Source: Clostridia bacterium
GTDB taxonomy: Bacteria; Bacillota; Clostridia; Oscillospirales; Acutalibacteraceae
NCBI GenBank assembly: GCA_017465825.1
Contig: JAFTVI010000036.1
Coordinates: 75,174-112,625, forward strand
DNA: 37,452 nt
Direction: 5' to 3'
Shown: piece after piece, positions 1-37,452 of the stretch
How the letters are laid out: every line of letters starts with the position of its first letter
Position numbering within the stretch: the first letter of the stretch is position 1
Notes under the pieces: model-generated
What the model was told of the DNA's origin: nothing
Seen by the model: only the letters and a program-made list of their open reading frames with translations
Databases searched by the model: none
Position numbers and translations under genes: made by a program

Positions 1-57
1 TTCTTCGGATTCATACTGATTTACCTTGCATCCGAGTGTATAAATTGCTGCTTTCAT
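1..57 (-). CDS. mtaB: tRNA-t6A37 methylthiotransferase MtaB, N-terminal 19 codons (cut by window edge)
   Basis: The reverse strand encodes MKAAIYTLGCKVNQYESEE and stays open to the window edge. TLGCKVNQYE is the start of the UPF0004 domain of radical-SAM methylthiotransferases, with the first cluster-binding Cys at residue 10. The GCKVNQYE form is typical of MtaB, which turns t6A at tRNA position 37 into ms2t6A; MiaB and RimO differ here. The ATG follows AGGATG at about 9 bases, and a promoter (TTGCTT-17-TATAAT, minus strand) lies just upstream. It is divergent from dacF. The family call rests on 19 residues; the radical-SAM and TRAM domains are outside the window. Confidence 0.8.
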   Translation of the reverse strand, partial: MKAAIYTLGCKVNQYESEE

Positions 58-79
58 TAATTATCACATCCTGTCACCA

Positions 80-108
80 ATTATAAACAACACGGGGACA
101 AAAAGCAA
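80..108 (-). promoter_or_regulatory. Sigma-A promoter for mtaB
   Basis: On the minus strand TTGCTT (108-103) and TATAAT (85-80) are separated by 17 bases. The predicted start of transcription is near 73, giving a leader of about 16 bases that contains only the ribosome binding site. Confidence 0.6.
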
Positions 109-124
109 GTATATTGAAGTAAGC

Positions 125-154
125 TTGGGCATAAAATTTATTACATAATATTAT
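125..154 (+). promoter_or_regulatory. Possible promoter for dacF
   Basis: TTGGGC (125-130) and TATTAT (149-154) are spaced by 18 bases upstream of the AAAGGTG ribosome binding site of dacF. The -35 box matches consensus at only three positions, and the AT-rich stretch offers other -10 choices, so the exact position is uncertain. Confidence 0.3.
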
Positions 155-170
155 ATAAAGGTGTGTTATA

Positions 171-1394
171 ATGAAAAGAACGGTTACAATTTTTATTACA
201 TTGTGTTTTTTATTGAATTTCACTCTGACCGCATTTGCGACCAATATTTCAGTTGCGGAAGAAATTGCGTATACTCAATCGCCCGAAATTTCAGACGATA
301 TAATTGATGTTGCGGCAGTTTCAGCTGATGTGCAGATTGAAACATACGCCAAAGCAGTTGTACTTATGGAGAAATCCACAGGTAAGGTGCTTTACGCTGA
401 AAATGAAAACGAACAGCTCTATCCTGCATCGGTTACAAAGATTATGACTATTCTGCTTGTTTGTGAAGCCATAGATTCGGGCAGAATAAAACTGTCCGAC
501 GAAATAACCTGTACCGCAACTGCCGCATCAAAGGGCGGTTCACAGATATGGCTTGAACAGGGAGAAATTATGACCGTTGAGGAACTGCTTAAAGCTACTT
601 GTATCTACAGCGCAAACGATGCCTGCACACTGTTGGGTGAATATTTAAGCGGAAGTGAAGAAGCCTTTGTTACCGAAATGAATAAAAAGGCTGAACAGCT
701 GGGAATGACAAATACTCATTTTGATAATTGCTCAGGTCTTGACGATACAACCGAAACACATCTGACTACCGCATACGATATAGCGTTAATGGCAAGGGAG
801 CTTATGGCAAATCACGATTTTATCAAGCAATATACTACGGTATGGATGGATTCTCTGCGTGACGGCGAAACTCAGCTTGTCAATACAAATAAGCTTATAC
901 GTTATTATGACGGAATCACAGGACTGAAAACGGGAACCACCGAAAAAGCCGGTTGCTGTATCTGTGCAACGGCTGAAAGAGATTCAATGGAGCTTATAGC
1001 GGTTGTTTTAGGCAGTGATAACAGTAATGACCGCTTTACCTCAGCGCAGAATCTTCTCAATTGGGGCTTTGCAAACTATAAAATCGTTCAGCCTGTTTTT
1101 GATTCATCATTGGTGTGGGATTTGAAAGTCACCCACGGCAAAGAGGAAAACGTGGCACTCGTTATTCCGTCTTTATCGGCACTGCTTGTGAACAAAAACA
1201 ATAATAATGAAATAAATATCAGAATTGACCTTCCCGAAAGTGTGGAGGCACCCGTTGATGAAGGAGCGCAGGTCGGAAAGGTGAAAGTTTATCTCGGAGA
1301 AGAGGTAGTCAGTGAATATGATATAACTACAGCATCCGCGGTTGAAAAAATAAATTTCTTTACGGCTTTTTATAAGCTGCTGACCTGTTTTTGA
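171..1394 (+). CDS. dacF: D-alanyl-D-alanine carboxypeptidase, DacF/PBP5-type (peptidase S11)
   Basis: This exported low-molecular-weight penicillin-binding protein removes the terminal D-Ala from peptidoglycan pentapeptides. Residues 1-23 form a signal peptide ending AFA. The three active-site motifs are intact and ordered: SVTK with nucleophile Ser87 and Lys90, SAN at 147-149, and KTG at 253-255. A PBP5-like C-terminal beta domain follows at about 295-375. The last 20 residues (KINFFTAFYKLLTCF and upstream) form a short hydrophobic/amphipathic tail, as expected of the membrane anchor in this family. The length of 407 residues is normal. AAAGGTG sits just upstream of the ATG. DacF is the symbol used for such Firmicutes paralogues; DacA or DacB cannot be excluded. 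Confidence 0.9.
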   Translation: MKRTVTIFITLCFLLNFTLTAFATNISVAEEIAYTQSPEISDDIIDVAAVSADVQIETYAKAVVLMEKSTGKVLYAENENEQLYPASVTKIMTILLVCEAIDSGRIKLSDEITCTATAASKGGSQIWLEQGEIMTVEELLKATCIYSANDACTLLGEYLSGSEEAFVTEMNKKAEQLGMTNTHFDNCSGLDDTTETHLTTAYDIALMARELMANHDFIKQYTTVWMDSLRDGETQLVNTNKLIRYYDGITGLKTGTTEKAGCCICATAERDSMELIAVVLGSDNSNDRFTSAQNLLNWGFANYKIVQPVFDSSLVWDLKVTHGKEENVALVIPSLSALLVNKNNNNEINIRIDLPESVEAPVDEGAQVGKVKVYLGEEVVSEYDITTASAVEKINFFTAFYKLLTCF

Positions 1395-1434
1395 TGGAAA
1401 ATAAAAAAAATATATAAGAATGTCCAAATTTCTA

Positions 1435-1463
1435 TTGAAAAATTTTAAAGTCTATAGTATAAT
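1435..1463 (+). promoter_or_regulatory. Sigma-A promoter for pgi
   Basis: TTGAAA (1435-1440), 17-base spacer, perfect TATAAT (1458-1463). It lies in the 102-base gap after dacF, in which I see no hairpin terminator. Confidence 0.75.
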
Positions 1464-1496
1464 AAACCAAATTAATTATTTTGCGAGGCATACACA

Positions 1497-2843
1497 ATGG
1501 CGATTAAACTCAATTGTAAGTATCTCTCATCATTCGTCAGCGAAGCAGATATTGCAGCTGTTGAAGGTGAAGTAAAGGATGCTTATGAAAAACTCTATTC
1601 AAAAAAAGCAACTGCCGCAGGTAATGATTTTCACGGTTGGCTCAATCTTCCCGAAAATTACGACAAGGAAGAATTTGCCCGCATCAAAGCCGCAGCAGAA
1701 AAAATAAATAAAGATTCCGACGTACTTGTTGTTATCGGTATCGGAGGTTCATACCTCGGCGCAAGAGCCGCAATCGAATTCTGTAAATCCAAAAATTACA
1801 ATGTTATTGCTAAAGATACACCCAAAATATTCTTTGTAGGTAATTCTTTAAGTCCCACAGAGATTTCCGAAGTTCTTGCTATCTGCAAAAACTGTGATTT
1901 TTCTGTTAACGTTATTTCAAAATCAGGCACTACCACAGAGCCTGCAGTTGCATTCAGACTTTTCAAGGCGCTCCTTGTAGAAAAATACGGCGAAAAAGAA
2001 GCCGCAGGCAGAATTTATGCCACTACCGATAAGGTAAAAGGTACACTCAAAGAAATGGCAGACAGCGAAGGCTATCAGACATTCGTTGTACCCGATGACG
2101 TAGGCGGCAGATTCTCCGTTCTTACAGCGGTAGGTCTTCTTCCCATCGCAGTCGCAGGCGTAGATATTGATGCCCTTATGAAAGGCGCATTCGATTCTAT
2201 GAAAAAGTGCGAAAATGCAGACGTTCTTTCAAACGACTGCTGTAAATACGCCGCAATCAGAAACATTCTTTTAAGAAAAGGCAAGAATGTTGAAATGATG
2301 GTAAGCTATGAACCCGATTACACAATGATGAATGAATGGTTCAAACAGCTTTACGGCGAAAGCGAAGGCAAAAATAACAAGGGTATCTTCCCGTCCTCTG
2401 CAATTTACTCAACCGATCTTCATTCGCTCGGTCAGTATGTTCAGGAGGGACAGCGTCAGTTATTTGAAACAGTCGTTATCTTTAACGAGCCAAAGTGCGA
2501 TATCGTTATAGATAAAGACGAAAACAACAGCGACGGTCTTAACTTTATTGCAGGCAAGACAATGTCGTACGTTAACTCCAAGGCTTTTGAGGGTACAATT
2601 CTCGCTCATACAGACGGCGATGTTCCCAATATCGTTCTTGAAGTTGACAAAATGGATGAATATAATTTAGGTTATCTGATATATTTTCTTGAAAAGGCTT
2701 GTGCAGTTTCAGGCTATATGCTGGGTGTAAATCCCTTTGATCAGCCGGGAGTTGAAAGCTATAAGAAAAATATGTTTGCATTGCTGGGTAAACCCGGTTA
2801 TGAGGAGCTTGCTGACAGTCTTAAAAAGAGAATTGACGGTTAA
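1497..2843 (+). CDS. pgi: Glucose-6-phosphate isomerase
   Basis: Cytoplasmic enzyme of glycolysis and gluconeogenesis that interconverts glucose-6-phosphate and fructose-6-phosphate. At 448 residues it is the short bacterial form. The first SIS domain shows [10 protein letters not shown] (81-90) and the phosphate-binding [10 protein letters not shown] (141-150). The family signature DVGGRFSVL is at 201-209. Catalytic candidates are Glu288/Glu290 in YGESEGKN, His309 in STDLHSLG, and the lysine of the C-terminal signature [15 protein letters not shown]. The ATG is 8 bases after GCGAGG. It has its own promoter and probably carries the small P-loop gene 30 bases downstream. Confidence 0.97.
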
Positions 2844-2873
2844 CCGTTATTATAAAGTAAAGGAGAAATACAA

Positions 2874-3290
2874 ATGATTACATTACTTACCGGAACAAAA
2901 GGAAGCGGCAAAACAAAGAAGCTCTTAGCTCTTATTGATGATGCTTACAAGGCATCTCAGGGCCACGTTATCTGTGTTGAGCAGAAGGATGCTCTCAGAT
3001 ACGATGTAAAGCCCAGTGTAAGACTTGTTTCTGCAGACCATTATGCAGTAAGCGGCTTTGATGCATTCTACGGTTTGCTTGCAGGACTTTGCGCAGGTGA
3101 TCACGATATTACAGATATTCTTGTTGATGCAACACTTCGTATAGGCTCAAGAGATTACGAGGAGCTTGCAGATTTCCTTACAAAGGTCAATGCTCTTTCT
3201 GCAGATGCAGACGTTAAGTTTACATTTACAGTTTCAACAGAAACAGAAAATATCCCTGAAAGAGTTCTCGCATTCTGTGAACTTAAGTGA
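2874..3290 (+). CDS. Small P-loop NTP-binding protein of unknown role
   Basis: A protein of 138 residues starting directly with a beta strand and a Walker A loop, GTKGSGKT (7-14). A strand at about 101-104 (DILVDATLRI) is in the right place for a Walker B but lacks the usual acidic pair. Together with its small size this suggests a compact or degenerate P-loop kinase/ATPase fold. There is no signal peptide or membrane segment, so it is probably cytoplasmic. AAAGGAG precedes the ATG at about 9 bases. It lies 30 bases after pgi with no terminator between, so the two are probably co-transcribed. I do not recognise a named family and assign no function. Confidence 0.75.
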   Translation: MITLLTGTKGSGKTKKLLALIDDAYKASQGHVICVEQKDALRYDVKPSVRLVSADHYAVSGFDAFYGLLAGLCAGDHDITDILVDATLRIGSRDYEELADFLTKVNALSADADVKFTFTVSTETENIPERVLAFCELK

Positions 3291-3341
3291 TTTAATTACT
3301 AAAAAATCCTGTTTTGCGGTAAAAAATTTCTCAAAAAGTTA

Positions 3342-3370
3342 TTGACAAAACCGTAAAATGAATATATAAT
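3342..3370 (+). promoter_or_regulatory. Perfect-consensus sigma-A promoter for yceD-rpmF
   Basis: TTGACA (3342-3347), 17 bases, TATAAT (3365-3370): every consensus position matches. Such strength fits a ribosomal protein operon. Confidence 0.88.
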
Positions 3371-3402
3371 ATACCCTGTTCGTATTTTGGAGGACTTTGC
3401 AA

Positions 3403-3882
3403 ATGAATATTGAACTTCGTCGCTTTTTTGAAGACGACGGCACACTTGATATTGACTATCAGTTTACAAGTGAGGATGAACTTTTTGCTTCTCCCGTTAC
3501 TGTAAAAGGTCGAATCAAAAGTGCCAACAGCATAGTAGCGTTAAACGCTGATGTTGAATGTTCAGTTTCCGTTCAGTGTGCAAAGTGTGCCAAGGATATA
3601 GTCAAAAAGCTCAGCGTACCAATGGAGCATCTGCTTGTTTCTCAGCTTAATGATGAAGATAATGACGATTTCATTTTAGTTGAGAATATGGTGCTTAATC
3701 TTGACGAACTTGTGCTTGAGGATGTTTATCTTTCTCTCCCTGCAAGGTTTTTGTGCAAGGATGCCTGTAAAGGCTTGTGTCCCTATTGCGGAACAGACCT
3801 AAACGAAGGTACCTGTAACTGCAAAAAGCCTGTTGACCCAAGGCTTGCGGCGTTACAACAGCTTTTGGACAGTAATGAATAA
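3403..3882 (+). CDS. yceD: YceD/DUF177 family protein, probable partner in 23S rRNA and L32 biogenesis
   Basis: A protein of 159 residues of the DUF177/YceD family, which almost always precedes rpmF, as here. Bacterial and chloroplast homologues are linked to 23S rRNA accumulation. Cysteines occur as CAKC (59-62) and as a C-terminal cluster Cys118, Cys122, Cys126, Cys129, Cys138 and Cys140, arranged like zinc ligands. The tail DPRLAALQQLL is typical of the family. An upstream in-frame TTG at 3397 lies only 3 bases from GGAGG, whereas this ATG is 9 bases away, so the ATG is chosen. A perfect promoter lies 33 bases upstream, and rpmF follows after 28 bases. Confidence 0.9.
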   Translation: MNIELRRFFEDDGTLDIDYQFTSEDELFASPVTVKGRIKSANSIVALNADVECSVSVQCAKCAKDIVKKLSVPMEHLLVSQLNDEDNDDFILVENMVLNLDELVLEDVYLSLPARFLCKDACKGLCPYCGTDLNEGTCNCKKPVDPRLAALQQLLDSNE

Positions 3883-3910
3883 GAGTGTAAATTATTAGGA
3901 GGTTTTTATA

Positions 3911-4093
3911 ATGGCAGTACCTGCAAGAAGAGTTTCCCGTGCAAGAAGAGATAAGAGACGTTCAAGCGTTTGGAAGATGGAGGCACCCTCTCTCCAGAAG
4001 TGCGCTCAGTGCGGTGAATACAAAGAAACACATAAAGTATGCGCTAACTGTGGCTACTACAACGGCAGACAGGTTATCAGCGTAGAGGAATAA
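3911..4093 (+). CDS. rpmF: 50S ribosomal protein L32
   Basis: A basic protein of 60 residues beginning MAVPARRVSRARRDKRRS, the L32 N-terminus. CAQC (31-34) and CANC (44-47) form the zinc-binding (C+) version of the protein. Strong AGGAGG ribosome binding site. It is the last gene of the yceD-rpmF unit and is followed by a hairpin with a short T run. Confidence 0.98.
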   Translation: MAVPARRVSRARRDKRRSSVWKMEAPSLQKCAQCGEYKETHKVCANCGYYNGRQVISVEE

Positions 4094-4113
4094 TTAGTTT
4101 ATTTCTGACATTT

Positions 4114-4142
4114 AAGGCGGAGAAATCATTCCCCGCCTTTTT
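4114..4142 (+). terminator. Rho-independent terminator after rpmF
   Basis: AAGGCGG (4114-4120) pairs with CCGCCTT (4133-4139); a further GAA/TTC inside extends the stem past one mismatch. A run of five T (4138-4142) follows. The short T run suggests only moderate strength, so some read-through into der is possible. Confidence 0.7.
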
Positions 4143-4189
4143 AGTGTTGTATTAAAGTACAATAACACGTAGAAAGGAGTTGCGGATAT

Positions 4190-5512
4190 ATGGAAAAACC
4201 AATCGTTGCAATAGTCGGCAGACCGAATGTCGGTAAGTCCACGCTTTTCAATAAGCTCTGCGGTCAGCGACTTGCTATTGTTGATGATACTCCCGGTGTT
4301 ACAAGGGACAGGCTTTATGCGGACTGTGAATGGCTCGGAAAAAGCTTCCTGCTCGTTGATACAGGCGGTATTGAGCCTTATTCCGATGATATTATTCTGT
4401 CACAGATGAGGCGTCAGGCTCAGATTGCAATTGACAGCGCAGACGTTATAATTTTTGTTACAGATATAAAAACGGGTGTGGTTGCAACCGATGCTGAAGT
4501 TGCGACAATGCTTTTAAAAAGCGGCAAACCGATTGTTCTTTGTGTAAACAAGTGCGATTCTATAGGAGCTCCGCCCGTTGAGATCTACGAGTTCTATAAT
4601 CTCGGTCTTGGTGACCCGATAGGCGTTTCCGCGGCACACGGTCACGGTACAGGTGACCTTCTCGATGAGGTTTATAAATATATAGGTGAAACTGTAACAG
4701 AAGAGAATGAGGATGACTCTATCAAGGTTGCAATTATCGGCAAACCCAATGTAGGCAAATCATCTCTTGTTAACGCTATCTGCGGTGAGGAAAGAGTAAT
4801 CGTTTCAAATATTGCGGGCACAACCCGTGATGCAACCGATACTGCAGTTGAGAATCAATACGGTAAATTCCTGCTTATTGATACTGCAGGTCTGCGCAGA
4901 AAATCCAAAGTAGACGACACTATTGAAAAATACAGCGTTATGCGTGCTATTATGGCGGTTCAGAGGTCAAATGTGTGCGTTATTATGATTGATGCTACAG
5001 AAGGCTTTACCGAGCAGGATTCCAAAATAGCCGGCATTGCCCACGAAGAGGGTAAAGGCTGTATTATTGTTGTAAATAAATGGGATGCTGTTGAAAAAGA
5101 CGGTAAGACAATGGATGCATACCGCAAAAAGCTGATGAATGATTTTTCATTTATGTCCTACGCTCCCATTATATTCATTTCTGCAAAAACAGGTCTCAGA
5201 ATCAATAAGCTGTTTGAGCTTATCAATGCTGTTGATGCGCAGAATGCTATGCGTATCAGAACCGGCAGACTTAATGAAATTCTTGCGGATGCCCAGACAA
5301 GAGTTCAGCCGCCTACAGATAAGGGTAAGCGACTTAAGATTTATTATATGACACAGCCTTCTACAAGACCGCCCACATTTGTGTGCTTTGTCAATAACAA
5401 AGAGTTGTTCCATTACAGCTATCAGCGTTATATTGATAACCGAATCCGTGAGGTTTTCGGTCTTGAAGGTACACCTACACGCTACATCATCCGTGAGCGC
5501 GGCGAAAAATAA
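4190..5512 (+). CDS. der: Ribosome biogenesis GTPase Der (EngA)
   Basis: Double-GTPase required for assembly of the 50S subunit. The first G domain has GRPNVGKS (10-17), DTPGVTRD, DTGG and NKCD (120-123). The second has GKPNVGKS (184-191), AGTTRDATD, DTAG and NKWD (296-299). A KH-like domain follows from about 350 (KRLKIYYMTQPSTRPPTFV). The length of 440 residues is normal. AGAAAGGAG lies 10 bases before the ATG. It sits alone between the rpmF terminator and a bidirectional terminator shared with the converging hydrolase gene. Confidence 0.98.
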   Translation: MEKPIVAIVGRPNVGKSTLFNKLCGQRLAIVDDTPGVTRDRLYADCEWLGKSFLLVDTGGIEPYSDDIILSQMRRQAQIAIDSADVIIFVTDIKTGVVATDAEVATMLLKSGKPIVLCVNKCDSIGAPPVEIYEFYNLGLGDPIGVSAAHGHGTGDLLDEVYKYIGETVTEENEDDSIKVAIIGKPNVGKSSLVNAICGEERVIVSNIAGTTRDATDTAVENQYGKFLLIDTAGLRRKSKVDDTIEKYSVMRAIMAVQRSNVCVIMIDATEGFTEQDSKIAGIAHEEGKGCIIVVNKWDAVEKDGKTMDAYRKKLMNDFSFMSYAPIIFISAKTGLRINKLFELINAVDAQNAMRIRTGRLNEILADAQTRVQPPTDKGKRLKIYYMTQPSTRPPTFVCFVNNKELFHYSYQRYIDNRIREVFGLEGTPTRYIIRERGEK

Positions 5513-5521
5513 ATAATTAAA

Positions 5522-5562
5522 ACAGAGATAAGCGTTAAAATGCCTATCTCTGTTGTTTTTTT
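5522..5562. terminator. Bidirectional terminator between der and the hydrolase gene
   Basis: ACAGAGATA (5522-5530) pairs with TATCTCTGT (5545-5553). On the plus strand it is followed by seven T (5556-5562), on the minus strand by TTTTAATTATTT. It can therefore serve both converging genes; the plus-strand T run overlaps the stop codon of the hydrolase. Confidence 0.85.
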
Positions 5563-6499
5563 ATGCGATTACTGTTTCTTTTTCTGCAAACAGACTTTCG
5601 ATAAATTTCATACTGTTTTCAAGGCATTGCATTGAAATGTCCTTTTTCATTGAAAGGTGAAAGCAATGTCCGTTTGATAATCCCTCTGCATAAAATGTGG
5701 AAACCTTAGGACAGTATTTCATAAGCTTTTCAGCCATAGGTCTGCCCTGATTGGTGCAGATCATATCCGAATCCGACCAGGAAATGAAAGTTGGGCACCA
5801 TTTCTCATTAACAAAATCAATCGGAGACATATAATCATAATATTTGTAATCCTTGATGTCGCTCATATCTTCTTTGAGGTCGTAACCGACAAGCAGGGAA
5901 GCCAATTCGGGAATTATTCCCATTGGCATAACAACTGACATCATAGTAACCATATCGTACGGTCCGCTGTGCAGCAGAAGCGCGGCAATATCAACATTTA
6001 CAGGCTTTGCTTTGGTTTTTTCGCAAAGTATGGGGTTTGATTTTATTGCCATAATCTGCGACGCCAGATAAGCACCCGATGAATCACCGGTAACAACGAT
6101 TTTATTTAAATCAATGCTGTATTCCTCAGCAAGCTTTTCTACGTAATTAACCGCGTCAACAACATCATTAAGACAACCGAATATGTCAACAGCAGGCGGT
6201 AAACGGTGGTTAATGTTGAATACATAATTATCCTTGCTTGCGTAGTATTCACACAGGGTTTTTCTGTAACGCTTGTCACCCATAACGAATCCGCCGCCGT
6301 GAATATTGACAATAATGGGATGCTTTTTGCCGTCTTTAAGTATCAAAGGATTGAAATACAAGTCACCGCAGGTAAGAGCTTTGTCCTCATTGTTAAAAGG
6401 AATATCCCTGATACAGTAAATGTTGTCATAGTTAAAGGGATTCTGGGATTTTTCACAAACAACATCTATTGCTTTAAATATTAATTGCGATTTTTTCAT
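5561..6499 (-). CDS. Alpha/beta hydrolase, hormone-sensitive-lipase type esterase
   Basis: A cytoplasmic carboxylesterase-like enzyme of 312 residues without signal peptide. It has the HSL-family oxyanion motif HGGG (67-70) and the nucleophile elbow GDSSG (138-142), where Ser140 would attack the ester. The likely acid is Asp243 or Asp245 in WSDSD, and the base His278 in NGHCFH. The natural substrate cannot be read from sequence; small acyl or acetyl esters are usual. A strong AGGGGGC precedes the ATG. It is the last gene of a minus-strand unit, separated from the PPOX gene by 79 bases holding a 9-base direct repeat, so it may also have its own control. Confidence 0.88.
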   Translation of the reverse strand: MKKSQLIFKAIDVVCEKSQNPFNYDNIYCIRDIPFNNEDKALTCGDLYFNPLILKDGKKHPIIVNIHGGGFVMGDKRYRKTLCEYYASKDNYVFNINHRLPPAVDIFGCLNDVVDAVNYVEKLAEEYSIDLNKIVVTGDSSGAYLASQIMAIKSNPILCEKTKAKPVNVDIAALLLHSGPYDMVTMMSVVMPMGIIPELASLLVGYDLKEDMSDIKDYKYYDYMSPIDFVNEKWCPTFISWSDSDMICTNQGRPMAEKLMKYCPKVSTFYAEGLSNGHCFHLSMKKDISMQCLENSMKFIESLFAEKETVIA

Positions 6500-6544
6500 A
6501 ATATAGCCCCCTTAAAATGATTTTAACATATACATATTTGAAAA

Positions 6545-6564
6545 TGTGTTGTATCTGTGTTGTA
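6545..6564. repeat. Direct repeat of TGTGTTGTA, 11-base period
   Basis: TGTGTTGTA occurs at 6545-6553 and again at 6556-6564, one helical turn apart, in the short gap upstream of the esterase gene. Such spacing is compatible with a protein-binding site; it could also be chance. Confidence 0.35.
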
Positions 6565-6578
6565 AAATAATGAATTTT

Positions 6579-7058
6579 TTATGAATTCATAAGCTCTTTT
6601 GCCTGCTTACCCGTCATATGCTCAATATCTATTCTTACAATGTGAAAATTATCAAAGCTCTCTGCAACAACCTCATCCGTATTTGTCTGGTGCGGAGAAT
6701 ACTTTTTTGCAAGCAGAGTAATGGCTTTATGTTTTTCATCGTTTGATTTAATTATATGAGCTTTGCCAAACAAAATAACACTTTTGTAAAGAGCTGTGAA
6801 TTCCTCGGGATAGATTTTATCCTGAGATATTACACAAAATGAAACTTTTTCGTTTCTTTCAATGGCATCAGTCTTATGACCTGTAAGAGCACAGTGGAAA
6901 TATATCTTTCCGTTATCGTATACAAAACTCAGAGGAACTGCATATGGGTAATTATCATCACCGGCTACTGCAAGCACGCCCGATGTGGAATTGTTTAATA
7001 TATCAATACACTCATTTTCAGTTAGCTGCTGTGCATTTCTTCTCATTTCACGGAACAT
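6579..7058 (-). CDS. Pyridoxamine 5'-phosphate oxidase-like flavin-binding protein (NimA-type)
   Basis: A protein of 159 residues with the split-barrel fold of the PPOX/NimA group. It begins MFREMRRNAQQLTENECIDIL, as such Firmicutes proteins do, and has the core strand pattern GVLAVAGDDNYPYAVPLSFVYDNGKIYFHCA followed by GHKTDAIERNEKVSF, which lines the flavin phosphate site in the family. Members are flavin- or haem-binding reductases, some acting on nitroimidazoles; the physiological substrate is usually unknown. GAGGTGAT overlaps the end of the upstream acetyltransferase, whose stop is 9 bases away, so the two are probably translated from one message. Confidence 0.85.
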   Translation of the reverse strand: MFREMRRNAQQLTENECIDILNNSTSGVLAVAGDDNYPYAVPLSFVYDNGKIYFHCALTGHKTDAIERNEKVSFCVISQDKIYPEEFTALYKSVILFGKAHIIKSNDEKHKAITLLAKKYSPHQTNTDEVVAESFDNFHIVRIDIEHMTGKQAKELMNS

Positions 7059-7067
7059 AATATCACC

Positions 7068-8231
7068 TCATACAGTATCGGAAGGTGCAACATAAATGGG
7101 AAGCGGGAACCAAGATGCACAGGCGGCAGGGAGTTCATTTCTTCTGTCGGAATAAAGACCTGCCACAAGACGCATTGCGTCGAGATGTTTCAGTGCAAGG
7201 TCAGGCTTTTCATCTGTTTCACATACGGTAACATTATTATCCTTAACAGTAATTTTAATCTGCTCGTGGAGCTTGTTGCCCTCGATGAAAAGCACACATT
7301 CGCCGTCATTAAGCTTGTTGAATTTTGATTTGAGCTTTAAAAATGCTCTTATTACGTTCTCATAGCACATAATATTGTACATTTCGGAATGTATAATATT
7401 ATAATTTTCGCAGTTGAGTCCGAGGAATTTGCAAAGCTGAATTTCAAAGGGGGCGGCTGAAATTTTAAACTGCTTTTTACCGCAGATTTCAAGTGCGCTT
7501 ATAACAATATCCTCAATATCTTCCGCATTGACAAAGCCGAGCTCAAATGTACAGTCCGTTTCCTTGTTGAAAACGTACCAACCCTTGAATTCGACACCGT
7601 CAAATACAGCATAGGGATTAGCATTCCAGGTCTTTAATATGTCGTACATTGTGTCTGTTGTTCTTTCAGCTTTGAAAATTCTGCTGTTATAGATTTCCGT
7701 GATTTTTTCAAGGATATCCTTGTCTGTTTTTTCTATAAGTTTTGCGGTAAATTTTGATTTTTTATCACAAAAGAACTTTCTTCTGACATTTTCCTGTCCG
7801 TATGTGAATTCATATTTTGCACCGCCGTGTTCAAAGCCGTAATGAGCATAACGCTGTCTTGCTCCGCCGAGCATTGCTATATCTGCCATACTTTGCTTGA
7901 TTTCATCCATAGCAAGTGCCATACAGAATTTCATATAACCCTCACCCTGATAATCGGGGTGAGTGGCAACATTGCCGATTCCTGCAGTCTTGAGCTTTTC
8001 ATCACCGACGAAAAATGAACCGTAGTATACACCTACAGCCGCTCTCATTTCGCCGTTTACATCAAGAATTATGTTATTCTGTGCAGGATGATATTCATCG
8101 TTATAAAGCTTGGGTATAAGAGTTTCAAATTTTTCTTCATCAGTTGTAAAACCGAAGGTTTTATTCAAAAGCGCCATTAATTCCTCTTTTTGCGAATCAT
8201 TGCCGTGACGCATATGTAAGTAATCTGACAT
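7068..8231 (-). CDS. Eis-like GNAT N-acetyltransferase with SCP2-like C-terminal domain
   Basis: A protein of 387 residues. Residues 1-150 carry a GNAT domain with the acetyl-CoA loop GIGNVATHPDYQGEGYM (84-100). A second GNAT-like half follows, and from about 285 a domain like sterol carrier protein 2 (DGECVLFIEGNKLHEQIKITVKDNNVTV). This order is that of the Eis family, whose members acetylate amines such as aminoglycosides or polyamines; the substrate here is unknown. An in-frame ATG 15 codons upstream lacks a ribosome binding site, while AGGAGAG precedes this ATG, so the shorter form is chosen. It is first in a three-gene unit and divergent from ruvC. Confidence 0.87.
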   Translation of the reverse strand: MSDYLHMRHGNDSQKEELMALLNKTFGFTTDEEKFETLIPKLYNDEYHPAQNNIILDVNGEMRAAVGVYYGSFFVGDEKLKTAGIGNVATHPDYQGEGYMKFCMALAMDEIKQSMADIAMLGGARQRYAHYGFEHGGAKYEFTYGQENVRRKFFCDKKSKFTAKLIEKTDKDILEKITEIYNSRIFKAERTTDTMYDILKTWNANPYAVFDGVEFKGWYVFNKETDCTFELGFVNAEDIEDIVISALEICGKKQFKISAAPFEIQLCKFLGLNCENYNIIHSEMYNIMCYENVIRAFLKLKSKFNKLNDGECVLFIEGNKLHEQIKITVKDNNVTVCETDEKPDLALKHLDAMRLVAGLYSDRRNELPAACASWFPLPIYVAPSDTV

Positions 8232-8262
8232 ATTCAATCTCTCCTGAATTTTATATAACAGA

Positions 8263-8291
8263 ATGATATCATACAATCATAAAAAAATCAA
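8263..8291 (-). promoter_or_regulatory. Promoter for the acetyltransferase-PPOX-esterase unit
   Basis: On the minus strand TTGATT (8291-8286) and TATCAT (8268-8263) are 17 bases apart, with an extended -10 TGA. The -10 lies inside the perfect palindrome ATGATATCAT (8263-8272). Confidence 0.6.
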
Positions 8292-8321
8292 TAAATAAAA
8301 TATTTAAAATAGAGAATTGAC

Positions 8322-8350
8322 TTGCTAAATCGGTACGGTTGTGCTATACT
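8322..8350 (+). promoter_or_regulatory. Extended -10 promoter for the ruvCAB run
   Basis: TTGCTA (8322-8327), 17 bases, TATACT (8345-8350) with TGC directly before it (extended -10). A better -35 match, TTGACT, at 8317 would leave a 22-base spacer and is less likely. Confidence 0.65.
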
Positions 8351-8383
8351 AAGATGATTTAAAATGAGATAGTGGGTGAATTT

Positions 8384-8881
8384 TTGGTAATTTTAGGTAT
8401 CGACCCCGGATATGCCATTGTTGGTTACGGTGTTATTGAGTATAAAAACAATCACTTTAAGGTTCTTGATTTCGGCGCAGTTACAACCGACGCACATACT
8501 GATTTCAATGACCGACTGATGCATATCTATACACAGCTTTCAGCAATTATCGAAAGATTTTCCCCCGATGCAATGGCAATAGAAAAACTGTTTTTCAATA
8601 CAAACGCTAAAACCGCCATTGATGTAGCTCAGGCAAGAGGCGTTATTCTTCTGTCGGCAAAACAGCGCGGTCTCGGAATTTTTGAGTACACGCCCCTGCA
8701 GGTAAAGCAAAGTGTTGTAGGCTACGGCAGAGCAGAAAAAAAACAGGTGCAGGAAATGACAAAACTGCTTCTCAATCTCGAAAAGGTACCTAAACCCGAT
8801 GATACTGCTGATGCTCTTGCTATGGCTATTTGCCACGCTCATTCAAGCGGTTCGGCACTCGGTATGTTAAAGTATAAGTGA
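8384..8881 (+). CDS. ruvC: Holliday junction endonuclease RuvC
   Basis: Resolvase that cuts Holliday junctions in the RuvABC complex. The N-terminus reads (M)VILGIDPGYAIVGYG, with the first catalytic Asp in GIDPG. The family acidic residues follow in AIEKLFF and in the C-terminal DDTADALAMAICHAH. At 165 residues the length is normal. I chose TTG at 8384: AGTGGG (8371-8376) followed by TGA resembles a full Shine-Dalgarno and sits 7 bases before it. The alternative GTG at 8372 lies inside that site. RuvA starts 10 bases after the stop. Confidence 0.95.
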   Translation: MVILGIDPGYAIVGYGVIEYKNNHFKVLDFGAVTTDAHTDFNDRLMHIYTQLSAIIERFSPDAMAIEKLFFNTNAKTAIDVAQARGVILLSAKQRGLGIFEYTPLQVKQSVVGYGRAEKKQVQEMTKLLLNLEKVPKPDDTADALAMAICHAHSSGSALGMLKYK

Positions 8882-8891
8882 GGAAAATTCA

Positions 8892-9494
8892 ATGTTTTAT
8901 TCAATTACAGGCAATATAATCGCATCTGATGCAAGCTCTGTTGCTGTGGAATGTTCGGGCGTTGCATTCAAATGCAATGTATCATTGAACACATTAAAAA
9001 AAATCGGCTCAACAGGCAATAAGGTTACACTTTATACATATCTTTCAGTTAAAGAAGATGCACTTGACCTTTTCGGCTTTTATGATTTACAGGAGCTTGA
9101 CTGTTTTAAACTCCTTATTGCAATTTCAGGCGTAGGTCCGAAGGCGGCTCTTGCAGTTCTTTCGGAAATGACCCCCGAAAGACTTGCACTTGCAGTATCA
9201 AACGGTGACCATAAAGCCGTTACAAAGGCGCAGGGCGTGGGGCCGAAGCTCGCACAGCGTATAGTTCTTGAGCTTAAGGGTAAGCTGTCTGTTGATGTAT
9301 CGGGTGACGATACTGATGTTCTGTCCGATTATTCGGAATCGGCATCCGCAAACATAGCTGAAGCGGTTTCTGCACTTCAGTTTCTCGGCTATACACAGCA
9401 CGATGCATCAAAGGCTGTAAGATCATTGGATGCATCCCTGTCCGTTGAGGATATGATAAAGAAAGCTCTTGTTCTGCTTTCAAAAAATCTGTGA
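8892..9494 (+). CDS. ruvA: Holliday junction DNA-binding subunit RuvA
   Basis: RuvA tetramers bind the Holliday junction and load the RuvB motor. The protein has 200 residues: an OB-fold N-terminal domain (MFYSITGNIIASDASSVAVECSGVAFKCNV), two helix-hairpin-helix motifs (ISGVGPKAALAVLS and AQGVGPKLAQRIVLELKGKL), an acidic linker, and a C-terminal UBA-like domain (EAVSALQFLGYTQHDASKAV) that contacts RuvB. GTGAGGAAAA precedes the ATG and partly overlaps the ruvC stop codon region. Confidence 0.97.
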   Translation: MFYSITGNIIASDASSVAVECSGVAFKCNVSLNTLKKIGSTGNKVTLYTYLSVKEDALDLFGFYDLQELDCFKLLIAISGVGPKAALAVLSEMTPERLALAVSNGDHKAVTKAQGVGPKLAQRIVLELKGKLSVDVSGDDTDVLSDYSESASANIAEAVSALQFLGYTQHDASKAVRSLDASLSVEDMIKKALVLLSKNL

Positions 9495-9511
9495 GAAAAG
9501 GGTGATATGTT

Positions 9512-10537
9512 ATGCCAAATGAGGAAGAATACAGAATGATGTCTCCCGATTTCAATTCGGCAGATTCCGAAACGGAGGTTTCTTTAAGACCCAAAACTCT
9601 TGATGATTATATCGGTCAGGAAAAAGTTAAGGAAAATCTTAAAATATATATGGATGCGGCTTTGGGCAGAAATGAAACACTCGATCACGTTCTGCTTTAC
9701 GGTCCTCCCGGTCTTGGTAAAACCACTCTTGCAGGTATTATTGCCAATCAGATGGGAGTGCAGATAAGAGTAACATCCGGCCCTGCAATAGAAAAACCGG
9801 GCGATCTGGCAGCTTTGCTTACAAATCTTAACGAAGGCGACGTACTTTTCATTGACGAGATTCACCGTCTTTCAAGAAGTGTAGAAGAAGTTCTCTATCC
9901 TGCTATGGAAGACAATGTTATTGACATTATTATCGGCAAAGGTCCTTCCGCAAGGTCGATAAGACTTGATCTGAAAAAATTCACTTTGGTCGGTGCGACC
10001 ACAAGAGCAGGTCAACTCACAGCGCCTCTGCGCGACCGTTTCGGTGTTGTTTTAAGACTTGAACTGTACACACCTTACGAGCTTGCACAGATTGTTAAAA
10101 GAAGCGCATCTATTCTCGGTATCGATATTGACGAGGACGGCGCGTTGGAAATAGCATCAAGGTCAAGAGGTACACCGCGAATAGCCAACAGACTTTTAAA
10201 GCGAGCAAGAGATTTTGCTCAGGTTGTGGGAAGCGGTATGATTACCGAAACAGATGCAAGGCTTGCTCTTTCAAAAATGGAAATTGATGAATTGGGGCTT
10301 GATAATATTGACAGACTCATTCTCACAACAATGATAAATAATTACAACGGCGGACCTGTAGGTCTTGATACCATAGCCGCCGCAATAGGTGAAGAATCCG
10401 TCACAATTGAGGATGTGTACGAGCCTTATCTTATGCAGATAGGTTTCCTTGGCAGAACACCCCGAGGCAGAGTAGTTACCAATGCCGCATACGCACATTT
10501 AGGCATTGAAAAACCTGGTCAGCAGGGGCTGTATTAA
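9512..10537 (+). CDS. ruvB: Holliday junction branch-migration ATPase RuvB
   Basis: Hexameric AAA+ motor that drives branch migration. It shows [18 protein letters not shown] (26-43), Walker [10 protein letters not shown] (64-72), Walker B FIDEIHRL (DEIH 115-118), the sensor and arginine-finger region ([19 protein letters not shown]), sensor 2 [17 protein letters not shown], and a winged-helix C-terminus ([18 protein letters not shown]). The length of 341 residues is normal. It starts 17 bases after ruvA, so ruvC, ruvA and ruvB form one unit. Confidence 0.98.
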
Positions 10538-10595
10538 AACAAAATTAATATTCATAAGCTATAAAATATACATTTAATGGAAGGAATTGATTTTA

Positions 10596-11945
10596 ATGGG
10601 TAGATTATTCGGCACAGACGGTGCAAGAGGTATTGCCAATACTGAAATTACAGTTGAGCTTGCTATGAAGATAGGCAGAGCTGCTGCAATGGTACTTGCG
10701 GAAAACACAGATCACAAGCCGAGAGTTCTTATCGGTGCTGACACAAGAAAATCAGCCGATATGCTTTCAGCTGCCATTGCATCCGGACTTTGTTCAGTAG
10801 GTGTAGACGTTCTTATGCTCGGCACGGTTCCCACTCCTGCTGTTGCGTATCTCGTAAAAGAGTACGGTTATGATGCAGGTGTAATGATTTCCGCATCACA
10901 TAACCCCTGTGAGTACAACGGCATTAAAATATTCCAGTCAACAGGCTATAAGCTTCCCGATGCTATGGAGCAGGAAATCGAAGCTATTATTCTTGATGAA
11001 GTAAAGACTCCTCCCGTTATCATCGGCGGAGGCGTAGGTAAAGTTACAATTGCACAGAATGCGATTTCAGATTATATAAATCACCTTGCTCATACCGCTG
11101 ACAGATTATTCTACGGTATGCGTATTGCCCTCGACTGTGCAAACGGTTCTGCAAGCGTTACTGCAAATACTCTTTTCAAACAGCTCGGAGCAGAATGCTT
11201 TGTAATCAATGCAAATCCCAACGGCACAAACATCAACGAAAACTGCGGTTCTACTCATATCGAAGCTCTTTCCGCATTTGTTGTTGAAAACGGTCTTGAT
11301 TTAGGCTTTGCTTTTGACGGTGATGCAGACAGACTTCTTGCGGTTGACAGAAACGGCAAACTTGTTGACGGTGATAAGCTTATGGGCATTGCCGCAAAGT
11401 ATTTTAAAGAAAAAAATAAGCTCAACGGCAATGCACTTGTTGCAACCGTTATGAGTAATATGGGGCTGTTTGCCTTCTGCGACAAAAACGGTATCAACTG
11501 TGAAAAGACCAAGGTCGGCGACAGATATGTTCTCGAATGTATGCTTGAAAAAGGCTATCATATCGGCGGTGAGCAGTCAGGCCACCTTATATTCCTTGAA
11601 CACGCTACTACAGGTGACGGTCAGCTCTCGGCAGTACAGATTCTCAATATCATAAGAGATACGGGCAAAACTCTTGACGAGCTTGCAGATGAAATCGAAA
11701 TTTTCCCACAGGTGCTTAAAAATGTTAAAGTATCAGCATTCGGTAAGCACAGACTTAGCGAAGATAAGGACATTAAGCTTGCAATTGAAGCAGCCGAGAA
11801 AGAACTCGGAGAAAACGGCAGAGTTCTTGTAAGAGCATCGGGCACAGAGCCTCTTGTAAGAGTAATGCTTGAAGGCAAGGACCTTGAACAGATTGAAAGA
11901 CTTGGCAGTACAATTGCCGAAATCGTAGCAGAAAGGCTTATTTAA
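10596..11945 (+). CDS. glmM: Phosphoglucosamine mutase
   Basis: Converts glucosamine-6-phosphate to glucosamine-1-phosphate, feeding UDP-GlcNAc for the cell wall. It begins MGRLFGTDGARG. The active-site loop SASHNP (99-104) carries the phosphorylated Ser101, the metal loop is DGDADR (241-246), and the C-terminal phosphate-binding loop is RASGTEPLVRVM. The length is 449 residues. A TTG three codons upstream is in frame, but AAGGA lies only one base from it and 10 bases from this ATG, so the ATG is preferred. It lies 58 bases after ruvB with no clear terminator or promoter between them. Confidence 0.97.
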   Translation: MGRLFGTDGARGIANTEITVELAMKIGRAAAMVLAENTDHKPRVLIGADTRKSADMLSAAIASGLCSVGVDVLMLGTVPTPAVAYLVKEYGYDAGVMISASHNPCEYNGIKIFQSTGYKLPDAMEQEIEAIILDEVKTPPVIIGGGVGKVTIAQNAISDYINHLAHTADRLFYGMRIALDCANGSASVTANTLFKQLGAECFVINANPNGTNINENCGSTHIEALSAFVVENGLDLGFAFDGDADRLLAVDRNGKLVDGDKLMGIAAKYFKEKNKLNGNALVATVMSNMGLFAFCDKNGINCEKTKVGDRYVLECMLEKGYHIGGEQSGHLIFLEHATTGDGQLSAVQILNIIRDTGKTLDELADEIEIFPQVLKNVKVSAFGKHRLSEDKDIKLAIEAAEKELGENGRVLVRASGTEPLVRVMLEGKDLEQIERLGSTIAEIVAERLI

Positions 11946-11946
11946 A

Positions 11947-12810
11947 ATGCGAATTTCCGATAAATGGGCAGATTATGAATTAATTGACTGTTCAGGCGGT
12001 GAACGCCTTGAGCGTTGGGGCAATGTCACGCTTATCCGTCCCGACCCTCAGGTAATATGGAATACTCCCAAAAAACATCCTCTGTGGAGAAATGCGGATG
12101 CGAGATATTTCCGCTCAAACAGCGGTGGCGGCAAATGGGAGGTTTATAAAAACATTCCTGACCGCTGGACAATAGACTATAATCAGCTCACATTCAATAT
12201 AAAAACAATGGGTTTCAAGCACACCGGGCTTTTTCCCGAGCAGGCTGTAAACTGGGACTTTGTTGCCGATACAATCAAAAAACAGGACAGGGAAGTCAAG
12301 GTTCTCAACCTGTTTGCATACACAGGCGGCGCAACAGTTTCCGCACTCAAAGCGGGTGCGGCTGTTACTCACGTTGACGCATCAAAGGGTATGGTACTGT
12401 GGGCAAAAGAGAATTCAGTATCATCAGGTACTGATAAAATGCCTGTAAGATGGCTTGTTGATGACTGTATAAAGTTCGTTGAGAGAGAAATAAGGCGCGG
12501 CAATCATTATGACATTATAATAATGGACCCGCCATCATACGGCAGAGGACCGGGCGGAGAAGTATGGAAGCTGGAGGACGAAGTATATCACCTCTGCAAT
12601 CTATGCAGAGAGCTTCTCACGCAGGACTCACTGCTCTTCCTGCTCAATTCATACACAACGGGGCTTTCTCCCGCTGTTATGCAGTACATACTCGGCTCTG
12701 TTATAAAGCCTGTTTTCGGCGGAAGTGTTTCTGCCGATGAATTGGGACTTCCCGTTACATCTACAGGCTTGTGTCTGCCTTGCGGCTCAACCGCCGTCTG
12801 GCAGAAATAA
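11947..12810 (+). CDS. Class I SAM-dependent methyltransferase, RlmI-like (COG1092)
   Basis: A protein of 287 residues that begins one base after the glmM stop codon, which suggests translational coupling. It has the COG1092 pattern: HTGLFPEQAVNWDF (92-105), the SAM loop VLNLFAYTGGAT (119-130), HVDASKGMVLWAKEN (142-156), and the catalytic motif IMDPPSYGRG (192-201). The family includes the 23S rRNA m5C1962 methyltransferase RlmI, but the N-terminal PUA domain of RlmI is missing here, so the substrate may be another RNA site. DPPSYGRG is typical of this short Firmicutes form. Confidence 0.88.
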   Translation: MRISDKWADYELIDCSGGERLERWGNVTLIRPDPQVIWNTPKKHPLWRNADARYFRSNSGGGKWEVYKNIPDRWTIDYNQLTFNIKTMGFKHTGLFPEQAVNWDFVADTIKKQDREVKVLNLFAYTGGATVSALKAGAAVTHVDASKGMVLWAKENSVSSGTDKMPVRWLVDDCIKFVEREIRRGNHYDIIIMDPPSYGRGPGGEVWKLEDEVYHLCNLCRELLTQDSLLFLLNSYTTGLSPAVMQYILGSVIKPVFGGSVSADELGLPVTSTGLCLPCGSTAVWQK

Positions 12811-12843
12811 AGAGAAAATCAGTAATTATTAAGGAATTTATAA

Positions 12844-13710
12844 ATGAACGATAATACACTTATAAGCTTCAGAGATGTATCGTACAGATACGAATCAGAT
12901 ACCGATACACCTTTACCGCTTGCTCTTAAGAATATTAACATAGATATAAAAAAAGGTGAATTTGTTGCAATTCTCGGTCATAACGGCTCGGGAAAATCAA
13001 CCATTGCCAAGCTTTCCAACGCTATAATTATGCCTGAAAGCGGTAAGGTATATATCAAAGGTATGGATACTGTCGATGAAAAACTTGAATACGATATCAG
13101 GCAGACTGTCGGTGTGGTTTTTCAGAATCCCGATAACCAGATCGTTGCCACGATTGTAGAAGAGGATGTTGCATTCGGCCCCGAAAATTTAGGTATAGAG
13201 CCGAAAGAAATCCGCAAAAGGGTAGACGATGCTCTTAAATCGGTTGGAATGTATGATTACCGCTTTCATCAGCCTCATAAACTCTCAGGCGGTCAGAAGC
13301 AGAGAGTTGCAATTGCAGGTATTATGGCAATGCAGACTGAATGTATCGTTCTTGATGAACCTACCGCTATGCTTGATCCCAAGGGCAGGGAAGAGGTTAT
13401 GACTGCTATGCAACGCCTTAATAAAGAGCTGGGCATAACAGTTGTGCTTATAACTCATTATATGGACGAAGCAGTAAAAGCAGACCGTGTTATTGTTATG
13501 GATTCGGGTGAGGTTGTGCTTGACGGCACACCGAGAGAGGTTTTCTCTCAGCCTGATATTATTGAACACGCAGGTCTTGAGCTGCCGGAGAGCGCAAAGC
13601 TTGCAAATGAGCTTCGCAAAAACGGCGTTGAGCTTCCCGAAGGTATTCTCACACCTGAAGAATTTATTGAAGCTTTTAAATTCTGCGTTTCGGGAGGAAA
13701 TGAAAAATGA
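12844..13710 (+). CDS. ecfA1: ECF transporter ATPase EcfA1
   Basis: One of the two ATPases that power energy-coupling-factor uptake of vitamins or metals. The motifs are complete: Walker A GHNGSGKST (45-53), Q-loop Gln94 in VFQNPDNQIVATIVEEDVAFGPENLG (a pattern characteristic of EcfA), signature LSGGQ (147-151), Walker B IVLDEP with Asp171-Glu172, and switch His205. The stop codon overlaps the ecfA2 start in ATGA. It has 288 residues. No substrate-binding S component is encoded in the window, so the cargo is not defined; group II ECF cores serve several S proteins encoded elsewhere. Confidence 0.96.
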   Translation: MNDNTLISFRDVSYRYESDTDTPLPLALKNINIDIKKGEFVAILGHNGSGKSTIAKLSNAIIMPESGKVYIKGMDTVDEKLEYDIRQTVGVVFQNPDNQIVATIVEEDVAFGPENLGIEPKEIRKRVDDALKSVGMYDYRFHQPHKLSGGQKQRVAIAGIMAMQTECIVLDEPTAMLDPKGREEVMTAMQRLNKELGITVVLITHYMDEAVKADRVIVMDSGEVVLDGTPREVFSQPDIIEHAGLELPESAKLANELRKNGVELPEGILTPEEFIEAFKFCVSGGNEK

Positions 13711-14570
13711 CAGTTCTCGAAGCAAAAAATTTATCATATGAATATTCAGTCGGTACTCCCTTTCAGGTTACCGCAATTAAAAATATAAATTTAACCGTTG
13801 AAAAAGGTGAAATGCTTGCAATTATCGGTCATACCGGTTCGGGTAAATCAACTCTCATTCAGCATTTCAATGCTCTTTTTCAGCCCACTGAGGGGCAGAT
13901 ATTTCTCAACGGCAAGGATATAAACGAAAGTAAAGAATCTGCACACGCCGCAAGGTTTAAAGTTGGACTTTGCTTTCAGTACCCCGAATATCAGCTTTTT
14001 GAATCAACTGTATATAAAGATATCGCGTTCGGTCCTTCCAATATGGGGCTTTCCGATGCAGAAATTGACGCCCGTGTAAGAAGAGCCGCCGCTTTTACAG
14101 GCATCCGTGATGATATGCTTGAAAAATCCCCCTTTGATTTATCGGGCGGTGAAAAAAGGCGTGTCGCAATTGCAGGCGTTATGGCTATGGAGCCCGAAGT
14201 TCTTATTATGGATGAACCTGCAGCAGGTCTTGACCCCCGAGGCAGAAAAACGATTCTTGAACTTATTAAAAATTACCGTGAAACTACGGGCAGCACCGTT
14301 ATTATAGTTTCTCACAGTATGGAGGACGTTGCATCTGTTGCTGACAGAATCGTTGTTCTCAATAAAGGCACGGTTGCGCTCAGCGGCAGTGTGGATGAGG
14401 TTTTTTCTCACGCAGATGAGCTTGTTGAAATGGGACTTAATATTCCGCAGATAACAAAAATTTTCGCTGAGCTTAAAAAGTCAGGTTATGACCTGAACAC
14501 GTCCGTATATACCTCCGAGCAGGCAAAAAATGAGATTCTGCGTTATCTTCAAAAGGGAGGTAATGCATAA
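13707..14570 (+). CDS. ecfA2: ECF transporter ATPase EcfA2
   Basis: Partner ATPase of EcfA1. Walker A GHTGSGKST (41-49), Gln91 in CFQYPEYQLFESTVYKDIAFGP, signature LSGGE (145-149), Walker B LIMDEP with Asp169-Glu170, switch His203. The Q-loop form FQYPEYQLF and LSGGE mark it as the A2 subunit rather than a copy of A1. It overlaps ecfA1 by four bases and its TAA directly abuts the ATG of ecfT, so the three are translated as a coupled set. The ribosome binding site GGGAGG lies inside ecfA1. Confidence 0.96.
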   Translation: MTVLEAKNLSYEYSVGTPFQVTAIKNINLTVEKGEMLAIIGHTGSGKSTLIQHFNALFQPTEGQIFLNGKDINESKESAHAARFKVGLCFQYPEYQLFESTVYKDIAFGPSNMGLSDAEIDARVRRAAAFTGIRDDMLEKSPFDLSGGEKRRVAIAGVMAMEPEVLIMDEPAAGLDPRGRKTILELIKNYRETTGSTVIIVSHSMEDVASVADRIVVLNKGTVALSGSVDEVFSHADELVEMGLNIPQITKIFAELKKSGYDLNTSVYTSEQAKNEILRYLQKGGNA

Positions 14571-15383
14571 ATGATTAAAGATATTACATTAGGTCAGTAT
14601 TTTCCGGGTGATTCGTTCATTCACAAGCTCGATCCCAGATTCAAGCTGATATTTACAGTTTTTGTTCTTGTTGAAATATTCCTTTGCAAGAACTTCCTTT
14701 CATTGGGGCTTATTTTCCTGTTTTCAATTGCCTGTGGGTTGATTTCAAAAATATCATTCAAGGTTATTATGAAAGGCCTTAAAATGATATATCTGCTTAT
14801 ATTTTTCACATCGGCATTGCAGATTTTTTATAACAAAACAGGCACCCCGATTGAAATTTTCGGCGGTAAAATCACAACAGGCGGCATTTTTACGGCAATT
14901 TTTATGGCAGTAAGAATAATATCCCTCATTTTTGTAAGCTCTCTTCTTACTTATACAACATCTCCCACCGCGTTGACAGACGGTCTTGAAAGATTGCTTT
15001 CACCCCTTAAAAAGCTTCATATTCCCGTTGATACGCTTGCAATGATGATGACTATTGCACTTCGGTTCATTCCTACTCTCATTGAAGAGATATATAAAAT
15101 AATGAATGCACAGAAGGCGAGAGGTGCAGACCTCGAAAACGGCAATATCATTAAGCGTGCAAAAGCTCTCGTACCTATATTTATTCCACTTTTTGTAAAT
15201 TCATTCAGAAGAGCGTATGAGCTTGCTTTTGCTATGGAATGTCGTTGCTATAACGGCAGTAACCGCAGAACAAGAATGAAAAAAATGCATACAGGCTGGC
15301 GTGATATCGTTGCCCTTTGTGTCGTTTTGTTAATTCTTGCGGCAATAATTCTTCTCAATCATTTTTTCGGAGCTGTTATTTAA
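14571..15383 (+). CDS. ecfT: ECF transporter transmembrane component EcfT
   Basis: A membrane protein of 270 residues that couples the ATPases to interchangeable S components. It begins with the family signature FIHKLDPRFKLI (16-27), has several membrane helices (for example 24-60, 71-86, 104-128 and about 245-265), and carries the coupling-helix motif Ala183-Arg184-Gly185 in AQKARGAD. The second coupling motif reads AMECRCY (221-227), a variant of the usual x-R-G. AAAGGGAGG precedes the ATG. The final A of its TAA stop is the first base of the truA start codon. Confidence 0.95.
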   Translation: MIKDITLGQYFPGDSFIHKLDPRFKLIFTVFVLVEIFLCKNFLSLGLIFLFSIACGLISKISFKVIMKGLKMIYLLIFFTSALQIFYNKTGTPIEIFGGKITTGGIFTAIFMAVRIISLIFVSSLLTYTTSPTALTDGLERLLSPLKKLHIPVDTLAMMMTIALRFIPTLIEEIYKIMNAQKARGADLENGNIIKRAKALVPIFIPLFVNSFRRAYELAFAMECRCYNGSNRRTRMKKMHTGWRDIVALCVVLLILAAIILLNHFFGAVI

Positions 15384-16117
15384 TGCGAAATCTTAAATTA
15401 AAGCTTATGTATAACGGCAAAGCTTATCACGGCTGGCAGGTGCAGGCTAATGCAGATACCGTTCAGGGCAGACTTGAAAGTGCCGTTGAAGCTGTTTTTG
15501 GCGAGCATCTTACTGTTTACGGTTGCAGTCGTACTGATGCAGGAGTGCACGCCAATGAATATTTCTGCAATTTCAGAACAGAAAAATCAATTTCCTGTGA
15601 ATCCGTAGTAAAGGCTCTTAATGCAAATCTGCCCGATGATATTGCAGTTTTTGCCTGTGAGGAAGTCCGTGAAGATTTCCATTCAAGGTTTGACTGTAAA
15701 TCCAAGCGATACGTTTATAAAATATGGAATTCACAGATTAAAAATCCCTTTCTCACTCATACTGCCTGCCATTACAAATACAGATTGGATGAAAATCTCC
15801 TTAATGAAGCCGCGCAAAGCTTCATCGGTACATACGATTTTAAAGCATTCTGCTCAGCAGGCAGTAGTGTTACCGATACAGTGCGTACTGTAAAAGCTGC
15901 ATCAGTTGTCCGTCAGGGTGATACGGTGATATTTTCAGTTGAAGCAGATGGCTTTCTTTACAATATGGTAAGGATTATGGTCGGCACACTTATAAACGTA
16001 AACGAAGGTAAAATTGACAAAAACGATATTCAATATATTATCCGATCGGCAGACAGAGCCAATGCCGGTGTTACTGCACCTGCACAGGGTTTGTTTTTAG
16101 ATAAAGTATTTTATTGA
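15383..16117 (+). CDS. truA: tRNA pseudouridine(38-40) synthase
   Basis: Makes pseudouridine at positions 38-40 of tRNA anticodon arms. The start MRNLKLKLMYNGKAYHGWQVQ is the canonical TruA N-terminus. The catalytic Asp52 lies in CSRTDAGVHA (48-57). The later motif FLYNMVRIMVGTL is also typical. The length is 244 residues. The ATG overlaps the ecfT stop (TAATG). A longer in-frame start at 15317 inside ecfT is rejected because the family begins here. ecfA1-ecfA2-ecfT-truA is a widespread Firmicutes order. Confidence 0.96.
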   Translation: MRNLKLKLMYNGKAYHGWQVQANADTVQGRLESAVEAVFGEHLTVYGCSRTDAGVHANEYFCNFRTEKSISCESVVKALNANLPDDIAVFACEEVREDFHSRFDCKSKRYVYKIWNSQIKNPFLTHTACHYKYRLDENLLNEAAQSFIGTYDFKAFCSAGSSVTDTVRTVKAASVVRQGDTVIFSVEADGFLYNMVRIMVGTLINVNEGKIDKNDIQYIIRSADRANAGVTAPAQGLFLDKVFY

Positions 16118-16128
16118 GGTTGATAAAA

Positions 16129-17466
16129 TTGCGTAATATTAATAATGAAAAAAGAATCATTTCCGAGGAATCAAACGGTGTAACACGCATTTATCCGGAT
16201 GATGACAAAGAAAAGGTTGTCCGAAAGAAAAAGAAAAAAAGCAAAAATAAAAACAAAAATACTGCTCCCTTTTCTTCGAAAATACTGATTCTTGCTGTTG
16301 CGGCAATTCTTCTGCTTGTGTTTCTCTTAGCCAACGGCGCATCCGGCGGTTTTGTTTCAACCGTAAACGGCAAAATGGTGGCGGCACTTACAAAAAATTC
16401 CGTCGATGAATTTGATTATTCCGTAGATGCGGAAAATATATATGCATTTTCTTCAAATAAGGACGGATTTGTTCTTCTTGCCGATGCTGAAATTGCTTTC
16501 ACGGATGCATCAGGCGAAATATTTGCACGTCAACAGCATTCCTACAGCAATCCTGTGCTTGTGCAGAGAGATAACAGATGTATGATTTTTGACAAAGGTG
16601 AGTCAACGTATTCTCTTATGAAAAATATGTCTCTTGTTTCACAGCAGTCGGTTAATGAGGATATAATCAATGCGGCAATCAGCAGTAAAAGTAATTATGC
16701 AATTGCAGTAAGAGAAAAAGACAGTGCAAAATGTATTCTTTACGGCTTTAACGGCAATGGTAAGCTTATTTACCAATGGAATTGCACAAACGGATATATA
16801 GCTGATGTTGCTATGAATGATTCCGGCTCAAAGGTTGCCGTAACCGTAATCAATGCGGAAAATGCCGTTCTTTGCTCGTCTGTGTATGTTCTTGATTTTG
16901 AATACGATACCGCATATGCTCAGTTTGATTATGCAGATGAAACAGTAATCGGAACAAAATTCCTGTCCGATAAGAAAATACAAGTTGTAACAGACAAACG
17001 GTTATACCTCATATCTGCAAAAGAGCAGGAGGTTGTATATGAATATGATTCAGCTGATATTGCCTATGCAAATGTTACTGAGGATGCTTATACGGCTGTA
17101 GTTACTAAATCATACGTTCACGATGACAGCTATACACTTTCTGTTTTTACTTCATCGGGTAAACTTAAGTACAGCGTTGAGCTGACAGGTGAGGTTTGCG
17201 GACTTGACTCATCAAACAAAAGCATCGCCGTATTGTTTAATGATAAAACCGAAACATATTCTTCAAGCGGCAAGCTTGTAGGCACAACAACAGGTCTGCA
17301 TTATTATAAGGATATTGTAATAAACGGTAATTATCTTTTTGTTCTTTCTTCGGATTCGGTAAAAAAATGTACCGCTTACGGAAATTATGAGGCCGTTTAC
17401 AATTATGGCTATGATGATACAGCCGATGATGCGGTTGTTGATTATTTTGAAGATGAAACGGTATAA
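16129..17466 (+). CDS. DUF5711-type single-pass membrane protein with beta-propeller-like ectodomain
   Basis: A protein of 445 residues starting with TTG, 8 bases after GAGGT that overlaps the end of truA. The order is a short cytoplasmic part, a Lys/Asn-rich stretch at 31-43 (positive-inside signal), one membrane helix at about 50-69 (KILILAVAAILLLVFLLANG), and a large external region. That region has repeated strand pairs such as ENIYAFSSNKDGFVLLAD, RLYLISAKEQEVVYEYD and LKYSVELTGEVCGLDSSNKS, resembling WD/PQQ-like propeller blades. This matches proteins I know as DUF5711 in Ruminococcaceae. The function is unknown. An earlier in-frame TTG at 16114 lacks a suitable ribosome binding site. 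cvpA follows after 11 bases. Confidence 0.78.
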   Translation: MRNINNEKRIISEESNGVTRIYPDDDKEKVVRKKKKKSKNKNKNTAPFSSKILILAVAAILLLVFLLANGASGGFVSTVNGKMVAALTKNSVDEFDYSVDAENIYAFSSNKDGFVLLADAEIAFTDASGEIFARQQHSYSNPVLVQRDNRCMIFDKGESTYSLMKNMSLVSQQSVNEDIINAAISSKSNYAIAVREKDSAKCILYGFNGNGKLIYQWNCTNGYIADVAMNDSGSKVAVTVINAENAVLCSSVYVLDFEYDTAYAQFDYADETVIGTKFLSDKKIQVVTDKRLYLISAKEQEVVYEYDSADIAYANVTEDAYTAVVTKSYVHDDSYTLSVFTSSGKLKYSVELTGEVCGLDSSNKSIAVLFNDKTETYSSSGKLVGTTTGLHYYKDIVINGNYLFVLSSDSVKKCTAYGNYEAVYNYGYDDTADDAVVDYFEDETV

Positions 17467-17477
17467 GAGGTGACATA

Positions 17478-18158
17478 ATGAATTATATTATTGATATTAT
17501 TTTGGTTGCAATTGTACTGCTGATAGTGTTTGTAGGTGCAAAAAAAGGCTTTGTTGTTACGGTAACCGATCTTGTGGCAGGCATTGTTGCTGTTCTGGCG
17601 GCAAAGCTTGCATCAACAGGTGTTGCAGATTTTATTTATACTAACATATTAAAGGAAAAAGTAGTTGAATTCCTGACTGCAAAATATGCAGATGTGCAGA
17701 GTGGACTTGCAGGTGTTCTTGACAACATTTTGTCTGTTTTCGATTTTCTTCCCGACGGAATCCTCGCATTTGTTGACAGCGCAGGCTTTCTTGATTCTCA
17801 GACAATTTCAGCTGAGATCGTCAGTAGTATAACTACTGTTGAGCAGCTTGAAAGTCAGATCGTGTCACCTGTACTGTTACCTGTTCTCGGTATTATTTGT
17901 TTTGCTGTTCTTTCTGTTGTATTTGTTTTTGTATTTAAAATCATCGGCAGACTTGTTGCAAAGCTGATTAAAATATCGAAGCTTGCCGAAAAGCTTGATT
18001 CTCTTCTCGGCGCAGTCTGCGGTCTTGTTAAGGGCTGTCTGTATGCTCTTGTTGTTGCCGCTGTTATTTGTGTTGTGTCATTCTCAAATGAAACTCTTGC
18101 CGCTTATGCAGCAGATTCATATATTTGCTCTTTTGTTGCAAGTCTTGTAGGATTTTAA
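17478..18158 (+). CDS. cvpA: CvpA family membrane protein
   Basis: A membrane protein of 226 residues. The first helix starts at the N-terminus (IIDIILVAIVLLIVFVGAKKGFVVTVTDLVAGIVAVLAAKLAS), giving the CvpA pattern of an early helix, a glycine turn with basic residues (GAKKGF), then a second helix. Two more helices lie at about 130-155 and 190-208. In other bacteria CvpA homologues are linked to colicin V export and envelope stress; the biochemical role is unclear. The family is usually about 160-180 residues, so the external loop between helices 2 and 3 is long here. AGAGGTGA precedes the ATG. Confidence 0.85.
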   Translation: MNYIIDIILVAIVLLIVFVGAKKGFVVTVTDLVAGIVAVLAAKLASTGVADFIYTNILKEKVVEFLTAKYADVQSGLAGVLDNILSVFDFLPDGILAFVDSAGFLDSQTISAEIVSSITTVEQLESQIVSPVLLPVLGIICFAVLSVVFVFVFKIIGRLVAKLIKISKLAEKLDSLLGAVCGLVKGCLYALVVAAVICVVSFSNETLAAYAADSYICSFVASLVGF

Positions 18159-18181
18159 TTAAAAAACGGAGTGATTTGATT

Positions 18182-18817
18182 ATGAAAGAAAAATTAGCAT
18201 TTCTCTTTGAAAACTGGAAAACAATCCCCAACCTGTTATCGTTCATCAGAATACTTCTTATACCAGTGTTTGCAGTTCTTTTTTACAACGGATATAATGT
18301 TGCCGCTGTTATAGTTCTTGCAATATCAGGCTTTTCAGACCTTATCGACGGTAAAATTGCAAGAAAATTCAATCAGGTAAGTAATCTGGGTAAAATGCTT
18401 GACCCCATTGCAGATAAGCTTACCGTGTTTGCCATTGCAATCATTCTTTTCTTAAAGTTCTGGAATGCTGAAAATGACGTGCTGCATTCATTTTCCTGGG
18501 TATTTCTTCTTTTCATAGGTAAGGATGTTCTTATGTTAGCCGTAGGCGGCGCTATGATTGCTATGGGTATGCGTCCCTGTGCGGCTGAGATTTTCGGCAA
18601 GCTGGCAACCGTTGTATTTTATGTTGTAATGGTGGTAATAATGGCAGTAGGACCTGAGGTCGGCGCATTTAGAAGTGTATATACTTTACCTGATACCGTA
18701 ATGATGATTCTCGTGGTCGTTGCAGTTGTAATGACATTTATGGCTTTTGTGAGCTATATTCCCGATGTAATAAGACAGTTCTCAGAGCGTTTCGGCTGGG
18801 GTAAAAATAAGAAATAA
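18182..18817 (+). CDS. pgsA: CDP-diacylglycerol-glycerol-3-phosphate 3-phosphatidyltransferase (PgsA-like)
   Basis: Integral membrane enzyme for phosphatidylglycerol phosphate synthesis. The start region TIPNLLSFIRILLIPVFAVLF is typical of PgsA. The CDP-alcohol phosphotransferase motif is complete: Asp56-Gly57, Ala60-Arg61, Gly70, Asp74 and Asp78. The length is 211 residues with several membrane helices. GGAGTGATTT precedes this ATG; an open frame 19 codons longer begins within cvpA and is rejected. CDP-alcohol specificity among relatives is not always readable, so cardiolipin or another head group is a minor alternative. Confidence 0.92.
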   Translation: MKEKLAFLFENWKTIPNLLSFIRILLIPVFAVLFYNGYNVAAVIVLAISGFSDLIDGKIARKFNQVSNLGKMLDPIADKLTVFAIAIILFLKFWNAENDVLHSFSWVFLLFIGKDVLMLAVGGAMIAMGMRPCAAEIFGKLATVVFYVVMVVIMAVGPEVGAFRSVYTLPDTVMMILVVVAVVMTFMAFVSYIPDVIRQFSERFGWGKNKK

Positions 18818-18842
18818 AAGATATAACAGTTTTGTAATATTC

Positions 18843-18871
18843 TTGTTTTTGCTCGTTATGTATGATAAAAT
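18843..18871 (+). promoter_or_regulatory. Extended -10 promoter for the DUF2156-GNAT gene
   Basis: TTGTTT (18843-18848), 17 bases, TAAAAT (18866-18871) preceded by TGA. This suggests that the block starting at 18894 is transcribed separately from the ruv-pgsA run. Confidence 0.55.
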
Positions 18872-18893
18872 ATTGAAAGGATAATTTATTCTG

Positions 18894-20633
18894 ATGATAA
18901 ATTTCAGAAAGGCATCAATCGCGGACAAACAACTTATTGATTCCTATATTGCCGACGGTAATACTGACGGCAGTGTTTACAGCTTTGGCAGTATTTTTTG
19001 CTGGGGTTCAGCATACGATATTGAAATTGCCGAATATAACGGTTTTCTTATCATCAGAGGTATGGATGATTTCGGCAGATATTATGCATATCCCTCGGGG
19101 TGCGGTGATATCAAGCCCGTTATAGAGCATATTATGGTGCTTTGCCGTGAAAACTCGGAGGAACTGAGGTTTTCTCAGCTGCTTGAAAATAATAAAGCTG
19201 AGCTGAATGAAATATTTCCCGATGTTTTTGATTTTTCATATAACAGAGATGCAAGCGAATATGTCTATTCCGTTCGCAATATGGCTGAGTTGTCGGGCAA
19301 AAAATTTCACGGAAAAAAAGGTCACGTAAATGCCTTTTTCCGCAATCACACTGATATTTCCTGTGACCCGATAACAAAAGATAACATATCCGAATGTCTT
19401 GAAATTGAAAAAGCCTGGCTTGCGGCTATGCAGGATGATAACGGTGAGCTTGCCGCAGAATTTTCTGCAATTGAAAAAGCAATAAAATATTATGAAGAGC
19501 TCGGATATGTTGGCGCAATCCTTTATGCCGACGGCAAAGCTGTTGCTTTTACAATGGGTGAAAAAATCAAAAACAATACCTTTTGCACCCACTATGAAAA
19601 AACTTTGCCTGAATACCGTGATGCTTATCCCGTTATCAATAACGGCTTCACAAAGCTGATGCTCACATCCTATGATTATGTGAACAGAGAAGAGGATACA
19701 GGTGCTCAGGGGTTAAGAAAAGCAAAGCTGTCCTATTATCCTGAGTTCTTGCTGGACAAGTATTCCGCTGTAATGAAAAATGACCCCGTACGGAAGTTCA
19801 ACGTTGACAGGGAAGATATAAATGAGCTCAAAGAGCTTTGGAAAACTGTTTTCGGTGACAGCGATGATGTTGTAAATTTCTTTTTTGACTACACCGCTGA
19901 TATAAATAATATCTATGCTTATAAATCGGACGGTAAATGTGTTTCTGCATTTTATCTCATAGATGCTCCCATAAAAGAGGGAATTACTGAGAAAAAAGCA
20001 AAATATCTTTATGCGGCGGCAACACTCCCCGAATACCGTAAGCACGGTTATATGGGTGAAATGATAAAGTATGCAATTCAGAGGCTGACGCTTGCGGGTT
20101 ATGATTATCTTTATCTGTATCCCGCAAATGAAAATCTTTACTCATACTATGAAAAATTCGGCTTTAAAACTGTTTTTGAAGACAGAATTTATCATATAAA
20201 TAAAAGTGAACTGGCTCCTTACAGAAATGCAAGGTATTTTGATACAGTATTGTCTTATCCCGAAATGCGGGAGTATATTACAGCGGAAAATTATGCCCGA
20301 TTCGGTACGGATTATCTCGATTTTGCCGCATTTTGTGCCAATAAGTACGGTGTACTGAAAAGCGCAGTTTTTGACGATGAAGATAAGGTATTTGTAATCG
20401 GCAGTGCTGATTCCGACGGTGCTTTAAATATTGATGAAGCGTTTACATCTTACGGACAGCCCGAGCATATTTTCTCACTGCTTTCCGATATGAATTATGA
20501 AAAAATCAATCTGCGTATGCCGTTTGATTTTATAAAACCTGACTTTGCAAGCGAAACTGTTAAATCAGGTATGATATACTTTTTAAACGGCGAAAACGAT
20601 AAAACTTATTTTATGGGGCAACCCTGTATGTAA
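18894..20633 (+). CDS. DUF2156-GNAT fusion protein
   Basis: A cytoplasmic protein of 579 residues with two acyl-transfer modules. Residues 1-295 match DUF2156, the domain of MprF-type aminoacyl-phosphatidylglycerol synthases: FRKASIADKQLIDSYI, FGSIFCWGSAYDIEIAEYNGFLII, LSGKKFHGKKGHVNAFF (134-149) and INNGFTKLMLTSYDYVNREEDTGAQGLRKAKLSYYPEFLLDKYSA. Residues 302-430 are a GNAT acetyltransferase with YLYAAATLPEYRKHGYMGEMI (371-391) and YLYPANENLYSYYEKFGF. A C-terminal region of about 150 residues follows with no domain I can name. There are no membrane helices. The two modules often occur as separate proteins; here they form one uninterrupted frame. AAAGGA lies 12 bases before the ATG. Confidence 0.85.
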   Translation: MINFRKASIADKQLIDSYIADGNTDGSVYSFGSIFCWGSAYDIEIAEYNGFLIIRGMDDFGRYYAYPSGCGDIKPVIEHIMVLCRENSEELRFSQLLENNKAELNEIFPDVFDFSYNRDASEYVYSVRNMAELSGKKFHGKKGHVNAFFRNHTDISCDPITKDNISECLEIEKAWLAAMQDDNGELAAEFSAIEKAIKYYEELGYVGAILYADGKAVAFTMGEKIKNNTFCTHYEKTLPEYRDAYPVINNGFTKLMLTSYDYVNREEDTGAQGLRKAKLSYYPEFLLDKYSAVMKNDPVRKFNVDREDINELKELWKTVFGDSDDVVNFFFDYTADINNIYAYKSDGKCVSAFYLIDAPIKEGITEKKAKYLYAAATLPEYRKHGYMGEMIKYAIQRLTLAGYDYLYLYPANENLYSYYEKFGFKTVFEDRIYHINKSELAPYRNARYFDTVLSYPEMREYITAENYARFGTDYLDFAAFCANKYGVLKSAVFDDEDKVFVIGSADSDGALNIDEAFTSYGQPEHIFSLLSDMNYEKINLRMPFDFIKPDFASETVKSGMIYFLNGENDKTYFMGQPCM

Positions 20634-20645
20634 CGGAGGATTGTT

Positions 20646-21188
20646 ATGGTTTATGTGTTTTTAGCAGACGGCTTTGAAGAGGTTGAGGCTGTTACTCCTA
20701 TTGATTATCTTCGTCGGGCAGATATTGAAGTTATAACCGTGGGCGTTACCGGCAAGACAGTCACAGGTGCGCATAATATCAGCGTTTTATGTGATATTTC
20801 CGTTGATGAAATTGATATTTCAAAGGCTGACGGAATTATTTTGCCCGGCGGAATGCCCGGTACATTAAACCTTGAAAACAGTGCTGAGGTTCAGTCGTCT
20901 ATAGATTATTGTAACAAAAATGGATTGCTTATTGCGGCAATCTGCGCAGCGCCCTCCGTGCTCGGTCATAAAAATATTCTGCAAGGTAAAAAGGCAGTAT
21001 GTTTCCCCGGTTTTGAATCGGAGCTTCACGGTGCGGATGTGACATCTGATTTTGCTGTCACTGACGGAAATATTATTACGGCAAAAGGTGCAGGTTCTGC
21101 AAGTGAATTTGCTTTTGAAATAATAAAATATTTCCGTGATGAGCAAACTGCGTTGCAGATAAAATCCGTTGTGCAGACTTGCTATTAA
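20646..21188 (+). CDS. DJ-1/PfpI family protein (YajL/ThiJ-like)
   Basis: A protein of 180 residues with the flavodoxin-like DJ-1 fold. It opens VYVFLADGFEEVEAVTPIDYLRRADIEV, with the conserved Glu of the active site in FEEVEAV. The nucleophilic Cys100 sits in IAAICAAPSVLG, and PGGMPGTLNL is at 67-76. Family members are proposed glyoxalases, deglycases or redox chaperones; which applies here cannot be told. CGGAGG precedes the ATG, 12 bases after the fusion gene, so it is co-transcribed with it and mltG. Confidence 0.92.
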   Translation: MVYVFLADGFEEVEAVTPIDYLRRADIEVITVGVTGKTVTGAHNISVLCDISVDEIDISKADGIILPGGMPGTLNLENSAEVQSSIDYCNKNGLLIAAICAAPSVLGHKNILQGKKAVCFPGFESELHGADVTSDFAVTDGNIITAKGAGSASEFAFEIIKYFRDEQTALQIKSVVQTCY

Positions 21189-21209
21189 TGAAATGGAGGA
21201 TACAGTTAA

Positions 21210-22484
21210 ATGGATAATTCAAATAACGATTCCCATATCAATTACGTTAAAAACGGAGAGAACCGTAAGATTAACCGTAAACAGCAGGAGAATGGTAAAA
21301 AAAGCCCTTATTCAAGAAATTCTCACAGCGAGAAAACTGCTGTTAAAACTTCGCAGAAGTTTACCAACGGTATGACTCCCGAAATGATAATTGCCGAAAA
21401 GCGTAAAGCCGCAAAAAAAAGAATGATAAAGAATAATGCAAAAAGTGTTGGTATTATTTTTGCAATTGTTATCGTTGTTTCCGTAAGTATAGCTTTTGTC
21501 GGTATTTCTTGTATAAACGACCTGCTTGCTGTTCATATCTCCGAAAAGGATAAGATTTCAGTCGAAGTTGTCATTGAAGATGGTATGGATACGGGTGATG
21601 TTATTGATGAGCTTCACGAAGCAGGAGCAATCAATAATGCTATATTCTGCAAAATTGCCGCAAAATTCATAGGTTATACAAATGAGGGATACATAGCCAG
21701 AACTTATGAGTTTAACCGTTCAATGGGACTTGAGAAAATGCTTGATGAAATCAAGGGTAAATCATCAACAGCGGCGCAGACTGTTACTCTGACTTTCCCT
21801 GAAGGCTATACGGCGGACCAGATTATCGATATGCTTGCCGAAAACAAAGTCTGCACAAGAGAAAAGCTCATTGCGGCTATAACTGAAACCGATTTTGCCG
21901 AAGAGTTTGATTTTCTTGAATCTGTCACCAACCGTAACAGTCGCTACAATTGGCTTGAAGGTTACCTTTTCCCGGATACCTATGAGTTTTATATAGGGGA
22001 ATCAGCTGTCAGCGTTATCAAAAAATTCCTCAACAACTTTGAAAATAAGTGGACAGATAATTATGCACAGAAAGCTGATGAAAAAGGTCTTACTCTTGAT
22101 GAAATCGTTATTCTCGCATCAATTGTTGAAAAAGAAGCAGTCGGTGCTGATATGTCTGTTGTAGGCTCAATTCTTATTAACAGACTTGATGCAGGTATGC
22201 AGCTTGGCTGTGATTCCACAAGTAATTATATTGATATGAACACATCAGGACTTACAGACACTCAGATAGGTGAGTATGATAAGATTTACGACACTTATAT
22301 CTGCGGCAGTCTGCCTGTCGGTTCCATATGCAACCCCGGCGTGGATGCAATAGAAGCTGTGCTCAATTCGCCCGATACGGAATATTATTATTTCCTTCAT
22401 GATGCAAACAATGAATTCCGTGCGGCAAAAACTCTTGCCGAGCATCAGAATAATGCCTCAACTTACGGACTTGCAGGTCAATAA
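21210..22484 (+). CDS. mltG: Endolytic peptidoglycan transglycosylase MltG (YceG-like)
   Basis: Membrane-bound lytic transglycosylase that cuts nascent glycan strands. The 75-residue cytoplasmic N-terminus is rich in Asn, Lys and Ser; one membrane helix follows at about 80-102, then a LysM-like subdomain (about 115-185) and the YceG catalytic domain. LEGYLFPDTYEF (249-260), the catalytic Glu307 in ILASIVEKEA, LGCDSTSNY, and TYICGSLPVGSICNPG are all family motifs. The last is usually GLPPGPI; Ser and Val replace two residues here. The length is 424 residues. GGAGG precedes the ATG. A strong promoter for the next gene starts 4 bases after its stop. Confidence 0.93.
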   Translation: MDNSNNDSHINYVKNGENRKINRKQQENGKKSPYSRNSHSEKTAVKTSQKFTNGMTPEMIIAEKRKAAKKRMIKNNAKSVGIIFAIVIVVSVSIAFVGISCINDLLAVHISEKDKISVEVVIEDGMDTGDVIDELHEAGAINNAIFCKIAAKFIGYTNEGYIARTYEFNRSMGLEKMLDEIKGKSSTAAQTVTLTFPEGYTADQIIDMLAENKVCTREKLIAAITETDFAEEFDFLESVTNRNSRYNWLEGYLFPDTYEFYIGESAVSVIKKFLNNFENKWTDNYAQKADEKGLTLDEIVILASIVEKEAVGADMSVVGSILINRLDAGMQLGCDSTSNYIDMNTSGLTDTQIGEYDKIYDTYICGSLPVGSICNPGVDAIEAVLNSPDTEYYYFLHDANNEFRAAKTLAEHQNNASTYGLAGQ

Positions 22485-22487
22485 ATG

Positions 22488-22516
22488 TTGACAAATATTT
22501 TATAAGGTGTTATAAT
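22488..22516 (+). promoter_or_regulatory. Perfect-consensus sigma-A promoter for the EEP-like gene
   Basis: TTGACA (22488-22493), 17 bases, TATAAT (22511-22516). It implies high constitutive expression of the secreted protein that follows, independent of mltG. Confidence 0.88.
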
Positions 22517-22548
22517 AAACAGGTAATAATTACTATGAGGGTGAAAAT

Positions 22549-23781
22549 ATGAGAAATTTCAAGAAAATTCTTAGCGTACTCCTTGTTGCAGTTCTTGCTC
22601 TTGCAAGCATAAGCATCGTTGCGGCTGCTGAAAATGCAGAAATAGGCGAAAGTGACACACTGAATGTTATCAGCTACGATTTGCAGAGTATCCGTACATC
22701 TCTCGGTGAAGCAATTTTCTCTTTAGGCGATGTTGCAGAGCTTGGCTCAATTCTCAACGCAATGAAATATGATATCGTTGCTGTGCAGGAAGACTTTGAT
22801 GTTAAATGGGAGGACTATCCTGTAGGTGTTGAGGTTCCTGATTATCACGATACTTTTGTTGACCAGATGAAAAATTATGCTGATATCTACGAAGAAGAGT
22901 CAGAAGATATCATTGGCGGTGTCGTTGATTCTATTCTCGGCAACGAAGCAGAACCTATTGAAAGACATCAGACGATTTCCGGCGGTGACGGTCTCGGTAT
23001 TTATTCAACATACTCAATTTATGATACTGAAAGACAGAAATGGGATGTTGCCGAAAACAGTCTTGATGACGGTTCTTACAGACTTTATCAGACAGGCTTC
23101 GTTGTAACAACTGTTGAACTTGCAGAGGGTTATTATCTTGATATTTACAATGTAAGTGCAGACGAATATACAGATGCAGATTCTGTTGCCGCAAGACAGG
23201 CTCAGTTTGCACAGCTTGCTGAGTTTATCAAAAAGCATTCAGTTTATGACGAAGAACTCGGTGTTTATGAACACGCAGTTATCGTTCTCGGTAACTTCTA
23301 TGCAGGTATCTGTGAAGAAGATACGACTTATGCAAATAACGGTGTTATTGCAAATCTTCTTGAAAACGCAGGTCTTAATGATGCATGGGCAGTAACAACC
23401 ATCAACGGAATTGCAGAAAATCCCGAAAGCTACGATGTTTATTACAACTATGCTTTAAGAACCGAATTGACTGTTGAACAGTCTTTCGGTCATTACGACT
23501 CTGCTGAAAAGATTCTTTATGCCAGCGGTAACGGTATTGCTCTTACCTGTGACAGCTTCAATTATGTAGATATACAGGGTGCGTCAGGCGTTTCTCTCTC
23601 TGACCATAAAGCTTCCGTTGCACAGATTACCTATGAAATAGTTGAAAAAACTTACGAGTATGGCAATGAAGGCGCAGACAAGAATGTAGATACAGAAGAA
23701 AGCTGGCTTATAAGATTCCTTAATTCAATTGCAAATATCTTTAAGGCAATCGGCTACTTCTTCCAGAATCTCTTCAGCTGA
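22549..23781 (+). CDS. Secreted endonuclease/exonuclease/phosphatase-fold protein with altered active site
   Basis: An exported protein of 410 residues. The signal peptide is about 1-27 (KKILSVLLVAVLALASISIVAAA). The following region follows the EEP (DNase I/sphingomyelinase) order: LNVISYDLQS (38-47), YDIVAVQED (74-82, metal-binding Glu81), GLGIYSTYSI (148-157), HAVIVLGNFYAG (242-253) and SLSDHKA (349-355). Several positions that are catalytic in active relatives differ: Asn of YN-x is Asp44, and the GDxN motif reads GNFY (248-251). The SDH motif is intact. The C-terminus (386-410, WLIRFLNSIANIFKAIGYFFQNLFS in part) is an amphipathic helix. TGAGGGTGA precedes the ATG and a terminator follows. 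The fold call is from motif order; the function is unknown. Confidence 0.72.
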   Translation: MRNFKKILSVLLVAVLALASISIVAAAENAEIGESDTLNVISYDLQSIRTSLGEAIFSLGDVAELGSILNAMKYDIVAVQEDFDVKWEDYPVGVEVPDYHDTFVDQMKNYADIYEEESEDIIGGVVDSILGNEAEPIERHQTISGGDGLGIYSTYSIYDTERQKWDVAENSLDDGSYRLYQTGFVVTTVELAEGYYLDIYNVSADEYTDADSVAARQAQFAQLAEFIKKHSVYDEELGVYEHAVIVLGNFYAGICEEDTTYANNGVIANLLENAGLNDAWAVTTINGIAENPESYDVYYNYALRTELTVEQSFGHYDSAEKILYASGNGIALTCDSFNYVDIQGASGVSLSDHKASVAQITYEIVEKTYEYGNEGADKNVDTEESWLIRFLNSIANIFKAIGYFFQNLFS

Positions 23782-23797
23782 TAATGAATATAAAATT

Positions 23798-23825
23798 AAG
23801 GTTCCGTTTTGTACGGAACCTTTTT
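23798..23825. terminator. Bidirectional terminator between the EEP-like and GH25 genes
   Basis: AAGGTTCCGT (23798-23807) pairs perfectly with ACGGAACCTT (23813-23822) across a 5-base loop, followed by a T run on the plus strand (23821-23825). The minus strand continues AATTTTAT, so the converging GH25 gene may use it too. Confidence 0.92.
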
Positions 23826-23830
23826 CTTAA

Positions 23831-24691
23831 TTAAAAAGCTGTAAAGCAAATGTTTAAATCAACTTTTCCTTTTATACCGTCAACAGTACCGCTGTCGGAA
23901 TACTGCCATATGCTGTATTCGTAATAAAACTCAGGTGCTTCACCCTCAAACTGAGCATACCAGAAGCTGTAATCACTTATTGCGTCAAGATTATATCTGT
24001 CATATGCATCCGAAAGGTTGAAGTAGACGGCAGGTGTATATCCGGCTGCTTTGATTTTTTCGCAAAATGCCACAGCGCAGGGAGTGGTTTCTTCTGCTGT
24101 CATTCCGTCCGTTCTCATTCCAACACCGGGGTCATTCTCCCAGTCAAAAACAACAGGGTAGTCGATATCATAATTTTTAATTGCATTTATTACAAAATCG
24201 GCTTCTTCCTCAGCTTCAGCGACTGTTGTTGCCTGTGAATAGAAATATACGCCGATTTTAAGTCCTGCCTGAGAGGCGGCTTTTATGTTTATATCGGCTG
24301 ATTCATCAATGCGGATGTTACCGGCTGTACCGTAACCTCTGTAGCCAACTCTTATTATTGCAAAATCTATACCGTCAGCAGCTACTGCATTCCAGTCGAT
24401 TTCTCCCTGATATGACGATACGTCAATTCCCGTATAATAATTAACGTCTGTATCTGTGTATATCATCCGTCCGTCTTCTTCTGTGAATTTGTCTTTGGAA
24501 TATGCGCTCGCAGGGATATTTTCATAATACGGAATATCGCCGCTTATGAATTCCGGTGACGGTTGAGTCGTAGTGGTTTCTTCCTGTACTCTGTGGGAGA
24601 TATTGATTATTGCAACTGCTGCAAATGCGCAGATAATTATAACTGCCGCGGTTATATAATAAGGTAAAAATCTCTTGTCCTTTAAATTCAT
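23831..24691 (-). CDS. Membrane-anchored GH25 lysozyme (N-acetylmuramidase)
   Basis: Cleaves the MurNAc-GlcNAc bond of peptidoglycan outside the membrane. It has 286 residues: an N-terminal membrane helix at about 11-31 with no clear cleavage site, a Thr-rich linker (39-42), then the GH25 barrel. The motifs are GIDVSSYQGEIDW (88-100) and the catalytic DWE with Asp183 and Glu185 in PVVFDWEND, ending in IWQYSDSGTVDGIKGKVDLN. AAAGGAATTTGAT lies before this ATG; the in-frame ATG 6 codons upstream overlaps that site and is rejected. It has its own promoter, divergent from the gene at 24860. Confidence 0.93.
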   Translation of the reverse strand: MNLKDKRFLPYYITAAVIIICAFAAVAIINISHRVQEETTTTQPSPEFISGDIPYYENIPASAYSKDKFTEEDGRMIYTDTDVNYYTGIDVSSYQGEIDWNAVAADGIDFAIIRVGYRGYGTAGNIRIDESADINIKAASQAGLKIGVYFYSQATTVAEAEEEADFVINAIKNYDIDYPVVFDWENDPGVGMRTDGMTAEETTPCAVAFCEKIKAAGYTPAVYFNLSDAYDRYNLDAISDYSFWYAQFEGEAPEFYYEYSIWQYSDSGTVDGIKGKVDLNICFTAF

Positions 24692-24720
24692 ATCAAATTC
24701 CTTTCTCATAAGCTGTTTTT

Positions 24721-24749
24721 ATAATATCATTTTATCGTGATTTTTACAA
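24721..24749 (-). promoter_or_regulatory. Promoter for the GH25 gene
   Basis: On the minus strand TTGTAA (24749-24744) and TATTAT (24726-24721) are 17 bases apart with an extended -10 TGA. It is divergent from the promoter at 24790. Confidence 0.6.
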
Positions 24750-24789
24750 CAGGAAAAATATTAAGAATAAGAAAAGTTTTACTTTACAA

Positions 24790-24818
24790 TTGACATATAT
24801 ATTAAATTTTTATATAAT
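24790..24818 (+). promoter_or_regulatory. Perfect-consensus sigma-A promoter for the gene at 24860
   Basis: TTGACA (24790-24795), 17 bases, TATAAT (24813-24818), 41 bases before the GTP-independent reading frame start at 24860. Confidence 0.88.
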
Positions 24819-24859
24819 AATTCTGTGATATTTTTTATGCTTCGGAGGTGTTTGTTCGT

Positions 24860-26146
24860 ATGAACAATGAAAATAAAAGCAAAAATAAACTTATAATTAT
24901 AATATGTGTGCTTGCACTTGTGTGCGTGTTTGCAGTGCTTGTATTCAGCGGCATTTTTGATTTGTCTAAAATTACGGGTGACGAATCTACAACAGAAGAA
25001 TACGAAGGTTTGATTTCGGACTCTTATGTTGCTGATATTTCTGCAACGGCAACTCAATCTCTTCCTTACCTAAAAACAGATATTGAGAATATTTTTTATA
25101 CAATAGATGCTGACGGTAATGTTAAATTCTATAAGCTTGAGAATAATACATTTACTCAGGTTGATGCAACAGGCACTTACAGCACATCTGTTGTGCTTAG
25201 TGAAATGAAAATATCGGCAGATATCACTTATTATAAAACTGATGAGAAAATCTGCGGATACGGTGTATATACGGCAGATGAAAATGTATATACTCTTTAT
25301 CCTTATGCATTTTTCTGTTTGAGAAGCTACGGCGAAAATTATGAGGGAAGCAGTTCTTCAAGCTGTTTGTTGCTTATCGACACAACTCAGGAAGATTTTT
25401 ACAGTAACGATAAGATTTTTGAAGAATCCTTTACATTTAAATTCAGTGATTCATCCGCATCAAGGTCAATTTCCGAGGCAAGCAGAACAGTCGGCATAAG
25501 CGGCGCAAAGCGTGACGATTATTTCTTTATAAATGATACAACCGTTGAAAATTCCGTTGCAAATCAGTTGTTCTTCTCAGGCAGATATTATGCTGAATCC
25601 GATACAAAGGTTGATATTATGAGAACAGGCGGAAGCGGTAACAATACTGACAACATCCGCATTGCAAAAAATGTTTTAGGCTATTGGCTTTATAATGACG
25701 GTACTGATCTTACCTATGTAACAGAGGACGAAAGCGGAAATGTTGCTGTCCAAAAATACAATTGGAAGTCGCAAACGGCTGAAACTGTTAAAATTTTTGA
25801 GGGCGTATCGAAAGATAAAATTCTGCTCTCAGGTAATTATATGTATGTTAACGGTAAGAATATTATATATAATCTTGTTGATAATACTGAATCTTCTCTT
25901 GCATACGGTAAAGCAAATGCACTTGTTGCCGATACTTTTGTCGCAGACGGTGAGAATATTCTCATAAGAGGTTATGTTAATAATGAATATCCCGTTGTAA
26001 TTATTGCAAACGGTGAAACCGGGAAGGTTTCATCATCTTATGCTAATAACATTTTCAGAGATGCCGTGAATCCTGTTGTGCTTGAAAACGGTCAGTTTAT
26101 GTTTACAACCGAAAATACGGAAGGATACTCCTACTATCTGTTTTAA
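24860..26146 (+). CDS. Single-pass membrane protein with repetitive beta-rich ectodomain, unknown function
   Basis: A protein of 428 residues. A 10-residue Asn/Lys-rich cytoplasmic start (MNNENKSKNK) leads into a membrane helix at 11-31, then a Thr/Glu-rich stretch (41-50) and a large external domain. The domain has repeated short strand pairs such as NIFYTIDADGNVKFYKLENN, GYWLYNDGTDLTYVTEDESG and NYMYVNGKNIIYNLVDN, like blades of a propeller or DUF5050-type repeats. Val-Cys at 21-22 is not a good lipobox, so helix anchoring is favoured. GGAGG is 11 bases before the ATG; an in-frame GTG at 24848 overlaps that site and is rejected. I do not recognise the family. Confidence 0.78.
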   Translation: MNNENKSKNKLIIIICVLALVCVFAVLVFSGIFDLSKITGDESTTEEYEGLISDSYVADISATATQSLPYLKTDIENIFYTIDADGNVKFYKLENNTFTQVDATGTYSTSVVLSEMKISADITYYKTDEKICGYGVYTADENVYTLYPYAFFCLRSYGENYEGSSSSSCLLLIDTTQEDFYSNDKIFEESFTFKFSDSSASRSISEASRTVGISGAKRDDYFFINDTTVENSVANQLFFSGRYYAESDTKVDIMRTGGSGNNTDNIRIAKNVLGYWLYNDGTDLTYVTEDESGNVAVQKYNWKSQTAETVKIFEGVSKDKILLSGNYMYVNGKNIIYNLVDNTESSLAYGKANALVADTFVADGENILIRGYVNNEYPVVIIANGETGKVSSSYANNIFRDAVNPVVLENGQFMFTTENTEGYSYYLF

Positions 26147-26211
26147 TTGTTAGAATAATTACTGCCGATTAGTTCACCGATATACTTAATTTACAAAAGG
26201 TGTGTGTAAAT

Positions 26212-28107
26212 ATGAAAAAACTTCTTTCTGTAATTCTTTGTTTCGCTCTTATGCTTTCTTTTGCAGTGCCTGCGTTTGCAACTTCTGTTGTTGAGGATGT
26301 TAGTGAGTATCCCGTTCTGTTGGTTGCGGGCTACAGCTCCTCTGATCTGGTAATGACCGATGATGATGGTAACGTTTCACAGATATGGGGGCTTGATTTC
26401 AATAAAGTCCTTGAAATGGTAGAAGAAGAGTATCTGAAAATCCTTCTCGGCGGCGCAAAAATGACTCAGGGCGATTATGAGTATCTCGGCAAATTCCTCG
26501 GCGAGGCTGTACTCGAAGTGCTTGAGTATATGAAATGTAACCCCGACGGAACAAGCAAGTATAATGTTTCCACCATTGTTGAAAATACCGCGGAAGCATC
26601 AAAGTGGTCAACGATTTCTGATGAATATCGGGCAGAAGGCGCGATTATGGATGAAGTATTTGAATATGTATCCGAAGATTCCGTGTATCTGTACAATTGC
26701 GACTTCCGTATGGGTGCAATGGAAAATGCTGAAAGAATGCGTATTCTTATTGAAGATATCTGTGCCACAACCGGATATGATAAGGTTAATGTTCTTTGCA
26801 TCAGTCACGGCGGTCAGATAACAGGCACTTACCTCAGCCTTTACGCTGATGACCCTATGGTAAACAACTGTGTAATGTGTATGCCTGCTATGGGCGGTGC
26901 CGCTCTTGCATACGATATTGCGGTGCAGAATGTGGTTTTTGATGAAAACACCCTTGTTAAGTTTCTTGAACACGGTTTTAATAATGAAACCGATTTCCAT
27001 TGGCTTACAGCCGCACAGTCATTAGGTTTTCTTGATGACCTTCTTGCTGAGGCGGTACCTTATATATGCGAATTGCTCTACACCTGGAGCAGTATATGGG
27101 ATTTTATCCCCAATGAATATCTTGACGAAGTAATTGATGTTGTAGATGCTGATTACTATTCCGAGATTATTGCAAAAACTAAAGTTTTCCACGAACAGAT
27201 AATGGCAAATTACGGCATAAATCTTAAAACTGCACAGTCAAACGGTGCAAAAATATCAATTATCACGGGCTGCGGTATTCCGTCAGTTACGGGTTTACAA
27301 CAGAATTCCGATGCTATTATCAGAACAGCCGATACTACAGGTGCGGTCTGTGCGCCTTACGGACAGCGTTTTTCTGACGGTTATGTAACTCTCAAAACGA
27401 GCTGTACTGATGCAACACATAATCATCTTTCCCCGTCAATGGAGATTGATGCATCAGCCTGTTGGCTTCCCGATAACAGCTGGTTTGTGGACGGCTTGTA
27501 TCACGGTATGGAAAATCACGATGAGTATTCGCAGGCGCTTATGCTCAAACAGCTTTTAAGTGCAGAACCTCTCGCTGATGTATATGCAGACACCAATTAT
27601 CCGCAGTTCAAAACAACCACAAACAATTCGTCTTCCGTTTATGCAGCTTTTGACAACGGAGCAGAGGGCTATCTTGATTCTGACGATAAGTATCTGCTTA
27701 TTACAAATATTACAACTGTCTCGACAATTGATATCTATGATGTAACATTCAACGGAACCGATATTGAAGTTGAAGATTTTATGGTTAAAACAGTCAAGTC
27801 AGGCAATACAATAAAGCTTAAAATTGAAGGATATATCCCCGAAGTCAGCCTTGTAAGAGGTTCGGTTACAATCAGTTATCTCACTTACGGCTCTGTAACC
27901 CCCATCGGTACCCAGACCTTTGATTTTACAATTATGAACGGTGAAGCAGTTGCATATGACGCATCAAATCCCTATTCTGATGTTGATTTTGTTGCAGATG
28001 TTTGCGATGATGTTAAATCATCACCCTTTGCATCTCTCTATGCTGCTTTTGCTAAATTCCTTGAATACATCAATAAATTTATTGAACTTATAACAAGTAT
28101 ATTTTAA
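26212..28107 (+). CDS. Secreted lipase-like alpha/beta hydrolase (LCAT-type order)
   Basis: An exported protein of 631 residues. The signal peptide is 1-23 (ending AFA). A hydrolase domain covers about 32-450: the strand YPVLLVAGYSSS (33-44) forms the likely oxyanion region, the nucleophile elbow is CISHGG (196-201) with Ser198, and the acid/base pair may be Asp389 in SDGYVTL and His431 in VDGLYHGMENHD. The first Gly of the usual G-x-S-x-G is Cys196. A beta-sandwich-like region follows at about 480-575, then an amphipathic tail (606-631, FAKFLEYINKFIELITSIF). Ser, Asp and His order match LCAT/acyl-transferring lipases, but the substrate is unknown. AAAAGG precedes this ATG; an in-frame GTG at 26200 is rejected as too close. 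Confidence 0.75.
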   Translation: MKKLLSVILCFALMLSFAVPAFATSVVEDVSEYPVLLVAGYSSSDLVMTDDDGNVSQIWGLDFNKVLEMVEEEYLKILLGGAKMTQGDYEYLGKFLGEAVLEVLEYMKCNPDGTSKYNVSTIVENTAEASKWSTISDEYRAEGAIMDEVFEYVSEDSVYLYNCDFRMGAMENAERMRILIEDICATTGYDKVNVLCISHGGQITGTYLSLYADDPMVNNCVMCMPAMGGAALAYDIAVQNVVFDENTLVKFLEHGFNNETDFHWLTAAQSLGFLDDLLAEAVPYICELLYTWSSIWDFIPNEYLDEVIDVVDADYYSEIIAKTKVFHEQIMANYGINLKTAQSNGAKISIITGCGIPSVTGLQQNSDAIIRTADTTGAVCAPYGQRFSDGYVTLKTSCTDATHNHLSPSMEIDASACWLPDNSWFVDGLYHGMENHDEYSQALMLKQLLSAEPLADVYADTNYPQFKTTTNNSSSVYAAFDNGAEGYLDSDDKYLLITNITTVSTIDIYDVTFNGTDIEVEDFMVKTVKSGNTIKLKIEGYIPEVSLVRGSVTISYLTYGSVTPIGTQTFDFTIMNGEAVAYDASNPYSDVDFVADVCDDVKSSPFASLYAAFAKFLEYINKFIELITSIF

Positions 28108-28116
28108 GGTGATTGA

Positions 28117-29040
28117 ATGAGAAAAGTACAACTCGGATGTTCAGAACTCCAAGTTCCTGCGGTAGCAGTCGGCTTCTGGAGACTGAATTACGGCTACGAT
28201 AAGAAATATGTTGAGGACTTTGTCCGTACCGCTATGGAAAACGGAGCAAATTTCTTTGACCACGCAGATATTTACGGGCGCGGTGAGGCTGAAAGTCTGT
28301 TTTCCGAAGCAATAGGAATGAATGATTCCCTGCGTGAAAAGATGATTATTCAGTCCAAATGCGGAATCGTACCGAATAAGATGTTTGATTTTTCAAAAAA
28401 GCATATACTTGAATCTGTAGACGGAAGTTTAAAACGCCTTAAAACTAATTATCTCGATATTCTGCTCCTTCACAGACCTGATACTCTTATGGAACCCGAA
28501 GAAATCTGCGAGGCATTCGATATTCTTAAATCAAGCGGTAAAGTCCGCAATTTCGGTGTGTCAAATCAGAATATCTGGCAGATTGAGTATTTCAGAGCAA
28601 ATCTCAACGTGCCAATAGTGTCAAACCAGATGCAGTTGAGTATTGTTCACTGTCCTATGATTCAGTCGGGACTTAACGTTAATATGTTCAATGATTCATC
28701 AATTGAAAGAGGTGCAGGAATTATTGAATATTGCCGTTTGAATAAAATTACACTACAGGCGTGGTCTCCGTTTCAGTACGGTCTGGGTGGCGGCACTTAT
28801 ATGGATAATCCCGATTATCCCGGTGTGAATGCGAAGCTGTCCGAGCTTGCAGAAAAATACGGTGTGTCAAAAACAACCGTTGCAATGAGTTGGATTCTCA
28901 GTCATCCTGCTAAAATGCAGGCTATCAGCGGCTCGCTTAAAAAAGAACGTATGCTCAATTGCCTTAAAGCTGCGGATGTAAATCTCAGCCGTGAAGATTG
29001 GTATGCGCTCTATATGAGTAACAACAATATTTTGCCTTAA
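28117..29040 (+). CDS. Aldo/keto reductase (YdhF-like)
   Basis: A cytoplasmic NAD(P)H-dependent carbonyl reductase of 307 residues. The complete catalytic tetrad is visible: Asp49 in FDHADIYG, Tyr53, Lys81 in QSKCG and His119 in LLLHRPD. The cofactor-binding end reads GVSKTTVAMSWILSHPAKMQAISGS. Overall it resembles the E. coli YdhF branch. The substrate is not predictable. AAGGTGATTG precedes the ATG, 9 bases after the lipase-like gene with no terminator between, so the two may be co-transcribed although their locations differ. Confidence 0.92.
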   Translation: MRKVQLGCSELQVPAVAVGFWRLNYGYDKKYVEDFVRTAMENGANFFDHADIYGRGEAESLFSEAIGMNDSLREKMIIQSKCGIVPNKMFDFSKKHILESVDGSLKRLKTNYLDILLLHRPDTLMEPEEICEAFDILKSSGKVRNFGVSNQNIWQIEYFRANLNVPIVSNQMQLSIVHCPMIQSGLNVNMFNDSSIERGAGIIEYCRLNKITLQAWSPFQYGLGGGTYMDNPDYPGVNAKLSELAEKYGVSKTTVAMSWILSHPAKMQAISGSLKKERMLNCLKAADVNLSREDWYALYMSNNNILP

Positions 29041-29046
29041 AATCAG

Positions 29047-29067
29047 CCCCATAGCTTAGCTGTGGGG
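29047..29067 (+). other. GC-rich hairpin between aldo/keto reductase and tcdA
   Basis: CCCCATAGC (29047-29055) pairs with GCTGTGGGG (29059-29067) over a TTA loop, with one G-T wobble. No T run follows, so it is not a standard terminator; it may be an mRNA-stabilising or attenuating structure. Confidence 0.5.
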
Positions 29068-29100
29068 TTAATGAATGTACATATAATAATGGTGGTTAAT

Positions 29101-29814
29101 ATGTCAAATCAGTTTTCAAGAACTCAGCTTCTCTACGGTGATGAAGCTGTTGAAAAATTTAAAAATTCACACGTTGCCGTATTCGGAATCGGCGGTGTGG
29201 GCGGTCATTGTGTTGAAGCATTAGTAAGAAGCAGTGTGGGCAAAATAGATATCATTGATAACGATACCGTGTCCCTTACCAATATAAACAGGCAGATTAT
29301 CGCAACACTTGATACTGTCGGTAAACAGAAAGTAGATGTAATGGAAGAACGGATAAAATCAATAAATCCCACCTGCAAGGTTAATAAATATCCCGTATTT
29401 TTACTGCCTGAAAATATTGATGAATTTGATTTTTCACAGTATGATTATGTTGTTGACGCCATTGACACTGTCAGCGGCAAGCTTGCAATTGTAAAAAAAG
29501 CTTATGAATTGAATATCCCTGTTATTTCATCAATGGGTGCAGGTAATAAATTAGATCCTACTGCTTTTGAAATTGCGGATATAAATAAAACCTCTGTTTG
29601 TCCGCTTGCAAGAGTTATGCGCAGACTTTGCAGAGAAAACGGAATAAAGAAACTGAAAGTAGTTTATTCAAAGGAAGAAGCAGTTACACCGCACAGTATC
29701 AAGGATAATGATGAGGTTACTGCAAAACGCGTTATACCCGGCAGTAACGCTGTTGTGCCTGCCGTTGCAGGTCTTATTATTGCGTCGGAAGTATTAAAAG
29801 ACCTTAGTATATAG
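29101..29814 (+). CDS. tcdA: tRNA threonylcarbamoyladenosine dehydratase TcdA (CsdL)
   Basis: ATP-dependent enzyme that cyclises t6A37 of tRNA to ct6A. The 237-residue protein begins MSNQFSRTQLLYGDEAVEKF, the family N-terminus. The ThiF/E1-like nucleotide site follows: GIGGVGG (29-35), Asp53 and Asp55, NRQ (63-65), then the acceptor region VVDAIDTVSGKLAIV and CPLARVMRRLC. Longer in-frame starts from 29062 lie in the hairpin and lack homology; GGTGG is 5 bases before this ATG. It shares its tRNA site with mtaB at the other end of the window. Confidence 0.94.
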   Translation: MSNQFSRTQLLYGDEAVEKFKNSHVAVFGIGGVGGHCVEALVRSSVGKIDIIDNDTVSLTNINRQIIATLDTVGKQKVDVMEERIKSINPTCKVNKYPVFLLPENIDEFDFSQYDYVVDAIDTVSGKLAIVKKAYELNIPVISSMGAGNKLDPTAFEIADINKTSVCPLARVMRRLCRENGIKKLKVVYSKEEAVTPHSIKDNDEVTAKRVIPGSNAVVPAVAGLIIASEVLKDLSI

Positions 29815-29824
29815 AATCTGTTTC

Positions 29825-29853
29825 TTGAAAAACATAAAATTTTGTATTATAAT
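29825..29853 (+). promoter_or_regulatory. Sigma-A promoter for the FAD dehydrogenase gene
   Basis: TTGAAA (29825-29830), 17 bases, TATAAT (29848-29853), starting 11 bases after the tcdA stop. Confidence 0.78.
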
Positions 29854-29897
29854 AAATGACGTAATTGACTGTATACCTTACAGGGGAGTGAAAGTAT

Positions 29898-31262
29898 ATG
29901 AAGTATGACGTAATTATTGTAGGTGCAGGACCGGGCGGTATTTTTGCCGCTTATGAGCTTATGCAGCTCAGACCCGATATGAAGGTTGCCGTTTTTGAAG
30001 CGGGACACGCTCTTGATAAGCGCCATTGTCCCATTGACGGGGAAAAGATTAAAAGCTGTATCGGCTGTAAAAGCTGCAGTATAATGAGCGGCTTCGGCGG
30101 TGCAGGAGCATTTTCGGACGGTAAATATAATATTACCAATGACTTCGGCGGAACGTTGTATGAATATATCGGCAAAAAACGTGCTCTTGAACTGATGCAC
30201 TATGTGGATGATATCAATCTTCGTTTCGGTGGCGAAGGCACAAAGCTGTATTCTACCGCAGGTACGCGGTTCAAGACTATCTGCATACAGAACGATCTGC
30301 ATCTGCTTGATGCTTCTGTACGTCATTTGGGAACAGATATCAATTATGTGGTTCTTGAAAATCTGTATGCATATTTAAAGGACAAGGTCGAGTTTTTCTT
30401 TGACACACCTGTTTTATCCGTTGCAATAGTTGATGACGGTTATGAGCTTACCTGCAAGCATGCAACATACCATTGTACCGATTGTATTATTTCAGTCGGC
30501 AGAATCGGCAGTAAATGGATGGAATCCGTGTGTAAGGATCTTGATATTTCAACAGAATCAAGCCGTGTGGATATCGGTGTTCGTGTGGAATTGCCTGCGG
30601 CAGTTTTTGCACATCTTACAGATGAGCTTTATGAGAGTAAAATTGTTTACCGCACGGAAAAATACGGTGACAGAGTCCGTACCTTCTGTATGAATCCCAA
30701 GGGTGCTGTTGTAAATGAAAACACAAACGGAATTATTACCGTTAACGGACACAGCTATGAAGACCCAGTAAAACAGACCGACAACACCAATTTTGCGTTG
30801 CTTGTTGCAAAGCATTTTTCAGAGCCTTTCAAGGATTCCAACGGCTACGGTGAATCAATTGCAAGACTGAGTAATATGCTTGGCGGCGGTGTCATCGTCC
30901 AGCGTTTCGGCGATCTTATAAGAGGACGCCGTTCTACTCCCAACCGTATAGAAGAAGCGTTTATTACGCCTACACTGAATGCAACTCCCGGCGATTTAAG
31001 CCTTGTTCTGCCCAAACGAATTCTCGACGGCATTATTGAAATGATTTATGCGCTTGATAAGGTTGCACCGGGCACAGCCAATGAAGATACACTTCTTTAC
31101 GGCGTTGAGGTAAAGTTCTACAATATGGAGGTTGAAGTTGATGAAAACCTTGAATCCAGACATAAAGGACTTTATATCATAGGTGACGGCAGCGGTATCA
31201 CACATTCGCTTTCTCACGCATCGGCAAGCGGTGTGCACGTTGCAAGAAATATTACAAAATAA
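29898..31262 (+). CDS. FAD-dependent dehydrogenase, COG2509 type
   Basis: A cytoplasmic flavoprotein of 454 residues. The FAD Rossmann motif is GAGPGG (9-14) in VIIVGAGPGGIFAAYEL. It is followed by a cysteine group Cys44, Cys54, Cys57 and Cys60 (CPIDG, then CIGCKSC) just before SGFGGAGAFSDGKYN (64-78), a stretch characteristic of COG2509 proteins. The C-terminus SGITHSLSHASASGVHVARNI closes the FAD fold. The family has no settled substrate. The cysteines could bind metal or a cluster, but this is inference. GGGGAGTG precedes the ATG. It has its own promoter and terminator, so it is a single-gene unit. Confidence 0.88.
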   Translation: MKYDVIIVGAGPGGIFAAYELMQLRPDMKVAVFEAGHALDKRHCPIDGEKIKSCIGCKSCSIMSGFGGAGAFSDGKYNITNDFGGTLYEYIGKKRALELMHYVDDINLRFGGEGTKLYSTAGTRFKTICIQNDLHLLDASVRHLGTDINYVVLENLYAYLKDKVEFFFDTPVLSVAIVDDGYELTCKHATYHCTDCIISVGRIGSKWMESVCKDLDISTESSRVDIGVRVELPAAVFAHLTDELYESKIVYRTEKYGDRVRTFCMNPKGAVVNENTNGIITVNGHSYEDPVKQTDNTNFALLVAKHFSEPFKDSNGYGESIARLSNMLGGGVIVQRFGDLIRGRRSTPNRIEEAFITPTLNATPGDLSLVLPKRILDGIIEMIYALDKVAPGTANEDTLLYGVEVKFYNMEVEVDENLESRHKGLYIIGDGSGITHSLSHASASGVHVARNITK

Positions 31263-31263
31263 T

Positions 31264-31290
31264 AAGTGGACAGCTGAGCTGTCCACTTTT
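31264..31290. terminator. Terminator hairpin between converging FAD dehydrogenase and GH29 genes
   Basis: AAGTGGACAGC (31264-31274) pairs perfectly with GCTGTCCACTT (31278-31288) across a 3-base loop, with T to 31290. On the minus strand it is followed by ATTATTTTG. It probably serves both genes; the T runs are short. Confidence 0.82.
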
Positions 31291-32672
31291 CAGTTAGCGA
31301 GTATATATCTGATTTCGGGAGTTTTTCTGTACTTTTTAAATACAATTTTAATTCTCTTTGACTCTACAGGCTTGCCGTTGCAGATTTTTTTATGACCGAT
31401 TGCTTTGCCGTCTGCATATTTTTTCCATTTTCCTTTTACATCAATATAAACAGTGAATTTTTCAATATGCTGACCGTTGCGGATGTTTTCCATAATAAGA
31501 ACCTTGTCAAACATCTCGGTTTTATCAAATTCAATAATGAGCTCAGGCTTTTTGTCAGCTGAATCAGGTGTCCAGAAGGAATCATCATCTGCTGTCACAT
31601 TTTCAGCCTTGTATAAGCCGCTTAATTCACTTGATGCGGTTGTTTTTCCGTCCTTAAGAAGATTATAGCCGAAAACAACTTTCAAATCGTGACCTGTTGA
31701 CTTGAGAATCTGCATTTCAGTGTCAGTCAGCTTTCCGCGCTTGTCCGGAGCAAGACCGAGCATTAAATTTGAGTTATTACCCACTGTCCTCATATATAAA
31801 TCAAGCAGTTTATCCTTTGTTTTTGAGCTGTAATCCTCGTCTTTTTTGTAAAACCAACCTTTGCGCATCGGAATTATAACTTCACAGGGCGCCCAACGGA
31901 ACTCTGTTTCTTTTTTAATCGCTTTGCGAGAGCCAATGTCAATTTCCATAACACCGCTCTTTTTCTGTTTTTTGGAGTATGGAACGGTACCGTCTTCATC
32001 ATATGTGTAGGATGCAGGCACACAGCTCCATTCGCATTCGCGTGTAACACCCCTGCTGTTGCCGAGCCATCTGCCGTCAGGACCTCTGAATGTTATTGCA
32101 CAATCGGGCTGATGTTCTCTTATAATTCTGTAAATGGCTTTGTAATCAATGTCAATTTCAATAGTATCATCACATCTGTCATCAAGATAAAAGCAGAAAA
32201 GCTCTCCGTATGACGTTACAAGCTCTGTAATCTGCTGCTGAAGATATGTATAGTATTCGGGTGTGTTGAATTTTTTTTCGTGTCTGTCCCAAATAGGGTA
32301 GTATATGCCGAATTTCAAGGATTCTTTTCTTGCTGATTCAGCAACCATCTGCACAAGGTCACCCTTGCCGTCAAGCCAATTCGAATTTTTTACACAGTAA
32401 TCAGTGGTATCGGTCTGCCAGTTGCAGAATCCGTCGTAATGCTTTGCGGTTATTACCATACCGTTCATATTGCAGTCCTTTACAGCTTGAGCCCACTCAT
32501 CAGTATTGATGTTTTCGGGGTAAAACATCTCAGGTACAGCAAAGCCGTCGCCTATTTCTCTTACTGTAAAAGTGTTCATTCCGTAATAAATTATTGCGTA
32601 GAATTCAGCATCCTGCCATTTTATCTGCCTTTCGTCTGGCTTGATATCAGCGGCAATTTCGTATGATTTCAT
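31290..32672 (-). CDS. GH29 alpha-L-fucosidase-like glycoside hydrolase with F5/8-type C-terminal domain
   Basis: A protein of 460 residues without signal peptide, so probably cytoplasmic and acting on imported glycans. The GH29 barrel shows MVITAKHYDGFCNWQTDTTDY (72-92, KHYDGF 77-82), YYPIWDRHE, and FCFYLDDRCDD (159-168), where Asp164 is at the nucleophile position of the family. From about 340 a discoidin-like sandwich follows (TASSELSGLYKAENVTADDDSFWTP and later KKPELIIEF). Alpha-L-fucosidase is the main known activity. GGGAGAAA precedes the ATG. A terminator-like hairpin lies between it and DUF1667, and no own promoter is evident. Confidence 0.88.
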   Translation of the reverse strand: MKSYEIAADIKPDERQIKWQDAEFYAIIYYGMNTFTVREIGDGFAVPEMFYPENINTDEWAQAVKDCNMNGMVITAKHYDGFCNWQTDTTDYCVKNSNWLDGKGDLVQMVAESARKESLKFGIYYPIWDRHEKKFNTPEYYTYLQQQITELVTSYGELFCFYLDDRCDDTIEIDIDYKAIYRIIREHQPDCAITFRGPDGRWLGNSRGVTRECEWSCVPASYTYDEDGTVPYSKKQKKSGVMEIDIGSRKAIKKETEFRWAPCEVIIPMRKGWFYKKDEDYSSKTKDKLLDLYMRTVGNNSNLMLGLAPDKRGKLTDTEMQILKSTGHDLKVVFGYNLLKDGKTTASSELSGLYKAENVTADDDSFWTPDSADKKPELIIEFDKTEMFDKVLIMENIRNGQHIEKFTVYIDVKGKWKKYADGKAIGHKKICNGKPVESKRIKIVFKKYRKTPEIRYILAN

Positions 32673-32688
32673 TATATTTCTCCCATAT

Positions 32689-32720
32689 TGAAAAAAGCCG
32701 CTGCCAATTTACAGCGGCTT
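32689..32720 (-). terminator. Terminator or attenuator between DUF1667 and GH29
   Basis: On the minus strand AAGCCGCTG and CAGCGGCTT (32720-32712 and 32703-32695) form a 9-base stem with an 8-base loop, followed by six T (32694-32689). It would end the redox operon; GH29 then needs read-through, since no promoter is visible in the 16 bases before its ribosome binding site. Confidence 0.85.
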
Positions 32721-32729
32721 AGATTTTTT

Positions 32730-33092
32730 TTATTTTCCGTTATCGTTGTTTGTTGCGACAATGTCAACACCTGTGCCGCAAACATTCTCAATAAAAACCT
32801 GTCCGATTTTTACGGGAGCGTCCACAGTAACATTGTTGATTTCTTTCATAACATCAAATATTGCACCCTTGGGAATGGGACCGCTTGTTTTACAGGGAAC
32901 AACAGGATGTTCACCGCCGTTTATCTTGACGGTTGAATGTATAGAACGTACGGGATTTGTAACTTCTGTTCTTGCGTAAGCATCGCCACGCTTACAGGTG
33001 TTGCCCGTAACAGCAGTCACTTCGTCATTTTCGATTTCAACAGTAATCTGACAGCCTAAAGGACAGGCTACGCAGGTCATATCTTTTTTCAT
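32730..33092 (-). CDS. DUF1667 cysteine-rich protein of GlpA-linked operons
   Basis: A protein of 120 residues starting MKKDMTCVACPLGC. Cys7, Cys10, Cys14 and, after a gap, Cys33 (GNTCKRGDAYA) give a CxxCxxxC...C pattern like the N-terminal cluster site of molybdopterin oxidoreductases, so an iron-sulphur or other metal centre is likely. Two more Cys are at 67 and 105. DUF1667 proteins normally follow GlpA-like and FAD/NAD oxidoreductase genes, as here, and probably act as a small electron-transfer subunit. GGAGGA is 9 bases before this ATG and directly abuts an upstream in-frame TTG, which is rejected. Confidence 0.9.
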   Translation of the reverse strand: MKKDMTCVACPLGCQITVEIENDEVTAVTGNTCKRGDAYARTEVTNPVRSIHSTVKINGGEHPVVPCKTSGPIPKGAIFDVMKEINNVTVDAPVKIGQVFIENVCGTGVDIVATNNDNGK

Positions 33093-33097
33093 ATTGC

Positions 33098-34354
33098 TCA
33101 ATCCTCCACTCTGACTTTGATTGTGCTGTTTTTATTAAGAGTTGCAAGAACAGATGCAGGGATAACCACATTTTCCATTTCACCGGGAGCAAGCTTGACC
33201 TTTTTCTTTGAGGAAAGAATATTACCGTCAACCTCAACAGTGAGCTTTTTGTTCTTGTAGATAGCACCAACACGGAAGTAAAGCTTAACATCTTCTTTTG
33301 ATTTGATATTTACCTTCTGCGGCACTATATATCTTACGCCGTTTTCGGGAGTAGTATTGATGTAAACTTTTTCATCCGTATTTTTGCCCAGAATGTATCT
33401 TGCCGCACCTTCGCCTGCAATCTGCGATTCAAGAGTAACGTAGTCAACAAGGTCGTGTACCTGAAGAACGTTTCCGCAGGCAAAAATACCTTCAACTTCG
33501 GTTTCTCTCATCTCATTTACTACAGCACCGTTTGTGATTCTGTCAAGCTCAATGCCTGCCTGCTTAGTAAGCTCATTTTCGGGAATAAGACCGACGGAAA
33601 GCATAAGAGTATCGCACTCTATGTATTCTTCCGTGCCGGGAATAGGCTGTAATTTGTTATCAACCTGAGCTATTGTGACACCTTCAAGTCTTTCTTTACC
33701 GTGAGTTTCGATAACGGTTGTTGAAAGTCTGAGAGGAATACCGAAATCGTCAAGACACTGTACGATATTTCTTGTAAGACCGCCTGAGAAAGGCATAAGC
33801 TCACAAACGACTTTAACCTCTGCGCCTTCAAGTGTCATTCTTCTTGCCATAATAAGACCGATATCGCCGGAACCGAGAATAACAACCTTTTTGCCGGGCA
33901 TATAGCCGTCAATGTTAACGTATTTCTGTGCAGTACCGGCTGTCATTATACCCGAAGCTCTTGTGCCTGCAATCTGTAATGCGCCTCTGGGCCTTTCACG
34001 GCAACCCATAGCAAGAATAACGGCTTTTGCCTGAATCTGAATAAGTCCGTCAACCGTGTTGACAGCTGTAACAACTTTATCATCGTTTACAGAGAGAACC
34101 ATTGTATTGATTTTTACATCAATATCCGTTTCTTTTACAAGGTCAATAAATCTTGCGGCATATTCGGGGCCCGAAAGCTCTTCACCGAAGTAGTGAAGAC
34201 CGAAGCCTGTGTGAATACACTGTTCAAGAATACCGCCGAGAGTTTCCGCACGTTCAAGAATAACGATTTTTTCTACACCGCATTCTTTCGCTTTAAGAGC
34301 AGCCGCCATACCGGCAGGACCGCCGCCGACTACTACAAGGTCATAGTTAATCAT
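33098..34354 (-). CDS. NAD(P)/FAD-dependent oxidoreductase of the glycerol-3-phosphate dehydrogenase-like trio
   Basis: A flavoprotein of 418 residues with two Rossmann sites: FAD at GGGPAG (10-15) and NAD(P) at GSGDIG (161-166). LGGILEQCIHTGFG (39-52) holds Cys46 near the flavin. AMGCRERPRG (115-124) and GIFACGNVLQVHDLVDYVT are typical of this group. The C-terminal 80 residues (from about 340) form a beta-rich domain (DVKLYFRVGAIYKNKKLTVEVDG) not found in plain disulphide reductases. It probably passes electrons from the GlpA-like subunit to NAD or, through DUF1667, to another carrier. It lies 11 bases after the GlpA-like gene and its stop region overlaps the DUF1667 ribosome binding site. 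Confidence 0.88.
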   Translation of the reverse strand: MINYDLVVVGGGPAGMAAALKAKECGVEKIVILERAETLGGILEQCIHTGFGLHYFGEELSGPEYAARFIDLVKETDIDVKINTMVLSVNDDKVVTAVNTVDGLIQIQAKAVILAMGCRERPRGALQIAGTRASGIMTAGTAQKYVNIDGYMPGKKVVILGSGDIGLIMARRMTLEGAEVKVVCELMPFSGGLTRNIVQCLDDFGIPLRLSTTVIETHGKERLEGVTIAQVDNKLQPIPGTEEYIECDTLMLSVGLIPENELTKQAGIELDRITNGAVVNEMRETEVEGIFACGNVLQVHDLVDYVTLESQIAGEGAARYILGKNTDEKVYINTTPENGVRYIVPQKVNIKSKEDVKLYFRVGAIYKNKKLTVEVDGNILSSKKKVKLAPGEMENVVIPASVLATLNKNSTIKVRVED

Positions 34355-34365
34355 TATTCTTCACC

Positions 34366-35796
34366 TCACTTTGTTTTGTCAAACAGAATATTTGAATTTC
34401 CGCCGAATTTCGTAATTTCATTGATACTGCAGCCGAGTTCACGTGCAAGTATTTCAACAACCTTTGAGCCACAGAAGCCGCCCTGACATCTGCCCATACC
34501 GGCTCTTGTTCTTCTCTTGACGCCGTCAACATCTCTTGCGCCTGCAGGAGCTTTGATTGCATCAATGATTTCACCCTCAGTGATCGTTTCGCAACGGCAT
34601 ATAATTCTTCCGTATGCGCTGTTCTTTTTAATAAGCTCTGCACGCTCTTCATCAGTCATATGTCTGAAACGCACGGGAGCCTTTCTCGTGTCATCGTAAT
34701 CGGCCTTTACTGTTGCATCGGGGAAAATTCGCTTTACGATATCTTCAATGTATTCAGCAATCGCGGGAGCTGATGTAAGACCGGGGGACTCAATACCCGC
34801 CGCATTGATAAGTCTTGAATTCTTTTCGCTGATGCCGATGATGAATTCGTGTGCAGCGGCGTGAGCGCGAAGACCTGTAAATGATGTGATTGCATTTCTC
34901 GTGTTAACGGAAGGAACACTCTTTACTGCGTATTTTCTTACATCGTTAAGACCTGAATTTGTTGTTGCGACATTTGATTTGTCGTCAATATCTTCTGCAG
35001 TGGGACCTACGATAAGATTTCCGTCAACTGTGGGAGATACAAGAATACCCTTGCCCATTTTGCTCGGGCACTGGAAAATAGTGTGCTTTACCGTGTCACC
35101 GACTGAACGGTCAAGCATAAAATATTCGCCTTTTCTTGCAGTGATGCTTATTGTGTCATCGCCTGCCATACGTGCAAGGTCGTCAGAGAACACACCTGCT
35201 GCGTTGATAACATATTTTGCTTCAATTGCGCCCTGTGTGGTTTCGAGTGTAATTTTTTCAGCATCTGTATTAACAGCTTTCACTTCGCAGTTTCTTATAA
35301 ATTCAACACCGTTGCTTACTGCACATTCTGCCGCCGCAATTGTAAGCTCATAAGGGCAGACAATGCCTGCTGTGGGGGCGTAGAGAGCAGATGTTGCTTC
35401 GTTGCTGAGATTGGGTTCGAGCTTGAGCAGTTCCTCTTTGGAGAGAATTTTCAGTTCGGGCACACCGTTTGCCTTACCTCTTGCAAGAAGGGATTTGAGA
35501 TGTTCGTCCTCTTCCTGAGAAAATGCCACGACAAGTGAACCGTTGTTCTTGTAGGGAACATTAAGCTTTTTTGTGGTTTCGGGCATCATAGCGCAACCCT
35601 TGACATTCATTTTTGCCATAAGAGAGCCTTCCGCAGCGTCAAAACCTGCGTGAACAATACCGCTGTTGGCTTTTGTTGCGCCCATAGCAACATCATTGCA
35701 TTTTTCCAGAAGGGCAATTTTGAGATTGTACTTGGAAAGTGCGCGGGCAGTCATTGCGCCTGTAACACCGGCACCGACGATTGCAATATCGTACAT
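34366..35796 (-). CDS. GlpA/LhgO-like FAD-dependent oxidoreductase with BFD-type [2Fe-2S] domain
   Basis: A flavoprotein of 476 residues of the DAO family. FAD site GAGVTG (8-13), then LEKCNDVAMGATKANSGIVHAGFD (30-53), and a substrate-side region SFTGLRAHAAAHEF. From about 396 a BFD-like domain has Cys400, Cys402, Cys437 and Cys442 (IICRCET and GRCQGGFC), the layout of GlpA and related dehydrogenases. The likely reaction is oxidation of glycerol-3-phosphate or a similar hydroxy acid. glpK and glpF are not in the window, so the substrate is inferred. AAAGGAGATAT precedes the ATG. First gene of the trio, with its own promoter. Confidence 0.88.
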   Translation of the reverse strand: MYDIAIVGAGVTGAMTARALSKYNLKIALLEKCNDVAMGATKANSGIVHAGFDAAEGSLMAKMNVKGCAMMPETTKKLNVPYKNNGSLVVAFSQEEDEHLKSLLARGKANGVPELKILSKEELLKLEPNLSNEATSALYAPTAGIVCPYELTIAAAECAVSNGVEFIRNCEVKAVNTDAEKITLETTQGAIEAKYVINAAGVFSDDLARMAGDDTISITARKGEYFMLDRSVGDTVKHTIFQCPSKMGKGILVSPTVDGNLIVGPTAEDIDDKSNVATTNSGLNDVRKYAVKSVPSVNTRNAITSFTGLRAHAAAHEFIIGISEKNSRLINAAGIESPGLTSAPAIAEYIEDIVKRIFPDATVKADYDDTRKAPVRFRHMTDEERAELIKKNSAYGRIICRCETITEGEIIDAIKAPAGARDVDGVKRRTRAGMGRCQGGFCGSKVVEILARELGCSINEITKFGGNSNILFDKTK

Positions 35797-35836
35797 AAGT
35801 TTATATCTCCTTTAAATTAAAATTCATACATTAAAT

Positions 35837-35865
35837 ATTATAACAAAGCAAAAATGTAAAATCAA
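35837..35865 (-). promoter_or_regulatory. Sigma-A promoter for the GlpA-like operon
   Basis: On the minus strand TTGATT (35865-35860) and TATAAT (35842-35837) are 17 bases apart. The -35 box forms part of an inverted repeat (35860-35877), which suggests a repressor site. Confidence 0.72.
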
Positions 35866-35877
35866 TAGTAATTGATT
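35860..35877. repeat. Inverted repeat AATCAAT-N4-ATTGATT over the -35 box
   Basis: AATCAAT (35860-35866) and ATTGATT (35871-35877) are exact inverted copies around AGTA. It overlaps the -35 box of the redox operon and lies just behind the stop codon of the PHP gene. It may be an operator; alternatively it is a weak AT-only hairpin ending the PHP transcript, since TTTTACATTTTT follows on the minus strand. Confidence 0.5.
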
Positions 35878-35882
35878 ATTGT

Positions 35883-36713
35883 TTATACTAAATTTTTCAA
35901 TAAATCGTACGTGATTTTCAAGTTACCTTTTCCCGTACCTATATTATAACCGTCTTTGTTTTCTCCGTGAAAATCCGAACCGCCTGTAAGCTTCAATCCG
36001 ATGTCCGATGCCATTTTTCTGTATCTGTCGCTCATATCATCCGTGTATTCGGTATAATATCCCTCAACAGCATCAAGACCTACTGATTTTAAATGTGTAA
36101 GAATTTTATACAGATCTTCATCGCTTTTGCCTATCTGATTAAGATGTGCAAGTGATGACACACCGCCGCTTTGTTTGATGATTTCAATTGCCTTTTCGGG
36201 TGAAAGTGAGGTTTGTTTTACAAATGCAGGCTTGCCGTGTGATAAGTATTTGTCAAATGCCTCTTTAACGGTTGTAACGTAGCCTTTTTTTATCATAGCC
36301 TTTGCAATCTGACTTCTGCCCGTTACCTTTGACGTCGCTTCTGCAAGAATATCGTCAACCGATATGTTGATGCCGATATTTTTCAGTAATTCAACTACTT
36401 TGTGATTTCTTATTTCACGCTGATAAATCATTTCATCAAGAACAGATGTGATTGCAGGGCAGTCAATGTCAAATCCAAGTCCTAAAAGATGCATTTCCGT
36501 GTCCGATGCAACGGAGAATTCAATACCAGTTATAACCTCAATGCCGTATGTCTTGCCTGCATCAATAGCTTCTTTTAATCCGTCAATAGTGTCGTGGTCT
36601 GTAAGTGCAATTGCAGAAAGCCCCGCATCCTTTGCCGCTTTAACAACCTGTGCAGGGGTGAAAGTGCCGTCGGAACAGGTTGAATGAGTGTGCAGGTCGA
36701 TGTATTTATTCAT
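35883..36713 (-). CDS. PHP-domain phosphoesterase (TrpH/RNase AM-like)
   Basis: A metal-dependent phosphoesterase of 276 residues. The four PHP motifs are visible: DLHTHSTCSDG with His8, His10 and Asp15; LTDHDT with His40; GIEFS with Glu65; and the late SLAHL and GGSDFHG. TDHDTIDGLKEA is typical of the TrpH/YciV group, which removes nucleotides from short RNAs or hydrolyses 3',5'-bisphosphonucleotides. No signal peptide. The ATG abuts the stop codon of the upstream gene without a base between them, so it is translationally coupled to the YkgJ-like gene. Confidence 0.9.
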   Translation of the reverse strand: MNKYIDLHTHSTCSDGTFTPAQVVKAAKDAGLSAIALTDHDTIDGLKEAIDAGKTYGIEVITGIEFSVASDTEMHLLGLGFDIDCPAITSVLDEMIYQREIRNHKVVELLKNIGINISVDDILAEATSKVTGRSQIAKAMIKKGYVTTVKEAFDKYLSHGKPAFVKQTSLSPEKAIEIIKQSGGVSSLAHLNQIGKSDEDLYKILTHLKSVGLDAVEGYYTEYTDDMSDRYRKMASDIGLKLTGGSDFHGENKDGYNIGTGKGNLKITYDLLKNLV

Positions 36714-37211
36714 TTATATCATCCTTTCTGCAAACTCTTCAATTTCATCAAGCATAGCGTTGATATCGTTTATGTAATTTTTCAGTTCTTCGTCAGATGA
36801 AAACAACCTTGCAATTTTTCTTATTTGACGAATAAAAGCGTAATTAATTTTGACGTTTTCGTACAGCAAGGGACAACTGCCTATACCTCGTATATCTGCC
36901 CTTACGTCAAATCCGTTTTCGGTAATGACGGGGAAATATGGATAGATTCGGCAGGCGAGTGGTCTTGTTTTTCTGTCGCAAGTGTCGTTGCAGACTACCA
37001 TTTTATATCCGAAGTTCCCCTCGCAGTCAAGGATTTTGAAATTCTCAACATTTTTTATGATTTCTTCTTCATAAGGGAACAAAAACATCCCCGTTTCACT
37101 GTCGCCTTTACAGCATCTGCCGCCGCAAAGTCTTCCGCAGTCGGATACAAGGGGAGTTGTGCGTCCGAGCAGTCCGTATGCTCTTTTTATAAAATAGGAT
37201 TTGCCGTTCAT
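36714..37211 (-). CDS. YkgJ-family cysteine-cluster protein
   Basis: A protein of 165 residues with nine Cys: 25, 29, 33, 34, 63, 74, 78, 87 and 113. CGRLCGGRCCKGD and RPLACRIYPYFP are the hallmarks of the YkgJ/UPF0153 group, proposed to bind zinc or iron. The last 45 residues are a charged helix. Longer in-frame starts at 37298 and 37238 are rejected: a -10 box at 37232-37227 would place the RNA start near 37220, and GGTG lies just before this ATG. The biochemical role is unknown; coupling with a PHP phosphoesterase is the only functional hint. Confidence 0.85.
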   Translation of the reverse strand: MNGKSYFIKRAYGLLGRTTPLVSDCGRLCGGRCCKGDSETGMFLFPYEEEIIKNVENFKILDCEGNFGYKMVVCNDTCDRKTRPLACRIYPYFPVITENGFDVRADIRGIGSCPLLYENVKINYAFIRQIRKIARLFSSDEELKNYINDINAMLDEIEEFAERMI

Positions 37212-37226
37212 TTTATCACCGGATAC

Positions 37227-37255
37227 ATTATATATCATATTTTTATTTAGCGCAA
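37227..37255 (-). promoter_or_regulatory. Promoter for the YkgJ-PHP pair
   Basis: On the minus strand TTGCGC (37255-37250), 17 bases, TATAAT (37232-37227). The -10 is perfect, the -35 keeps only TTG. It fixes the start of the YkgJ gene at 37211. Confidence 0.55.
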
Positions 37256-37328
37256 GATTTTTATAATTTGTGCAACATAAATAAAAATCCGGCTGCATAT
37301 TTGTGTGGCATAAAATGTCAAAATAATA

Positions 37329-37358
37329 TTGACAAATTGCAGTTCTGTATTGTATAAT
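37329..37358 (+). promoter_or_regulatory. Sigma-A promoter for the gene at the right edge
   Basis: TTGACA (37329-37334), 18 bases, TATAAT (37353-37358), both perfect. About 48 bases separate it from the start codon at 37406. Confidence 0.8.
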
Positions 37359-37405
37359 TTATACATAAAAATATGTTAATTTTTTAACGGAAGAGGGTTG
37401 CAAAG

Positions 37406-37452
37406 TTGGGCAGAATGTCATATAATCTTCTGACAGACAGACAGACAGACAG
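37406..37452 (+). CDS. 5' end of an unidentified gene with a tetranucleotide repeat (cut by window edge)
   Basis: The frame TTG-GGC-AGA-ATG reads MGRMSYNLLTDRQTD and stays open to the edge. GAGGG (37393-37397) lies 8 bases before the TTG; the ATG at 37415 is in the same frame but 17 bases away. A perfect promoter lies upstream. From the tenth codon the coding sequence is GACA repeats, which encode a T-D-R-Q cycle in all three frames. Too little remains to name a product. It could also be untranslated leader, if the true start lies beyond the window. Confidence 0.5.
   Translation, partial: MGRMSYNLLTDRQTD
37432..37452 (+). repeat. GACA tetranucleotide tandem repeat, at least 5.25 copies, running off the window
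   Basis: Five perfect GACA units plus one base, uninterrupted to the last base of the window. The full copy number is unknown. It lies 26 bases into the predicted reading frame. Confidence 0.95.

Follow-up and report, generated by a model that had tools for sequence, protein, structure and literature searches.

At the right end of the analysed contig, an array of GACA units lies in a short leader frame that likely belongs to a GACA variant of a phase-variable transcription attenuator, in which the downstream gene is probably on or off at random, depending on repeat length. According to this reading, the leader would be translated, the translating ribosome would drive antitermination, and the number of units could change within a strain. 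The anatomy of the element, its recurrence in other genomes and the differences in unit number between its loci are observed directly. The window (the whole stretch of 37,452 nucleotides that was analysed) comprises C29:75174-112625 of a Clostridia bacterium assembly, and its right edge coincides with the true end of contig C29.

Leader, array and contig end

The features of the leader are collected in Table 1. A sequence-only reading had described a promoter, a ribosome binding site and a start codon leading into an uninterrupted GACA repeat, and all of these are present in the sequence where it placed them. No other GACA array is present in the list of tandem repeats of the window. The TTG start lies 8 nt past the Shine-Dalgarno (SD)-like run, and the ATG is in the same frame. 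The upstream promoter is the one whose transcript would include the leader start, while a transcript from the internal promoter-like pair, a feature absent from the sequence-only reading, would begin within or close to the array, without the leader start.

Table 1. Features of the element in the window and of the genes behind its copies on contigs C9 and C16
Feature	Position	Strand	Basis or remark
Upstream promoter TTGACA-18-TATAAT	37329..37358 (TTGACA 37329-37334, TATAAT 37353-37358)	+	sequence
Leader SD-like run GGAAGAGGG	37389..37397	+	sequence; SD-like runs at the equivalent place in other loci
Internal promoter-like pair TTGCAA-17-TATAAT	37398..37426 (TTGCAA 37398-37403, TATAAT 37421-37426)	+	sequence and relatives
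Leader frame MGRMSYNLLTDRQTD..., start TTG 37406-37408 or ATG 37415-37417	37406..37452	+	cut by contig end
GACA array, 5.25 units, 100% match	37432..37452	+	tandem-repeat list; cut by contig end
Dispersed block	37262..37452	+	recurs at C13 end and C16 start (from 37310); C9 starts in its array
Divergent neighbour gene, 194 aa, no Pfam match	36714..37298	-	synteny anchor; outside the switch itself
Secreted-protein gene on C9	C9:156-1904 (L022)		frame behind array
Secreted-protein gene on C16	C16:270-1784 (L023)		frame behind array

Four GACA units in a row occur at four places in the 2.2-Mb assembly: at the start of C9, which begins inside the array, at the end of C13, at C16:123 and at the end of C29. 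The visible units number four in C16, at least four in C13, at least five in C29 and at least six in C9. The end of C13 matches the window block from about 37262 (96% over 187 nt) and the start of C16 matches it from 37310 (99% over 139 nt). Two further three-unit matches in C28 lie, in our judgement, within coding sequence and were rejected as relatives. The earlier reading had attributed the contig break to a longer array. The contig does stop inside the array, but since C29 breaks at both a repeat and a sequence with at least three near-identical dispersed copies, the break alone is no proof of a long array, and the dispersed copies explain it at least as well.

Downstream side and reading frames

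The rear of the element can be read in C9 and C16, where the order is the same: the array end GACAG-GATAACT, a hairpin with a T run, a ribosome binding site and the ATG of a secreted-looking protein (583 aa in C9, 505 aa in C16). The hairpin comprises 18 consecutive pairs in both (-28.5 kcal/mol in C9 and -28.4 kcal/mol in C16). A Pfam search with the two proteins returned no family. They have a common signal peptide and C-terminal ~60 residues while the middle differs, a pattern of modular surface proteins, each preceded by a copy of one leader.

The gene order of the genus connects the window to one of these copies. The last gene of the window (Table 1) is present in 11/11 genomes of the genus. 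We compared its flanks in eight genomes, leaving out G006 and G007; a leu operon lies beyond the gene in six of the eight (G004, G001, G009, G002, G005 and G008), with two extra genes in between in G001 and one in G002, and is absent there in the other two (G003 and G010). On C9, the operon that follows the surface-protein gene has a T-box leader at its front and then leuA-leuC-leuD-leuB-ilvB (genes named by eye); the T-box match at 2164-2422 of L022 is part of this operon and not of the element. Because of this synteny across the genus, we joined the end of C29 to C9, and this join places the element and a surface-protein gene between the window's last gene and the leu operon. The intrinsic terminator between leader and gene can be seen directly in C9 and C16, and for the window follows only from the C29-C9 synteny. 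Elsewhere, L038 has a sub-threshold match to the Gut-1 RNA at 4716-4793 (36.5 bits, against a gathering score of 50).

We combined the window's leader start with the rear of C9 and followed the frame for each number of units (n). When n mod 3 is 1, the frame meets a stop 6 nt past the array; when it is 2, the stop lies at +29, 17 nt ahead of the hairpin; and when it is 0, the frame ends at +73, inside the hairpin, which spans about +46 to +98 after the array. The C16 copy (n = 4) stands in the early-stop frame. The sequence-only reading had taken the array for the 5' end of the switched gene and proposed translating the downstream frame for each unit number. Run on C9 and C16, this check finds no frame that stays open into the gene: all three stop before the gene's own ribosome binding site and ATG, which lie behind the hairpin. 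An in-gene frame at the window locus is hence rejected.

This arrangement suggests how the element might work. A transcript from the upstream promoter would carry a short leader frame (SD, TTG or ATG) that enters the GACA array. As GACA units contain no stop in any frame, their number would only determine in which of the three frames the ribosome comes out of the array. In the OFF state, the exit frame would meet a TAA at once (in ATAACT), so that the ribosome drops off ~40 nt ahead of the terminator and the hairpin forms. In the ON state, one or both of the other frames would carry the ribosome up to or into the hairpin and block its formation. The window/C9 locus would then be ON at n mod 3 = 0, OFF at 1 and in between at 2, and gain or loss of GACA units by slipped-strand mispairing would flip the state.

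Recurrence, conservation and unit numbers

To see how far the element recurs, we scanned one genome per species for the pattern GACAGACAGACAG-N0-4-ATAACT, which gave 55 loci. An array, ATAACT and a hairpin (score of at least 16) are found together in 43 of these, with 3 to 24 units. We judged L105, L106, L116, L147 and L159 to be unrelated and rejected them as members; also set apart were L135 (in HsdS), L127, L133 and L148 (fused to a gene), and L119, L134 and L143 (weak hairpin or too little sequence). In 16/55 loci the array sits within 100 nt of an end of the available stretch. The carriers are mostly gut Clostridia, including the cultured Ruminococcus bicirculans 80/3 and Ruminococcus sp. 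FC2018; host labels further name Oscillospiraceae, Lachnospiraceae, Erysipelotrichaceae, Nitrospirae and others, although such labels are weak evidence for bins. The order of the parts also matches in G003 and G001, of the same genus as our genome, and in G026, of another genus. The element is sporadic, occurring in 2/300 genomes of the family (our own included) and in 5/29 genomes of the genus of R. bicirculans. A class-wide search of 391 genomes matched only our own genome, using a pattern that misses arrays ending in GATAACT or GAATAACT, and an exact 21-mer scan of genome contigs gave no match.

Three of the Nitrospirae-bin loci (L132, L146 and L150) keep the SD, ATG, array and TAACT without the internal promoter, and behind the array of L132 and L146 lies what reads by eye as a helix-turn-helix-like regulator (MRIG.RIKNLR). 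A viral scan (50 stretches) yielded, in our judgement, one resemblance to the element, L101 (an IMG/VR contig). Here a three-unit leader relative (minus strand, ~2450) is flanked by two surface-protein genes of Gram-positive type, of which the first has an LPKTG motif, an arrangement reminiscent of pil1 (see below). Longer arrays of several GACA units in L056 (1-85, minus strand) and L091 (also IMG/VR) look, in our judgement, in-gene, lying in apparent viral coding frames; that of L056 comes shortly past a start.

We compared the parts of the element with shuffled controls, using hand-written lists thinned for near-duplicates (33 loci for the start codon, 33 for the promoters, where the window replaces C16, and 42 for the hairpin). 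The upstream promoter is found with at most 4 mismatches in 32/33 loci (shuffled 0.88), with a mean of 1.50 mismatches vs 3.68. The internal promoter, just ahead of the array, reaches the same level in 27/33 loci (shuffled 0.30), with a mean of 1.95 vs 4.87. By a simple rule for start codons, an ATG at -26 to -17 is open into the array in 22/33 loci, compared to a mean of 5.3 and a maximum of 11 in 200 shuffled sets; with a wider reach, an ATG or GTG open into the array is found in 40/42 loci of a list that keeps near-duplicates, and none is within reach in L112 and L123.

A stop within 9 nt past the array occurs in 32/33 loci, but this is largely forced by the search pattern. We therefore relisted the arrays of 31 genomes without requiring ATAACT, which gave 44 places, of which 43 were read. 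ATAACT follows the array in 32/43, a count that is only partly unbiased because these genomes came from ATAACT hits. Of the remaining 11, eight keep, in our judgement, a TAA within 9 nt (L190, L208, L209, L215, L216, L224, L227 and L229) and three have no such TAA (L213, L221 and L228).

Using a simple scoring scheme of our own, a hairpin with a score of at least 25 is present in 34/42 loci (shuffled fraction 0.00) and lacking in the other 8; it starts at a median of 42.5 nt past the array. In 33/34 loci the hairpin is within reach of one frame or more, the exception being L139 (28.8 expected, P 0.012). This enrichment is modest because short spacers are often open by chance. An earlier, looser count gave 43/46 against 36.7 expected; it left out G001 (the same as L130), six non-members including L135, the loci fused to a gene (three), two with weak hairpins (L119 and L134) and one with none (L143). 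The predicted states for 42 loci, near-duplicates kept, are 16 ON, 20 OFF and one in between, with three lacking a strong hairpin and two lacking a start.

Unit numbers differ between otherwise similar loci, all of them comparisons between different genomes or bins, or between copies, rather than within one culture. One BREX locus is found with 3, 17 and 14 units (L109, L113 and L107), for which the predicted states are ON, OFF and OFF. L109 and L113 are 96% identical upstream, where L107 is cut, and all three are 98-99% identical downstream. L149 and L156 have 9 vs 11 units at 86-89% flank identity, two copies within one bin (L139 and L154) have 18 vs 6, and L120 and L121 have 11 vs 12 at 95% upstream identity, with different genes behind. 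L117 and L142, on the other hand, have equal numbers (13) at 93-95% flank identity, which counts against hypervariability. The slippage switch proposed by the sequence-only reading is supported in so far as the start lies just ahead of the array and n is 3, 14 or 17 between flanks that are 96-99% identical; its gene-fusion form does not hold.

The gene behind the array often encodes a surface protein, in some loci a pilin, and sometimes a BREX or Ssp protein of phage defence. By a crude rule, a signal-peptide- or transmembrane-like start is found in 31/53 first genes (55 loci tried; the count contains near-duplicates and some frames unlikely to be genes), vs 10/33 frames of the window and 29/90 frames in 19 loci, the latter including the first genes themselves. 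Among 10 picked proteins, Pfam found a type IV pilin methylation motif, camelysin with Big_2, BspA-type LRR, a SpaA pilin domain, VWA and List_Bact repeats, as well as protein kinases (L108 and L134), Band 7 (L112) and FkbH (L103). In L109, PADLOC identified BrxA, BrxB, BrxC and PglX consecutively behind the array; the first proteins of L107 and L113 are near-identical to that of L109. In L156, the second gene behind the array has a weak match to BrxP and the third one a match to SspB.

A few arrays do lie within genes. L127, L133 and L148 come from one Erysipelotrichaceae bin (RUG14047) with several GACA arrays, and in two of these loci, L127 and L148, frame A stays open for 3.1 kb beyond the array; VWA domains occur in the protein of L148. 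In L135 (Lachnoclostridium An131), 19 GACA units separate the two Methylase_S domains of HsdS (around 2963-3902, minus strand), where the unit number may change HsdS spacing or truncate this type I restriction specificity protein.

Alternative readings, known systems and meaning

In the contingency genes of Haemophilus and Neisseria (lgtC, lic, mod), tetranucleotide slippage acts on an array within the gene itself. The present element is like these in having a tetranucleotide next to a start codon, with GACA itself in one case. If it were such a gene, the array would lie in the 5' coding region and frame shifts would abolish the switched protein directly. The start codon running straight into a non-triplet array fits this explanation, as do the in-gene forms of L127, L148 and L135, but we consider it unlikely for the window: the array there lies in a separate leader frame ahead of a terminator, every frame in C9 and C16 stops short of the gene, whose own ribosome binding site and ATG follow a hairpin and its T run, and synteny makes C9 the continuation of C29. 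The constant order of the signals across 33 loci, thinned for near-duplicates, and the leaning of the first genes towards surface proteins make it very improbable that we are dealing with a dispersed, assembly-breaking sequence whose array has no regulatory role, even though at least three near-identical copies exist in this assembly, two at contig ends, one contig start falls inside an array, and the 16/55 arrays close to an end of their stretch would suit such a sequence.

The leader RNA might instead act through its structure or a bound protein (riboswitch-like, or with a GACA-binding antiterminator), the leader frame being incidental. In single folds the array is enclosed by a stem, a pyrimidine stretch past ATAACT in many loci (CCCTTTTT) could in our judgement pair with the SD, and the internal promoter would yield an RNA starting in the array. 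We nevertheless hold this to be quite improbable. The Rfam 15 covariance models have no match at the element, the range of 3 to 24 units speaks against a fixed fold, and the SD, the ATG and the stop that follows the array are all retained. Pairing between 5' and 3' partners of the same locus is also not clearly stronger than with foreign partners (means of -11.20 vs -10.52 kcal/mol when permuted, with 346/5000 permutations as good), and SD/anti-SD pairing as a conserved stem, seen in single folds, was rejected on this permutation test.

One point against the attenuator model is that the internal promoter is strongly conserved, yet the model makes no use of it. This promoter might act as a brake or pause site, or give rise to a short RNA. 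In a bolder version, which we regard as possible but doubtful, both promoters, the GACA leader, the TAA and the terminator would form a portable cassette that has spread among distant bacteria, making the operon downstream (surface, pilin, BREX/Ssp) stochastic; here, just as tentatively, the internal promoter would add a layer of its own through a constant short RNA, a paused polymerase or a brake.

In amino-acid leader attenuators such as that of the E. coli trp operon, the leading ribosome decides terminator formation, as set by charged tRNA. A ribosome in the GACA leader would likewise decide the fate of the terminator, but the leader shows no obvious run of sensing codons, and repeat number rather than charged tRNA would be decisive.

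The closest known principle is found in Streptococcus gallolyticus, where the pil1 and pil3 loci have an experimentally shown phase-variable leader-peptide attenuator (Danne et al., 2014; PMC3894217). At pil1, GCAGA repeats in the leader frame place the stop either 28 nt or more ahead of the hairpin (expression mixed but largely low) or at or in the hairpin (high expression); chloramphenicol lowers the high state, start-codon and ribosome-binding-site mutants are low, and deletion of the terminator locks expression high (Danne et al., 2014). As in the pil1 leader described there, a promoter lies upstream of the GACA element, a stop-free, non-triplet repeat lies in a leader frame with ribosome binding site and ATG, an intrinsic terminator lies downstream, one frame stops early while others end at or inside the hairpin, and surface genes lie behind. 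Unlike pil1, the unit is GACA rather than GCAGA, and the C9 gene has no Pfam match that would mark it as a pilus gene. Most GACA loci also have a TAA directly behind the array and an internal promoter, whereas no second promoter is reported for pil1. The GACA element furthermore occurs across several bacterial groups, also before BREX/Ssp genes. We take the likeness to suggest a common working principle only, and claim no common descent.

In our searches of the open-access literature, no title or abstract dealt with GACA leaders in Clostridia, although a passing mention in full texts is possible, and the papers found with GCAGA repeats and a leader peptide were both on S. gallolyticus. To our knowledge, phase variation of the attenuation type has been described experimentally only in S. 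gallolyticus.

The element could explain the breaks of short-read bins ahead of surface genes. If the attenuator reading is true, ON and OFF states would be predictable from the unit count, so that reads spanning the array could test the reading in uncultured bacteria too. The element would then represent a device that recurs among gut Clostridia, including cultured strains, and is recognisable from sequence, and a BREX operon could sit under a stochastic leader switch.
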